The notes under the pieces: generated by a model
Told to the model about the DNA's origin: nothing
Seen by the model: only the letters and a program-made list of their open reading frames with translations
Databases searched by the model: none
Position numbers and translations under genes: made by a program
Assembly (NCBI GenBank): GCA_035533075.1
Contig: DATLUO010000280.1
Coordinates: 1 to 59,364, forward strand
Origin: Pirellulales bacterium
GTDB lineage: Bacteria; Planctomycetota; Planctomycetia; Pirellulales; JAICIG01
Reading direction: 5' to 3'
Length of the DNA: 59,364 bases
Part shown: in pieces, positions 1 to 59,364 of the stretch
Layout: every line of letters starts with the position of its first letter
Position numbering within the stretch: position 1 is the stretch's first letter

Positions 1-28
1 GCTCGCAAGCTCGCTGGTCCCACCCTAC
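1..28. repeat. Repeat family A, right arm (cut by window edge)
   Basis: The first 28 bases match the right arm of the most frequent interspersed repeat here (GCTCGCAAGCTCGCTGGTCC then CACCCTAC). Full copies consist of this arm and its reverse complement around a short spacer. The left arm lies outside the window. Confidence 0.85.
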
Positions 29-62
29 CTCGAATGCAAAGTCGATCGTTATCACCAAACCT

Positions 63-1247
63 ATGCGTCCCATCGTCATCATTGTCGGCCACGGCAGCCG
101 CGATGCCTCCGCCAATCAGGAGTTCGAGCAGCTCGTCGCGCGCTACCAGGCGCGTCGGCCCGATGTCGAGCTGCGCTATGGCTACGTGGAACTGGCCCAG
201 CCCTCGCTGGGCGACGCGCTGGCCAATATCCCTGCCGACAACGAAGACGTGACGCTGCTGCCTCTGTTCCTGTTCGCGGCGGGCCATGTCAAGAACGACA
301 TTCCGTTGGCCTTGGCGACGGCCCGCCGGCAACATCCGAATGTGCAGTTTCGCGCCGCACGGGCACTGGGCGTTCACCCGTCGCTGGTGGACCTGGCGCT
401 GGCACGGGCAGCAGAAGCATGCCCCGTCGGCGAGGTTGAAGCATCGCGGACGGCCGTGATCGTGGTGGGCCGCGGTTCGAGCGATCCGGACGCGAACGGC
501 GATTTTTGCAAGCTGGCCAGGCTGATCGGCGAGGGGCACCCGTTCTCCTGGGTCGTGCCGTCGTTCATCGGCATCACTCGGCCGCGGTTCGAAGAGACGC
601 TGGAGTTTGTGGCGCGTGCCCGGCCAGAGCGGCTGCTGGTGATTCCCTACCTGCTGTTCGCCGGGCGGCTGTTGACGCAGCTCGACGATCAGGTGGCGGA
701 GTTTCGTGCCCGTTATCCGTGGATCAGGACGACGTTGGCGCCGCACTTGGGCGTACATCCGCGTCTGCTCGACGTGCTCGACGAGCGGCTGGCCGAGGCG
801 CGCGAGGGCCAGGCGCCGCTCGCCTGCGACAACTGCCAATATCGCGTGGCACTGCCGGGCCGGGCTGAGAACGTGGGCGGCCTGCGGGCATTGCTCTGGA
901 GTCTGCGGCACACGTTCACGCACGCCCAGGCGGCGCCGCACGTTCACGCTCATCGCCCGATGACCAAGCACGTGCTGGTCTGCGGCAACGTCGATTGCGC
1001 CGGGCGCGGCAGCATGCGGCTGGTCGAATCGCTGCGTCGCTTGCTGAAAGACGCCGGCCGCGAGCGCGATGTGCGCGTCACCGTGACGAGCTGTATGGGC
1101 CGTTGCGGCGAGGGGCCGACCGTAGCCGTTTATCCCGACGGAATCTGGTATCGTGGCGTGGCCGAGACCGACGCGGCCGAGTTGATGCACGAACACCTTT
1201 TGGCCGATCGGCTCGTCGCCAGGCTGGTCGACAACATCATGAGCTGA
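63..1247 (+). CDS. cbiX: CbiX-type sirohydrochlorin cobaltochelatase fused to a [2Fe-2S] ferredoxin-like domain
   Basis: This protein probably inserts Co2+ into sirohydrochlorin in the anaerobic (early-cobalt) cobalamin pathway in the cytoplasm. It has 394 residues. Residues 1-115 are a CbiX domain with GHGSRD (His10) and GHVKND (His75), the metal-handling positions. Residues 130-245 are a second CbiX repeat in which the first His is Arg (GRGSSD) and the second motif reads AGRLL, so this half looks structural. A linker with CxxC (C255, C258) and a His-rich stretch (283-297) follows. Residues 300-394 form a thioredoxin-like [2Fe-2S] ferredoxin domain with C307, C312, C344 and C348. The gene heads a cluster holding cbiC, bluB and cbiD, which supports cobalt rather than iron or nickel as the metal. 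The ATG at 63 has no clear Shine-Dalgarno sequence, but the CbiX motif starts right after it. Confidence 0.9.
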   Translation: MRPIVIIVGHGSRDASANQEFEQLVARYQARRPDVELRYGYVELAQPSLGDALANIPADNEDVTLLPLFLFAAGHVKNDIPLALATARRQHPNVQFRAARALGVHPSLVDLALARAAEACPVGEVEASRTAVIVVGRGSSDPDANGDFCKLARLIGEGHPFSWVVPSFIGITRPRFEETLEFVARARPERLLVIPYLLFAGRLLTQLDDQVAEFRARYPWIRTTLAPHLGVHPRLLDVLDERLAEAREGQAPLACDNCQYRVALPGRAENVGGLRALLWSLRHTFTHAQAAPHVHAHRPMTKHVLVCGNVDCAGRGSMRLVESLRRLLKDAGRERDVRVTVTSCMGRCGEGPTVAVYPDGIWYRGVAETDAAELMHEHLLADRLVARLVDNIMS

Positions 1248-1276
1248 TTTTCGATTGTGGATATTGGATTGCAACG

Positions 1277-1383
1277 GTAGGGTGGGACCAGCAAGCTTGC
1301 GAGCGCCGGCCCTCCGCAGGCGACGTCGTTTACGGTGGGCCACGGCGGGCCGGCGCTCGCAAGCTCGCTGGTCCCACCCTACG
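1277..1383. repeat. Repeat family A, complete inverted copy
   Basis: The left arm starts GTAGGGTGGGACCAGCAAGC, and the right arm is its reverse complement ending CCCACCCTAC. The spacer contains GCGACGTCG. It lies between cbiX and the DUF3209 gene, and could fold as a long hairpin in either transcript. Confidence 0.9.
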
Positions 1384-1413
1384 AATACGAACAAACCACT
1401 AGGAGTTTACAAC

Positions 1414-1788
1414 ATGGCTTGTCACGAGATTGCAGCCCTAAGATTGGGACTGATGCAGATTCTGGGCATCAAAGACGAGGCCGAGCGCCAGCACGAGCTG
1501 GCTGAGTTGAATCAGGGCGAGCCAGCGTCCGATACGCTACGTGTGCTCTCACAGTCGCGAGATTTCGGAGATCTGAAGCGGTTCTTCGAGACCGCGCTGG
1601 TCGAGTTGGAAGAGCGCGTCGCCCGCACCAAGGCCGACGACCCGCAGATGCCTTACTTGCGCACGCTGATCGTGCTGACCAAGAAGGTGGAGCTCGATTT
1701 GCGAAACCAGCTCGAGAGCATGACCCGCTTTTATCGCGATCTCGACGAGATGCACGACTTCGTCCACGAGATGTTTCCCGCAGTGTAG
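1414..1788 (+). CDS. DUF3209 family protein, cobalamin-cluster associated
   Basis: This 124-residue soluble, mostly helical protein begins MACHEIAALRLGLM, which matches my memory of DUF3209 proteins found beside CbiX-type chelatases, notably in haloarchaea. The function is unknown. A role with the chelatase or its iron-sulfur domain is inferred from position only. The ATG is preceded by AGGAG at 1401-1405. The TAG stop codon (1786-1788) is the first TAG of an intergenic family A repeat, so the repeat now ends the reading frame and the native C terminus may have been trimmed. Confidence 0.8.
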   Translation: MACHEIAALRLGLMQILGIKDEAERQHELAELNQGEPASDTLRVLSQSRDFGDLKRFFETALVELEERVARTKADDPQMPYLRTLIVLTKKVELDLRNQLESMTRFYRDLDEMHDFVHEMFPAV

Positions 1789-1898
1789 GGTGGGACCAGC
1801 GAGCTTGCGAGCGCCGGCCCACCGCGCGCGACGTCGTTGCGGTGCGCAACGTCGTTCATGGTGGGCCGGCGCTCGCAAGCTCGCTGGTCCCACCCTAC
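1785..1898. repeat. Repeat family A, complete inverted copy
   Basis: Inverted arms GTAGGGTGGGACCAGCGAGC and its complement lie around two short internal GCGACGTCG / GCAACGTCG units. The left arm overlaps the last codon and stop of the DUF3209 gene. Confidence 0.9.
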
Positions 1899-1930
1899 GC
1901 ACTTCAAACACCGCCTTTGGATCTACCACC

Positions 1931-2920
1931 ATGGACTACATCAACTTAGGCCGCACCGGCGTCAAGGTTTCGCGGATCTGCCTGGGCTGCATGACCTACG
2001 GCAGCAAGAAGTGGCGCGAGTGGGTGCTCGAAGAAGACGAAAGCCGCCCCTTTTTCCGCCGCGCCTGCGAGGCGGGCATCAACTTCTTCGACACCGCCGA
2101 CATGTATTCGCTCGGCGTGAGCGAGGAGATATTGGGTCGGGCATTGCAAGAATTCGGCCCCGGCCGCGATCGCGTGGTCATCGCCACCAAGGTCTGCCAG
2201 CCGATGGGCGACGATCCGAACCTGCGCGGGCTTTCGCGCAAGCACATCCGCCACTCGATCGACGCCAGCCTGCGACGACTCGGCACCGACTACGTCGATC
2301 TCTATCAGATTCACCGCTTCGATTACGACACGCCCATTGACGAGACGCTCGACGCGTTGAACGACGTCGTCAAGGCCGGCAAGGCGCTCTATCTGGGCGC
2401 CTCGTCGATGTTCGCCTGGCAATTCGCAAACATGCTGCACACGTCGGACCGGCTCGGCCTGAACCGCTTCGTGACGATGCAAAATCACTACAACCTTGTC
2501 TATCGCGAAGAAGAGCGCGAGATGATCCCGCTCTGCCGCTCGGAAGGCATCGGGCTGATTCCCTGGAGTCCGCTGGCCCGCGGCTTTTTGGCCGGCAACC
2601 GCCGCGGCCGAGAACAGGGATTTGGCGAGACGACGCGTTCGAAGACCGACGACTTCGCCCATAAGCTTTATTACCAGGACTCCGATTTCGCGGTCGTCGA
2701 TCGCGTCAGCGAGATCGCCCGACAACGGGGAGTCTCGAACGCACAAGTCGCGCTGGCCTGGGTGCTGGCGCAGCCCGGCGTGACCGCGCCCATTATCGGA
2801 GCAAGCAAAATGCAGCATCTGGATGATGCGATTAGGGCGCTCGATCTTAAGCTCACTGACCTGGAGGTTGAGAGTCTGGCCGAACCGTATCGGCCGCACC
2901 CGGTGCTGGGCCATTCGTGA
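1931..2920 (+). CDS. Aldo/keto reductase
   Basis: This 329-residue NAD(P)H-dependent oxidoreductase has a TIM-barrel fold. The N terminus (INLGRTGVKVSRICLGCMTY) is typical of the YghZ/Tas-like branch. The catalytic tetrad is visible as FFDTADMY (Asp and Tyr), the Lys of VIATKV and the His of YQIHRFD. The NADP-binding end of the barrel reads IPWSPLARGFL and PIIGASK. It lies within the cobalamin cluster between repeat copies, but nothing in the family ties it to corrin chemistry, so the placement may be incidental. The ATG at 1931 is chosen because the family N terminus begins there; an upstream in-frame start would translate the repeat. Confidence 0.9.
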   Translation: MDYINLGRTGVKVSRICLGCMTYGSKKWREWVLEEDESRPFFRRACEAGINFFDTADMYSLGVSEEILGRALQEFGPGRDRVVIATKVCQPMGDDPNLRGLSRKHIRHSIDASLRRLGTDYVDLYQIHRFDYDTPIDETLDALNDVVKAGKALYLGASSMFAWQFANMLHTSDRLGLNRFVTMQNHYNLVYREEEREMIPLCRSEGIGLIPWSPLARGFLAGNRRGREQGFGETTRSKTDDFAHKLYYQDSDFAVVDRVSEIARQRGVSNAQVALAWVLAQPGVTAPIIGASKMQHLDDAIRALDLKLTDLEVESLAEPYRPHPVLGHS

Positions 2921-2946
2921 ACTGTGACATTGCCGATACAAACCGC

Positions 2947-3042
2947 GTAAGGTGGGGCAAGCGAGCTTGCGAGCGCTGGCCCACCGTAAGCGACGTCCAT
3001 CAAGGTGGGCCAGCGCTCGCAAGCTCGCTTGCCCCACCTTGC
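2947..3042. repeat. Repeat family A, variant copy (GGGGCAAG type)
   Basis: An inverted pair with arms GTAAGGTGGGGCAAGCGAGC and the complement. It differs from the other copies in GGGGCAAG instead of GGGACCAG, and both arms carry the change, so pairing is kept by compensating substitutions. Confidence 0.9.
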
Positions 3043-3079
3043 ATTTTGCTTACTACGCATAGTCAAAAGAAACGAAACC

Positions 3080-3712
3080 ATGACACGCATTCTCAATCCT
3101 GAAGCCATCGAGGCCGAGTCGTTCCGCATCATCGCCGAAGAACTGGGCGAGCATTCCTTCTCGCCCGATGAATTCGCGGTCGTGCAGCGGGCCATTCACT
3201 CGACGGCCGATTTCGAGTTTGCCCGGACGTTGCGGTTTGCGCCGGGCGCCATCCGTTCGGGCATCGAGGCGATTCGCGCCGGCCGCAGCATTGTGGCTGA
3301 CGTGCAGATGATCCAGGCCGGCATCAACAAACCAGGCCTGAAAAAGTTCGGCGGCGAGGTGTACTGCTTCATCAGCGACGACGACGTGGTGGCCGCCGCC
3401 AAAGAGGCAGGCCTGACGCGGGCCATCATGTCGATGCGCAAAGCGTCGCAGCAGCTTCCGGGGGCGATCTACGCCATCGGCAACGCCCCGACCGCGCTCT
3501 TGGAGCTGGTAAAACTTGCCGACACGGCGCGGCCGTCGCTGGTCGTCGGCGTGCCGGTCGGCTTCGTCTCGGCCGCCGAATCGAAAGACGAGTTATCGCA
3601 GACCGACCTGCCATTTATCACCGCGCTGGGCCGCAAAGGCGGCACGCCAGTGGCGGTTTCGATTATCAACGCTCTTATCCGACTGGCAAACAAGGAAGAC
3701 GGTAGACAGTAG
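3080..3712 (+). CDS. cbiC: Cobalt-precorrin-8 methylmutase
   Basis: CbiC/CobH moves the C11 methyl group to C12, giving cobyrinate from (cobalt-)precorrin-8. The protein has 210 residues, the family's usual length. The catalytic His is in RAIHSTADFEF (about residue 42). Other signatures are IVADVQMIQAGI, the SMRKAS segment and the C-terminal VGVPVGFVSAAESK and GRKGGTPVAVSIINAL. The last codons lie in a TAGAC-rich repeat, so the C-terminal residues DGRQ are probably repeat-derived. The ATG at 3080 follows a weak purine stretch (AAAGAAACG). Confidence 0.93.
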   Translation: MTRILNPEAIEAESFRIIAEELGEHSFSPDEFAVVQRAIHSTADFEFARTLRFAPGAIRSGIEAIRAGRSIVADVQMIQAGINKPGLKKFGGEVYCFISDDDVVAAAKEAGLTRAIMSMRKASQQLPGAIYAIGNAPTALLELVKLADTARPSLVVGVPVGFVSAAESKDELSQTDLPFITALGRKGGTPVAVSIINALIRLANKEDGRQ

Positions 3713-3795
3713 ACGGCAGACGGGGGATAGCTGCGAATGGAACCCCGTCTACCGTCTACCGTCTACCGTCTACCGTCTACTGTCTACCGTCTACC
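3698..3795. repeat. Heptameric GTCTACC tandem repeat with inverted partner
   Basis: GTCTACC is repeated in tandem at 3747-3795 (one unit reads GTCTACT), and a partly inverted partner (ACGGTAGACAGTAGACGG) lies at 3698-3718. The two blocks could form a hairpin between cbiC and the ferredoxin gene. The left block holds the cbiC stop codon. Confidence 0.85.
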
Positions 3796-3828
3796 TTGCC
3801 GCACCAACCCAGGAGAATCACGACTTTC

Positions 3829-4134
3829 ATGAAACCCTACAAATGGCACATGCTCGTCTGCACCGGACCGCGCTGCACGCAAGACGGCGAGTCGGAAGCG
3901 CTGTTCAGCTCGCTGGGCGAAAAACTCAAAGCACACGGACTCGACGCCGACGAAATCCGCGTCAAGCGGACGCGGTGCAGTTGCTTCGCCATCTGCCAGG
4001 GAGGACCGATCGTCGTGGTCCATCCCGATGGCACCTGGTATGAGCGCGTCACCGACGAGGTGCTCGACCGCATCCTTTCGGAGCATCTCAAGCAAGGGCA
4101 AGTCGTCGAAGACCACCTTTTTCATCAGGCGTAA
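3829..4134 (+). CDS. Thioredoxin-like [2Fe-2S] ferredoxin
   Basis: This 101-residue ferredoxin is paralogous to the C-terminal domain of the CbiX protein at 63-1247. Both have C-x4-C near the N terminus (C11, C16 here), a second cluster with C-x3-C (C52, C56, plus C50) and then a block reading VVVHPDGTWY here and VAVYPDGIWY in CbiX. It probably carries one [2Fe-2S] cluster and serves as an electron carrier for the cobalamin enzymes, possibly for cobalt or ring reduction; the partner is inferred. AGGAG at 3811 lies 13 bases before the ATG. Only three bases separate its stop from bluB, so the two are surely co-transcribed. Confidence 0.85.
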   Translation: MKPYKWHMLVCTGPRCTQDGESEALFSSLGEKLKAHGLDADEIRVKRTRCSCFAICQGGPIVVVHPDGTWYERVTDEVLDRILSEHLKQGQVVEDHLFHQA

Positions 4135-4137
4135 GCG

Positions 4138-4761
4138 ATGGACGTCTATGAGGCCATCTATAGCCGGCGCGATGTGCGGCATTTTCGTGCCGGACCGATC
4201 GACGATGCGGTGCTCAACCGCATCCTCGACGCGGCCCATCACGCCGGCTCGGTCGGCTTCATGCAGCCCTGGAACTTCATCGTCATCCGCGACATCGACA
4301 CCCGCCGCCGCGTGAAATCGCTTTTCGAGCAGGAAAACGCCCGTGCGGCCGAAAACTACAATGGCCCCCGGCGTCAGCTTTACGATTCGCTCAAGCTGGA
4401 AGGTATTTTGGAGTCGACCGTGAACCTTTGCGTGACCTGCGACCGCTCGCGGGCCGGTCCCGTGCTGGGCCGCAACACCATCATCGACGCCGATCTTTAT
4501 AGTACCTGCTGCGCTGTGCAAAACCTCTGGCTGGCGTCGCGGGCGGAAGGGGTCGGCGTTGGCTGGGTCAGCATCTTCGAGCCGCAGGCACTGACCGAAC
4601 TGCTGAGCTTGCCCGAAACCGTCGTGCCGGTGGCGTATTTATGCGTCGGTTATCCGCAGGAGTTCCGCGACCGGCCGATGCTGGAAGAGGTCGGCTGGCG
4701 GGAGCGGCTCCCTTTGGACCAGGTGGTCTACTATGAACGTTGGGGCCAAGCAAAACGCTGA
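4138..4761 (+). CDS. bluB: 5,6-dimethylbenzimidazole synthase
   Basis: BluB breaks down FMNH2 with O2 to make 5,6-dimethylbenzimidazole, the lower ligand of cobalamin. The protein has 207 residues and the nitroreductase-like fold. Visible signatures are YSRRDVRHF (FMN phosphate contacts), GSVGFMQPWNF, the ESTVNLCVTCD strand and GVGVGWVSIFEP near the end. The QPWNF and GWVS segments separate BluB from ordinary nitroreductases. Its presence implies O2-dependent lower-ligand synthesis even though the cluster uses the cobalt-early CbiX route. Confidence 0.92.
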   Translation: MDVYEAIYSRRDVRHFRAGPIDDAVLNRILDAAHHAGSVGFMQPWNFIVIRDIDTRRRVKSLFEQENARAAENYNGPRRQLYDSLKLEGILESTVNLCVTCDRSRAGPVLGRNTIIDADLYSTCCAVQNLWLASRAEGVGVGWVSIFEPQALTELLSLPETVVPVAYLCVGYPQEFRDRPMLEEVGWRERLPLDQVVYYERWGQAKR

Positions 4762-4860
4762 TCCTTGGGACGAAGAACGGGACTGTGTCGAGCGGCATTT
4801 ATCTTGCTCGCTTGCCAGAGTAAAATGAGTTTTGGCTTGCAACACCTGAGTTGAATTGAT

Positions 4861-5118
4861 ATGGCGACCTCGAAAACGATCCAGCAACTCAATCGCGAAC
4901 TTGCCCAAAAACTGGCCGACGAGGGCCGGAACAACCCGCAATCCGTTTACGCCGGAAAGTTCGTCGGCATCGCAAACGGCCAAGTGGTCGTCGTTGCGGA
5001 CAATTTGGACGAGCTAGATCGCCAGTTGCGGCAACTTGAACCCGATCCAACGAAAACCTTCGGCGTCGAAGTCGGGCGCGACTACAACGCGGTGCAGGAA
5101 ATCTGGACGCTCGAGTAA
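4861..5118 (+). CDS. Small DUF5678-like protein
   Basis: An 85-residue protein whose core (NPQSVYAGKFVGIANGQVVVVADNLDEL, here split as NPQSVYAGKFVGIANGQVV and VVADNLDEL) matches the DUF5678 pattern as I remember it. The function is unknown. Its TAA stop overlaps the ATG of the next gene in TAATG, so the two are translationally coupled. In other genomes such proteins often sit beside a retropepsin-like protein, as here. A weak -10 like TAAAAT lies at 4821-4826, which would give the pair its own promoter inside the cobalamin cluster. Confidence 0.7.
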   Translation: MATSKTIQQLNRELAQKLADEGRNNPQSVYAGKFVGIANGQVVVVADNLDELDRQLRQLEPDPTKTFGVEVGRDYNAVQEIWTLE

Positions 5119-5519
5119 TGCCACGCGTTCACTGGCCGTTGCTCCATGATCGACCGGTCGTCGAGGTGATCCTGGCACTCGCCCAGGGCGGTCAGCAGAT
5201 CGTGCGCAAGCTATTGGCCGACACGGGCGCCGGCGATCGAAATGCGGGCTTTGAACTTTTGCTGGACGAATACGATTGCCTACTGTGCGGCGGCATCCCG
5301 CTGCAACCAGTAGCCCTGGGCGGGGCTTACATCGGGCCTTATCCGGTTTATTCGATCCAGGTCCGCATTCCGCTGTTGGGGCTTCGAGAAGCGATACAGG
5401 TGGTCGGTGTGCCATCACCACCCGCTGGCTTTGATGGGATCGCGTGCTATCGGTTTCTCAATCGCTTCAACTACGGCAACTTTGCTAATCAAGACCAATT
5501 CGGCCTGGAGACTTTGTGA
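5118..5519 (+). CDS. Retropepsin-like aspartic protease domain protein
   Basis: A 133-residue protein with LLADTGAGD (about residues 33-41), the Asp-Thr-Gly motif of a retropepsin half-barrel. A later hydrophobic turn, GFDGIACYRFLNRF (about 103-116), matches the second conserved region of clan AA proteases. It carries one DTG only, so it would act as a homodimer like retroviral proteases. No signal peptide is seen. The start overlaps the stop of the DUF5678-like gene by one base. The substrate is unknown, and a link to cobalamin is not indicated by the family. Confidence 0.7.
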   Translation: MPRVHWPLLHDRPVVEVILALAQGGQQIVRKLLADTGAGDRNAGFELLLDEYDCLLCGGIPLQPVALGGAYIGPYPVYSIQVRIPLLGLREAIQVVGVPSPPAGFDGIACYRFLNRFNYGNFANQDQFGLETL

Positions 5520-5553
5520 CCGTCTTAGTGGCCGATGCACATCGCATTTTCCA

Positions 5554-6663
5554 ATGATCGCTTCGGACAAGGCAGATCCGACTGAAACAAAGCGGCTCCG
5601 CTCGGGCTTTACCACCGGCGCTTGCAGCGCCGCGGCGGCCAAAGCGGCCACGCTGGCACTGTTGGCTCAGCAACCGGTTGCCGAGGTCGAAATCGCGCTG
5701 CCGATCGGACGAAAGCAGACGTTCGCCGTCGAACGGTGCGAATTCAGCCCCAGCGAGGCGACGTGCTCCGTCATTAAAGACGCCGGCGACGACCCCGACT
5801 GCACGCACGGCGCCCATCTCACGGCCACCGTCTCCTGGACCGATCAGCCCGGCGACGTCGTGCTCGACCGTGGGTCGGGCGTCGCCGTAATCAACAAGCC
5901 GGGCGTCGGTCTCGACGTCGGCGCGCCGGCCATCACTCCCGTACCGCGCCGCAACATCATCGACATGGTGCGCGAAGCGGCGGGCGAAGCGCTGGCCAAT
6001 CGCGGGCTTCGCGTGGTCATCTCCGTGCCCGGCGGCGAAGAGATGGCCAAAAAAACGCAGAACGAGCGGCTGGGCATCTTGGGTGGTATTTCGATCTTGG
6101 GAACGACGGGCATCGTCGTGCCTTTCTCGACCGGAGCCTTCAAGGTGTCGATCACGCAGGGCATCGACGTGGCCCGCGCCGCCGGGCACGACACCATCGT
6201 GCTCACCACCGGCGGCAAAAGCGAAGAGTTCGCCATGAAGCTGCTCGGCCTGCCGACGGAGTGCTATGTGCAGATGGGCGATTTCGTCGGCTTCGCTCTC
6301 AAAGCCTGCGTGCAGCGAAAGGTGCGACGGATCGCCGTCTGCGGCATGCCGGGCAAGATGTCGAAGATCGCCAAGGGCAAGATGCAGACGCACGTGGCCG
6401 GCAGTGAGGTCGATCTGGAGTTCCTGGCCTCGATCGCGGCCGACTGCGGTGCCCCGGCCGAGGTGGTCGAGGAAGTGCGTGGCGCGAACACGGCCCGGCA
6501 TGTTTCGGAGATTGTCGCCGCGCGGCAGGTGACCGGATACTGGGACGCCGTCGCCCAGCGCGTGGTGCTGGCCTGCCGGCAGCACATTCGCGAGGCGGCC
6601 GAAGTGGAGTGCGTGCTGACCGAGTTCAGCGGCCAGGTGATCGGGCGGTGGTCGAGTTCGTAG
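5554..6663 (+). CDS. cbiD: Cobalt-precorrin-5B (C1)-methyltransferase
   Basis: CbiD methylates C1 of the corrin ring with S-adenosylmethionine in the anaerobic cobalamin pathway. It has 369 residues, within the family's normal range. The opening RLRSGFTTGACSAAAAKAA and the blocks VLDRGSGVAVINKPGVG, IDMVREAAGEAL, ISILGTTGIVVPFS and GMPGKMSKIAKGKMQTH are typical of CbiD. Together with CbiX and CbiC it defines the cobalt-early route. The ATG at 5554 (MIASDKAD) is chosen over an upstream in-frame ATG at 5407, which would overlap the protease gene. It is the last gene of the cluster; galE converges on it 13 bases downstream. Confidence 0.95.
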   Translation: MIASDKADPTETKRLRSGFTTGACSAAAAKAATLALLAQQPVAEVEIALPIGRKQTFAVERCEFSPSEATCSVIKDAGDDPDCTHGAHLTATVSWTDQPGDVVLDRGSGVAVINKPGVGLDVGAPAITPVPRRNIIDMVREAAGEALANRGLRVVISVPGGEEMAKKTQNERLGILGGISILGTTGIVVPFSTGAFKVSITQGIDVARAAGHDTIVLTTGGKSEEFAMKLLGLPTECYVQMGDFVGFALKACVQRKVRRIAVCGMPGKMSKIAKGKMQTHVAGSEVDLEFLASIAADCGAPAEVVEEVRGANTARHVSEIVAARQVTGYWDAVAQRVVLACRQHIREAAEVECVLTEFSGQVIGRWSSS

Positions 6664-6676
6664 TTCTGCACAATGC

Positions 6677-7660
6677 TCAGTCGCCAAAGCCGTGCGGATG
6701 GCCGGAGTGCCAGCGCCATGCCGTGGCGACGATCGCGTCCAACTCGACGTACTTGGGCGACCAGTCGAGCGTGGAACGGGCCTTGCGTGAATCGGCCACC
6801 AGCTCTGGTGGGTCGCCGGGCCGGCGGGGGCCGATCTCTGTTGCGATGTTGCGACCGGTGACGCGGCGGCACGCTTCGATCACTTCCTTCACGCTGTGCC
6901 CCTCGCCGGTGCCCAGGTTCAAGTGCAGTCCCTGGCTGGGTGTCAAGCGTTCGAGCGCCTGAGCATGGGCGCTGGCCAGATCGTCCACATGAATGTAGTC
7001 GCGAATGCAGGTGCCGTCGCGGGTCGGATAATCGTCGCCGAACACGGTAATGTGGGTCCGTTGTGCCAGGGCCACCTGCAACACGAGAGGAATGAGGTGC
7101 GATTCAGGGGTATGGTCTTCGCCTAGGTCGCCGCGCGGGCTGGCGCCGGCGGCGTTGAAATAGCGCAGGGCGGCGTAGGCAAATCCATAGGCCCGTGCAT
7201 AGTCTGCCAAGGCCCGTTCCACCGCCAGCTTGGTGAAGCCGTAAGGGTTGATCGGGCGTTGCGGCTCGTCTTCGCCGATCGGCACCCTTTCCGGTGCGCC
7301 GTACGTCGCGGTGGTGCTGGAGAAGACGATCTTGCGGACGCCCGAAGCGCGCATCGCTTCCAATAATGCCAGGCTCCCGCCCACATTGTTGGCGTAGTAC
7401 TTGGCCGGATCGCTCACCGACTCGCCCACCAGGGCGAAGGCCGCGAAGTGCATCACGGCCTCGATTCGCTTTTCGGTCAACACGGCCGCCAGCTTCGATT
7501 GATCGTGCAGGTTGCCCTCAACCAGCCGGCCGGCCGCCACCGCCGAACGATGTCCCAGGCAGAGATTGTCGTAGACCCATATTTCGTGGCCGGCCATTTC
7601 CAGAAACCGGGTAGCATGACTGCCGACATATCCCGCACCGCCCGTCACCAGAATCTTCAC
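6677..7660 (-). CDS. galE: UDP-glucose 4-epimerase
   Basis: GalE interconverts UDP-glucose and UDP-galactose, supplying galactosyl donors for surface polysaccharide. It has 327 residues and the extended short-chain dehydrogenase fold. The NAD-binding GGAGYVGS lies at residues 7-14. The catalytic Ser/Thr of SSTTATYG and the YxxxK of YGFTK follow, then the substrate-binding blocks RYFNAAGA and YPTRDGTCIRDYIHVDDLA. The start codon is GTG (7658-7660), with AAAGGC upstream. It converges on cbiD and is divergent from xerD. Confidence 0.95.
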   Translation of the reverse strand: MKILVTGGAGYVGSHATRFLEMAGHEIWVYDNLCLGHRSAVAAGRLVEGNLHDQSKLAAVLTEKRIEAVMHFAAFALVGESVSDPAKYYANNVGGSLALLEAMRASGVRKIVFSSTTATYGAPERVPIGEDEPQRPINPYGFTKLAVERALADYARAYGFAYAALRYFNAAGASPRGDLGEDHTPESHLIPLVLQVALAQRTHITVFGDDYPTRDGTCIRDYIHVDDLASAHAQALERLTPSQGLHLNLGTGEGHSVKEVIEACRRVTGRNIATEIGPRRPGDPPELVADSRKARSTLDWSPKYVELDAIVATAWRWHSGHPHGFGD

Positions 7661-7767
7661 GGAAAGCCTTTCGTCAAAAGAGTCACTATCGGTCCCTGGG
7701 GAATTCTAGCAGATTCTCGCGAGTCGCAGGCCGCCGTCTGCCGATGGTGCATCGTTGCGGCCAGGCG

Positions 7768-7828
7768 GGAGGATGGCCTTCCCAGGCCGCCACCGCTCGA
7801 TATGACGGGCGAGGAAGCCCATCCTCCG
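7768..7828. repeat. Repeat family G, inverted copy
   Basis: The arms GGAGGATGGCCTTCCCAGGC and AAGCCCATCCTCC face each other around CACCGCTCGATATGACGGGC. A second, longer copy is at 48231-48318. It lies in the galE-xerD divergent gap just before the xerD start. Confidence 0.8.
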
Positions 7829-7845
7829 TGGATGCCCCCCACTGC

Positions 7846-8790
7846 ATGCCTAAGAAAACCGCCACCGCCGATCGAGCCACTGCCACCACCGCGGCTGTAA
7901 GCCCCGAACACCCTTGGGCCACGGCCTTTGCCGACTATCTACGCAGCGAATGCCACCTGGCCGACAACACCGTGATGGCGTATCGCCGCGATCTGAAGCG
8001 GTTTTACGAGTGGCTGGCCGGGCGAAAGATTGCGGCCCTCAGCGTGCAGGATCTGGCCGACTATGCGGGCTGGCTGCACGCTCGGAAACTCGCGCCGGCC
8101 AGCTTGGGCCGGCACCTGGTGTCGCTCAAGCTCTTTTTCCGCTATTTGCAGTTGGAAGGGATTCTCAAAGACAACCACGTCGAACTGTTGGGCAGTCAGA
8201 AACTTTGGCAGCGCGTGCCCAAGGTGTTGCCGCCCGAAATGATCGACCGCATGCTCTCCGCGCCCCGCAAGGCCGACCCCTGCTGGCGGCGCGACCGAGC
8301 CATGCTCGAAGTGTTATATGCCACCGGTTGCCGTGCCTCGGAGCTCTCGACCCTCAAACTGCGCGACGTGCATCTCGACGGCGGATACTGCCTCTGTCAG
8401 GGCAAGGGCGACAAGGAGCGGCTGGTTCCGCTCGGCCAACGGGCCATCGCCGCCGTCAAAGATTACTTGGAATACGAGCGATCCGCGTTGGCCGCAAAAA
8501 CGCAGTCGGCGCCGGCCTGGCTGCTGCTCTCGCGCCGCGGGCAACGTCTGCGGCGCGAACGCATCTGGGAACTGGTTAAGGAGTACGCCCGGCGTGCCGG
8601 CGCTCCGGCCAGCGTCAGCCCCCACACCATGCGGCACAGTTTTGCCACGCACCTGCTGGCCGGCGGCGCCGATCTGAGGCAGGTGCAGGAGATGTTGGGC
8701 CACGCCAGCATCGCCACGACGCAAATCTACACGCACGTCGATCAGGCCCGGCTCAAGGCGATCCATCGCAAATTCCACCCGCGGGCGTGA
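7846..8790 (+). CDS. xerD: Tyrosine recombinase XerD
   Basis: A site-specific recombinase that resolves chromosome dimers at dif with XerC. It has 314 residues: an N-terminal SAM-like DNA-binding domain (residues 20-105) and a C-terminal catalytic domain. The catalytic residues are Arg162 (ATGCRASELS), the H260-x-x-R263 box (HTMRHSF), His286 (GHAS) and the nucleophile Tyr295 (IYTHV). Its length and layout match housekeeping XerC/D rather than phage integrases. The ATG at 7846 is preferred because an in-frame upstream start would translate the intergenic repeat. The N terminus is Thr/Ala-rich, and XerC versus XerD cannot be settled from this one sequence. Confidence 0.9.
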   Translation: MPKKTATADRATATTAAVSPEHPWATAFADYLRSECHLADNTVMAYRRDLKRFYEWLAGRKIAALSVQDLADYAGWLHARKLAPASLGRHLVSLKLFFRYLQLEGILKDNHVELLGSQKLWQRVPKVLPPEMIDRMLSAPRKADPCWRRDRAMLEVLYATGCRASELSTLKLRDVHLDGGYCLCQGKGDKERLVPLGQRAIAAVKDYLEYERSALAAKTQSAPAWLLLSRRGQRLRRERIWELVKEYARRAGAPASVSPHTMRHSFATHLLAGGADLRQVQEMLGHASIATTQIYTHVDQARLKAIHRKFHPRA

Positions 8791-8793
8791 CCG

Positions 8794-9645
8794 TCACGTT
8801 CCATCGACCTCCGGCGGGGGCACCGACTTGCCGAAAAACTTCGTCAGGTCGATGCCGCCCTTCTCTTCTTCTTCGAGCAATTTGAGCCGCATTTCCAGAC
8901 GCTCTACCCGGCGCAAGAGCGTGGGCAGCAGGAGCCTGGACTCGTCCATCGGCTTCGGCCGCGGCACCTGAGGGTAGTTCAGATGACGCTCCAACGCCGA
9001 GAAGAGCAACAGCGGATCGCGGCGGCGGTTGGCCAGCGCGATCTTGCCCTCCTTTTCGCCGAACAGCACCGGCTTTTCCGGGCCGGCCAGGTCGAGCCCC
9101 TGGCGCTGACGCACGTTGACGTAGTGGGGGCTGCGCACGTAGATCATGTCGGCGATGTCAACCAGCCCCACCTGCCGCCGGACCGTGGCGATCCATTCCC
9201 GCCAGGCGTCGTCGAAAATCGGGTCGCCGGCCACGGCGTCGAGGCCCTTGTCGTATCCCAGCCGGTTGCGGGAGAGGCACTCGAATTGATAGAGAAAGAT
9301 GCCCTGCCGCGTGGCGCCATCGGCCCGATAACGGGCCTCGCGCTCCAGAATTTGCAAAGCGACGGTGAAATCGAAACGGCCGCGTTCGCGCTCGGCCTCG
9401 GCGATGACGAACGTCTGAAACGGCGTGAAATAGTGGGCCAACTTGGCCATGGCCGGCGCGAAAGTGCCGCTGTGCCGCAGCTCCGTCCGCAAAAAGTCGA
9501 CCGCCATCGGCAGCCTGGTGGTCGAGAGCAGCTCTTCTCGCACCGTCCGCAGCAGGTCTTGCGTCGAAAGGTTCTGCTGCTGCCGTTCTCTCAGCACTTG
9601 AAAGAAATAGGCTTGTTCGACGTATTCCTCGCGCTCGAGCATCAT
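8794..9645 (-). CDS. Conserved planctomycete protein of unknown function
   Basis: A 283-residue soluble protein without a signal peptide or a catalytic motif I recognise. It is helix-rich with many Arg and Glu. The C terminus (about residues 230-260, LLRRVERLEMRLKLLEEEE) is a likely short coiled coil, suggesting oligomerisation. The N-terminal half is well ordered (YFFQVLRERQQQ, FTPFQTFVIAEAERERGRFDF). Its ATG overlaps the stop of the upstream Mom-like gene in an ATGA, so it is translated as part of a coupled trio. It ends four bases from the convergent xerD stop. Confidence 0.75.
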   Translation of the reverse strand: MMLEREEYVEQAYFFQVLRERQQQNLSTQDLLRTVREELLSTTRLPMAVDFLRTELRHSGTFAPAMAKLAHYFTPFQTFVIAEAERERGRFDFTVALQILEREARYRADGATRQGIFLYQFECLSRNRLGYDKGLDAVAGDPIFDDAWREWIATVRRQVGLVDIADMIYVRSPHYVNVRQRQGLDLAGPEKPVLFGEKEGKIALANRRRDPLLLFSALERHLNYPQVPRPKPMDESRLLLPTLLRRVERLEMRLKLLEEEEKGGIDLTKFFGKSVPPPEVDGT

Positions 9646-10553
9646 CTGGGCAGGCCGGGCATCCAGCGTTCAAAATGGCAAGGCCCGGCATGCCTGACTT
9701 CAGTTCGTCCGCGCACGTTGCGAATATACAGTCGAAGAGGCTGCAGGCGCCAGACCGAGAAGGTGAGCTCGTCGCGCGACAGCAGTTCGGGCGTCTTGCC
9801 AAACAGTTCCGCGATTCGACGATCGGTCACATAGTTGCCGTGCAGGTACACGTATCGCGTGCAATGCTCGTATCCAAGGAGTCGCCAGTTGTCGGCCTCG
9901 TAGCTCGCTCCCGTGAATCCCAGGTTCGGATTGCAGTACGTTATGAGCGTTGTTGTCTCCGGCCGATTGATGGCGAGCCATCTGCGCAGCTTGGCAAGGG
10001 CAAAACTAATGGAGTTCTTTGGCGCCTCCGGGAACACGTAAACTCGTGACAACACGAGAGCCGATTCTTGCCAGCTCACGCCCCCTTGAGAAAGATTGCT
10101 GAGATCGAATGGAGACAGCGAGACCAAGGCCCACGGCCATTGCCGTGGGCTGAAGGTAAGTCCGAAATGCAGACTTCCCGGACGAAAGCTCATTAGGTAG
10201 TGGTAGTTTTCGAGAATGGGCTGTGCCACGTCCTCCGAAACCGGCTCGAAAACCGACCTTGTCAGTTGTAGGCTGCTCCCTCCTTGGGGAGCGAATTCCG
10301 CCGTTTCGCGTCTTGCGGACGCCAACCTGTCTCTGAGACGTATTGCTTCCGCAAAGATGGTTTCGTCGCGAAGCGCCAGTTCCCAGTCGAATCGCGGCAG
10401 GTGAAGGCTCAGTTGCAGGAAAAGCGAAAGCGAGTCGACGGGCGAATCGGGCCAACGCAGGCCATCCGTGAGCCTGTCGGCAATCGTCCGCAGCCTGGTG
10501 TGAAGTGCCGCAACCGCCTTGGCATCTGGTACTAGCGATTCAACCAGCGTCAT
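9642..10553 (-). CDS. Mom/GNAT-like acyltransferase-fold protein
   Basis: A 303-residue protein. Residues 110-265 resemble the phage Mu Mom and related GNAT-fold family: the sequence runs YHYLMSFRPGSL, then an ALVLSRVYVFPEAPKNS strand-helix, then LITYCNPNLGFTGASYEADN followed by WRLLG, then YLHGNYVTDRR. The order (acceptor loop, SRV strand, YxNPxxGFxGxxYxAxNW, YxxGxYxTxR) is the pattern I associate with Mom-like proteins. The Mom reaction (carbamoylmethylation of adenine) should not be assumed. The first 100 residues are helical and unrecognised. It overlaps the upstream GAF gene by 14 bases and the downstream gene by 4. Confidence 0.55.
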   Translation of the reverse strand: MTLVESLVPDAKAVAALHTRLRTIADRLTDGLRWPDSPVDSLSLFLQLSLHLPRFDWELALRDETIFAEAIRLRDRLASARRETAEFAPQGGSSLQLTRSVFEPVSEDVAQPILENYHYLMSFRPGSLHFGLTFSPRQWPWALVSLSPFDLSNLSQGGVSWQESALVLSRVYVFPEAPKNSISFALAKLRRWLAINRPETTTLITYCNPNLGFTGASYEADNWRLLGYEHCTRYVYLHGNYVTDRRIAELFGKTPELLSRDELTFSVWRLQPLRLYIRNVRGRTEVRHAGPCHFERWMPGLPR

Positions 10554-11355
10554 GCGGAGCCACCTTTCTCACAGCCGGAAACAAAAGCGGGACTATTTCT
10601 TGAGCGGCTTGCTCCAGAAGGTTCTGGATCATTGGCAGTTGAACGTGGGTTGCCTTCGAATCCTCGTCGCTGTCAAGGTTCAAAACTCCAACACACTCGC
10701 CAGCACACATTACCGGGCTGCTGAGCACGGAATTTCTTGACTGCGCAGTCGGACTCGTTACGTCCTTCATATCTACGCGCTCGGCCTCGGACAAATCCGA
10801 GGCCCAGGCCCGCTGTACGAGCAAGCGCCACGCTTCCCCGCAGTTCCCCACGCCAATTGGGTATTCTTGAAGCAGCTCATCCGTCGAATACAGACCCGCG
10901 TAATCCACATGCTTGATCTTCAGCGCCTTGTCCTTGGTTTTCTTGCCGGCGGCGGGAAGGACCAACATGACGTTAAGGCGGAGATGGGAAGGAGGGGCTA
11001 GCCGTGCATCGGCCAGGACGTGGAGGTAAGACTCGCGAATGCCCCTGAGGAAGTACTGAACCGGGACTGTTGTTTCCGTGTACGGCGGCGGCGAGATTCG
11101 GCGGATTTTCACTTTAGGCTGAGGTTCGCCGGTCAGCACCCACGGACGGTAACGAAGAAGTAGTGCCACAAGAACACTCAATAGCGTCAAGAGTGAAACG
11201 GACGACACAAACAGGAAGGTCCGGTCCCATCCTTCTTCGATCATCACGGCCGCGCCAACCATGAGGCTCTCCGTAACCAGCACGACGAGCGCAAAGAAAG
11301 CGAACCCCGTCGTGATCCCCTTGATCAGCTTTTCGCGGCCGCGCGGGATGTCCAT
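10540..11355 (-). CDS. Membrane-anchored GAF-domain protein
   Basis: A 271-residue protein when started at the ATG at 11355 (MDIPRGREKL); a TTG at 11400 would add 15 residues. Two hydrophobic helices near the N terminus (ITTGFAFFALVVLVTESL and FLFVSSVSLLTLLSVLVALL) are joined by a short loop, so the rest is cytoplasmic. Residues 100-260 read as a GAF-type sensor domain (LRLNVMLVLPA, the block YPIGVGNCGEAW, and SSPVMCAGECVGVLNLDSDE). No output domain is fused. Overlap with the Mom-like gene suggests it senses a signal for that operon; this is inferred from position. Confidence 0.6.
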   Translation of the reverse strand: MDIPRGREKLIKGITTGFAFFALVVLVTESLMVGAAVMIEEGWDRTFLFVSSVSLLTLLSVLVALLLRYRPWVLTGEPQPKVKIRRISPPPYTETTVPVQYFLRGIRESYLHVLADARLAPPSHLRLNVMLVLPAAGKKTKDKALKIKHVDYAGLYSTDELLQEYPIGVGNCGEAWRLLVQRAWASDLSEAERVDMKDVTSPTAQSRNSVLSSPVMCAGECVGVLNLDSDEDSKATHVQLPMIQNLLEQAAQEIVPLLFPAVRKVAPHDAG

Positions 11356-11546
11356 GGCGTTATGATTCGCAAGTCGTCTTAACGGAGCGGTGGAGTTCAA
11401 TTTTAGCCATGGGTTGCCGGGTTGTCAGCCCGAACCAGCGCTGGCAGCGGTCCATCACCTCGAATTCTTCGCCCGCGAGATGCACCGCCCACCGTCCTGC
11501 GTGAACGGCCAGGACACCACTGGCCGCTGCCGACGGCACCACGCGC

Positions 11547-11575
11547 TTCAATCTCCTTCGGGCTTCAACTATAAT
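11547..11575 (+). promoter_or_regulatory. Candidate sigma-70 promoter of the TAT oxidoreductase gene
   Basis: A perfect -10 TATAAT at 11570-11575 lies 17 bases from a weak -35 TTCAAT at 11547-11552, about 58 bases before the ATG at 11633. Confidence 0.45.
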
Positions 11576-11632
11576 GTTGCACCGGGCAGCCCGCCGTTCG
11601 CCACCTTCCTCGCCAGCCCACCGGAGACCCAA

Positions 11633-12928
<1,296 letters not shown>

Positions 12929-12934
12929 ACTCTT

Positions 12935-13036
12935 GTAGGGTGGAAAAAGCGAGCTTGCGAGCGCCGGCCCGCCATTGGCGACTCTTGTAGGGTGGGACCA
13001 GCGAGCTTGCGAGCGCCGGCCCACCATTGGCGACGG
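12935..13036. repeat. Repeat family A, two left arms in tandem
   Basis: Two left arms (GTAGGGTGGAAAAAGCGAGC at 12935 and GTAGGGTGGGACCAGCGAGC at 12987) follow one another in direct orientation. Their matching right arm lies about 200 bases on, at 13218-13270, on the far side of an inserted tandem repeat. Confidence 0.85.
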
Positions 13037-13053
13037 CGCTTGAGACCGCCGGC

Positions 13054-13200
13054 GCGCTGGAGATCACCCCCCACATGGTTCTCCGGGATGGATCACCAGC
13101 GCGCTGGAGATCACCCCACATGGTTCTCGGGATGGATCACCAGCGCGCTGGAGATCACCCCCCACATGGTTTCGCTGGGTGAGACCTCCAGCGCGATGGA
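13054..13200. repeat. Tandem repeat of about 44-47 bp, three copies
   Basis: GCGCTGGAGATCACC is followed by a CCACATGGTT core and a GGATGGATCACCA tail. Units begin at 13054, 13101 and 13145. The last unit switches to GAGACCTCCAGCGCGATGGA, which is an inverted relative. The array sits inside a split family A repeat. No coding frame is supported. Confidence 0.8.
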
Positions 13201-13217
13201 GGTCTCTTTCCAGGAAA

Positions 13218-13270
13218 GCGACGTCGCTTACGGTGGGCCGGCGCTCGCACGCTCGCTGGTCCCACCCTAC
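13218..13270. repeat. Repeat family A, right arm
   Basis: GCGACGTCGCTTACGGTGGG followed by the right arm ending CCCACCCTAC. It pairs with the left arms at 12935 and 12987. Together with those arms and the tandem array it fills the gap 12929-13287, where no gene is seen. Confidence 0.85.
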
Positions 13271-13287
13271 ACCGCTTGCAGGACCTC

Positions 13288-14961
13288 TCATTGCGCAGAC
13301 GAAGCTGCTGAGCCGAAGGCGGCACTGGCATGGCCAATCGCAGCAGCATTTTTCACCAACTCGATGAACTCGGCCCGATAACCGTGCTCGTCGGCACCGC
13401 GGCTGGCTTCGGCCAATTCGACGACGGCGCCCAAGGTGAGATTGCCTTTGTATTGGCTCTCACGCAGCAACAGACCAAAGCCGGCCACCGACGCGGCGAA
13501 GCGAAAATCTTCGCTGGCCTGAGCGTAGTTTCGCTTCTCGTCTTTCACGACGCTTTCGAGCAGCTTGCTGGTTTCGCCCTCAGGCTCTTTATAGCGGAGC
13601 TTGAGCGTCAGCAGTTCGTCGCGGTCGGCGGCCTCGATTGCTTCGACGGTATGCTGGTATTTCAACCCGTCGACCTCGGCCAAGAGCGCCTCGCCGCCGG
13701 CCGGCGCGAGTTCGTAGAGCGCGGTCACTGTGTGTCCGGCCCCAATTTCACCGGCATCCTTCTTGTCGTCGTTGAAATCCTCGGCCCGCAACAGCCGGTT
13801 CTCGTAGCCGATCAACCGATAGGCGGCCACCTGCCGCGGATTGAACTCAAGTTGCAGCTTGACGTCCTTGGCGATCGTCAGCAGCGTGCCGCCGAGCTGC
13901 TCGACCAGCACCTTGCGGGCTTCGTTGAGCGTGTCGATATAGGCATAGTTGCCGTTGCCGCGGTCGGCCAGTTGTTCCATCGTGGCGTCTTTGAGATTGC
14001 CGGCGCCGAAGCCGAGCACGCTCAAGAAGACGCCGCTCTTGGCCTCGTCTTCAATCAGCCGCGTGAGCGAGCCTCGGTCGGTGAGGCCGACGTTGAAGTC
14101 GCCGTCTGTGCAGAGAATGACGCGGTTGGCGCCGCCCTTGATGAACTTCTCGCGGGCGACGTTGTAGGCCAATTGGATGCCCGATCCGCCGTTCGTCGAA
14201 CCGCCGGCCTCGAGCGCGTCGAGCGCCGCCAGGATGGTTTCCTTATACAAGCCCGACGTTGACGGCAGCACCAGGCCCGACGAGCCGGCATAGACGACCA
14301 TCGCCACGCGGTCGTTCTCGCCCAGCTTATCGACCAGCAAGTGCAGCGCGCTCTTCAGTAGCGGCAGCTTGGCGGGACCGTCCATCGATCCGGAAACATC
14401 GATCAGAAACACCAGGTTGCCCGCCGGGCGGTTCTGCAGGTCGATCTCGCGGCCCTTGAGTGCGATCCGCAACAAGCGATGCTTGGGCTGCCACGGGCAG
14501 CCCGCGACTTCGGCATGAACGGCAAACGACTGGTCGTCGGTCGGCGGAGCATAATGATAGCCGAAATAGTTCACCAACTCTTCGATGCGTACCGCGTCCT
14601 TGGGCGGCAGCGAGCCGCCGTTGAAAAAGCGCCGCACGTTCGCATAAGAAGCGGTATCGACGTCGATCGAGATTGTCGACAGCGGGTTCTGGCGGACGTT
14701 GAGGAACGGATTTTCGTCGATGCGGTCGTAGGATTCGATATTGAAGGCGTCGCCTTCGTCGAGCGGCGCTTCTTCGGCGGCCGGTGATACGGAGGGAGCG
14801 TCGGCGGCGACCGCGGCGCATACTTGCGATTTGGCAGGCGCCATGGCCGCCGGCTCGACGAACTTTTGCCCCTCGTTTCGGGTGCAACTCGCAAGAGGCA
14901 GTGAGACAAGGAGAACGAACGCGACGATCTGCGCGCAGCGCGACGCTTGGTTTTGCCACAT
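13288..14961 (-). CDS. VWA-domain lipoprotein (YfbK-like)
   Basis: A 557-residue envelope protein. The signal peptide ends in a lipobox (LVSLPLASC), predicting a lipid-anchored N-terminal Cys. An N-terminal von Willebrand-associated region (YDRIDENPFLNV, STISIDVDTASYANVRRF) is followed by a VWA domain with the metal-ion site DVSGSMDG, then TDGDFNVG, and a C-terminal DUF3520-like region ending in YRAEFIELVKNA. The family is widespread in planctomycetes and proteobacteria, with no settled function. Start choice: GGAGG (14969-14973) lies 8 bases before the ATG at 14961 and only 2 before the ATG at 14967, so 14961 is preferred. Confidence 0.88.
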   Translation of the reverse strand: MWQNQASRCAQIVAFVLLVSLPLASCTRNEGQKFVEPAAMAPAKSQVCAAVAADAPSVSPAAEEAPLDEGDAFNIESYDRIDENPFLNVRQNPLSTISIDVDTASYANVRRFFNGGSLPPKDAVRIEELVNYFGYHYAPPTDDQSFAVHAEVAGCPWQPKHRLLRIALKGREIDLQNRPAGNLVFLIDVSGSMDGPAKLPLLKSALHLLVDKLGENDRVAMVVYAGSSGLVLPSTSGLYKETILAALDALEAGGSTNGGSGIQLAYNVAREKFIKGGANRVILCTDGDFNVGLTDRGSLTRLIEDEAKSGVFLSVLGFGAGNLKDATMEQLADRGNGNYAYIDTLNEARKVLVEQLGGTLLTIAKDVKLQLEFNPRQVAAYRLIGYENRLLRAEDFNDDKKDAGEIGAGHTVTALYELAPAGGEALLAEVDGLKYQHTVEAIEAADRDELLTLKLRYKEPEGETSKLLESVVKDEKRNYAQASEDFRFAASVAGFGLLLRESQYKGNLTLGAVVELAEASRGADEHGYRAEFIELVKNAAAIGHASAAFGSAASSAQ

Positions 14962-15078
14962 GGGCATGGCCTCCTCAAATGAAGTGGTGGAATTGCAACG
15001 AATGCCTACTAAAGAGACGCCGCCGGCGACGGAAAAATTCCCGCCGGGGAGAAAAAAATGGGAGAATGGCCTTCCTCG

Positions 15079-15236
15079 TGCTCTGTCAGCCGTCGATTGA
15101 TGGATCGATCCCGAAAGCAGCGACGGTGGTTGGGGCAGAGCTTGGCCAGAACCGGCCCGGCTTGAGGATACGCTCTGCGGCCAAGCGATGCCCCGGTTTG
15201 ACGCGCTGGCATCCATCCATCGACGACGGACGGAGC
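15079..15236. repeat. Repeat family D copy
   Basis: Contains the family core GGTGGTTGGGGCAGAGCTTGG and CGGCCAAGCGATGCCCCGGT, with outer ends TGCTCTGTCAGCCGTCGATT and its rough complement near 15208-15233. It fills most of the 302-base gap 14962-15263; the remainder holds the leader of the VWA lipoprotein gene. Confidence 0.75.
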
Positions 15237-15263
15237 GTTAGGCAATAGGCGTGTGGGCGTTGC

Positions 15264-16640
15264 CTACGCGGCCGGCAAGCGCACGAAGAACGTGCTCCCC
15301 TGGCCGGGCGCGCTTTCCACCGTCACGTCGCCGCGATGGGCCAAGGCAATGTGCTTGACGATCGCCAGGCCCAGGCCCGTGCCGCCCATCTTGCGGCTGC
15401 GCGCCTTGTCGACCCGGTAGAAACGCTCGAACAACCGCGAGTGGTGCTCTTCGGCGATGCCGCAGCCCTGGTCCTTCACCGCAATCACCGCCTGGCCGGC
15501 GTCGCAGTAGCCGCTCAACCACACCCGGCCGCCGGGCTCGCTGTGCTTGATCGCGTTGTCGAGCAGGTTGATGACGGCTTGCTCCAAAAGATCGGGCTTC
15601 ATGCGGGCTGAAACATCGCTGCCGCAATCGAGCAAAACGTCGATCTTCCGTTCGGCCGCCCGAACGGCGCAGTCTTGCACCGCCCCTTGCAACACCTGGT
15701 CGATGCGGCCGACGGCGAGCGAAATGTCGCCGCCCTCGGCTTCCTTTTCGATCCGCGCCAGGCTGAGCAGGTCTTCGATGATGGCGTTCAGGCGATCGGC
15801 CTGTCTGGCGATGATTTGCAAAAAACGCTCGGCATCGTGGCGGTCGGCCAGCGCGCCGTCGAGCAGGGTCTCGACGAAGCCCTTGATCGACGTGATCGGC
15901 GTGCGCAGCTCGTGCGAAACGTTGGCCGCGAAATCGCGCCGCAGATTCTCGAGCTGCCGCAACCGCGACACGTCGTTGAGCACGATCACCGCCCCGATGC
16001 CGCGGCCGTAAGAATCGCGCAACGCCGTGCCGTTGGCTTGCAGCACCCGGTTTCGCCCGTTGCGCAGAATCACGTTGCCTTCGACCGGCTGATTGCAGAT
16101 CAGTGCGTTGGCGACGAATCGCCGCAGGTCGGCATTGCGGACCACCTCTTGCAGCCCGCGCCCCTCGATTTCTTTGGCATCGGCGCCCAGCAGCTTGGCC
16201 GCCGCGGCGTTCACGCTGATCACCCGCTGGTCGGTATCGACCGCCAACACGCCTTCGACCATGCTCATCAAGACCGCCTCTTGCTCGTTGTTGCGGCGGG
16301 CCAGCGACAGGTACGACGCCTCCAGCTTCTCGGCCATGGCGTTGAAGGCGTCGGCCATTTCGGCCATTTCGCGGCTGTCGGGCATCCACAGACGCTCGCT
16401 GAGATGGCCCGACGAGAACCGTTCCGCCGCCGCTTTCAAGCGCTGCATCGAACGGGCGACGGACTGGCCAATCAGCCAACTCACGGCCAGCGCCAGGCCC
16501 ACCACCAGCGGCCCGGCGAGCAGCCATCGCGCCGCGACGCTGTTCACAAACCGCGAGATCAGCCCGATCGAGGCCAGCGAGGCGACCAGCAGGGTGAGGA
16601 CTTGCGGAAAGAGGTGCCAGAAGAGCCTCTTCGAGGGCAT
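15264..16640 (-). CDS. phoR: Phosphate-regulon type sensor histidine kinase
   Basis: PhoR phosphorylates PhoB when phosphate is short. It has 458 residues. Two hydrophobic helices lie at about residues 10-60, then a HAMP segment (VARSMQRLKAAAERFSSGHL), a PAS domain (about 112-220), the HisKA dimerisation helix with His243 (VSHELRTP), and an HATPase domain with N-box INLLDNAIKHS, G1 DQGCGIA and G2 GGTGLGLAIVKH. The organisation TM-TM-HAMP-PAS-HisKA-HATPase is standard. The gene starts three bases after phoB ends, so both are one transcript. Confidence 0.9.
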   Translation of the reverse strand: MPSKRLFWHLFPQVLTLLVASLASIGLISRFVNSVAARWLLAGPLVVGLALAVSWLIGQSVARSMQRLKAAAERFSSGHLSERLWMPDSREMAEMADAFNAMAEKLEASYLSLARRNNEQEAVLMSMVEGVLAVDTDQRVISVNAAAAKLLGADAKEIEGRGLQEVVRNADLRRFVANALICNQPVEGNVILRNGRNRVLQANGTALRDSYGRGIGAVIVLNDVSRLRQLENLRRDFAANVSHELRTPITSIKGFVETLLDGALADRHDAERFLQIIARQADRLNAIIEDLLSLARIEKEAEGGDISLAVGRIDQVLQGAVQDCAVRAAERKIDVLLDCGSDVSARMKPDLLEQAVINLLDNAIKHSEPGGRVWLSGYCDAGQAVIAVKDQGCGIAEEHHSRLFERFYRVDKARSRKMGGTGLGLAIVKHIALAHRGDVTVESAPGQGSTFFVRLPAA

Positions 16641-16643
16641 CGT

Positions 16644-17327
16644 CTATTCCTTGAACCGATAACCGACTCCGCGCACCGTTTCGATATACTCGCCGAATTC
16701 TCCCAGCTTTTTGCGCAGCCCGGCCACTTGCACATCGACCGACCGTTCGGTGACGGGGTAATCGTCGCCCTTGACGGCATCGACGATCTGGCTGCGCGAA
16801 AAGGCCCAGCCCGGCCGCTGCGCCAAGAAGTGCAGCAGGCGAAACTCGGTGAGCGTGAGCGAGAGCGGCTTTCCGGCGGCCAGCACCTCGTGCCTGCCCG
16901 GATGAATCACCAGCTCGCGGGCCTGGATCGTGGCATCGGGGCTGGCGGGCTCGTGTTTGCGGCGCAGCACCGCCTTGATGCGGGCGATGAGCACGCGCGG
17001 ACTGAACGGCTTGGTGATGTAGTCGTCGGCCCCCAGTTCCAGGCCCGTCACCATGTCGGCCTCTTCGCCTTTGGCCGTCAGCATTACGATCGGCACGTGC
17101 TTGGTGCGCGTGTCGTTCTTCAGCAGCTTGCAGACTTCCAGGCCATCGACGCTGGGCAGCAGCAAGTCGAGCACGATCAGGTCGGGCGGATTGGTGCGCG
17201 CCTCGCGCATGGCGTCTTCGCCCGTCACGACGCAATTGACCCGGTAACCTTCTTTCGAAAGGTTGTAACGAATCAGCTCCAAAAGGTCTTCCTCGTCGTC
17301 GACAACGAGGATGCGCTCTTTCGGCAT
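16644..17327 (-). CDS. phoB: Phosphate-regulon type response regulator
   Basis: A 227-residue OmpR/PhoB-family regulator. The receiver domain opens ILVVDDEEDLLELI (acidic pocket), has the phosphoacceptor Asp in LIVLDLLLP (about residue 53), Thr in MLTAKGE and Lys in ITKPFSP. The winged-helix domain has LTLTEFRLLHFLAQRPG, TERSVDVQVAGLRKKLG and IETVRGVGYRFKE. Start at the ATG at 17327 (MPKERILVVDD); an upstream in-frame ATG at 17381 would add a non-conserved tail. A direct repeat resembling a PHO box lies about 60 bases upstream, which would make the operon autoregulated. The adjacent phoR supports the name; KdpE- or ResD-like roles are less likely. Confidence 0.9.
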   Translation of the reverse strand: MPKERILVVDDEEDLLELIRYNLSKEGYRVNCVVTGEDAMREARTNPPDLIVLDLLLPSVDGLEVCKLLKNDTRTKHVPIVMLTAKGEEADMVTGLELGADDYITKPFSPRVLIARIKAVLRRKHEPASPDATIQARELVIHPGRHEVLAAGKPLSLTLTEFRLLHFLAQRPGWAFSRSQIVDAVKGDDYPVTERSVDVQVAGLRKKLGEFGEYIETVRGVGYRFKE

Positions 17328-17385
17328 CGGGCGCCTCGTAAAGGGATGGGGGACTCTTTGAGAGGTTAGAGATACCATCACGGTG

Positions 17386-17407
17386 TTAGTGTTCAGTTAG
17401 GATTCAG
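17386..17407 (-). promoter_or_regulatory. Candidate PHO box upstream of phoB
   Basis: Two 11-base direct repeats lie head to tail: on the - strand CTGAATCCTAA then CTGAACACTAA (9 of 11 identical). The 11-base period is that of PhoB half-sites. The site lies 59-80 bases before the phoB ATG. Confidence 0.5.
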
Positions 17408-17636
17408 TACGGTTTAACCCATCCAGCATATCGGATTTGCCGGCCGAGGGCAGTGCCCCGGCCTTACGGCTGACCCGCCAGAGACCGGCGCGCGAAGGCC
17501 GGCACAGCGCCATAAACATGTTGCCAGCGATGCCTTAGACCCTTATCATCAAAGGTGATGCGCCTGCCTGAGAACGTGCCTTTCGCCTTTCCGGCGGGCA
17601 TTCCTGTCTTAAACCTCGGAAACAGTGGAGGCGGTC

Positions 17637-18512
17637 ATGAAGCGGCCAGTCACGATTACGTCGGTGTTGGCAATTGTCGCAGTGTTGTTTTCGGCCGCCG
17701 GCGAGGCGGCCCCACGCAAGCCGGCCAGCAAAGGCCGTTCATCGGGCGGCTACGGCGTCGATCCTTCGGCCCAGAAGGTCGATCTGTTCAAGGCCGCCGA
17801 AGGCAAGCAGGTCAATGCGCAGGTTCTCGTGCAATCGCCGGGGCTCGCCACGCTGACGCTGACCAATCTCTCGCAGAATCCGCTGAACGTCGAAGTGCCG
17901 TTGTACATGGCAGCCGAACCGGCTTTGAAGGGTTTCGGGAAAATTCCGACGCCGCAAACCCTGGCCCTGGCGATCGATCCGCGATGGACCGCCGGCGTCG
18001 AGAAAAAAGGCAGGAAGACCGGCGTCAAGACGAGCCGGAAAGGCAAAGACGACGACGCGAAAGACGAGAAGAAGCCGGACGAAACGAAGGACGAGGCGAA
18101 GGACGCCAAGAAAGACGAGAAGAAAGCCGATTCGGGGGTTGCGCTGGTTCCGTTGCCGGCCGGCGAGGTGCGGCAATTGCCCTTGTTCTCGCTCGGCCTT
18201 GAGATGCCCACCACACGACCCGCGCCTGCCGCCGGTTTGGCTTACCAACTGGCGGATTTCGACAAGCGGATTCAAGCCCCGGAGATGAAAAAGTTGATGG
18301 AGCACCTGGTGCAAGGCACCGTTCCGCCCGACAGCGGGCAGCTTTTGGCCTGGCACTACCACGGCCGCTTGAGCTGGGAGGAGATGGGCACCACGGGCCT
18401 GATCGCGCTAGCGCAACTCCAAGCGGCTCAGCACTATGCCGAGATTGTCGAAGGCCGCGCGGCGCCCGACGCTGCCGCGCCGCAAACCGCCAGCAAGAAA
18501 AGGAAACGCTGA
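17637..18512 (+). CDS. Secreted Lys/Asp-rich hypothetical protein
   Basis: A 291-residue protein with a Sec-type signal peptide (MKRPVTITSVLAIVAVLFSA, cleavage likely near GEAA-PR). Residues 36-115 read as a beta-rich domain (VNAQVLVQSPGLATLTLTNL). Residues 120-165 are low-complexity Lys/Asp/Glu (KDDDAKDEKKPDETKDE). A helical C-terminal domain follows (LMEHLVQGTVPPDSGQLLAW), ending in KKRKR. The function is not recognised. GGAGG (17627-17631) before the ATG at 17637 decides this start over an ATG at 17625. Confidence 0.75.
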   Translation: MKRPVTITSVLAIVAVLFSAAGEAAPRKPASKGRSSGGYGVDPSAQKVDLFKAAEGKQVNAQVLVQSPGLATLTLTNLSQNPLNVEVPLYMAAEPALKGFGKIPTPQTLALAIDPRWTAGVEKKGRKTGVKTSRKGKDDDAKDEKKPDETKDEAKDAKKDEKKADSGVALVPLPAGEVRQLPLFSLGLEMPTTRPAPAAGLAYQLADFDKRIQAPEMKKLMEHLVQGTVPPDSGQLLAWHYHGRLSWEEMGTTGLIALAQLQAAQHYAEIVEGRAAPDAAAPQTASKKRKR

Positions 18513-18565
18513 GCCGGCGTGCCCTGGCGCGGCGTCTGGGGCGGAGTCGCGTTATCATCTCATTC

Positions 18566-18959
18566 ATGAAACCGCAGACAGATCCAAAAGTTGACTACGC
18601 TTTCAAGCACGTGTTCGGACGCAGAGCAGTTGGATGCGGACGTCCTGCCCGATCCGTTGAATGTGCCGGAAGTCCGCTGGGCATTGGGAGACTTGCTTAT
18701 GATCTCACAGAGTGACCGCGAACGTGAGCTCTATCAATCGCGACTCAAAATGCGGCGTGACATGAATGCGGTGCGAGACGAAGGACGAGCGGAAGGACGA
18801 GCGGAGGAGCGGCGAGCATTCATTCGGTCCCTGCAGGCGGCACTGCACGAGGACGCGATGTCTATGGAACAGTTGGAAGCATTCTCGCTGCCGGAGCTGG
18901 AAAGTCTTATGGGTCGCCTGCAAGCCGAGTTGAACGTGAAGCTGTCGAACCGCTCGTAA
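18566..18959 (+). pseudogene. Rpn-family (PD-(D/E)XK nuclease transposase) remnant
   Basis: The N terminus MKPQTDPKVDYAFKHVFG is the standard opening of Rpn recombination-promoting nuclease proteins. After about 18 codons the frame changes. The other frame continues with the family's C-terminal part (DVLPDPLNVPEVRWALGDLL, RLKMRRD, then a GRAEGRAEERR tail). Roughly 170-200 residues of the nuclease core are missing between the two. A reading frame at 18591-18959 (122 codons) survives but lacks the catalytic region, so no nuclease activity is expected. Confidence 0.8.
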
Positions 18960-19049
18960 GCGCGAAGCTGGCCAACGGGCCGTGAGGTCACGCCTCCGCC
19001 TCCAGAGCCTCGTCATTCGACCGATCCGCGGAAGCCAGAAAACGAAACG

Positions 19050-21092
19050 CTAGCCGCGCGAGATCAGGCCCACGTCGAGCAGCAACACAAACAGCATCAG
19101 GCTGGCCAGGAAAAACAGGCCGGCGAACTGAAAGTACGCCACCACCTGCTCGCTGACCGGCTTGCCGCGCACGCCTTCGGCCGCCAAAAACACCATGTGC
19201 CCGCCGTCGAGCATGGGAATCGGCAGGAAATTCAAGACCGCCAGGTTGGCGCTCAGCATTCCCAAGAACAGCAGGAAGGGCGACATCCCTTCCGAGGCCG
19301 TGGCGCCGGCCTGCTTGGCAATCTCCACCGGTCCGCCCATGCCTTTCACCGATACCTGGCCCGTCATGATCTTACGCAGAAACCGAAACACCAATGACAA
19401 CGAATACTTCGTCTCGCGCCATCCCAGCGTCACCGCCTGCGGCAGCGTGTCGGCCTTCTGCGTGACCAGCACCGGCGCAAACAGCAAGCCCCGGTCTTGG
19501 TTAAACCAATCGCCGGAGAGCTTGGGTTCCAGCGTGATCGTGCGATCGCCCGTCAATTGCAGCTCCAGGCGCGTCTCCGGAAGTAGTTGTTGAACGACGT
19601 CGAAGACCAGCGGCCAGTTTCGTTCTTCAGCGAAATCGATCTCCTTGATCTGCTGCAGATTCTTGCGGCCGTATTTCTCCACTTGCATCGTTTCGTCGGG
19701 AGGCAGTAAGCGTGCCTTCTCGATCGTGTCGCCGGGGTTCACGCCGGCGGCGGCAGCCGGACTGTCGGCCTCAATCGCGGCGACTTTGTTCTCGACCTCG
19801 ACTGCCACGCCCAATGCGGGAACCGCCACCGGGCTATCTTCTCCGGGCATCGTGTTGTCAAAGGCGTTCCGGTCCAGGACCACGTCTTTGGTCAACGTTT
19901 GCCCGCCACGTGAGATGGTGACCTTCGCGGCAGCCGCTTCGCGCTGTTGAAGCCGTTCCGCCAGCCGCATCGGATCGCCGGGGGCCTCGCCGTCGATCTC
20001 TTTAATCAGATCGCCGGCACGGATGTCTGCCGCTTCCGCGGGCGAGCCGGCCTGCACCGCCACGATCTTGCCCACGGCCATGACCAAGCCAAACGTCCGC
20101 ATCGGCACGGGAGGAACCTCCACGTCGAGGCGTTCGACCGTCGCTGGTTGATCGGCCGATTTTGCCTCATCCTTTTCCGCCCGCTCGACCGTAAACGTCA
20201 GCTTTCTATCGCCATTTGCCAGAGCCTGGTCGAGCTGCCACCCTTCCTGAACCGCCCTGTCGTTGACGGCCACAATGCGGTCGCCGGCCTTGAGACCGAC
20301 GGGGCCCGAAAACGTTCCGGGCAGCACCAAGACGAGCTGGTTCGTGTGCCCGTTGCTCATGCCGATCAGGGGAACCAGTTTCCTCCGCCGCGGAAAAACT
20401 TTGATCTTCAACAACTCATCGACGCCGGGCCGCTTGACAACGAAATCGACACCCTGGTCGATGTCGCCCAGCGAAACGCCGGTTTGAAGATCGCGAAACG
20501 TTGGATTCTTAACGCCGGCGATCTGCCGAACTTCGTCGCCGTCCTGCAAGCCGGCCTCCCACGCCGGCTCGCCCGGAAAAACCTTGCCCACCACGCAGGC
20601 AATTTGTTCCACGCCCATGCCGTAGGCGATGCCGCCCACCACGAAGGCGAAAATCACGTTCATAATCACGCCGGCGGAGATGATGGCCATCCGCTGCGGA
20701 ACGCTCTTGGCCATGTAGCTGCGCGGGTCGAAGACCGATTCGCCCTCCGGCGGGGCTTCGCCTTCGGCGACCTTGAGCTTGGCGCGCTCGGTCTCCTCGT
20801 GCAGTTTGCTGGGGTTGTCGTCCTGGCCCAGCATCTTCACGTAGCCGCCCAACGGCAGCACGCCGACGCCATACTCGGTCTCGCCCCATTTGTATTTGAA
20901 CAGCTTCCAGCCGCCGATGTCGAAGCCGAGATAGAACTTCTCGCACTTCACGCCGCACGCCTTGGCCACCGCGAAGTGGCCCAGTTCATGCACGAAAATC
21001 ACCATGCCGATGCCGACGGCCACCTGCAAAATGATGGGCCAGTTTTCCGGCTTCAGGAACCAGTCGATGCCCCCGATCAAGTACCAATGCAA
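19050..21092 (-). CDS. rseP: Site-2 protease RseP/RasP
   Basis: A 680-residue inner-membrane zinc metalloprotease that cleaves transmembrane anti-sigma factors or signal-peptide remnants. The HExxH motif is HELGH at residues 35-39 in the first membrane helix; the third zinc ligand lies in NFLPIPMLDGGH in a C-terminal helix. At least two PDZ-like regions lie between (AWEAGLQDGDEV and VGLKAGDRIVAVND), plus two more candidates (AAAAGVNPGDTI, AEAADIRAGDLI). That is longer than the E. coli protein at about 450. The start is TTG at 21092, seven bases after AGGAGG, and overlaps the dxr stop by 16 bases. The dxr-rseP order is common in bacteria. Confidence 0.9.
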   Translation of the reverse strand: MHWYLIGGIDWFLKPENWPIILQVAVGIGMVIFVHELGHFAVAKACGVKCEKFYLGFDIGGWKLFKYKWGETEYGVGVLPLGGYVKMLGQDDNPSKLHEETERAKLKVAEGEAPPEGESVFDPRSYMAKSVPQRMAIISAGVIMNVIFAFVVGGIAYGMGVEQIACVVGKVFPGEPAWEAGLQDGDEVRQIAGVKNPTFRDLQTGVSLGDIDQGVDFVVKRPGVDELLKIKVFPRRRKLVPLIGMSNGHTNQLVLVLPGTFSGPVGLKAGDRIVAVNDRAVQEGWQLDQALANGDRKLTFTVERAEKDEAKSADQPATVERLDVEVPPVPMRTFGLVMAVGKIVAVQAGSPAEAADIRAGDLIKEIDGEAPGDPMRLAERLQQREAAAAKVTISRGGQTLTKDVVLDRNAFDNTMPGEDSPVAVPALGVAVEVENKVAAIEADSPAAAAGVNPGDTIEKARLLPPDETMQVEKYGRKNLQQIKEIDFAEERNWPLVFDVVQQLLPETRLELQLTGDRTITLEPKLSGDWFNQDRGLLFAPVLVTQKADTLPQAVTLGWRETKYSLSLVFRFLRKIMTGQVSVKGMGGPVEIAKQAGATASEGMSPFLLFLGMLSANLAVLNFLPIPMLDGGHMVFLAAEGVRGKPVSEQVVAYFQFAGLFFLASLMLFVLLLDVGLISRG

Positions 21093-22312
21093 CGCACAAC
21101 CTCCTGGCGCGCCCAGCCGTCGAGCACGAGCAACCGGTCGAGCGACGGGGACGGATCGAAATGATGATGTTCGAGCACGCTTTTTACCAGCGGCACGATT
21201 TGAGTGAACTTCAACTTGCCTTTGAGAAAGCCGGCCACGGCCGCTTCGTTGGCCGCGTTCAGCACCGCCCCGGTGGTGCCGCCGCGGCGTGCCGCCTCCA
21301 TGCCCAGCCCCAAGGCCGGGTAACGCTCGGCGTCGGCCGGCTCGAACTCCAGCCGGCACGACCGCGTCCAATCGAACTTGGCCGCCACGCCCGGCTGCCG
21401 CTCAGGATAGGTCAACGCATATTGAATGGGCAGTTTCATGTCGGGCGGGCTAAGCTGGGCGATCACCGAGCCATCGACCCACTCGACCATCGAGTGGACG
21501 ATCGACTGCGGGTGGATCACCACCGCAATCTGGTCGGCGTCGAGATCGAACAGCCAACGGGCCTCGATGATCTCCAACGCCTTGTTCATCAACGTGGCCG
21601 AGTCGACCGTGATCTTCGGCCCCATCTTCCACGTCGGATGGGCCAGAGCGTCGTCGACCGTGACCTTCGCCAATTGTTCGGGAGTGTAGTTGCGGAACGG
21701 GCCTCCGCTGGCCGTGAGCACGATCCGCCGCAGCTCGCTCCGCCGGCCGGCCTGCAGGGCCTGAAAAACGGCGCTATGCTCGCTATCGACCGGCAGGATC
21801 GCTGTTTTGCGTTGGCGGGCCAACTCCGTGACCAGCGGCCCGGCCATGACCAGCGTCTCTTTATTGGCCAGGGCGATGGTCTTGCCGGCTTCCAGGGCGG
21901 CCCACGTTCCCCGCAGACCGGCACTGCCGACGATGGCCGAAACCACCACATCGACCTCCGAGGAGGTGACGGCCCGCTCCAGTCCCTCCGGGCCGACAAG
22001 CAATTCTACGCCGCCGGGCAGCGGGGGCCAGGGATGCGCCTTTGCCGCGGCGGCATCGGTGGCGATCAACCAGCGCGGCCGCACCTCGGTCGCCTGCCGG
22101 GCCAACTCCGCCAGGCTGGCATGGGCCGAAAGGGCCGTGGCGGCCAGTTTGCCGCTTGAGGCGCCGATGACTTCCAGCGTGCTTTTGCCGATGCTGCCAG
22201 TCGAGCCGAGAACAGCGACACGGGTGACGTGGGGCTTGGGCACAGGGCTGAAAAACGGGAAAGGGCTGGCCTGGGCCGGTATGATTTCGGCGGAAGGCGA
22301 AACGCTGCTCAT
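21077..22312 (-). CDS. dxr: 1-deoxy-D-xylulose 5-phosphate reductoisomerase
   Basis: Dxr makes 2-C-methyl-D-erythritol 4-phosphate from DXP with NADPH, the committed step of the MEP isoprenoid pathway. It has 411 residues. NADPH binding is GSTGSIGKSTL; the metal and substrate residues lie in ANKETLVMAG, PVDSEHSAVFQ, TASGGPFR, HPTWKMGPKITVDSATLMNK and the C-terminal NAANE. About 30 extra N-terminal residues precede the first beta strand (VTRVAVLGSTG), so a downstream start is possible. AGGAA lies nine bases before the ATG. Confidence 0.95.
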   Translation of the reverse strand: MSSVSPSAEIIPAQASPFPFFSPVPKPHVTRVAVLGSTGSIGKSTLEVIGASSGKLAATALSAHASLAELARQATEVRPRWLIATDAAAAKAHPWPPLPGGVELLVGPEGLERAVTSSEVDVVVSAIVGSAGLRGTWAALEAGKTIALANKETLVMAGPLVTELARQRKTAILPVDSEHSAVFQALQAGRRSELRRIVLTASGGPFRNYTPEQLAKVTVDDALAHPTWKMGPKITVDSATLMNKALEIIEARWLFDLDADQIAVVIHPQSIVHSMVEWVDGSVIAQLSPPDMKLPIQYALTYPERQPGVAAKFDWTRSCRLEFEPADAERYPALGLGMEAARRGGTTGAVLNAANEAAVAGFLKGKLKFTQIVPLVKSVLEHHHFDPSPSLDRLLVLDGWARQEVVRCIGT

Positions 22313-22479
22313 GGCCGTGGGTTCCTGGCGTTAATTACTGATGCAACTTGGGGTTCCGACCGGCCAGCCGCATTGTAAGCCTGCCGGCCGCTCGCCGACA
22401 AGCGAAGAATCGGCCCGTGGGCCGTCGCCCGCCGCGGCGTTGTACCTTTGCTAGTCTAGGGCATACTATGTCAGGGAGA

Positions 22480-22738
22480 TGAGGGATGAGAGATGAGGGA
22501 TGAGGGATTATACGTCGCGCGGCCGAAAGTGAGGCCCGAGCCGCCGCTTCTGTAGGGAACGCCCTCCGTGGCGTTCCGCAGCCTCGCCGGTGTAAAGTCC
22601 ATTGGTGGGCCGCGGAACGCCACGGAGGGCGTTCCCTACAGAGACGACTTCGGGACCCAGGACCTCACTTCCGGCCGCGTGAGGTATAACGATGGCCGAC
22701 GGCCATCTCTCATCCCTTATCCCTCATCTCTCATCTGT
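22480..22738. repeat. Nested inverted repeat (family C with outer flanks)
   Basis: Three concentric arm pairs. The inner pair is TGTAGGGAACGCCCTCCGTG (22551) with its complement ending at 22640. The middle arms (CGCGCGGCCGAAAGTGAGG and CCTCACTTCCGGCCGCG) lie at 22514-22532 and 22662-22678. The outer arms are GAGGGATGAGAGATGAGGGA and its complement near 22707-22736. It fills the dxr-ftsH divergent gap (22313-22768); the rest of the gap has no gene or clear promoter. Confidence 0.85.
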
Positions 22739-22768
22739 TTCAATCAGCTAATCGATTACGAACCGTCA

Positions 22769-24892
22769 ATGGAAAACAAGAACGAAAACGGCCGCAAGCC
22801 GCCCGAAAAAAAGTCTCCCGAAAAAAAGAGCGCGCCGGTCGGCACCAATGTCATCGGCTATCTGCTGGCCCTGGCCATCGGCGCGATGCTGATTGTGATG
22901 GTGTTGCACCGGGGCAACGAAGCCGACATTCCTTACCTCGAACTGCTCCGGCTCATCAAGCTGGGAAATCCGCAAACGAGCGATCTGAAAGACGCCACGG
23001 CCAAGGCCAAAGACACGGCCGCGGTCCCGCACATCGAGATCGAAGAAAACCCGCACACCAACAACCATCGCATCCTCTGGTATTCGAATCTCAAAGAACT
23101 AACGGTCGGGCCGACGGAGGTCACCGGCAAGGTCACGCAGGAGATTCGCGAACCGAAGACCGCGCCCCAGGTGGTCGACTTCCGCTCCGCCCGAATGGGC
23201 CTGGAAGACGACAACGGCGAGCTGCTCAAGCAGTTGCAGGACCACGGCTTCACCGACGTTCGCGGGAAGGCGGCCCCCAGCCCGCTGCGCGATTATTTGC
23301 CCGCCTTGATGTTCGCCGCCTTGATCGTGTTGTTTGTGGTCATCATGATGCGGCGGTTCGGCGGCGCCGGCAGCCCGATGGCCTTCGGCCGCAGCCGCGG
23401 CAAGATGTACGCCCAGGAAGACATCGGCGTGACGTTCGAAGACGTGGCCGGCATCGACGAAGCCGTCGACGAGCTGCGCGAAGTGGTCGAGTTCCTCCGC
23501 AGCCCCGAAAAATATCAGGTGCTGGGCGGCCGCATTCCCAAGGGCGTGCTGCTGGTCGGGCCGCCGGGCACCGGCAAGACGTTGTTGGCCAAGGCGATCG
23601 CCGGCGAGGCGGGCGTGCCGTTCTTCAGCCTTTCGGGCAGCGACTTCGTCGAGATGTTCGTGGGCGTGGGGGCCGCCCGCGTGCGCGACATGTTCCAGCA
23701 GGCCGAGGCCAAGGCCCCCTGCATCATCTTTATCGACGAGCTCGACGCCCTGGGCAAGACGCGCGGCACGAGCCTTGTCGGCGGACACGACGAGCGCGAG
23801 CAGACCCTGAACGCCCTGCTGGTCGAGATGGACGGCTTCGACTCCAACAGCGGCGTGATCGTGTTGGCCGCCTCGAACCGGCCCGAAACGCTCGACCCGG
23901 CCCTGTTGCGCCCCGGCCGCTTCGACCGCCACGTGCTCGTCGACCGGCCCGACGTCAAGGGCCGCGAAAAAATCCTGGAAGTTCACGTGCAGAACGTCAA
24001 GCTCGACAGCAGCATTCGGCTCAAGGAAGTAGCGGCGATCACCTCCGGCTTCGTCGGCGCCGACCTGGCCAACCTGGTGAACGAGTCGGCCCTCTTGGCC
24101 GCCCGAAAAGGGAAGACGGCCGTGGGCATGGAGGAATTCAACGAGGGAGTCGAGCGCGTCACGGCCGGCCTGGAAAAGAAGCAGCGCGTGATGCACGAAG
24201 ACGAGAAGCAGCGCGTGGCCTATCACGAAAGCGGCCATGCCTTGGTGGCTTACAGCCTGCCCAACACCGATCCGGTGCATAAAGTGTCGATTATCCCTCG
24301 CGGCCTGGCCGCGCTGGGATACATGATGCAGCGGCCGGAAGGCGACCGCTACTTGATGACCCAATCGGAACTGGAAAGCCGCATCCAGGTGTTGCTGGCC
24401 GGCACGCTGGCCGAGGAGCTGATTTTCAGCGATGTCTCGACCGGCGCACAGAACGACTTGGAGCGGGCCAGCGAGATCGCCCGCAGCATGGTGATGGACT
24501 ATGGCATGAGCCGGTTGGGCCGCATTAATTTGCGGGAAAGTGCGCGGTCGCCCTTCTTAGCCGGATCGGGCGAGTTTCCCCGCGATCGCAGCTACAGCGA
24601 GCAGACCGCTCGCGAGATCGACAAGGAAGTGCAGCGAATTACCGAGGAGGCCATCGAACGAGTGCGTCGGATTTTGCAGTCGCGTCAGCCGGCGCTGGTT
24701 GGGCTGGCGAAGCGGTTGATCGAGCACGAAGTGATCGACGCCGACGAGCTACGTCAGATCATCGAAGAGAACTCGCCCAGTCCGCAGATTGTGCCCGGCA
24801 CGGCGTCGGAGCGCAAACGGCCTCTGCCCGAAGCCGGCGAGATGGCCGCCGCCGAGTCGAACGAGGATTTACGGCGCACGGAGGAAGGGTGA
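22769..24892 (+). CDS. ftsH: ATP-dependent zinc metalloprotease FtsH
   Basis: A membrane-bound AAA+ protease of 707 residues that degrades membrane and short-lived cytosolic proteins. Two membrane helices ([19 protein letters not shown] and [17 protein letters not shown]) flank a periplasmic domain. The AAA module has Walker A GPPGTGKT (about residue 265), the pore loop [14 protein letters not shown], Walker [11 protein letters not shown] and the second region of homology with [10 protein letters not shown]. The zinc site is HESGH at about residue 486, where most FtsH proteins have HEAGH; Ser at that position should not stop catalysis. The start at 22769 ([15 protein letters not shown]) avoids the repeat upstream. 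Planctomycetes usually hold several ftsH paralogues. Confidence 0.95.
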
Positions 24893-24964
24893 AACGACAG
24901 GGGAGTGAATTGGACCTTATTGAAAGCGACCACCCGCCAAGTTGCTCTACTTGCACGCAATCGT

Positions 24965-25121
24965 CGGTGGCTGGGGCAGAAGCTGGCCGAGATTGATCCG
25001 GCCCTTGCAATACGCATCGCCGGCCAGCGATGCCCCGGTGGTAGCGCTACCTGGGCATCGCCGCGACGGAGCGATTTGCGCGGAACTCCCCAATCGGCGC
25101 GGCTCTGCCCCAGCCACCGCC
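24965..25121. repeat. Repeat family D copy
   Basis: Starts CGGTGGCTGGGGCAGAAGCT and ends GGCTCTGCCCCAGCCACCG, with an internal GCGATGCCCCGGT and its partner CTGGGCATCGC. It takes up about half of the ftsH-25218 gap; the remainder holds a promoter. Confidence 0.85.
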
Positions 25122-25153
25122 ATTCCGTTTCTGTTGTTTAGGCGGGTGGTGGA

Positions 25154-25183
25154 TTGAAAGTGCCTGGGGCGGTGCAATATAAT
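25154..25183 (+). promoter_or_regulatory. Candidate sigma-70 promoter for the gene at 25218
   Basis: TTGAAA at 25154-25159 and TATAAT at 25178-25183 are 18 bases apart, 35 bases before the ATG at 25218. This is the best consensus promoter I can see in the window. Confidence 0.6.
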
Positions 25184-25217
25184 CCAAGAAAGCCTATATG
25201 CTCGCAGGGTTCAAATT

Positions 25218-25478
25218 ATGGCTCCGGAAGAAGTTCGTGAGGTTCTTCGGCAGCAGCCGTTCGAACCGTTCCGCTTGGTCATGTCAGACGGTGGCGGCTA
25301 TGACATTCGGCACCCGGATCTCTTAATGATTGGGCAATGGACTGCGATGGTGGGTCTGACCGGCGAGCCGGGCAAGACCCTTTATGAGCGAGCGGTGAAG
25401 GTCGACCTTTCGCACGTCATCCGCCTGGAGCCTCTGGCTTCCGCCTCGGCGCCGCCCAAGAACGAGTCAGGCCGGTAG
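25218..25478 (+). CDS. Small conserved planctomycete protein
   Basis: An 86-residue protein of unknown function. The pattern QPFEPFRLVMSDGGGYDIRH, then PDLLMIG and a C-terminal VDLSHVIRLEPL, recurs in small proteins of planctomycetes as I recall them. It reads as an all-beta fold with no catalytic signature. It stands alone after a good promoter and is followed by a family D repeat. Confidence 0.7.
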   Translation: MAPEEVREVLRQQPFEPFRLVMSDGGGYDIRHPDLLMIGQWTAMVGLTGEPGKTLYERAVKVDLSHVIRLEPLASASAPPKNESGR

Positions 25479-25479
25479 C

Positions 25480-25730
25480 GTGCTCTGCTATACTTCACAC
25501 GGCCAAGAATGAGACGTTTTTCCGCGAGCAAAAGCGGTGGCTGGGGCAGAGCTTGGCCCGCTACCGCCCCGACAATCAGGACACGCCCTGCGGCCAAGCG
25601 ATGCCCCGGTGTGACCCGCCGGGGCATCGCTTGGCCGCAGAGCGTGTCCTCAATTCGAGTCAGTCCTGGCCAAGCTCTGCCCCAGCCACCGCGTGTCATT
25701 AATCAATCGACGACTGACAAAGCACTCGTT
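25480..25730. repeat. Repeat family D, long copy
   Basis: Opens GCTATACTTCACACGGCCAA, then GAATGAGACGTTTTTCCGCG, then the core GCGGTGGCTGGGGCAGAGCT and its complement (GAGCTCTGCCC-type arm near 25670-25690). It ends ATCAATCGACGACTGACAAA. The first 70 bases match the copy at 44462. Confidence 0.85.
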
Positions 25731-25743
25731 GTTGAGCTATAGT
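25714..25743 (+). promoter_or_regulatory. Candidate promoter of the PilZ gene, -35 box in a repeat
   Basis: CTGACA (25714-25719) and TATAGT (25738-25743) are 18 bases apart, 19 bases before the PilZ ATG. The -35 hexamer belongs to the right end of the family D repeat. Confidence 0.5.
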
Positions 25744-25762
25744 TGTCGGGGGCACCTCTTCT

Positions 25763-26146
25763 ATGGACTTGCCTAACTGGAGCTTCGTCGGCCGGCGGCC
25801 GCGCCACCAACTGGATGGCGCCGCGACCGTCGACGTCGAGATCCAGTGGCAGTCGAGCGGCAAATCGTCGCGCCAGGCGGCCGAGTTGATCGACTTCTCG
25901 CGCCAGGGCGCCCGGTTCCGCTCGGGTGCGGCCTTGGCCATAGACGAGACGATCGGATTTTTTTTGCGCCACCCGCCCTCTGATATCGACGTCGCCCTGT
26001 CGGGCATGGTACGATGGCGAGCGAAAGAGGACGCCGACCGTTGGTTGTACGGTTGCCAGTTCAGGGAAGAAGTACCGCTGGAGACGCTCGGTGAACTTTT
26101 CCTGTCCGGAATTCTCGCCGCCCAACCACCGACGTCGCCTGGCTAG
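25763..26146 (+). CDS. PilZ domain protein
   Basis: A 127-residue single-domain protein. GRRPRHQLDGAATVDVEI (Arg-rich start, then strand), ELIDFSRQGARFRS (the D/NxSxxG part) and WLYGCQFREE match the PilZ fold. PilZ proteins bind cyclic di-GMP through an RxxxR motif and the D/NxSxxG motif; RRPRHQ supplies the arginines. The function would be in motility or polysaccharide control, unproven here. It lies 20 bases upstream of the transporter gene and may share its transcript. Confidence 0.75.
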   Translation: MDLPNWSFVGRRPRHQLDGAATVDVEIQWQSSGKSSRQAAELIDFSRQGARFRSGAALAIDETIGFFLRHPPSDIDVALSGMVRWRAKEDADRWLYGCQFREEVPLETLGELFLSGILAAQPPTSPG

Positions 26147-26166
26147 ACACCGAACCAAACCGCTCG

Positions 26167-27522
26167 ATGGACGAATCTGGCCTTAGTGGCCGGCGCTCGC
26201 AGACGCGCGACACGATCCGACTGGGTCTCCTGTTCGGCACGATTTATTTCGTGCAAGGGACAAGCGAGCCGACGACCGGGCTGGTGTCGCAACCGAACCA
26301 GTCGCTGCTGCGCGAGTGGGGCGAGACGCCCGAACAGATTGCCACTTTCGTGGCCATCCTGGCCGCGCCCTGGTGCTTGAAGCCGTTGTTCGGCTTCATT
26401 TCCGACTTCTTTCCGCTGGCCAGATATCGGCGGAAAAGCTATCTGATCCTCACCAGTCTGGTGGCGATGGCCGGCTTCTTCGCCCTGGCCTGGTGGACTC
26501 CGTGGCCCGTGGGCGAATACAACCGCCTGCTTTCCTGGCTGCTGGTGCCAACGGTGGCCGTAATCTTCGCCAACGTGGTCGTCGACGCCATGATGATCGA
26601 AGCCGGCCAGCCTCGCGGCATCACCGGCCGGCTGCAATCGGTGCAGTGGGCGGCGATTTACGCCGGCAGCATCCTGACGGGCAAGCTCGGCGGCATTCTC
26701 AGCGAGCGCCAAGAACAGCGGCTTGGTTTCGTGATATGCGGCGCCCTGATGTCGTGTACGTTTATCCTGTCGCTGGTGGGCCTGAAAGATACGCCCGCCA
26801 TCGGCCCCAGGGAGGACTGGCGAAAATCGCTCGGTTCGCTGGGCGCGGCGATGAGGTCGCCGCAAGTGCGGGCGGTCATGGCGTTCGTCTTTCTCTGGCA
26901 TTTCAATCCCTGCTGCCAGGCCGTTCTCTATCTGCACATGACCGACGGCATGGGGTTCAGCGAGGAGTTCTATGGCGATACGATGTCGCTGATCGCCATG
27001 GGTTCGCTGGCCGCGTGCGTGTCGTACGGGTTCTACTGCCGGCGCGTGCCGATGCGGCGATTGGTGTATGCGGCCGTGATTTTGGGCGTGGCCAGCACCT
27101 GGGGATACTGGAACCTGGCCGGCCGGACCTCCGCCGTGCTGATCAGCGTGCTGACCGGCTTCGCTTATATGACGGCCAGCATGATCATCGTCGACTTGGC
27201 CGCGCGGGCCTGTCCGATCGAGGCGGCGGGCACGCTGTTCGCCCTGTTCATGGCCACCTGCAACATCAGCTCCGCCATCACGACCTGGCTGGGAGGCCAC
27301 ATCTACCAGGCGGCCGGCGAGCGATGGGGTTATGAGGAGGCTTTCAGCGTTGTGGTGGCGCTGGGCGGTCTAGGCTGCGCGAGTGCGTGGTGGGCCATCC
27401 GCTACCTGCCCGTCGAATTGCTCGGTTGCCCGCAGCCTGCGCCCGCCTCGCGGAGCGCTGGGGAATTGCCGGTGCTGGGCGAATTGCCGCTGGCGATCGA
27501 GTCGCCACCGTCGGGCATTTAG
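26167..27522 (+). CDS. BT1/folate-biopterin transporter family MFS protein
   Basis: A 451-residue membrane protein with about 12 hydrophobic helices. The opening GTIYFVQGTSEPTTGLVSQP and the segment ETPEQIATFVAILAAPWCLK, KPLFGFISDFFPL, YRRKSYLIL are the signature of the BT1 (folate-biopterin transporter) branch of the major facilitator superfamily. Substrates in bacteria are mostly unknown; pteridines or folates are the family guess. The C-terminal 40 residues are Pro/Ala-rich and cytoplasmic. Close spacing to the PilZ gene suggests co-transcription. Confidence 0.85.
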   Translation: MDESGLSGRRSQTRDTIRLGLLFGTIYFVQGTSEPTTGLVSQPNQSLLREWGETPEQIATFVAILAAPWCLKPLFGFISDFFPLARYRRKSYLILTSLVAMAGFFALAWWTPWPVGEYNRLLSWLLVPTVAVIFANVVVDAMMIEAGQPRGITGRLQSVQWAAIYAGSILTGKLGGILSERQEQRLGFVICGALMSCTFILSLVGLKDTPAIGPREDWRKSLGSLGAAMRSPQVRAVMAFVFLWHFNPCCQAVLYLHMTDGMGFSEEFYGDTMSLIAMGSLAACVSYGFYCRRVPMRRLVYAAVILGVASTWGYWNLAGRTSAVLISVLTGFAYMTASMIIVDLAARACPIEAAGTLFALFMATCNISSAITTWLGGHIYQAAGERWGYEEAFSVVVALGGLGCASAWWAIRYLPVELLGCPQPAPASRSAGELPVLGELPLAIESPPSGI

Positions 27523-27561
27523 TCGCGACGGCCGGAGTCGGCCAAATGCAAGGTGCAGGTG

Positions 27562-27870
27562 CTACTCCTCCGCGATCATCCACCCCTGCACTTTCCCGCT
27601 TGGCAGCGGTAGCATCGTGGGTCTGGAACAGAGGATGCGAACGACATTCGGGTCGCGAGGGTTACTCAGCATCTCAATACCGAGGATCTCGACCTCTTCC
27701 TCGGAACCGAGGCCGTGCAGCCGCACGCGTTTTCCGGTGCCGAGCGATCCGCGTTCGATGCGAACGTCGAGGCCAATTCGTCCTTTAAGAACAGAGGCCG
27801 GAAAGAGTTCGCCGAGATCCATAACCTCGACGACCGTCGCGGCCAGTTTGTCGGTGGCGGTTCTTGTCAT
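27562..27870 (-). CDS. Small beta-barrel-like hypothetical protein
   Basis: A 102-residue soluble protein. IERGSLGTGKRVRLHGLG and EEEVEILGIEML resemble the beta-barrel domain II of translation GTPases (VxxGxLxxGxxVxIxG... TVxxIEM). There is no GTPase domain. It may be an isolated barrel fold; the role is unknown. No Shine-Dalgarno sequence is visible before the ATG. It converges on the transporter gene. Confidence 0.6.
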   Translation of the reverse strand: MTRTATDKLAATVVEVMDLGELFPASVLKGRIGLDVRIERGSLGTGKRVRLHGLGSEEEVEILGIEMLSNPRDPNVVRILCSRPTMLPLPSGKVQGWMIAEE

Positions 27871-27907
27871 AACATTAGCCTAGTCCGGTACGCCCAACCT
27901 CTGCAAA

Positions 27908-28471
27908 TCAAGACGAACTGAGGTAACACCGCTTCGCGATCACGCCCCCCAGTACGGCAAATACGAGGGCGAACAGCGCGTGACCAGTCGTGATGAAAAG
28001 AGCTTGATCGACGGTTGGCATGATGAAGGCTTCTGCGCCCATCGGCCCTGGTGTGCCCGGCATCGTGCCGGGCGGCGCGGCGCTATAAGTATAAGTTGTC
28101 GAGCCGGAGGGCCAAGGCGCAGCGGCCGGCGTCGCATACATGACCGTCGTTGGCAGCATCTGGTGGCATCGATCGAGCAACTCGCTGGTGACCAGGCGGT
28201 CTCGTAATGGCGCAGAACCATCCGGCGATTGCCATTGCCCGCAGGTTGCCCAGAGATATGCAAAGCCGAACGCCGCGAAGCCGCCCCAATAGGCACGTCG
28301 CGCGCCGGAACAAAAAATCGCCGCCGTGGCTGCGGTGATCAGCATGAAGAGCACGGCTGTGAAGGTCAGCAGGGAGAACCATGCCGTCGCGTAAACCATC
28401 AAGCCGCAACTGACCGCCGCGAAAGAGACGACGCCAAACAACCCGCGGAGCGAGAAGTGAAAACGACGCAT
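27908..28471 (-). CDS. Planctomycete membrane protein with RFHFSLRGLF N terminus
   Basis: A 187-residue protein with three or four hydrophobic helices. The opening MRRFHFSLRGLFGVVSFAAV matches a motif (RFSLRxLF) that introduces many small planctomycete membrane proteins of unknown function. The middle is Pro/Gly/Thr-rich (TYTYSAAPPGTMPGTPGP), and a C-terminal helix (LFALVFAVLGGVIAKRCYL) ends the protein. AGGAG lies eight bases before the ATG at 28471, which decides that start over an upstream ATG at 28516. Confidence 0.75.
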   Translation of the reverse strand: MRRFHFSLRGLFGVVSFAAVSCGLMVYATAWFSLLTFTAVLFMLITAATAAIFCSGARRAYWGGFAAFGFAYLWATCGQWQSPDGSAPLRDRLVTSELLDRCHQMLPTTVMYATPAAAPWPSGSTTYTYSAAPPGTMPGTPGPMGAEAFIMPTVDQALFITTGHALFALVFAVLGGVIAKRCYLSSS

Positions 28472-28551
28472 GGCGACTCCTTTACTACAGAATGGGCAAC
28501 AATCGCATTTTCTCATTACGCCCCAGAGAACACCACACGTGCCGGGCCTCA

Positions 28552-28687
28552 GGGTGGTGCCCTAATAGTGTGTTGCTCGTGTGCAAAGAGACACTAACCC
28601 GAAGCGTCAGCGAGGCAGAATCACGACATTTCCTCGCTGACGCTTCGGGTTAGTGCGGGCCAGCAACACACTATTAGGACACCACCC
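28552..28687. repeat. Family E, MITE-like inverted repeat
   Basis: 26-base ends, GGGTGGTGCCCTAATAGTGT (continuing GTTGCT) and a complement with one mismatch, surround a second inverted pair (ACTAACCCGAAGCGTCAGCG and its complement). Total length is 136 bases. It has no coding capacity. It fills most of the gap 28472-28773. Confidence 0.85.
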
Positions 28688-28761
28688 GGGCGTGAAGCAC
28701 GCTCCAGGCTGCCTTTGTTACCAGGCCGAAGGCCGTCGTGGTTGCCGCTGTCGCGCGTTGC

Positions 28762-28767
28762 TACAAT
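28762..28767 (+). promoter_or_regulatory. Candidate -10 box, possibly leaderless transcript
   Basis: TACAAT lies six bases before the ATG at 28774, so transcription would begin at or next to the start codon. A -35 is not clear (TTGCCG at 28742 is three bases too close). Confidence 0.35.
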
Positions 28768-28773
28768 GCGGCC

Positions 28774-29967
28774 ATGATGCCCGACAATTCGTCCTTCTCC
28801 GACCGGCCCGACGACATTTGTGCTCGATTGCCAAAGCTGCCGCCGCAGCCGACCGAGCCGGCGTCGCCGCCGATTTACGCCGCTTCCGTCTATCGTTGCG
28901 AGTCGCCCGCGCAGGCCGAGAATCTGCTGTCCGGCGAATCGGCCGGATACGTCTATAGCCGCGACGGGCATCCCAACGCCGATCAGTTGGCACAGAAATG
29001 CGCCGAGTTGCACGCCGCCGGCTGGGCCACCGCTTGCAGCTCGGGCATGGCGGCGCTGGCCCTGGCCGCGGTGAGCCACCTGACGCAAGGCGACCACGTC
29101 GTCGTCGGCAACCAACTTTATGGACGCAGTCTGCAATTGTTCAACGGCGAGCTGGCCCGTTTCGGCGTCGAAGCGGCGACGGTCGACACCTGCGACCTCG
29201 ACGCCACCGCCGCGGCACTGCGGCCGACGACGCGGTTGGTGGTCGCCGAGACGATCACCAATCCCTTGCTGCGCGTGACCGACATCGCCCGGCTCTCCGC
29301 GTTGGTCCATGCGCATGGCGCCCGGCTGCTGGTCGACAACACGTTGGCCACGCCGATCGTCTGCCGGCCGCTCGAACTGGGTGCCGATTTGGTGGTGGAG
29401 AGTCTGACCAAGCTGATGAGCGGCCACAGCGACGTTTTGCTCGGCCTGCTCTGCGGCACAGGGAACGCTCCGCAACGAGTCAAGGCCGCCCAGTCGACCT
29501 GGGGCTTCTCGACCAGCCCTTTCGACTGCTGGCTGGCCTTGCGCGGCCTCGGCACCTTGGCCTTGCGGGCCGAGCGGGCCATGGCCAGCGCAGAGGCGGC
29601 GGCCCGGTTCCTAATCGGTCACGAAAAGGTCAGCCGAGTGGAGCATCCCGGTTTGTCCGAACACCCGGATCATGAACTCGCCGCCAGCCAGTTCCACGGC
29701 CGGTTCGGCAACATGGTGACGTGTACGTTGCACGGCGGGCTGGCGGCGGCCGAGCGGTTCATCGCCGCCAAAACGATTCCCTTTTGCCCTTCGTTGGGAG
29801 ACCTGAGCACAACCCTCAGCCATCCCAGTTCGACCAGCCACCGCTCGATGTCGGAAGACGCGCGGCGGTCGTTGGGCATCGAGCAGGCCACGGTCCGCCT
29901 GTCCGTGGGAATCGAATCGGCAGACGCGGTCATGGCCGGACTTGCGGAGGGCCTGTCGGCGGTCTGA
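28774..29967 (+). CDS. Trans-sulfuration family PLP enzyme (cystathionine gamma-synthase/lyase type)
   Basis: A 397-residue fold-type I PLP enzyme of Met/Cys metabolism. Visible features are PPIYAASVYR, YVYSRDGHPNADQL (phosphate-binding Tyr and Arg), the CSSGMAALALA turn, AETITNPLLRVTD, VDNTLATP, and the PLP lysine K213 in ESLTKLMSGHSD. The C-terminal part has LSHPSSTSHRSM and RLSVGIES. Synthase, lyase and methionine gamma-lyase cannot be told apart by reading. No Shine-Dalgarno sequence is seen, in line with a leaderless start. Confidence 0.9.
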   Translation: MMPDNSSFSDRPDDICARLPKLPPQPTEPASPPIYAASVYRCESPAQAENLLSGESAGYVYSRDGHPNADQLAQKCAELHAAGWATACSSGMAALALAAVSHLTQGDHVVVGNQLYGRSLQLFNGELARFGVEAATVDTCDLDATAAALRPTTRLVVAETITNPLLRVTDIARLSALVHAHGARLLVDNTLATPIVCRPLELGADLVVESLTKLMSGHSDVLLGLLCGTGNAPQRVKAAQSTWGFSTSPFDCWLALRGLGTLALRAERAMASAEAAARFLIGHEKVSRVEHPGLSEHPDHELAASQFHGRFGNMVTCTLHGGLAAAERFIAAKTIPFCPSLGDLSTTLSHPSSTSHRSMSEDARRSLGIEQATVRLSVGIESADAVMAGLAEGLSAV

Positions 29968-30020
29968 TGAGAGATAAGAGATGAGAGATGTTGTCGCCTT
30001 TCGCCCTCATCCCTCATCCC
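29968..30020. repeat. GATGAGAGA inverted repeat, possible bidirectional terminator
   Basis: GATGAGAGATAAGAGATGAG and a loose complement (CCCTCATCCCTCATCCCTTA) lie between convergent genes. The same motif forms the outer arms of the repeat at 22480-22738. Confidence 0.5.
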
Positions 30021-31463
30021 TTACAAGGCCGCTTTTCGCCCCGGGTGGCGCTGTTCCAGGCCGCAGCCAGCCGTAGTCGGCAGCATCTTGCCGGGACTCA
30101 GGTTGCCGCGGGGGTTGAAGGCCCGACGCAGCCGCTCCATTACCGCTAGGTCGTCGCCGGTGAACATTTTGTGCATGAAGCCGAGCTTTTCGACGCCGAT
30201 GCCGTGCTCGCCGGTCACGCTGCCGCCGCATGCCAGGCACTCTTCCAAGATATCCTCGCTGGCGGCCAGCACGCGGCGGACTTGTGCCGGATCGCGCTCG
30301 TCGAACAGCAGAATTGGGTGAATGTTGCCGTCGCCGGCGTGAAAGACGTTGACCGTGCGCAGCTCGTGCTTGGCGCCGATCTCATAGATCCGCCGCAAGA
30401 TGTGAGGCAGCTTGGTGCGCGGCACGACGCCGTCTTGCGTGCAGTAACTTGGGCTTAAACGACCGACCGCGCCGAACGCCTGCTTGCGCGACTTCCAAAG
30501 CAACTGCCGCTCCTGCGGACTGTCGGCCTGGCGAACTTCGCGCGCCTGCGACTTTTGACAGAGACCGACAATGCGGTCGCGTTGCTCGTCGAGGCCGGCT
30601 TCCAGCCCGTCGACTTCGATCAGCAGAATGGCCTGGGCATCGAGTGGAAAGCCGAAGTGAAAGGCGGCCTCGATGGCCTGCAAGATGCCCTGATCCATCA
30701 TCTCCAAGGCGGCCGGCACGATGCCCGCGGCGATGATCTCGCTGATGGCGTTAGTGGCGTCGTCGACCGATTCGAAGACGGCCAGCATGGTCCGCACGCC
30801 CTGCGGGTCGCGCGTCAGCCGCACCCAGACTTTGGTGACGATGGCCAGCGTGCCTTCGCTGCCGACGAGGGTGCCGGTGAGATCGAGTCCCGTAGGATCT
30901 TCCGCCGGGCCGCCGAACTCGACGACCGAGCCATCGGCCAGCACCGCTTCGAGGCCCAGCACATGGTTCACCGTGACGCCGTATTTGAGCGTGTGCGGTC
31001 CGCCGGAGTTTGTGGCCACGTTGCCGCCGATCGTGCAGGCTCCCTGGCTCGACGGGTCGGGGGCATAATGATAGCCCGTTCCCTTCAGGGCCTGCGTGAG
31101 CCAGACATTGACCACGCCCGGCTGCACGACGGCATACCGGTCGCGGAGATTGATCTCCACGATTTGCTTCATGCGCGTGAGCACGATCATCACGCCGCCG
31201 CCCACCGGCAAGCAGCCGCCGGCCAGGCTGGTGCCCGCCCCGCGCGGCAGGAACGGCACGCCCGCCTCGTTCGAGAGCCGCACGATCTGCGACACCTGCT
31301 CGGTAGTGCGTGGAAAGACGGCTACGTCGGGCGTGTTCTTTTCGATCACAAACCCGTCGCACTCATAAACAACCAGCTCGCCATGCGTCGAGAGCACGCT
31401 TTCGGTGCCCACGATCTGGCGGAAGCGTTGGGCAAGCTGTGCGAGAGTTTCAGGAGCGAGCAT
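30021..31463 (-). CDS. FAD-linked oxidase, GlcD/D-lactate dehydrogenase type
   Basis: A 480-residue flavoprotein of the VAO/PCMH family that oxidises a 2-hydroxy acid such as glycolate or D-lactate. The FAD-binding domain has FLPRGAGTSLAGGCLPVGGG, APDPSSQGACTIGGNVATNS and GTLVGSEGTLAIVT. The C-terminal domain has NVFHAGDGNIHP and the metal-binding GSVTGEHGIG, as in GlcD. No Fe-S subunit (GlcF) lies next to it. The ATG at 31463 is chosen because a TATAAT lies at 31503-31508, which puts an upstream TTG start at or before the transcription start. Confidence 0.88.
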   Translation of the reverse strand: MLAPETLAQLAQRFRQIVGTESVLSTHGELVVYECDGFVIEKNTPDVAVFPRTTEQVSQIVRLSNEAGVPFLPRGAGTSLAGGCLPVGGGVMIVLTRMKQIVEINLRDRYAVVQPGVVNVWLTQALKGTGYHYAPDPSSQGACTIGGNVATNSGGPHTLKYGVTVNHVLGLEAVLADGSVVEFGGPAEDPTGLDLTGTLVGSEGTLAIVTKVWVRLTRDPQGVRTMLAVFESVDDATNAISEIIAAGIVPAALEMMDQGILQAIEAAFHFGFPLDAQAILLIEVDGLEAGLDEQRDRIVGLCQKSQAREVRQADSPQERQLLWKSRKQAFGAVGRLSPSYCTQDGVVPRTKLPHILRRIYEIGAKHELRTVNVFHAGDGNIHPILLFDERDPAQVRRVLAASEDILEECLACGGSVTGEHGIGVEKLGFMHKMFTGDDLAVMERLRRAFNPRGNLSPGKMLPTTAGCGLEQRHPGRKAAL

Positions 31464-31502
31464 TGGCTGGATGAATGAGCCGGCGAAGGAAACCAACTGG
31501 CA

Positions 31503-31508
31503 ATTATA
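31503..31508 (-). promoter_or_regulatory. Candidate -10 box of the GlcD-type gene
   Basis: A perfect TATAAT on the - strand, 40 bases before the ATG at 31463. The -35 region (GTCCTA) is weak. Confidence 0.4.
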
Positions 31509-31537
31509 CCGCAGGAGGCCGTCGTTAGGACGAAACG

Positions 31538-31690
31538 CGGTGGCTGGGGCAGAGCCGCGCGATGGGCGAGTTCAGCCTCTACGTTCCGCCGCGGCGATGC
31601 CCCGGTAGTGCCACCGCCGGGGCATCGCTGGCCGACGAAGTGTTTCGTGATTCCCCGCGCACACTCGGCCAGCTTCTGCCCCAGCCACCG
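31538..31690. repeat. Repeat family D copy
   Basis: Arms CGGTGGCTGGGGCAGAGCC and GCTTCTGCCCCAGCCACCG, with an inner pair GCGATGCCCCGGTAGTGCC / GCCGGGGCATCGC. It fills most of the divergent gap 31464-31787. Confidence 0.85.
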
Positions 31691-31787
31691 TTTTCCCCGT
31701 TGCCGCTGCCTTTTTCCGGTTGTCTCGATTACGATAGTGAGGCACCAGCCGACTTTTCAACTTCCGACCCGAGACCTTGGACTGACC

Positions 31788-32744
31788 ATGAGCCAACCTA
31801 TGACGCGACGTCACATTCTGGCCCAAGCCGGCATCGCCGCGGGAGCGACGGCCGCCGGATCCGCCGTCACGCAGGCCGCCGACGGGCCGAAGCCGGCAAC
31901 GAAGCCCGGCAAGCCGTTCGGTTATTGCTTGAACACCAGCACCGTCCGCGGGCAAAAGCTGGGCATCGAGAAAGAGATCGATCTGGCCGCCAAAGCCGGC
32001 TACGACGGCATCGAGCCGTGGATCAACGAAATCGACGAATACGTGAAGCAGGGCGGCTCGCTCAAAGACCTGGCAAAGCGGATCAGCGACCGCGGCCTGA
32101 CCGTGGCCAGCGCCATCGGCTTTGCCCAGTGGATCGTCGGCGACGACGCGCAGCGGGCCAAAGGGCTGGAAGAAGCGAAACGCACGATGGATCTGGTGGC
32201 CCAGCTTGGCGGCCGACGGATCGCGGCCCCGCCTGCCGGCGCCACCGACAAACCGGCCCTCGATTTATCGGAGGCCGCGACGCGCTATCGGGCGTTGCTC
32301 GAGCTGGGGCGGCAGATGGGCGTGGCGCCGCAGCTCGAAGTGTGGGGCTTCTCCAAGAACCTCAGCCGTCTGGGTGAGACCGTGTATGTGGCGGTGGAAA
32401 CCGGCCATCGCAACGCCTGCCTGCTCCTCGATGTCTATCACCTTTACAAGGGCGGCTCCGAGTTCAACGGCATCAAGCTGCTGGGCGGTGCGGGCATGCA
32501 CGTCTTCCACGTGAACGACTACCCGGCATCGCCCCCGCGGCAAACGATCACCGACGCCGATCGCGTCTATCCCGGCGACGGCGTTGCGCCGCTAGACCAA
32601 TTGTTTCGCGACCTGCGCGACGCCGGCTTCTGCGGCATGCTTTCGCTGGAGTTGTTCAACCGCGGTTACTGGGAGCAGGATCCGTTGGAAGTTGCCCGCA
32701 CGGGTCTGGAAAAGACCCGTGCCGCCGTGGAAAGATCGCTTTAG
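31788..32744 (+). CDS. TAT-exported TIM-barrel sugar isomerase/epimerase-like protein
   Basis: A 318-residue protein of the xylose-isomerase-like (AP endonuclease 2) superfamily. The signal MTRRHILAQAGIAAGATAAG has a twin Arg, so it is exported folded. The barrel opens GYCLNTSTVRGQ and has AAKAGYDGIEPW, LEVWGF, ACLLLDVYHLYKGG (metal-binding Asp and His), HVNDYP and LSLELFNRGYW. Members act on sugars or their keto forms; the substrate is unknown. It may partner the exported oxidoreductases nearby in sugar breakdown. ATG at 31788 or 31800 are both plausible. Confidence 0.85.
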   Translation: MSQPMTRRHILAQAGIAAGATAAGSAVTQAADGPKPATKPGKPFGYCLNTSTVRGQKLGIEKEIDLAAKAGYDGIEPWINEIDEYVKQGGSLKDLAKRISDRGLTVASAIGFAQWIVGDDAQRAKGLEEAKRTMDLVAQLGGRRIAAPPAGATDKPALDLSEAATRYRALLELGRQMGVAPQLEVWGFSKNLSRLGETVYVAVETGHRNACLLLDVYHLYKGGSEFNGIKLLGGAGMHVFHVNDYPASPPRQTITDADRVYPGDGVAPLDQLFRDLRDAGFCGMLSLELFNRGYWEQDPLEVARTGLEKTRAAVERSL

Positions 32745-32766
32745 CCGCACATATCGAGCGATCAAG

Positions 32767-32862
32767 GTAGGGTGGGGCCAGCGAGCTTGCGAGCGCCGGC
32801 CCACCGTTGGCGACGTCGATTACGGTGGGCCGGCGCTCGCAAGCTCGCTGGTCCCACCCTAC
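32767..32862. repeat. Repeat family A, complete inverted copy
   Basis: Arms GTAGGGTGGGGCCAGCGAGC and complement, with the inner spacer GCGACGTCG. It sits between the isomerase and the kinase gene. Confidence 0.9.
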
Positions 32863-33013
32863 GCCCAATGCGTTACTGCGGACGGGTGTCTGTCGATCAT
32901 ACCGTCCATAACGAACGTACCGATGTTTTCGCTCGCGTCGGCTGCGCCAGCCCAGGCGATGGCGTCATGCTATGTTTGCGAAGTCTTGCCAACTCGCTCT
33001 GCGGAAGCCTGCC

Positions 33014-36214
<3,201 letters not shown>

Positions 36215-36309
36215 ACCCAAAGGCGGCCGTGCGGCGCCCGATAGCACGGTGAGGGCATGCAGCTTGCACCAATCAGAACCATTTCGGGTGATTGGGAAAG
36301 GGGGGGTTT

Positions 36310-36918
36310 ATGTCTCGCATGAAGGGCATCGAGCCGAACGAAGCCGGTTGGTTGACTCGGCTGGTTTACTGGTTCGTCCGCCGAAAATTCGTCAAGCTGA
36401 CGGGCAAGGACCGCCTCATCGAACCGGTGAAAGTGTCGGCGCACCACTCGCGGCTGTTCAGGGCCATCGGACAGATGGAGGGCGGGCTGGCGGCCGCACG
36501 CTCGCTGCCTGCTGAACTAAAGCTGCTCGCAAGCCTCCGGGCAGCCACGCTCATCGGCTGCCCGTTCTGAATCGACCTCAACTCTGCCGTGAGCAGAGAG
36601 GAGGGACTGAGCGAACGGCAGTTGGCCGACCTGGCCGAGTTTGAGGAGAGCGCGGCGTTCTCTGATTTGGAGAAGCGGGTGCTGCGTTACGCCGAGGCGT
36701 TGACGCGGACGCCGGCCGACGTTCCGGAGGAACTGTTCAACAGCCTGCGCGAGCATTTCAGTCCGCGGCAGATGGTAGAGTTGACCGCGGCGATCGCCTG
36801 GGAGAATTTCCGGGCACGCTTCAACCGCGGCTTCGGCATCGAGGCGGAGGGTTTTACGGAGGGGGCGGCTTGCCCCGTTCACGTCGCCGCGGGCGTGGCG
36901 CAGCATGGAGACGCCTGA
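36310..36918 (+). CDS. Carboxymuconolactone decarboxylase/AhpD-like protein with in-frame TGA, candidate selenoprotein
   Basis: One reading frame from ATG 36310 to the stop at 36918 is interrupted only by a TGA at 36568-36570. Before it: EPNEAGWLTRLVYWFVRRKF, then SLRAATLIGCPF. After it: IDLNSAVSREEGLSERQLAD, YAEALTRTPADVP, LTAAIAWENFRARFNRGFGI. In the family the block reads GCPWCIDxxS, so the TGA sits at the second Cys of CxxC (C84, position 87). This CxxU pattern is known in AhpD-like selenoproteins. A hairpin fitting a bacterial SECIS follows (36576-36604). Read through, the protein has 202 residues. The alternative is a Cys-to-stop mutation. GGGGGGG lies just before the ATG. No Sec machinery gene is visible in the window. 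Confidence 0.75.
36576..36604 (+). promoter_or_regulatory. Candidate bacterial SECIS stem-loop
   Basis: CCTC, AA, CTCTGC, loop CGTGA, GCAGAG, AG, GAGG: a 6-base-pair upper stem and a 4-base-pair lower stem separated by a small internal loop. The apical loop starts 17 bases after the TGA and has G in its second position, within the usual rule for SelB-bound bacterial elements. Confidence 0.65.
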
Positions 36919-36991
36919 CAACGATGAGCCTTGCAGTAATTGTCGCTGCGGATGCATCGGCAAGAGCCCGTATCCGGTGTTGGTTCACTTT

Positions 36992-37423
36992 TCAGACCGC
37001 CAGCCGGTCAAGCTCGGCTCTCAGGCCGCGCAGAATTTCGCGGCGTTCGTCGAGCACGGGCTGGTTCCAGTCGGCGAGGATCGACGCGCCCATCCCTTCA
37101 TCGCAGCGGCCCGACCTGATCGATTCCCGCACCGAATCATGAGCCCGCTCGATCAATTCAATCTCTCGTTCGCGGTGGCGGACGGCTTCGGGAATATCGT
37201 CGTCCAACTCGTGGAGCAACGCCAATGCCTCTTCTCTCAGGATCGCCAGATCGTTATCAGGCAACTCGCGAGTGAGTTTTTCCAAGCGACGGCGATAGCG
37301 CCGCGCTGCGGTCTTATTGCCGTTTTCATAGAGATGCCGGTGAACGCGTTGGCACACCTCGCCTAGCTCACGCCAAAGAGCTGGCGATGTCGCCCTTGCG
37401 TCAGGTTCGTAATCGCGTTTCAT
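36992..37423 (-). CDS. Conserved planctomycete helical protein
   Basis: A 143-residue, Arg/Glu-rich, all-helical soluble protein. The pattern LWRELGEVCQRVHRHLYENG, then RRYRRRLEKLTRELP, then AILREEALALLHEL and HREREIELIERAH recurs in planctomycetes as small proteins of unknown function. The start at 37423 (MKRDYEP) follows GGAGAGG. The 'YEPDARATSP' N terminus is low-information. It converges on the CMD-like gene. Confidence 0.7.
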   Translation of the reverse strand: MKRDYEPDARATSPALWRELGEVCQRVHRHLYENGNKTAARRYRRRLEKLTRELPDNDLAILREEALALLHELDDDIPEAVRHREREIELIERAHDSVRESIRSGRCDEGMGASILADWNQPVLDERREILRGLRAELDRLAV

Positions 37424-37433
37424 TTCCACCTCT

Positions 37434-37536
37434 CCTGCACTCACGCGAAGTTAGCGTACTGCATTCACCTGCGCAGGCTGTTACCCGTTACATCGGCCAT
37501 CCTGCACTCACGCGAAGTTAGCGTACTGCATTCACC
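37434..37536. repeat. 36-bp direct repeat, two copies
   Basis: CCTGCACTCACGCGAAGTTA, continuing GCGTACTGCATTCACC, occurs at 37434-37469 and again at 37501-37536, 67 bases apart and exact. It lies just upstream of the gene at 37423. Confidence 0.9.
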
Positions 37537-37644
37537 GTCGCAAATCTCACGGATCAGATCGACGGCGATTTCGACGGTGCCGTATTTCTGTCGAATCTCC
37601 TCGGTCAATTTGCCGCCGCGGTCCTGAATCCGCTTGCTTAATGT
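37465..37644 (-). other. Open frame without start codon, possible remnant
   Basis: An open frame of 59 codons follows directly, in the same frame, after the TAG of the gene at 37645-37860. It contains KRIQDRGGKLTEEIRQKYG and TVEIAVDLIREICDGE and ends in TGA inside the first copy of the 36-bp direct repeat. There is no start codon, and I do not recognise it. It may be the tail of a lost gene. Confidence 0.35.
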
Positions 37645-37860
37645 CTACGCTCCTGTCACTTCGGCTTGCGATAGGTCCGCAATCTGCTGACGAATGGCCT
37701 CAAGCAATTGCTCATCCTCCATATCCCAGATCGCTTCAACCGTCGGGGCTACGGCAAGATACGACAGGTTCGCCACCAACTGGCCAAAACGCATATCAGG
37801 AGCCAATTCGCTTAACTGGTCAAGCAACCGCAAAATCTCTCGACGCTCCGCCGTGATCAT
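37645..37860 (-). CDS. Small planctomycete protein, second gene of a two-gene module
   Basis: A 71-residue helical protein: MITAERREILRLLDQLSELA, DMRFGQLVANLSYLA, then EAIWDMEDEQLLEAI. Proteins with this RFGQLxANLSYLA...IWDMEDxxLL pattern recur next to the small protein encoded just upstream (37857-38155), with the start and stop overlapping in ATGA, as here. The function is unknown. The upstream partner is frameshifted, so this gene may be under decay. Confidence 0.7.
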   Translation of the reverse strand: MITAERREILRLLDQLSELAPDMRFGQLVANLSYLAVAPTVEAIWDMEDEQLLEAIRQQIADLSQAEVTGA

Positions 37861-38155
37861 GGCAATAAATCTCCAATCGTTGGTAAATGGCCAACCGACC
37901 CTCGCAAGTTGCCGACAACCTCAACGCGAATTCTTGTGCCCGGCGCGAGCTTCGCAACCGCGTCGAGCGCGTCACACCGTTGGTTAGCATCAATTCACCG
38001 TCCGTGCCACGATAGGCCCACGGCGTTGGCATTCCAATCGTTGAAGAACCGAACCGTCCGATCTGCTGAAAAAGCTTATAGGTATCAGCCCCCGACATTC
38101 GGCCCGGGGGCACGTGCAACGTGCGCGGATCGACGTCGACAAACACCCTAGCCAA
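37857..38155 (-). pseudogene. Small planctomycete protein with a one-base frameshift
   Basis: From a TTG at 38155 the frame gives VFVDVDPRTLHVPPGRMSGA, PWAYRGTDGELML, TNGVTRSTR. After a CC run at 37958-37959 the family-like sequence continues in another frame: VAKLAPGTRIRVEVVGNLRG, then HLPTIGDLLP and TGA at 37857-37859, overlapping the next ATG. One missing G restores NGVTRxTRVAKL. It is either a real mutation or an assembly error. Uncorrected, translation runs past the next start into unrelated residues. Confidence 0.7.
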
Positions 38156-38218
38156 TTCTAGCTTCGCCTTTCCTTGCGGCCACCCAAATTAGGCTTTCGA
38201 GGCGACGGAGACGACTGC

Positions 38219-38449
38219 CTACCGTTCCAGGTAGCAGCTTCGCCCGGCGATGCAACTCACCCGGTCGACGAAGTCGTTGTCGGGGCCAAGCTGACGTTGG
38301 GTCTTGGCGCACCAGCAATAGCCGTCGCCCATGATGCCGCTGTCAACTTCGGGGTCGAGCGTGCCGGTCACGCACATCCCCTTGGAAAGCAGGTGACGAC
38401 AGGCCGGTTGCCGCAGGGCGTCGGCCGGTTGAACGTTCGTGTTGGGCAT
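38219..38449 (-). CDS. Small Cys-rich protein downstream of molybdoenzyme genes
   Basis: A 76-residue protein with six cysteines: ACRHLLSKGMCV, GYCWCAKTQ, VSCIAGRSCYLE. The spacing (C-x7-C, C-x-C, C-x5-C) suggests metal or Fe-S binding or disulfides. There is no signal peptide. It starts four bases after the end of the FAD-subunit gene, so it is probably the last gene of the molybdoenzyme operon. I do not recognise the family. Confidence 0.65.
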   Translation of the reverse strand: MPNTNVQPADALRQPACRHLLSKGMCVTGTLDPEVDSGIMGDGYCWCAKTQRQLGPDNDFVDRVSCIAGRSCYLER

Positions 38450-38453
38450 GGCT

Positions 38454-39443
38454 CTAAAATCCTCCCGTCTCGAGACCGGCGGCGAGCAGCAATGCACGCT
38501 CCACCGCCACACTGGCTAGTTGCACCTTGTACTCGTTGTCTTTCAGCGGCGTGGCGCCAGCCACCGCCGCCTCACCGGCCGCGCGGGCCGTCGATTCGTT
38601 CACCGGCCAGCCGATGATCGCCTGGGCCGCCTCGTGTGAAATCCACGGCGTCGGCGCGACGTGACCAAGCACCACGTTGGCATCGGCCACAATGCCGTGT
38701 ACGATCTTCAAGGCCACCGCCGCCGCGGCCAGCGGATAATCCGGCCCTTCGCCGTGCCGCACTTCGTAAGTCGCGTTGGCCACGCCCGCGGCCGGCGGCA
38801 GGAGGATGTGCGTCAGCAACTGGTTGGGGGCCAACACGTGCTCGCGCTGACCTTCGTGCCGAGGCGTGCGGAAGAACTCGGCGATAGGCACAAGGGTCTC
38901 GTCTTCGGGCCGAGGCCCGATCACCCGCAACGTCGCTCCCAGCGCGACCAGCGCCGGGGCGGTCCGCGACGAGTGTACGAACTTGGCCGGCCCGTCGTTG
39001 CCTAAGATGGCGTGATAGCGGTTCTCGCCTTCCGCCACCAACCGGCCGCGATTCGCCAACAGACCGTAGCCGTTGCGGTAGTACCAGCAGCGCGGCCGCT
39101 GACACAGTTCACCGCCGATCGTCCCCTGCCCTTGCAACTGCATGGCGTTGATGCCGCGAATGGCCTGCTTGATGGCCGGATAGTCATCGAGTTCGGGGGC
39201 TTCCAAAACGTCGTCGAGCGTCGTCGTGGCGCCGATCGTCACGGCGAGCGAATCGGCCGAGACGCCACGCAGTGAGGGCACGTCCATGATATTCACCACG
39301 CGGTCGGGCGTGACGAGCATCTTCTTCATCAGCGGAACCAGGTCGGTGCCGCCGGCCAGAATCTCGGTCTGGCCCGGCTCGCCCGACAACAACTCCAGCA
39401 CGTCGGCCTCGCATTCGGGCGAGGCAAAATCAAACGCTTTCAT
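38454..39443 (-). CDS. Xanthine-dehydrogenase-family FAD-binding subunit
   Basis: The 329-residue flavin subunit of a molybdopterin hydroxylase. FAD-binding blocks are TEILAGGTDLVPLM and GQGTIGGELCQRPRCWYYR, with the CO-dehydrogenase flavoprotein C-terminal domain after about residue 210. QRPRCWYYRNG is the start of the loop that in 4-hydroxybenzoyl-CoA reductase binds an extra [4Fe-4S] cluster, but the later cysteines of that loop are absent here. The ATG overlaps the stop of the large subunit in TGATG, and AGGAGGG lies upstream. There is no signal peptide. Confidence 0.9.
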   Translation of the reverse strand: MKAFDFASPECEADVLELLSGEPGQTEILAGGTDLVPLMKKMLVTPDRVVNIMDVPSLRGVSADSLAVTIGATTTLDDVLEAPELDDYPAIKQAIRGINAMQLQGQGTIGGELCQRPRCWYYRNGYGLLANRGRLVAEGENRYHAILGNDGPAKFVHSSRTAPALVALGATLRVIGPRPEDETLVPIAEFFRTPRHEGQREHVLAPNQLLTHILLPPAAGVANATYEVRHGEGPDYPLAAAAVALKIVHGIVADANVVLGHVAPTPWISHEAAQAIIGWPVNESTARAAGEAAVAGATPLKDNEYKVQLASVAVERALLLAAGLETGGF

Positions 39444-41665
39444 CAGGCCTTCCCTCCTTTCTTGATTGCATCCAACACACGCTTGGGCGTCAGCGGCAGC
39501 ACGGGCACGCGCACCCCCAAGGCGTTGCAAACGGCATTCGAGATGGCCGCGCCGGGGCTGATTACCGGCGGCTCGCCCAGCCCGACTACGCCCCGTTCGT
39601 ACTCGCTTTCCGGCTGCCAGAGATCGACCACGATCTCGCCCACGTCGCCCAGCCGCGGCAGCTTGTAGTCAGACAGCTCGGCGTTGACGAACGCGCCCGT
39701 CTTGGCGTCCATGATGCGTTCCTCGAACAACGCGTAGGAGATACCCATGATCGCCGCGCCGTAGATCTGGCTCTTGGCCGTCTTGGGATTGATGACCAGG
39801 CCCATGTCTTGCACGGCCACGAACTTCTTCATTTTTACCACGCCGGTGCGTCGATCGACGGCCACTTCGGCCATCTGCACGCCGCCCACCTGCGAGCTGC
39901 TAAGCGGGCTGTCTTTGATCTTCGACGGATCGTATTTGCCCGTCACCTCCAGGGCGTTCATGCCCAGCAGGCGGCAAGCTTGCTGCCAGGTGAGACCCTT
40001 CTTGGCGTCGCCCCGCAGTTGGATGCGGCCGCCCATGGCCTCCAGCTTGTCGGCGTCGACGCCGAGCTTGTCGGCGGCCAGCTCGAAGATTTTGCCGAGC
40101 GCCTCTTGCGATGCGCGGCGGCTCGACTCGCTGACGCTGCCGACCGTGATGCTTCCGCCCGACGGATTGGCTTCCGTATAAGCGGAGCTGCCGATGTTGA
40201 CCTTCACCGCCGAGAGCGGCAGGCCGAAGGTCTCGGCGATCACGCTGGCAATCACGGTGCGCGTGCCGGTGCCAAGGTCTTGGCTGCCGAGGTAGGCCTC
40301 GGTCGCGCCGTCGGGATGGACCTTCACCGTGCAGCCGCACTTGACCGCGCCGCCGCCCCAGGTGTGCAAGGCCATGCCCAGCCCCGTGACCACGTCGCCT
40401 TTGGGCTTGCCCTTGCCGTGGGCATGCCACTTGGCCTTCCAATCGATCAGCTCGGCCGCCCGCTGCATCTGCTCGCGGTAGGTGTCGGCCATGCTCTCAC
40501 CCCGTTTCTTGGGCGTGGCGTTGACCAGATTCTTCATGAACACGTCGTAGCTGTCGAGGCCCAGTTTGGCCGCGATGTCGTCGAGCGCGGTCTGCGTCAG
40601 CGCGCATGCCTGCGGATGATTCGGTGCCCGCCAGGCCCGGTCGGGACCGGTGTCGGTGATGATCGAGATCTGCTTGCGGCGATAGTTCTTGGGCACCAAC
40701 ACATAAGGCACCGCCTGCTTTTGCACGCCGCCGGGTTTGGCGCCCGCCGTACCCCAATGCGTCGAATCCCAGCAGGTGACGAGGCCCTCCTTGTCGGCGC
40801 CGATGCGCACCTTGATGAAGCCCGACGGCCGGCAGCCGGCCACCTTCAGCTCCTGATCGCGGTCGAGCATCAGCTTGACGGGCCGGCCGGTCTGCTTGGC
40901 CAACTGGGCGCAGGCGACGCCCCACGTGTCGGGCGCGAACTTGCTGCCGAAGCCGCCGCCGATGAAGTCGCATTTCACGGTCACGTCGCCGGCAGTGATG
41001 TCGAGCGGCGTGGCGAACTGGCCGGCCGTGCCCGATACGTTCTGCGTCGACAGATACGCGATCAGCTTATCGCCGTCCCAGACGCAAGTCGAACCGTGTG
41101 GCTCCAGGCACATGTGGGTAATGACGGGCACGCCGTAGTGGCCCTCGACGACCGCGGCCGCTTGTTTGAACTGCCGATCCAGTTCCTGAACGTTGAACTC
41201 GTCTTCGTCGACGTCGGGTTCGGCCTCCGCGGCCACCGTAACGTCTTCGCCGGCTCCCTTCGTGCGACCGGCTTCCTCGGCAGCTTCCAAGTCGTCGTCT
41301 TTGACAAACACGTCGAGCATTTCATACTCGACGTCGATCAATTTCAACGCATCGGCCGCGGCGGCTTCGGTTTCGGCCGCCACGATGGCGATCTCGTCGC
41401 CTTGCCAGCGGATCTCGTCGCCCTCTTTTTTCATCACCTTGACGGCATGGACTCGCCGCACTTTTTCGGCCGAACTGGTGTCGATCGACTTGATCTTGCA
41501 GTGGGCGTGCGGGCAGCCAAGAATCTTGGCGAACAGCATCCCCTTGAGGTTGATGTCGTAGGTGTATTTGGCGGCGCCGGTGGCCTTTTCCAGGCCGTCG
41601 ATGCGGTCGTGCTCTTTGCCGATGACCGACGCTTCACCGTATTTGGGCCAATTGTAGGCAATCAT
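39443..41665 (-). CDS. Xanthine-dehydrogenase-family molybdopterin-binding subunit
   Basis: The 740-residue catalytic subunit that hydroxylates a carbon with water, with electrons passing to the Fe-S and FAD subunits. Molybdopterin-cytosine/pterin contacts are visible as GGGFGSK, DRAWRAPNHPQA, GSQDLGTGTRTV and ANPSGGSITVGS; the catalytic Glu is in VVGLGEPPV near the C terminus. A charged insert of about 30 residues (EDVTVAAEAEPDVDEDEF) lies near residue 150. The substrate (purine, aldehyde or aromatic) cannot be decided. AAAGGAGG precedes the ATG at 41665, which overlaps the Fe-S subunit stop by four bases. Confidence 0.9.
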   Translation of the reverse strand: MIAYNWPKYGEASVIGKEHDRIDGLEKATGAAKYTYDINLKGMLFAKILGCPHAHCKIKSIDTSSAEKVRRVHAVKVMKKEGDEIRWQGDEIAIVAAETEAAAADALKLIDVEYEMLDVFVKDDDLEAAEEAGRTKGAGEDVTVAAEAEPDVDEDEFNVQELDRQFKQAAAVVEGHYGVPVITHMCLEPHGSTCVWDGDKLIAYLSTQNVSGTAGQFATPLDITAGDVTVKCDFIGGGFGSKFAPDTWGVACAQLAKQTGRPVKLMLDRDQELKVAGCRPSGFIKVRIGADKEGLVTCWDSTHWGTAGAKPGGVQKQAVPYVLVPKNYRRKQISIITDTGPDRAWRAPNHPQACALTQTALDDIAAKLGLDSYDVFMKNLVNATPKKRGESMADTYREQMQRAAELIDWKAKWHAHGKGKPKGDVVTGLGMALHTWGGGAVKCGCTVKVHPDGATEAYLGSQDLGTGTRTVIASVIAETFGLPLSAVKVNIGSSAYTEANPSGGSITVGSVSESSRRASQEALGKIFELAADKLGVDADKLEAMGGRIQLRGDAKKGLTWQQACRLLGMNALEVTGKYDPSKIKDSPLSSSQVGGVQMAEVAVDRRTGVVKMKKFVAVQDMGLVINPKTAKSQIYGAAIMGISYALFEERIMDAKTGAFVNAELSDYKLPRLGDVGEIVVDLWQPESEYERGVVGLGEPPVISPGAAISNAVCNALGVRVPVLPLTPKRVLDAIKKGGKA

Positions 41666-42288
41666 TTCTTGCCTCCTTTCACCACGTCGATGGCGGCTTG
41701 AATCACGTTGGCGTAAGTGCCGCAACGGCAGATGTTGCCGTTGAGGCCCTGGCGAATCTGGGCTTCGGTGGCCTTGGGGTTTTTATCCAGGAATGCCCGC
41801 ACGGCCACGACGAAGCCCGGCGTGCAAAAACCGCACTGCATGGCGTCGTGCTTGACGAAGGCCAGCGGCACGGCATCGGGCCTGCTGCCGCCGAGACTCT
41901 CGACGGTTTGAATCTTCTTGCCCACGCACTGCATGACTAGCGTGGTGTTGGCACTGATCGTTTTGCCGTCCATGATCACGGTGCAGGCGCCGCTGGTCTC
42001 GTCGATGCTGACGGGCTTGGCGCCGGTCAGATCGAGTTGATAGCGGAGCGCGTCGAGCAGCGTGGTGCGGGTTTCGACCTCGACTTCGCGGCTCTGGCCG
42101 TTGACGGTGAGCTTGATCTTGCTCGTGCCTTGCCCGCCGGTGACTTTTGGCTTTTTCGCTTGAGCGGCCTCGACGGCGCCGGGGCCGGTGGCCAGGGCGG
42201 TCGCGGCGGCGGCGGCACCGGAGCCGCGCAGAAAGGCCCGGCGGCTGAAGCCGGAGTCCGGCCGCTCGGCGTGAATGGAATCCTTCAT
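41662..42288 (-). CDS. TAT-exported (2Fe-2S)-binding subunit with one degenerate cluster
   Basis: A 208-residue electron-transfer subunit, first gene of the three-subunit operon. SRRAFLRGSGAAAAATAL is a TAT signal, and the other two subunits lack one, so the complex is probably exported as a whole. The C-terminal cluster is intact (CGFCTPG and NICRCGTY). The N-terminal plant-type cluster should have CxxxxCxxC plus a later Cys; here the block reads VSIDETSGACTVIMDG and keeps a single Cys. One [2Fe-2S] cluster is therefore probably missing. GGAGG lies seven bases before the ATG. Confidence 0.85.
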   Translation of the reverse strand: MKDSIHAERPDSGFSRRAFLRGSGAAAAATALATGPGAVEAAQAKKPKVTGGQGTSKIKLTVNGQSREVEVETRTTLLDALRYQLDLTGAKPVSIDETSGACTVIMDGKTISANTTLVMQCVGKKIQTVESLGGSRPDAVPLAFVKHDAMQCGFCTPGFVVAVRAFLDKNPKATEAQIRQGLNGNICRCGTYANVIQAAIDVVKGGKK

Positions 42289-42446
42289 CGAAGCACCTCC
42301 AGGGGAGACATGGACATCGACGCCTCTACGGTGGCCGATTGTAACCGCTGCCGCGGAGGAAGCAAGCACCTGGCCGTCGTCCGTGGTCCGTTGTCCGGGG
42401 CAGGCGGGCGGTATTTCCACCAAACACCTCGCCGGCTCTCAGGGTC

Positions 42447-42723
42447 GCACTCCAAGCTCAGCCGCGTAGCGGCGACGGAGGGCCAGCGGCGGTGCCGAGT
42501 GGCTCGAAGTGGACGTCGCACTCCAAGCTCAGCCGCGTAGCGGCGACGGAGTTTAGCCGTGGGTGCGAACCCACGGTGACATTCAGCGATCGTCCCCACA
42601 GCCGCGTAGCGGCGACGGAGTGTCGTGTGGGTTCTCCGCCGCCGCTACGCGGCTTTGGGCGTGTTTTCCCACGTTTCCCGTGGGTTGGCACCCACGGCTA
42701 AACTCCTCTGCCCCTCCGGGGCA
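42447..42723. repeat. Repeat family F array (CCGCGTAGCGGCGACGGAG)
   Basis: AGCCGCGTAGCGGCGACGGA occurs three times forward (from about 42459, 42529 and 42600), and a related GCCGCCGCTACGCGGCT occurs once inverted. The longer unit GCACTCCAAGCTC before it occurs twice. A flanking pair TAGCCGTGGGTGCGAACCCACGG and its complement near 42680-42705 makes further hairpins. No gene is seen. Confidence 0.85.
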
Positions 42724-42756
42724 CCTATAGCGCAACATCAAAACTGGCGCTTTGGG

Positions 42757-42853
42757 TCAGTGTGCGGGCGTGACCAGGGTGGCCTGAACGCCGGCGGGGG
42801 TGGCCTCGAAGAGGAATTCGCAGCCGCTCGCAAGCTCGCTGGCCCCACCTTAC
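42757..42853 (-). other. Truncated coding tails cut by a family A half-repeat
   Basis: On the - strand, 42822-42757 reads CEFLFEATPAGVQATLVTPA, H, stop: the C terminus of a gene whose upstream part is gone. At 42826-42853 lies a family A arm (GTAAGGTGGGGCCAGCGAGC in that orientation). Upstream of it another frame ends ESQRQLDGELRPDLWPQT with the repeat's TAA as stop. Both look like remnants; neither protein is recognised. Confidence 0.4.
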
Positions 42854-42933
42854 GTCTGCGGCCACAAATCAGGGCGCAGTTCACCGTCGAGTTGCCGCTG
42901 GCTCTCGGCGGTGGTAGCCTGTCACATAGTCGG

Positions 42934-42953
42934 CCCACTCGGCGCCGAGTGGG
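42934..42953. repeat. 20-bp perfect palindrome
   Basis: CCCACTCGGCGCCGAGTGGG, 48 bases before the ATG at 43002. It could be an operator or a hairpin in the leader. Between 42289 and 43001 nothing else apart from repeat family F and the truncated tails is seen. Confidence 0.55.
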
Positions 42954-43001
42954 TCTGGTCTGGCGACACTTCTTAAACCGGTTCAGAACAGGAGAAGAAT
43001 C

Positions 43002-43685
43002 ATGTGGAGTTTCAACGTACAGCCATTGCGCACGCGCGCGACGATGCTTTCGGGAATTCTTGTGGTGACGCTGGCAGTCGTCCATGCGGACTTCCGCGAC
43101 TGCCGGGCCGAATCGGCGAGGCCGTCCAAGAGTGCGCTCGAAGCCAAAATCGTGGCCGCACTCGATGAACCGACCGAGGTCGACTTTGCCGAGCAGCCGC
43201 TGAGCGACGTGATCGAGTACATCAAGCAGCGGCATAAGATCGAAGTCCAGTTTGACGAGAAAGCGTTGGCCGATGCCGGCTGCGCCACAGACACACCGAT
43301 CACGCGATCCATCAAGGGCGTCTCGCTGGAGTCGGCGCTGGATCTTGTTCTTAGCGAGATCGATCTGACGTGGATCATTCACGACGAGGTGCTGTTCATC
43401 ACCAGCAAGGCGCAGGCCGACGAGATCATTGAAACGCGGGTCTATCCGGTGCGCGATCTGGTGACGCCGCCGGGCAAAGGTTTCACCGACGACAGCGACT
43501 TTGATGCGTTGGTCGAAGTGCTCACGGAGGCTGCGGCCAGCAAGGAGTCCACGCCCGATCCGCGGTCGATCCACGTCTTTCGGCCGGCCGGAGTGCTGGT
43601 GATCACGCGGCCGGTCGTCGTTCACCGCCGGATCGAAAAGCTACTCAAAGAGCTGCGCCGCGCGATGGCGGATGGCGGCGCCTGA
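43002..43685 (+). CDS. Exported secretin/STN-like domain protein
   Basis: A 227-residue protein. Residues 10-30 are a signal-like hydrophobic stretch (MLSGILVVTLAVVHA). ALDEPTEVDFAEQPLSDVIE, then YIKQRHKIEVQFDEKAL, then GVSLESALDLVLSEIDLTW, IIHDEVLFITSKAQ is the STN/secretin N-terminal fold common in planctomycete secreted proteins. A second half (VYPVRDLVTPPGKG) resembles secretin N1-type repeats. There is no secretin barrel. The function is unknown. AGGAGAAG lies before the ATG. Confidence 0.75.
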   Translation: MWSFNVQPLRTRATMLSGILVVTLAVVHADFRDCRAESARPSKSALEAKIVAALDEPTEVDFAEQPLSDVIEYIKQRHKIEVQFDEKALADAGCATDTPITRSIKGVSLESALDLVLSEIDLTWIIHDEVLFITSKAQADEIIETRVYPVRDLVTPPGKGFTDDSDFDALVEVLTEAAASKESTPDPRSIHVFRPAGVLVITRPVVVHRRIEKLLKELRRAMADGGA

Positions 43686-43727
43686 CGGCTTGCCGAAGGT
43701 TACCTGGAAATGCCCTACTGCTCTGTC

Positions 43728-43765
43728 AGTCGTCGTTGATGGATGGCGGTGGCTGGGGCAGATCC
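43728..43765. repeat. Repeat family D fragment
   Basis: CAGTCGTCGTTGATGGATGG followed by CGGTGGCTGGGGCAGA. Only one arm remains. It lies between the convergent genes at 43002 and 43766. Confidence 0.75.
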
Positions 43766-44365
43766 CTACTTCGCCGGCTTTCCGTCCTTGCCCGGCTGTT
43801 CGTCGAGCTTGAGCGAGGCGGAGTTGACGCAGTAGCGCAAGCCGGTCGGCTGCGGACCGTCGCCGAACACGTGGCCCAAATGAGCTTCGCACCGCGCACA
43901 AGTCACTTCGACGCGCGGCGTTCCGTCGCTGTAGTCGGGCGCCGCCCGCAACGCCTTCTCGCGCAGCGGCGCGTAAAAGCTCGGCCAGCCGGTGCCTGAA
44001 TCGAACTTGGTCTGGCTGGCAAACAGTTTCGACCCACAGCAGACGCAACGGTAGACGCCCTCCTTCTTGGTATGCACGTACTTGCCGCTGAAGGGCGGCT
44101 CCGTCTCTCTCTGACGAGTGACGCGATACTGCTTTCCGGTCAATAGCCGCTTCCATTCGCGGTCGGTCTTGCGAACGGGTTTTTCCTCGTCGTCGGCCGC
44201 GTCGCGCTCGTTGTCCGCCTCGCTCTCGGCCGCCGCTTGCTTTTCGCGCGGAGGCGGTCGCTTGCCCGATTTGGGGGCCGCCAAGAGGGCCGCGGCAAAG
44301 ACAAGACCGACCGCCGCGGCAAACATCGCCGCCAAGAAAGCCGTTGTCTTTGAACGTCGGAGCAC
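43766..44365 (-). CDS. msrB: Peptide-methionine (R)-S-oxide reductase, exported
   Basis: MsrB reduces methionine-R-sulfoxide in proteins. It has 199 residues when started at the GTG at 44365, seven bases after GGAGG; an ATG at 44389 would add eight. A signal peptide or anchor ([20 protein letters not shown]) and a charged linker come first. The MsrB domain has [11 protein letters not shown] and [15 protein letters not shown] (four Zn cysteines), GTGWPSFY and the catalytic Cys in RYCVNSASL. It would repair envelope proteins. Confidence 0.9.
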
Positions 44366-44461
44366 AGGAGCACCTCCGTAGCATCGCAATTGTGTGGATT
44401 ATGCGAGCATACCATGTCGCTTTGCGCAACGGCAACCATCTGGTTCCTGACGCGATCTTCG

Positions 44462-44713
44462 CTATACTGCACGCGGCCCAGAATGAGACATTTTTCCGCG
44501 AGCAAAAGCGGTGGCTGGGGCAGAAGCTGGCCGAGTTCGACTTGGGAATCATGAACACGCCCTGCCGGCCAGCGATGCCACGGTGGGTGGCGCTACCGGG
44601 GCATCGGCTAGCCGCGGCGCTTTTGGGCATTCCCAACCGCAACTTGGCCAGCCTCTGCCCCGGCCACCATCAGTTGTCGGCCAAATGTCTCATTTCTGCC
44701 CGCGTGAAGTATA
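44462..44713. repeat. Repeat family D, long copy with conserved ends
   Basis: Left end CTATACTGCACGCGGCCCAG then AATGAGACATTTTTCCGCG. Right end AAATGTCTCATTTCTGCCCG then CGTGAAGTATAAG, an approximate inverted partner. Core CGGTGGCTGGGGCAGAAGCT. The start matches the copy at 25480 closely. Length is about 250 bases, without coding capacity. It ends 53 bases before the speA start. Confidence 0.85.
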
Positions 44714-44765
44714 AGATACGATATTCCCATTTTCGATGACCCTTTTCTCAGGAGTGCCGCATACG

Positions 44766-46688
44766 ATGATCGACCAGCAGGTCAAGCCTTGGTCGGTGAC
44801 GGACGCCGCCGATCTTTACGACGTTGGCCGCTGGGGAGCGGGGTATTTCTCGGTCAACCCATCGGGCAATCTTTGCGTGCATCCCACCAAAGACCCGGCC
44901 CGCTCGATCGACCTCAAGCAGTTGGTCGACGACTTGCAGCTCCGCGGCATCGACCTGCCGATACTGATCCGTTTCGCCGAGATTCTCCAGCACCGCCTGG
45001 GCGAAATCCACGAAGCTTTTCAGCAGGCCATCCGCGATCACCATTTCAACGGAAAATACTGCTGCGTCTATCCGATCAAGGTCAACCAGCAACGGCAGGT
45101 GGTGGAGGAAGTGCTCCAGTTCGGGCGTCCCTTCAACTTCGGCCTGGAGGCCGGCTCGAAGCCCGAACTGCTGGCGGTCGTGGCCCTGGCTTCCAACGAC
45201 ACGCCGATCATCTGCAACGGCTTCAAAGACCCTGAGTTCATCGAGATGGCGATGCTGGCCCACAAGATCGGCCGGCGGATCATCCCGGTGGTCGAGAAGT
45301 ACACCGAGTTGGGGCTGATTCTCGAATTTGCCCGCAAGGTGGGCGTGCGTCCCATGATCGGCATGCGCGTCAAGCTGGCCACCAAATCGAGCGGGCGTTG
45401 GCAATCGTCGGGCGGTTACCGCTCGAAGTTCGGCCTGACCGTCAGCGAGCTGCTGCGCGCCACCGACGAGCTGAAGCAGCACGGCATGCAAGACTGCTTC
45501 AAGCTGCTGCACTTTCACCTGGGGAGCCAGATTCCCAACATCCGGCACATCAAGCAGGCGTTGAATGAAGCGGTGCGGGTCTACGTCGAGTTGGCCGGGC
45601 GCGGCGCGGGGCTGGAATACCTCGACGTAGGCGGCGGCCTGGGCGTCGACTACGACGGTTCGCAGACCAATTTCGAGTCCAGCGCCAACTATTCGTTGCA
45701 AGAGTACGCCAACGACGTCGTTTATCACATTCAAAGCGTATGCGACGATGCCGGCGTGCCGCACCCCACCATCGTCTCCGAAAGCGGCCGGGCGGTGGTG
45801 GCCTATCACAGCGCGCTGGTGTTCAACGTGCTGGGCGTCTCCGGGCTGGGCGAGTGGGAAGTGCCCAGCGAGTTGCCGCCCGACATCGAGCAGCCGATCA
45901 CCGACCTGGTGAGCACGTATCAAAACGTGATCCCGCGGAACTTGCTGGAAAGCTACCACGACGCCCAGCAGGCGCTCGACATGGCGATGGGCCTGTTCAA
46001 CGGCGGTTATTTGCCGCTCGACCAGCGGAGCCTGGCCGAAAACCTGTTCTGGGCCATCTGCCGCAAGATGCAGCGGCTGGTGCGGCAACTCGACTATGTG
46101 CCCGAAGACCTGCAAGGCCTCGACGCCCTGTTGAGCGACACCTACTTTTGCAACTTTTCGCTGTTTCAGTCGATGCCCGATAGCTGGGCCATCCGCCAGC
46201 TTTTTCCGGTGATGCCGATCCACCGGCTGAACGTGCAGCCGACGCACCACGCGGTGCTGGGCGACATCACGTGCGACAGCGACGGCAAGATCGACCTGTT
46301 CATCGACCGCCGCGACGTGAAGCGCACGTTGCCGCTGCACTCGTTCAACGGCGAGCCGTATTACCTGGGGGCGTTTCTGCTGGGCGCCTATCAGGAGATC
46401 CTGGGCGACATGCACAATCTATTCGGCGATACCAACGCCGTTCACGTCAGCCTCGACGCCAACGGCAGCGTGGTGCTGGAGACGGTGATCAAAGGCGACA
46501 CGGTGCGCGAGGTGCTCGATTATGTGGAGTTCGAACCCGACGCCTTGGTGCGAAAGTTGCGGACCGACGTCGAGATGGCGGTTCGCGAGACGCGCCTCGA
46601 CTTTCAGGAGGCGGGCCGCCTGCTGCGGTTCTACGAAGAGGGCTTGCAGGGGTATACCTATCTGGAAGACGTCCGCAACGGGCTGTGA
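44766..46688 (+). CDS. speA: Biosynthetic arginine decarboxylase
   Basis: SpeA converts arginine to agmatine, the first step to putrescine. It has 640 residues, normal for this fold-type III PLP enzyme. YCCVYPIKVNQQ carries the PLP lysine (about residue 103); LLHFHLGSQIPN, LEYLDVGGGLGVDYDGS, and TIVSESGRAVVAYHS are the PLP-phosphate and substrate blocks. FCNFSLFQSMPDSWA with its Cys supplies the active-site residue from the other subunit. AGGAG lies 11 bases before the ATG at 44766; an upstream ATG at 44736 is less likely. Confidence 0.95.
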   Translation: MIDQQVKPWSVTDAADLYDVGRWGAGYFSVNPSGNLCVHPTKDPARSIDLKQLVDDLQLRGIDLPILIRFAEILQHRLGEIHEAFQQAIRDHHFNGKYCCVYPIKVNQQRQVVEEVLQFGRPFNFGLEAGSKPELLAVVALASNDTPIICNGFKDPEFIEMAMLAHKIGRRIIPVVEKYTELGLILEFARKVGVRPMIGMRVKLATKSSGRWQSSGGYRSKFGLTVSELLRATDELKQHGMQDCFKLLHFHLGSQIPNIRHIKQALNEAVRVYVELAGRGAGLEYLDVGGGLGVDYDGSQTNFESSANYSLQEYANDVVYHIQSVCDDAGVPHPTIVSESGRAVVAYHSALVFNVLGVSGLGEWEVPSELPPDIEQPITDLVSTYQNVIPRNLLESYHDAQQALDMAMGLFNGGYLPLDQRSLAENLFWAICRKMQRLVRQLDYVPEDLQGLDALLSDTYFCNFSLFQSMPDSWAIRQLFPVMPIHRLNVQPTHHAVLGDITCDSDGKIDLFIDRRDVKRTLPLHSFNGEPYYLGAFLLGAYQEILGDMHNLFGDTNAVHVSLDANGSVVLETVIKGDTVREVLDYVEFEPDALVRKLRTDVEMAVRETRLDFQEAGRLLRFYEEGLQGYTYLEDVRNGL

Positions 46689-46882
46689 TCATGGGCGGCC
46701 TTTACTTCGTCGTCCGTCGCGCGGCGGTAGGCGACGTGCTGATCGTCGAGCAAACGTAGGGCGTCGAGGGGCACCTGGTACACCTCGCCGGGCAAGCTGC
46801 TGATGTGCGCCCGCGTTGTCAGATCATAGAAGCCGCGGAAGCGATCTTCTTGCGTCGAAAAACGAATAAAGATAGTCTGCAT
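46658..46882 (-). CDS. Small conserved planctomycete protein
   Basis: A 74-residue protein overlapping the 3' end of speA on the opposite strand by 31 bases. MQTIFIRFSTQEDRFRGFYD, then LPGEVYQVPLDALRLLDDQ and YRRATDDEVKAAH is a pattern I associate with small planctomycete proteins of unknown function. GGAGG lies nine bases before the ATG at 46882. Confidence 0.65.
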   Translation of the reverse strand: MQTIFIRFSTQEDRFRGFYDLTTRAHISSLPGEVYQVPLDALRLLDDQHVAYRRATDDEVKAAHDHSPLRTSSR

Positions 46883-46962
46883 GGTGTAAATGCCTCCACG
46901 TACAAGGATAGCAACCGTCTGGCGGGCCGCCAAGTCGAGTACGAACTGAGCGATTCGCCGCC

Positions 46963-48201
46963 TTACAGCACCTCACCACCGCGGCCCTGCTGAATCAACG
47001 GCACGTAGCTCTCCAAAAACTTGTTTGTTTCGCGGTCGGTCAGATCGACCGTCGCTTTTCGCTCCGACGACAAATAGGCCGCCATCGTCAGGCGGACGAT
47101 CTCCACGCCGTAATTCCAGTCCAACAGCGCCGAGCGGCCCGCGCGAAAGGCCGCCGCGGCGTCTTCATTCTCGTCGGTGTAGCCGTAAAGATCGGCCTCG
47201 TTCGGCTGCACGGTCAGCAGCCCGCGGCTCGATTGCGATTTTTCCAGCGCCCCCTCGCTGTCGGCCACGCCGGCCGCCGCCACGTCGCCAATGAACACGT
47301 CGAGCGACGACCGGAGCGTGCTCATGTCGAAGCCGTAGCCGGGGCCAAGACCTTCCAGCGATAGCCGCATCCCCTGCTTGTCGAACATCCAAGAAACCGA
47401 GAACTGGCTCCGCACGTGTTGGCCCGTATCGGGATTGCGGTAGGTCACGATGCCGGTGGCATAGTCTTCCGCGGGCGTCTTGCCGTAATCGACGCCGAAA
47501 CGGTCGAGCATCTCCTTGCGCCAGCGCGGCTGGCCCCATTTCAACAGCGCCAGATCGGCCGACACCGACTGCGGCTCGAGGAACCGCACCGGCTTGTCGG
47601 GCGGAGTGAGCGCATACCAGCCGACGCCCAAGCAATGGCAGCCCATGTCGCTCATCACGCCGCCGCCCTGCTCGACGGGATCCCAAAACCAGCCGTTGTG
47701 CGGTCCCGCATGCTCTTCGCCGGAACGGACCAACAGCGGCGGTCCCATCGCCGCCATCACCGGGCGAAGCTGCTCGCGCGCCGCGCGGACGGAGTTCATG
47801 AAAATCTGGTTCTCGAAGTAGGCGGTCGGGAGCTTCACTTCGTCGATCATCTCCACCAGCCGCCGCGCCTCGGCCAGGTTTCGCCCCAGCGGCTTCTCGC
47901 AAATCACGCCCTTCAACGCGGCGCCGGCCTTGACCGCCTCGACGACCTCCTCGACCGTCGCCAGCCGCGTGAAATTCGGATTGAAAATGGCGATCACGTC
48001 GACGTGCGGGGCCATCTCCTTGATGCTGCGGAAAATGCGGCCTTCGCCCATGCCCTGTTCGCGAACATAAGCCGCGGCCGTTTCGGGCGGCCGCCGCGAA
48101 ACCAGTCCGGCCACCTCGATCCCCCGCACTTGCTTGATCGCGCGGAGCTGAAACCGCGTGATGAAGCCGCCACCGACAATGCCGTAACGAAGCGTTTGCA
48201 T
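46963..48201 (-). CDS. Gfo/Idh/MocA family oxidoreductase
   Basis: A 412-residue cytoplasmic NAD(P)-dependent dehydrogenase-like protein. The Rossmann motif is YGIVGGGFITRFQ; VDVIAIFNPNFTR and the lysine of ICEKPLGRN follow. The C-terminal domain has GGGVMSDMGCHCLG, where the first of the usual His residues is Cys. There is no signal peptide. The substrate is unknown. AAGGAAG before the ATG fits the start. Confidence 0.88.
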   Translation of the reverse strand: MQTLRYGIVGGGFITRFQLRAIKQVRGIEVAGLVSRRPPETAAAYVREQGMGEGRIFRSIKEMAPHVDVIAIFNPNFTRLATVEEVVEAVKAGAALKGVICEKPLGRNLAEARRLVEMIDEVKLPTAYFENQIFMNSVRAAREQLRPVMAAMGPPLLVRSGEEHAGPHNGWFWDPVEQGGGVMSDMGCHCLGVGWYALTPPDKPVRFLEPQSVSADLALLKWGQPRWRKEMLDRFGVDYGKTPAEDYATGIVTYRNPDTGQHVRSQFSVSWMFDKQGMRLSLEGLGPGYGFDMSTLRSSLDVFIGDVAAAGVADSEGALEKSQSSRGLLTVQPNEADLYGYTDENEDAAAAFRAGRSALLDWNYGVEIVRLTMAAYLSSERKATVDLTDRETNKFLESYVPLIQQGRGGEVL

Positions 48202-48230
48202 GACATCTTCCTTCCATATAAAAGCGTCAC

Positions 48231-48318
48231 GGAGGATGGCCTTCCCAGGCCGTCACCGAGCACATGGCCTTCCTTGGCCGTCACGACAATCGGTGACGGG
48301 CTTGGAAGCCCATCCTCC
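48231..48318. repeat. Repeat family G, complete inverted copy
   Basis: GGAGGATGGCCTTCCCAGGC, an inner pair CCGTCACCGAGCACATGGCC / CGTCACGACAATCGGTGACG, and AAGCCCATCCTCC. It sits between two - strand genes and ends one base before the permease stop codon. Confidence 0.85.
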
Positions 48319-49077
48319 TCACGTCAAATCGCGATATTCGCGAAACTGAAAAACGATCGCCGCCAACAGCAGCGAGCCGACGGCGATCCCGGCCAGCGTC
48401 CAGCCGGCCGCATCGACCGAAATCGGCTCGAACCACCCCGGCCGCTGCAAACCGTCGGTCGCCCCGACCGCATACATCAACGACCGGCCATAATAGTTTA
48501 CCGCCACGCGCTTGACGATGCCCGGCATGTTGCCCAGCAGAAACTCGAAGAACAAGGCGTAGATCAAGGCCACAATCGTCGAGTGCGGCAGCGACACGGC
48601 AAACAAGTGAAACAGCCCCAAATAGGCCAATGTGCTGTAGGTGACGGCCGGCAGAAAGAGTTGATAGGCCAGTTCGCCCGCGGGTCCGGCCAGAGCGCAA
48701 TAGAGTCTGAAGCAGAGTACCACTAGGCCGAGTGCCAACGGCAGCGCGGCGGCCACCTTGGCCGAAAGCACCAGCCACCGCGGTATCGGGCGGATGAGCA
48801 GAAACAGCAGCGTGCGGTCTTCGCGGTCGGCGCCCACGCTCGACGTGCCGTAGGCCAACGCGCAGATGGGCACCAGGAAGGCCACAAACACGATAATCAC
48901 AAACTCGCTGAAAAGTTGAAACGCCCGGTCGTAGTCGCCGATCAAGTCATATCGCCGCCGCAGCAAAAACAGCGTGCCGCCGGCCATCGGCAGCAGCACC
49001 ATCAGCGTGCTGGTCGACCACAGCAGCCGGCGGAACGACAGCCAGAACAGCGTGACCCAGGCCCGCAGCAAGCTCAT
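48319..49077 (-). CDS. ABC-2 type transporter permease
   Basis: A 252-residue membrane protein with six predicted helices (LVPICALAYGTSSVGADRED is the conserved loop after the second). LLFLLIRPIPRWLVLSAKV is typical of ABC-2 permeases and shows the coupling helix. The ATG overlaps the stop of the ATPase gene by four bases. It forms the membrane part of an exporter of unknown substrate. Confidence 0.88.
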   Translation of the reverse strand: MSLLRAWVTLFWLSFRRLLWSTSTLMVLLPMAGGTLFLLRRRYDLIGDYDRAFQLFSEFVIIVFVAFLVPICALAYGTSSVGADREDRTLLFLLIRPIPRWLVLSAKVAAALPLALGLVVLCFRLYCALAGPAGELAYQLFLPAVTYSTLAYLGLFHLFAVSLPHSTIVALIYALFFEFLLGNMPGIVKRVAVNYYGRSLMYAVGATDGLQRPGWFEPISVDAAGWTLAGIAVGSLLLAAIVFQFREYRDLT

Positions 49078-49991
49078 GAGGCCCCCCGCTCCAGGTAATC
49101 GAACACGGCGTCGGCGCCGGAATCGAGCGTCTGCATTCGCCGCACTTCGAAGTTATGTTCGACGACCAGCTTACCCACGTCGGCAAAGAACCGGGCAGGC
49201 TGGCCCGTCTTGACGGTCAGTGTGTCGTCGCGCACTTCGACGCTGCGCACATAGCTTGCGGCCGCCAGCAGCGAGGCGAAGTTGCGGGGCCGGTCGCTGA
49301 CGATCTCGATCACCAGCGGCTGATCGGCCAGCAGATTGCGGACTTCGGTCAACGTGCCCGACGCGATCAGGCGGCCGCGCGAGATCATGACGATCGTATC
49401 GGCGAGCTGCTCGACATCGACCAGGATGTGCGTGGAGACCAGAATGGTCTTGCCGCGTTCGGCCAGGCGCAGCAGCAGGTCGTTGATCTCGCGGCGGCCG
49501 CCGGGGTCGATGCCGTTGAGCGGTTCGTCGAGCAGCAGCAGCTCGGGATCGTGGACCAGCGCCTGGGCCAGCTTGATTCGCTGCCGCATCCCGTGGCTGC
49601 ACCCGGCCATCCGCCGTCCGGCACGTTCGGTCATGCCGACCTCTTCCAAGGCCAACTCGGTGCGGTCACGGGCTTCGCTTCGACGATAACCGTAAAGCCG
49701 GGCCATCGTATCGACGAACTCGCGGCCGGTCATTTCTTCATAGAAGCGGTCGAGGTCGGGGCTGTATCCGAAGAATCGTTTGGCGGCGGTCGACCAGGCG
49801 TCATGTTCGCCCACGCGAACGGTTCCCTGGCTGGGGCGAAGCTGCCCGCTGGCCAGCTTGATGAGCGTCGATTTGCCCGCCCCGTTGGCGCCCAGCAGTC
49901 CGGTGATGCCCGGCCCGATGCGGCACGAGACGTCGTTCACGCCGATGACCGGGCCGTAGAACTTGGTGACTTGATCGAAGGTCAGATGCAT
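49074..49991 (-). CDS. ABC transporter ATP-binding protein
   Basis: A 305-residue ATPase. Walker A GANGAGKST, the Q-loop (GYSPD replacing the usual Gln), signature CSHGMRQRIKLA (modified LSGGQ), Walker B LLLLDEPLNGIDP and H-loop STHIL. A C-terminal extension of about 90 residues (VIEIVSDRPRNFASLLAA) is common in ABC-2 exporters. It is coupled with the permease gene downstream. Confidence 0.92.
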   Translation of the reverse strand: MHLTFDQVTKFYGPVIGVNDVSCRIGPGITGLLGANGAGKSTLIKLASGQLRPSQGTVRVGEHDAWSTAAKRFFGYSPDLDRFYEEMTGREFVDTMARLYGYRRSEARDRTELALEEVGMTERAGRRMAGCSHGMRQRIKLAQALVHDPELLLLDEPLNGIDPGGRREINDLLLRLAERGKTILVSTHILVDVEQLADTIVMISRGRLIASGTLTEVRNLLADQPLVIEIVSDRPRNFASLLAAASYVRSVEVRDDTLTVKTGQPARFFADVGKLVVEHNFEVRRMQTLDSGADAVFDYLERGAS

Positions 49992-50011
49992 TTTTTAGCA
50001 AGATATGGCGA

Positions 50012-51046
50012 TCAGGTGATCTTCACCGCGCGCCCTTTTTGCACCGATTCGGTTTCCTTCTGGCACAGGGTCAGTGCGTCGAGCGCCAGCTCGCCGGCCA
50101 GCAGCTCCGAGGGCCGCCCGCTGCGCACCGCTTTGACCGCGTCGGCAAGTTCCGCCGCGAAGGCATCGGTCTCGCTCAGCGCCGGCCGCTCCACTTTGCC
50201 GCGCGCGGTGAGCACGGTCAGAGGCATGCCGGTCACCGCCTGGCCGTCGAGCACCGACGAATCGTAGGTCATGGTGGCCTTCTCGAAGTAGACCTCGAAG
50301 CCGTGCGTGAAGCTGCGGCCCTGCTGTTGAATCACGCCGCTCGTGGCCGTGACCAGCGTCTCGGCGTCGAATAAAAACTGCGTGTTGATGAACTCCACCA
50401 CGTCGCCATGCCCGCGGCCCGTAGACTGCACCGCCCGCGGCATGCCCCACAACAGGCGAATGAAGTGGGCGTCGTGAATGTGCAAATCGACGACCGGACC
50501 GCCCACGCTGTGCGGATCGTAAAAATCCTTCAGCCACAGCGGGTTGGCAATGATCCGTTTGAAGTGGCCGCCCAGCAGCCTGCCGTATTTGCCGCTGGCC
50601 GCCGCCCGCCGCACGAACGCGAATTCGGGCACGAAGGGGAGCACGTGGGCAATCAGCAGCAGCTTGTTCGATTGCTGGGCCGCTTTGACCATCCGCCTGG
50701 CGTCGGCCGTATTGAGGGCGATCGGCTTTTCGCAGATCACGTGCTTCCCCGCTTGTAGGGCGGCCACTGTCACTTCGGCGTGCAGCTTGGGCGGCAGGCA
50801 GACGTCGATCAGGTCGATCTTCGGATTGTCGAGCACCTCACGCCAGTCCGCATAACGGGCGATCTTTCCCAGGTCCATGATCGTGCCCGGCGGCCCGAAA
50901 TTTCCTTTGATCTCGCGCCAGTCGCCGGCCAGCTTCTTTTTGTCGCGAGTGCAAATCGCGGCGACCTTGGCCCCCGGCACATTCTTGTAGGCCAGGTAAT
51001 GGATCATGCCCATGAAACCAATTCCTACGATGCCGACCCTTACCAT
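50012..51046 (-). CDS. Gfo/Idh/MocA family oxidoreductase
   Basis: A 344-residue NAD(P)-dependent dehydrogenase-like protein. The Rossmann motif is VGIVGIGFMGMIHY; then VAAICTRDKKK, IDVCLPPKLHAE and ICEKPIALN with the catalytic lysine. The C-terminal domain has GGPVVDLHIHDAHFIRLLWG (conserved Asp-x-His-x-x-Asp). There is no signal peptide. The start at 51046 (MVRVGIVG) fits the family. It lies 20 bases upstream of the ABC genes and could be in the same transcript. Confidence 0.9.
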   Translation of the reverse strand: MVRVGIVGIGFMGMIHYLAYKNVPGAKVAAICTRDKKKLAGDWREIKGNFGPPGTIMDLGKIARYADWREVLDNPKIDLIDVCLPPKLHAEVTVAALQAGKHVICEKPIALNTADARRMVKAAQQSNKLLLIAHVLPFVPEFAFVRRAAASGKYGRLLGGHFKRIIANPLWLKDFYDPHSVGGPVVDLHIHDAHFIRLLWGMPRAVQSTGRGHGDVVEFINTQFLFDAETLVTATSGVIQQQGRSFTHGFEVYFEKATMTYDSSVLDGQAVTGMPLTVLTARGKVERPALSETDAFAAELADAVKAVRSGRPSELLAGELALDALTLCQKETESVQKGRAVKIT

Positions 51047-51183
51047 TCTCGTCACTCTGATGTCTGCCGGTTGATTATGGCCGCAATTATCTTCCGGCCA
51101 GATCGATTTAGCAACCAGTGCTCGGTGGCCGTGTCGGACCCGCGCTGCTCGTCGAGAACGCGAAGGGAACCCCCACCATTGGC

Positions 51184-51206
51184 CAACTGTCGGATTCCGA
51201 CAGTTG
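51184..51206. repeat. Short perfect inverted repeat
   Basis: CAACTGTCGG, ATT, CCGACAGTTG: 10-base arms with a 3-base loop, just upstream of gene remnants. It may mark a recombination or insertion end. Confidence 0.6.
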
Positions 51207-51211
51207 ATCGG

Positions 51212-51472
51212 GTGTTCCGCATCACCGTGAATGCCATCTGCCCCGGTCCGGTCCACACGCTGATGAACGACAAGCGGATCGAATACGAGTCGGGCAGCCC
51301 CGGATGTTCCGCGCAGACATTCGGCCATACCGGTTCGACGGGCACGCTCTGTTGGGCCGATCGTGCCAGCGACACGATTTGCGTCGTGCTCACCTCGCTG
51401 CCCGGCCGCGCGGCAAAACCTCATCCGCGCGAACTCGCGGCGGCACGCGTCGCCGCGGAAGCCGCGCGATGA
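51212..51472 (+). pseudogene. Composite remnant: SDR tail joined to serine hydrolase C terminus
   Basis: One frame reads ITVNAICPGPVHTLMND, the conserved strand of a short-chain dehydrogenase. Then comes TFGHTGSTGTLCWADRASDT, ICVVLTSLPGRAAKPHPREL, the C terminus of a beta-lactamase-like serine hydrolase (GHTGFTG motif). These parts never belong together, so two gene ends have been joined. There is no start codon of its own and no catalytic region. Confidence 0.65.
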
Positions 51473-51560
51473 ACGTTGCTTTGAGGACGGCAAAGGCGAG
51501 GTCGGACTCGATCATTGGGAGGGGCGCCGCTGGATCGGGCTGAAACGGCACCTGATGCTG
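51468..51560 (+). pseudogene. Transposase fragment (IS701/IS4-like)
   Basis: DERCFEDGKGEVGLDHWEGR, then RWIGLKRHLMLALA is the end of the DDE catalytic region (the E of the triad and LDHYxxRxWxGxxRH) of IS701/IS4-like transposases. Only about 30 codons remain. The region 51047-51670 holds no intact gene; these remnants and a palindrome are all I see. Confidence 0.65.
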
Positions 51561-51670
51561 GCTTTAGCTGGTGGCAACACGAGGCGGGGTGACATGCGGC
51601 CGGTTGCAGTTGCAGCACCGGCGGTGTAGTTTTGGTTCAGTCAACCGTTTTTGGAAGGCAACCGAAATCC

Positions 51671-53788
51671 ATGCGACAAAACCTGCTTGCGATCGTGCTG
51701 CTTGCGTTCACCGCCGCCGCGGCACTGGCCGACCTGCCCTCGGTCCGCCTGAATCGCATCACGCCGCTCGGCGCCGCGGCCGGCAGCAGCGTGGAACTGC
51801 AAATCAGCGCGGCCGACGACGAAGACGCCAAACAACTCGTGTTCGATCATCCGGGCCTGAAAGCCGAATGGACCGAAAACCGAAAATTCAAAGTCACCGT
51901 CGCGCCCGACGTGCCCGAAGGAAGCTACGACGTGAGGTTGCTGGGCCGCTACGGGTTGAGCAATCCCCGGCTGTTCGCGGTCTCGCGGGGACTTGCCGAT
52001 CTGGCCGAGAAGGAGCCCAACAATACGCCCGCCGAGGCCCAGCCGGCCGCCATCAACTCCGCCGTGGCCGGCGCCAGCGACGGCAACGGGCAGGATTTTT
52101 TCCGCGTGGCTCTCAAGCAGGGGCAGCGGATCACGCTCGACTGCCAGGCCGGCAAACTCGACAGCGAGCTCGATGCCTGCCTGGCCGTCGTCGCCGCCGA
52201 CGGCGCCGTCCTGGCAACCAGCAGCGATTATCACGGCCGCGATCCCTTCATTGACTTCATCGCCCCGGCCGACGGCGAATACCTGGTCGAGGTCCACGAT
52301 CTTTCGTATCGCGGCGGTTATCCTTATCGGCTGCTGATCGGCGACCGGCCACAGGTGGAGAATGTGTTCCCCCGCGTCGTCGAAGCGGGCAAGCCGGTGG
52401 AGCTGACGGCGCTGGGCCGCAACTTCGGCACCGCCGGGCAACCCTCGACGTGGTCGATCGACGACCGCGCGCTGGAAGAGTATCGCTTTACGATCACGCC
52501 GCCCGTTGCGGCGGACGCGATCGGCGTCTATCGCTTTATCGAGCACCCGACCGACCACACCGTGCTGCCGACGGCGGCCACCTGCACGCTCGACGGCTTT
52601 CAGGTGCGGGTGCCCATCGATCCCGGTTCGCAACCCCCGCTGACGCTGATGTGCGTCGAAGGTCCGGTCGCCGTCGAGCAAGAGCCGAACGACACGCTTG
52701 AGCAGCCGCTCGTGCCGCCCGTCAGCGTCAGCGGCCGCTTCAACCGCCCGCGCGACGTCGACTGGTATGAGATCACCCCCGGGGAGGCGGGGCGCTACGA
52801 GATTCAGGCCTATTCCGAACGGATTGCCGGCCAGGCCGATCCGTACATCGTGGTCGTCGACGACAAGGGGAACCGCATGAGCGAGATCGACGACTTCGGT
52901 GCCCGCGTGAACGCCTTCGACGGGCACTTGCGCGATCCGGTGGGGTCGGTCGATTTGCAAGCGGGCCGCAAGTATCGCTTGATGGTGCAAGACCGCTACG
53001 GCCGCGGCGGAGCGCGCTATCAATACGTGCTCACGGTCCACCGCTCGCTGCCCGACTTCCACATCGCGGCGATCCACGGAGTGAACCCCGGCCCGTCGGG
53101 CATCGACGTCCGGCAAGGCGGGGCCACCTGGCTCGACCTGGTCATTCATCGCCAAGACGGCTACGGCGAGCCGATCACCGTGACGGCTCAAGGGCTGCCG
53201 CCGGGCGTACATGCCGCCGAAACGAAGATACCCAACGACACGCGAGGCACCTTCGTGCTGTGGGCCGACGCCGACGCGCCGGCCTTCCACGGCACGGTGA
53301 AACTGATTGCCACCGGCAAACGGGGCGAAATGGCGTTGACGCGCGAGGTGCGTCCCTACACGCGCGTTTGGACCGACGCCAACATGGGTTCCAGCCGCCC
53401 GACGCGCGAGCTGACGCTGGCCGTGATCGACAAAGCGCCTTACGGTTTGCGGGCAGAGCCGGAGCGGGCCACCGTCGAGGCCAGCGGCCAGTTGCAAGTG
53501 AAAGTGGTTGCGGAGCGTCACTGGCCGGAATGTACGGCGGCGATCAAAGTGATCGGACTCGGCTTGCCCGGCGGCTTTCAGTTCAGCGAGCGGGAGATTG
53601 CGGCCGGGCAGAACGAGGGAACGTTCGAGTTGAACGTGGGGAACGTGCGTCCCGGCGAGTACACGCTGGTTCTTCTGGGGCAGGCCCAGGTGCCGTTCAA
53701 GAAAGACGCCTCCGCTCAGGCGGCCAACACGCTGGTGGCGATTCCTTGCCGGCCGATCACGATCGACGTCGTGCAGAAGGCAAAGTAG
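51671..53788 (+). CDS. Exported protein with PPC (pre-peptidase C-terminal) domains
   Basis: A 705-residue secreted protein. The signal peptide is MRQNLLAIVLLAFTAAAALA. Residues 30-110 are an Ig-like or IPT-type domain. Two PPC domains follow, marked by EKEPNNTPAEAQ ... DFFRVALKQGQRI and EQEPNDTLEQP ... RDVDWYEITPGEAGRYEI; each ends in a YRL/YQY strand. The C-terminal 300 residues are further beta-sandwich domains (GVNPGPSGIDVRQG, VEASGQLQVKVVAE). There is no protease domain. The family is common in planctomycetes as surface or periplasmic proteins of unknown role. Confidence 0.85.
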   Translation: MRQNLLAIVLLAFTAAAALADLPSVRLNRITPLGAAAGSSVELQISAADDEDAKQLVFDHPGLKAEWTENRKFKVTVAPDVPEGSYDVRLLGRYGLSNPRLFAVSRGLADLAEKEPNNTPAEAQPAAINSAVAGASDGNGQDFFRVALKQGQRITLDCQAGKLDSELDACLAVVAADGAVLATSSDYHGRDPFIDFIAPADGEYLVEVHDLSYRGGYPYRLLIGDRPQVENVFPRVVEAGKPVELTALGRNFGTAGQPSTWSIDDRALEEYRFTITPPVAADAIGVYRFIEHPTDHTVLPTAATCTLDGFQVRVPIDPGSQPPLTLMCVEGPVAVEQEPNDTLEQPLVPPVSVSGRFNRPRDVDWYEITPGEAGRYEIQAYSERIAGQADPYIVVVDDKGNRMSEIDDFGARVNAFDGHLRDPVGSVDLQAGRKYRLMVQDRYGRGGARYQYVLTVHRSLPDFHIAAIHGVNPGPSGIDVRQGGATWLDLVIHRQDGYGEPITVTAQGLPPGVHAAETKIPNDTRGTFVLWADADAPAFHGTVKLIATGKRGEMALTREVRPYTRVWTDANMGSSRPTRELTLAVIDKAPYGLRAEPERATVEASGQLQVKVVAERHWPECTAAIKVIGLGLPGGFQFSEREIAAGQNEGTFELNVGNVRPGEYTLVLLGQAQVPFKKDASAQAANTLVAIPCRPITIDVVQKAK

Positions 53789-53830
53789 GTCGGCTATCAT
53801 GAACAGCTTAAGTGCTGATGGAAAACCGCT

Positions 53831-54028
53831 ATGACGAGATTCTCAATTGAATTGCCCGACGAAGAAGCGCGACGGCTTCGCGAGCGCGCAGGCGAGGCTG
53901 GGCTGACCCCGGAAGAATTCCTCGATGCGGGCATCAAGCGCTGGCTCGACTCTCCCAATAGCGACTTCGTCGAAGCGGCGGATTACGTGCTGCGGAAGAA
54001 CGCCGATCTCTACAAGCGCCTGGCGTAG
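53831..54028 (+). CDS. Antitoxin-like ribbon-helix-helix protein (orphan)
   Basis: A 65-residue protein: MTRFSIELPDEEARRLRERA is a ribbon-helix-helix N terminus, and EAADYVLRKNADLYKRLA matches the C terminus of antitoxins usually paired with Fic/Doc or PIN toxins. No toxin gene follows on the + strand; the next gene converges 60 bases on. It is therefore an orphan antitoxin or a relic. Confidence 0.65.
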   Translation: MTRFSIELPDEEARRLRERAGEAGLTPEEFLDAGIKRWLDSPNSDFVEAADYVLRKNADLYKRLA

Positions 54029-54088
54029 CCTTTTGGCGAGGCCTGCTAAACAGGTTCTCCCGGCCCCGCGGAATGCGCCAGCGCGTCT

Positions 54089-55306
54089 TCAGAGCCACTT
54101 CCGCAACGACCAGGCGATGCGATCGCGTAGCCGCTGCCACCAGGGGCGGCCAAGGACGTCCAAGACCGTCACGCGGCGGCTGTTGCGCATTTCGAAGCCG
54201 CAGATGTGCCGCAGCGTGGCCGCCATCGCCCGCGAGCGAAAGACGGCAAAAAACTCGAGGTTGAACCAGAAGCTGCGCGGGTCGAGATTGCAGGAGCCGA
54301 TCATCGACCATTGGTCGTCGATCACCATCACCTTGCTGTGCAACATCTGGTCTTTGCGCTCGTAGATGCGAATGCCGTAGCGCAACAGCTCTTGGTACAA
54401 GTGCCGCGTGGCCCACTGCACGGTTTTGACGTCGCTCGTGCCGGGTATGATGACGCGCACCTTCACGCCGCGGCGGCTGGCCCGCTTCAGCTCGCGCAGC
54501 ACGCGGCCCTGCGGAATGAAATAGGCCATCGACAAGGTGATGTTCTTCCGTGCCCGCCGCAACAGCGGCACCAGCACGCGCGTGGGGCGGCGGTGCCGCA
54601 ACTGCGGGCGGCTGTCGAAAAAGTAAATCCCCTCGCCCTGCTCGCTGAGCATGCGGCGGACCGGCCAACGCGCCCAGCGCCGGCGCGGCGGGGCGATTTG
54701 CGACTTTCGCCACAGCCGCGCGAAAGCCTCGGCCACCTCGGCCTGACCGGGGCCGAACAAGCGCACGTGGACGTCGCGCCAGCCGGCCGAGGCCGGCAGG
54801 CGGCGGGCCTTCGCCTCTTCGACGGTGCGGATGCCGCTCTGGTCGACGAGGTTCATGCCCCCGAAATAGGCCAGGCGGTTGTCGATCACCAGCAGCTTGC
54901 GATGATCGCGGCGATGGAAGCGGCGCAGCGAGCGGAACCGCCGCAGCACCTGCCACAGCGAGCGATAGCCGCGCACCTGCACGCCGGACCGCTCCAGGCG
55001 CGCAAAGAACGATCTGGGCGTAGCGTTGCTGCCCACGTAGTCGTACATCACCCGGCAATCGACTCCGGCGGCCGCACGGCGGGCCAGCGCCTCGGCCACC
55101 GCCCGGCCCGCGGCGTCGTCGGCGATGATATAGCTCTCCAGCCACACCCGCACGCGCGCCTGTTCGATGTCGTCGATCATGGCCGCGATCAGCGGCGGCG
55201 ATTCTTCGAAGATCGTCAATTCATGGCCGGCCACGCGCAGCGCACCGACTTCGCCCGGCCGGTGGGCGGAAGCGGGAGCGGTCGATTCGAACTCAAGCTG
55301 GCTCAT
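54089..55306 (-). CDS. Phospholipase D family protein, cardiolipin-synthase-like
   Basis: A 405-residue protein with two HKD motifs: HRRDHRKLLVIDN (first) and HSKVMVIDDQWSMIGSCNLD (second), the signature of cardiolipin synthases. FFARLERSGVQVRGYRSLW, and YFGGMNLVD are the usual first-half blocks. The usual N-terminal membrane helices of bacterial Cls are absent; the start is at MSQLEFES (55306), or an ATG at 55378 that adds 24 residues not seen in the family. The product would be cardiolipin or another phosphatidyl transfer, at the membrane surface. Confidence 0.88.
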   Translation of the reverse strand: MSQLEFESTAPASAHRPGEVGALRVAGHELTIFEESPPLIAAMIDDIEQARVRVWLESYIIADDAAGRAVAEALARRAAAGVDCRVMYDYVGSNATPRSFFARLERSGVQVRGYRSLWQVLRRFRSLRRFHRRDHRKLLVIDNRLAYFGGMNLVDQSGIRTVEEAKARRLPASAGWRDVHVRLFGPGQAEVAEAFARLWRKSQIAPPRRRWARWPVRRMLSEQGEGIYFFDSRPQLRHRRPTRVLVPLLRRARKNITLSMAYFIPQGRVLRELKRASRRGVKVRVIIPGTSDVKTVQWATRHLYQELLRYGIRIYERKDQMLHSKVMVIDDQWSMIGSCNLDPRSFWFNLEFFAVFRSRAMAATLRHICGFEMRNSRRVTVLDVLGRPWWQRLRDRIAWSLRKWL

Positions 55307-55471
55307 TGGAGCGGATGCGGGCGTACGGGTCCGGCCGGCCGCGACGCCTGCAATGCAAGGCGGCACGCGCAAGGCCATTACTATGGTAGCATCCGCCGGA
55401 AAAAAGGAGCGGCCAAGCGTAGGGCAACGGTTCGAGGTCTTCTGGGGCCGCTGACGAGGGCACTGCTGCGC

Positions 55472-55514
55472 AATAAAAAACCCGCGACGGGCTGGCTGAC
55501 CCGTGCGGGCTTCT
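55472..55514 (-). terminator. Intrinsic terminator, copy of the 16S terminator
   Basis: On the - strand GCCCGCACGGG, loop, CCCGTCGCGGG, then TTTTTTATTG. It is nearly identical to the terminator at 58908-58951 and lies downstream of the partial 16S copy. Confidence 0.75.
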
Positions 55515-55677
55515 TATCTGACATGGTTCGGTAGTTTGCCGGGCAGGCTCGCTCTTTTGCAAAAGCTTGCGAGCCGGCCGATCTCAGGTGAGCACAAGGA
55601 CCGTCCCCATTCATATCACGCGAATGTCGCCACTCGCGTGACTAGGCACCTGACAAGCAGGTGCCTGGAATCCTTAG

Positions 55678-55856
<179 letters not shown>

Positions 55857-56192
55857 CTGCGCCAATGCCAGCGGGCGAACGGTGTGCGGCCCGGTCAAAG
55901 GCGTTGTTGTGGCTTCGCAGCTAAACAACCGACCGGGGTCACTGGCTTTCGGACGTCGAACTGTGTTTCTTCGGTTCGGCCAGGCGGTTCGACTCGTTCG
56001 GGTTTCACTTCGCGCAGAACTGCTCGTAAGGAATGCCATCGGCCCCTGTCCATTTGCCGCCGAGACTTTTGACTCTTCCGCAGAATGTGTGGGTAGCTCT
56101 CCCGCTTGGTTAGCGAGGCGGCGATTGCGTTTTACGAGGAATGGCCGGGCAAATATACTTCACGCGGGCCGAAATGAAACGTTTGGCCGTTG
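55857..56192. other. Segment with no recognised gene after the 16S copy
   Basis: No similarity to 16S rRNA. On the - strand a short frame ends THTFCGRVKSLGGKWTGADG, then IPYEQFCAK, stop (near 56110-56030), which reads like a truncated C terminus. Near 56155 it holds TATACTTCACGCGGGCC, the outer end of repeat family D. I see no promoter or RNA gene. Confidence 0.35.
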
Positions 56193-56246
56193 GCGTAGGT
56201 CAGGCTCTCCTGCCTGACAGTGTCAGGTTGGAAAGCCTGACCTACG
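56193..56246. repeat. Repeat family H, inverted
   Basis: CGTAGGTCAGGCTCTCCTGC, then CTGACAGTGTCAGG, then AAAGCCTGACCTACG. One copy in the window. Confidence 0.8.
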
Positions 56247-56343
56247 TCTCACTATCGTAACCGTTCTCCACCGCCATTCTTGACGGCGAGGGTAGCTTGC
56301 AAAGGTCCGGGGCAAGTCCGACCTTTTGCAAAGGAGCTTCGTT

Positions 56344-57909
56344 ATGGCACGTTCGGCAGATTTGGTGAAGCGGCGGCTGTGGCAACAGCGGTTGCGGCGA
56401 TTTACGCGCGGTCACCTGACCGTCGCGGCATTTTGTCAGGTGGAAGGCATCTCGGTGCTGGTGCTTGCTCAACTTGGTCCGGCGACTTTGCCGGCACTGA
56501 AGGACGCATTGACAGAAGAAGGATTAAAGCCGCCATCGCCGTGGGGCGGCGCGGATGCTCGCGACTTTGTTGCAAGCGTAGGCTTTCCCGATGCGTTCGC
56601 GGCGTCGCCTCAAGCAAGACGCGAGGCGGAAGAAACCATCAGCGGCCCGATTCACTTGGGGCCGCTTCACCATTTCCAACAAGACGTTCTCAAGAGTATC
56701 CGCGAATTGATTGCCGGCGGGCCAGGCCGCCGTAGGGCCGTAATCAGCTTGCCGACCGGCGCCGGCAAAACCCGCGTTACGGTTCAGGCCGCGATCGAGC
56801 TGGTTCTTAAGCCAGCGGGCGACTGCCGTAGCGTGTTATGGATTGCGCAAACCGATGAGCTTTGCGAGCAAGCAGTGCAAGCGTTCCGGCAGGTCTGGAT
56901 CAATCGCGGCGCCGACAACACCGATTTGCGCATTGTCCGGCTTTGGAGTGGCAATCCGAATCCGGTGGTCCGCGAAAGCGACAAACCTATCGTTGTCGTG
57001 GCGTCGATACAGACGCTCAATAGCCGCATGGGCGACGACCCGCTCGCCTGGCTGCAAAAGCCCGGCCTGGTCGTGGTCGATGAGTGCCATCACGGGATCA
57101 CGCCCAGTTACACGCGGCTGCTTCGTTGGCTAGGCGCCGATTCAACGCGCAAGGAATCGGCACGAGACGACGAACCGCCGATCCTTGGCCTCAGCGCGAC
57201 GCCGTTTCGCACGGACGATGACGAAAGCGCGCGACTCGCCAAAAGGTTCGATAATCGCTGGTTCCCGGTGGACCAGGAGAAGTTGCGCGCGCGCCTTCAG
57301 GCTGAAGGCTATCTCGCGATACCGGAATACGTTCCGCTGGAAAGTGGCGTGAGCCTGCTACCCGAAGAAATCGAGCAATTCTCGCGATTACCACAGCCGT
57401 GGTCCGGTGTGGAGTTTGAGAATATCCTTGAAGCTATTAATCAGCGCCTGGCAAGCAGCGAAGAGCGCAACGAGAAGTTGGTTGACTACCTGCCGGAGTG
57501 CGACGAACGCTCGATCCTCTTTTTCAGCAATTCGGTGGCGCACGCGAGCGAAATATCGGCGCGGCTGAACCTCGCGGGCATGGCCGCCAGGCCGGTGAGC
57601 GGCAAAACACCTCCGGCCGCGCGGCGGGACTTCCTCGACCGCTTTCAGCGCCGCGAGATCCGCGTGCTGTGCAACCACACCGTGCTTTCGACGGGTTTCG
57701 ACGCGCCGAAAACCGACATGGTGCTGATCGCGCGGCAGGTTTTTAGCGCGGTGCGCTACATGCAAATGGTCGGACGCGGGCTGCGCGGCAAAAGGAATGA
57801 CGGCACAGAACGCTGCCGGATTGTCACCGTGCTCGACAACCTCGGTCGTTTTGAAGAGCCTCACCCCTACCATTACTGCCGCCGGCATTTTGGCGACGGG
57901 CAGGCGTGA
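56344..57909 (+). CDS. SF2 DEAD/DEAH-type helicase with IS66-like N terminus
   Basis: A 521-residue protein. Residues 1-37 (MARSADLVKRRLWQQRLRRF, then LTVAAFCQVEGIS) match the start of IS66 TnpA-like proteins, where SFYxWR should follow. From about residue 38 the sequence belongs to an SF2 helicase: LHHFQQDVLKSIRELI (Q-motif-like), SLPTGAGKTRVTVQA (Walker A), VVVDECHHG (DECH), LGLSATPFRTDD, CNHTVLSTGFDAPKTD and QMVGRGLRGKRN (motif VI). The helicase core probably lost a long N-terminal part of its own. AAGGAG lies before the ATG, with the signal supplied by the IS-like part. It may act in DNA repair or defence; partners are not visible. Confidence 0.75.
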   Translation: MARSADLVKRRLWQQRLRRFTRGHLTVAAFCQVEGISVLVLAQLGPATLPALKDALTEEGLKPPSPWGGADARDFVASVGFPDAFAASPQARREAEETISGPIHLGPLHHFQQDVLKSIRELIAGGPGRRRAVISLPTGAGKTRVTVQAAIELVLKPAGDCRSVLWIAQTDELCEQAVQAFRQVWINRGADNTDLRIVRLWSGNPNPVVRESDKPIVVVASIQTLNSRMGDDPLAWLQKPGLVVVDECHHGITPSYTRLLRWLGADSTRKESARDDEPPILGLSATPFRTDDDESARLAKRFDNRWFPVDQEKLRARLQAEGYLAIPEYVPLESGVSLLPEEIEQFSRLPQPWSGVEFENILEAINQRLASSEERNEKLVDYLPECDERSILFFSNSVAHASEISARLNLAGMAARPVSGKTPPAARRDFLDRFQRREIRVLCNHTVLSTGFDAPKTDMVLIARQVFSAVRYMQMVGRGLRGKRNDGTERCRIVTVLDNLGRFEEPHPYHYCRRHFGDGQA

Positions 57910-58007
57910 TGCCAGTTGGTTCCTGAAAAACGAACGGCCAGTGGCCGCACGGCTGGTGCCCGACGTGGCAGACCCGAGTTTTCCGCCATCGTCGAATGCG
58001 CAGAAGT

Positions 58008-58220
58008 TCAACCTGCCGGCGACTTTTTCTTGATCAGCCTTGGCGGATCGACCGGAACCAGCTTGATGGGAAGCACAAAGGCCGTCGGCGTCACCCAGCC
58101 CGCGTCTTTGGCGGTAATGACGCGGCCTTTCCGCCTGCGTTCACCTTGCGCCTCAGTGCTTTGTACCGTCTTCTCCGGCGCGCCGTTTGGACCATCATTT
58201 TCATCGCGTTTCGCTGCCAT
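58008..58220 (-). CDS. Small basic hypothetical protein
   Basis: A 70-residue protein (MAAKRDENDGPNGAPEKTVQ, then GWVTPTAFVLPIKLVPVDPP, ending KKKSPAG). Not recognised. It overlaps the upstream DUF6941-like gene by 20 bases, so the two are coupled. Confidence 0.5.
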   Translation of the reverse strand: MAAKRDENDGPNGAPEKTVQSTEAQGERRRKGRVITAKDAGWVTPTAFVLPIKLVPVDPPRLIKKKSPAG

Positions 58221-58644
58221 TTGAAACCTCGGCGTCAATGAACTGGGTTGCCAACTCCTGGCCCTCGAACAAAATAACAAGCTCGTACCGCCCTGGACGC
58301 GGAAACCGCATGGCGTCAATGGGCAGCACCAATTCCATCTTAACAAGCCGCTCGGGAAAGTCCAAAGAGCTAAAGTTCTCGGCCGTGACGCTGGTATCAT
58401 CCGCCAGGTTTCGCAGCTCGATACCCAATTCATAGCGGCCAATTCCGTCGTAAAGTTGCAAATAGATGGCCAAGGGCGGGGACTCGGCCGGGAATTTCGG
58501 AAAGCCAAGCGAGCTGACGACATTGAAAAAGCTGAACTGGCCGGTTATGTCATCGAGCTCGGCTTCCTCGCAGATCAAGAACGCCTTGCCCTGCGGCAGC
58601 GGTTTGTGAGTAGCGAGTTTTCCGTCAAAGGGTGGGTCTGGCAT
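58201..58644 (-). CDS. DUF6941-like beta-sandwich protein
   Basis: A 147-residue protein from ATG 58644 (MPDPPFDGKLATHK). KAFLICEEAELDDITGQFSF, then YLQLYDGIGRYELGIELRNL and PRPGRYELVILFEGQELATQ, then FIDAEV match the layout of DUF6941 proteins (C-E-E start, PGxYxxxxxxDGxxxA end). These occur widely as accessory proteins of unknown role. It is coupled with the next gene by overlap. Confidence 0.6.
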   Translation of the reverse strand: MPDPPFDGKLATHKPLPQGKAFLICEEAELDDITGQFSFFNVVSSLGFPKFPAESPPLAIYLQLYDGIGRYELGIELRNLADDTSVTAENFSSLDFPERLVKMELVLPIDAMRFPRPGRYELVILFEGQELATQFIDAEVSNGSETR

Positions 58645-58730
58645 GGACGAGTTATAGCAAATACGGCAGCCGTTCGCATCGTAATGGGTGCCACGCGCCG
58701 ATCCGTGCTCCGCATCGATGCGCGGGGCTC

Positions 58731-58838
58731 GGAACGTCACAGAAGGCGTTCCCTACAGACCGCCAGTCGCAACTGCGTCGTTGCACCGCGGCCTGCGGAG
58801 CACGGAACGGCATCGCGACGCGCCGGGGTTCCCTACAG
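58731..58838. repeat. Repeat family C, diverged copy
   Basis: GGAACGTCACAGAAGGCGTT followed by CCCTACAG, and a second GGAACGGCATCGCG...GTTCCCTACAG unit. Related to 22551-22640, but both units face the same way. It lies upstream of the DUF6941-like gene. Confidence 0.6.
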
Positions 58839-58907
58839 TATGACGGGATCCATGCCCATCCGCGTCATACGTGGTTGGATGATCCGCGGTTTGATACCGG
58901 CCGGCGC

Positions 58908-58951
58908 AATAAAAAACCCGCGACGGGCTGGCTGACCCGTGCGGGTTTCTT
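58908..58951 (-). terminator. Intrinsic terminator of the 16S rRNA gene
   Basis: On the - strand AACCCGCACGGG, loop TCAGCCAG, CCCGTCGCGGGTT, then TTTTATTG. It lies about 160 bases after the mature 16S 3' end, and no 23S gene follows, so 16S is transcribed alone. Between them a hairpin (GGCGCCTGCTTGTCAGGTGCC on the - strand) and a segment shared with 55530-55676 form the trailer. Confidence 0.85.
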
Positions 58952-59100
58952 ACTGACATAGTTTGGTAGTTTGCCGGTCTCGAAGCTCTTGCGAAAGCAT
59001 CGAGCCGGCTGATCTCAAGTGAGCACAAGGACCGTCCCCATTCCTATCACGCGAATGTCACCACTCGCGTGACTAGGCACCTGACAAGCAGGCGCCTGGA

Positions 59101-59364
<264 letters not shown>

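Follow-up and report, generated by a model that had tools for sequence, protein, structure and literature searches.

A predicted AhpD/CMD-fold selenoprotein with a CxxU motif, a conserved SECIS-type hairpin and selenocysteine machinery in a Pirellulales genome

The gene at positions 36310-36918 of the window, the whole 59,364-nucleotide stretch of Pirellulales DNA analysed here, almost certainly encodes a stand-alone thiol-redox selenoprotein of predicted CMD/AhpD fold, in which selenocysteine (Sec) takes the place of the second active-site Cys. Computational analysis shows that a UGA, a SECIS-type hairpin and the Sec machinery occur here and are conserved together. The biochemical kind is already known, and the gene is a solid addition to it rather than a new kind. 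AhpD-like (COG2128) and CMD selenoproteins with a CxxU motif were reported in 2005 in a survey of the Sargasso Sea (PMC1088965), in line with the original prediction's mention of AhpD-like CxxU proteins as an established class, and they also appear in later lists (PMC1794560, PMC9312934, PMC13188914).

The reading frame consists of an ATG, 201 more codons and a terminal TGA, and its sole internal stop is the TGA at codon 87 (Table 1), which agrees with the earlier description of a 202-codon frame interrupted once. The sequence around this codon is ...ATLIGCPF-TGA-IDLNSAVSREEG..., and the TGA falls, as had been proposed, at the second Cys of a CxxC motif (GCPF-U-IDLN) within a CMD/AhpD-like domain. 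Scans for sigma-70 promoters and terminators found nothing.

Table 1. Coordinates of the predicted selenoprotein gene and its parts in the window
Feature	Position	Strand	Description
Purine-rich ribosome-binding-type sequence AAAGGGGGGG	36297..36306	+	Directly 5' of the ATG; read from the sequence
Predicted selenoprotein CDS	36310..36918	+	202 residues, Sec as residue 87; terminal stop TGA at 36916-36918; read-through product has a CMD PF02627 match and an AlphaFold2 model
CMD/AhpD domain	36454..36699	+	PF02627 match spanning one TGA
In-frame TGA, predicted to be read as selenocysteine	36568..36570	+	U of C84-P-F-U87, the second CxxC position; 49 distinct loci share the TGA, and the remaining homologues examined have Cys
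Lower extension of this gene's hairpin	36576..36604	+	CCTC (36576-36579) pairs with GAGG (36601-36604); as read in this gene
Bacterial SECIS-type hairpin	36582..36598	+	Stem CTCTGC (36582-36587)/GCAGAG (36593-36598), loop CGTGA (36588-36592)

The read-through protein matches the Pfam CMD family PF02627 with an E-value of 1.2e-11 and 44.8 bits, relative to a gathering cut-off of 23, and its AlphaFold2 model (pLDDT 88.7) has an all-helical AhpD/CMD fold that matches AhpD/CMD structures. The protein is of the COG2128/YciW type, annotated as 'peroxidase-related'. If the TGA were a true stop, the products would be an 86-residue protein and a second protein restarting at GTG 36589, where a 109-residue open reading frame does begin. 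This arrangement is vanishingly improbable, because it would split both the CMD domain and the CxxC motif, whereas the model forms one domain folded across the TGA; moreover, GTG 36589 falls within the hairpin loop, and some homologues have Cys at this codon, not another stop.

The best solved fold relatives are the debrominase Bmp8 (PDB 6ohi, 6ohj) and the AhpD-like protein PA0269 (2ijc, 2o4d), with query TM-scores of 0.63-0.74. Both are also among the best matches by sequence profile, and their CxxC motif aligns with the CxxU of the window protein, but they are only 21-30% identical to it over the aligned part and have Cys where it has Sec. In AhpD, the second Cys is the attacking residue. 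By analogy, the window protein would be a redox enzyme with Sec as the nucleophile and Cys84 as the resolving residue. In the proposed sequence of events, SelB and Sec-tRNA(UCA) would bind the hairpin that immediately follows the UGA, and the ribosome would then insert Sec at residue 87. As the fold family suggests, the Sec87 selenolate would attack a hydroperoxide or other electrophile, Cys84 would resolve the selenenic intermediate as a selenenyl-sulfide, and a thioredoxin-like or lipoyl donor would reduce the latter. Because of the relationship to Bmp8, a dehalogenation chemistry might be possible; a reading in which the GCPFU(I/M/V/L)D proteins from Acidobacteriota and planctomycete-type bacteria constitute a Sec-dependent CMD subfamily not yet described, with non-peroxidase chemistry such as Sec-dependent reductive dehalogenation, is nevertheless very unlikely.

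The same codon is a TGA in 49 distinct loci, including that of the window, from genomes of the same phylum and of Acidobacteriota. All five full-length relatives from the first round of searching (three from Acidobacteria, one from a Phycisphaerae and one from a Gemmataceae) have it and are 50-67% identical to the window protein; the nearest labelled homologue, at 67% identity, is that of the Gemmataceae metagenome-assembled genome, which accords with the original prediction's description of the gene as planctomycete. Further same-codon TGA homologues were added by the phylum search. Homologues were also checked for random stops elsewhere in the gene: in the Acidobacteriota search, in the class of genome G577, 28 of the 28 fetched stop-bearing loci have TGA at this codon, a count that covers the fetched loci; the further matches of that search include two with TAA or TAG in frame (G583 and G825). 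Wherever a homologue lacks the TGA, the column contains Cys, as in loci L008, L064, L072, L075 and L096 and in each PDB relative shown aligned. An unannotated match on a Cupriavidus plasmid was set aside; it is a Cys homologue, and the record itself is almost without annotation. In the Gemmataceae gene (L007:2533-3101), the reading frame is shifted at a point 5' of the TGA, whether by an error of assembly or by recent decay. One genome has two adjacent copies of the gene (L060 and L078, G198:C13:12447-13675), and the TGA and hairpin are found in both.

Identity between the window protein and its relative L003 is 57% downstream of the TGA and 55% upstream, and third codon positions change most on both sides. 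These observations bear on the possibility that a Cys codon was mutated to, or miscalled as, TGA, leaving the downstream frame untranslated. Such an event could occur in any single draft genome, and the relatives L008 and L064 do have the Cys form. However, the TGA is shared by 49 distinct loci from independent assemblies, protein conservation downstream of it is similar to that upstream, the hairpin covaries and the genome has the full Sec machinery, so that a pseudogene or error is extremely unlikely here. A miscalled TGC or TGT is excluded by the same-codon TGA in dozens of independent assemblies.

In the protein tree, Sec forms from the same phylum and from Acidobacteriota are intermixed, and the window gene groups with four Acidobacteriota sequences with support of 98/94, a grouping that hints at horizontal transfer between Acidobacteriota and the window's phylum. 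The tree, in which few Cys rows are sampled, requires several changes between Sec and Cys.

The hairpin after the TGA has the features originally described for it: a 6-bp stem and a CGTGA loop that begins 17 nt past the TGA and has G as its second base. It is both the minimum free energy (MFE) and the centroid structure, with z = -2.2 relative to dinucleotide shuffles. Among 3,093 TGA triplets in the same genome, 0.7% precede a wobble-free hairpin as good as that of the window gene (at least 6 bp, G as loop base one or two, distance 14-29 nt), and the background of such hairpins after random TGAs varies with stringency from 0.7% to 20%. Since 0.7% of genomic TGAs have an equal hairpin, the hairpin by itself is modest evidence; its position after the CxxC column and its conservation make the evidence strong.

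The hairpin is kept at the 17-nt spacing in 44 of the 49 TGA loci, with compensatory changes. The outermost stem pair is T-A in 18 loci, C-G in 14 and G-C in six, while one inner pair is T-A in 39, G-C in four and C-G in two. In an alignment of 17 sequences, stem covariation is 0.290, relative to a mean of 0.078 for shuffled alignments; none of 500 shuffles equals it and every slid control is lower. This stem-specific covariation is relied on because the MFE z-scores of individual homologues are mixed. Identical residues retain the same codon in 73% of cases over the first 12 codons past the TGA, compared with 47-50% elsewhere. By these sequence comparisons, the hairpin is under selection as RNA. 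In two loci (L066 and L067), the closing pair of the 5-bp stem is lost, and in two other TGA loci (L107 and L108) no hairpin satisfies any of the criteria used. In a divergent group (L069-L071 and L073), the loop is CGTGA or CGGGA, lies 24 nt from the TGA and is closed by an unrelated stem, TTCGCC/GGCGAA or a close variant. Seven Cys homologues were screened in the same way, and none has a qualifying hairpin.

The window's genome contains selA (558 bits), selB (371 bits) and selD (284 bits), all over their curated cut-offs, together with a tRNA-Sec (62 bits) that ARAGORN reports as tRNA-SeC with anticodon tca (UCA); the genome check called for in the original prediction thus found all four components. 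These loci are on other contigs (20 to 124 kb) of the same assembly, with a GC content of 0.64-0.65 relative to 0.63 for the window. Reading of the TGA as Trp or Cys by a near-cognate or suppressor tRNA has nothing specific in its favour beyond the general possibility of TGA read-through. It is hardly credible in a genome with selA, selB, selD and tRNA-Sec, next to a SelB-type hairpin conserved at a fixed spacing. Insertion of Sec is the reading preferred here. Across genomes, selB was found in every TGA-bearing genome tested, compared with 229 of 384 in a sample of the phylum, a comparison that serves as supporting evidence only, since the genomes are not phylogenetically independent. In two fragmented TGA-bearing genomes with selB (G258 and G471), no tRNA-Sec match was found at an E-value of 1e-8. 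In the complete genome G283, where the homologue has Cys, no selB or tRNA-Sec passed the thresholds applied, while selB is present in the other Cys-bearing genomes G345, G418 and G458.

The window protein and the AhpD-like CxxU selenoproteins (COG2128/YciW) have in common the CMD fold, the CxxU motif and a small hairpin after the UGA with G in its loop; those of the surveys, compared here by description, come from marine and other bacteria. Against TIGR01926 (peroxidase-related enzyme), the model for the AhpD-like selenoprotein of PMC13188914, the window protein scores 29.6 bits, below the cut-off of 81.8. Its best model is NCBIfam NF053654, 'YciW-related (seleno)protein' (GroundWater_YciW), which matches residues 1-179 with an E-value of 1.3e-32; the score of 113 bits, relative to a curated cut-off of 310, places it outside the family by NCBI's rule. 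NF053654 also matches each of the 21 sequences in alignment A2. On these scores, the group of the window gene looks like a sister subfamily to NF053654, and the gene is perhaps from an unnamed subfamily of the known AhpD-like CxxU selenoproteins. No paper on this subfamily was found in the open literature searched.

The neighbouring genes differ among the members compared. Upstream in the window (32972-36214, +) is a gene for a protein kinase domain fused to an FGE-sulfatase (SUMF1-type) domain, and molybdenum hydroxylase genes are located past 38.4 kb on the opposite strand. Around the five first-round relatives (L003-L007), the neighbours include LytB, MacB/FtsX, VWA, amidase, PLP enzyme, WD40 and PQQ genes, and a search for neighbours common to these loci and the window found none. 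Because there is no conserved gene neighbourhood, no functional partner, substrate or reductant can be inferred from it.

Other candidate selenoproteins were encountered. Besides the window gene, a single CMD-family gene was found in the window's genome (L080, G000:C32:24641-25039). This gene has a TGA at its CxxU position (NKCPY-TGA-IGSH), followed by a hairpin, TCCTGC-AGTT-GCAGGG, and its TIGR01926 score is over the cut-off; it probably encodes a second selenoprotein of this genome. A different CMD-type protein with a TGA in CHY-TGA-VHYH and a weak NF053654 match is found in three genomes of one family within the same order (L014, L016 and L032 in G059, G040 and G026), whose sequences are near-identical past the TGA; it is a probable selenoprotein. 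In the window's genome, the top two matches to formate dehydrogenase are free of in-frame stops. A weak formate-dehydrogenase-like match (G000:C112:4434-4823, E-value 5.5e-8) has one in-frame TGA and could represent another selenoprotein or a gene fragment.

Among Acidobacteriota the Sec-containing AhpD-like subfamily is common, and it also occurs across the window's own phylum. Such genes would be overlooked or wrongly annotated by standard gene calling, which ends at the UGA. Since the subfamily lies below the current NCBIfam cut-off, the set found here can improve its annotation, and it also supplies a clean covarying SECIS (TCTGCCGTGRGCAGA).
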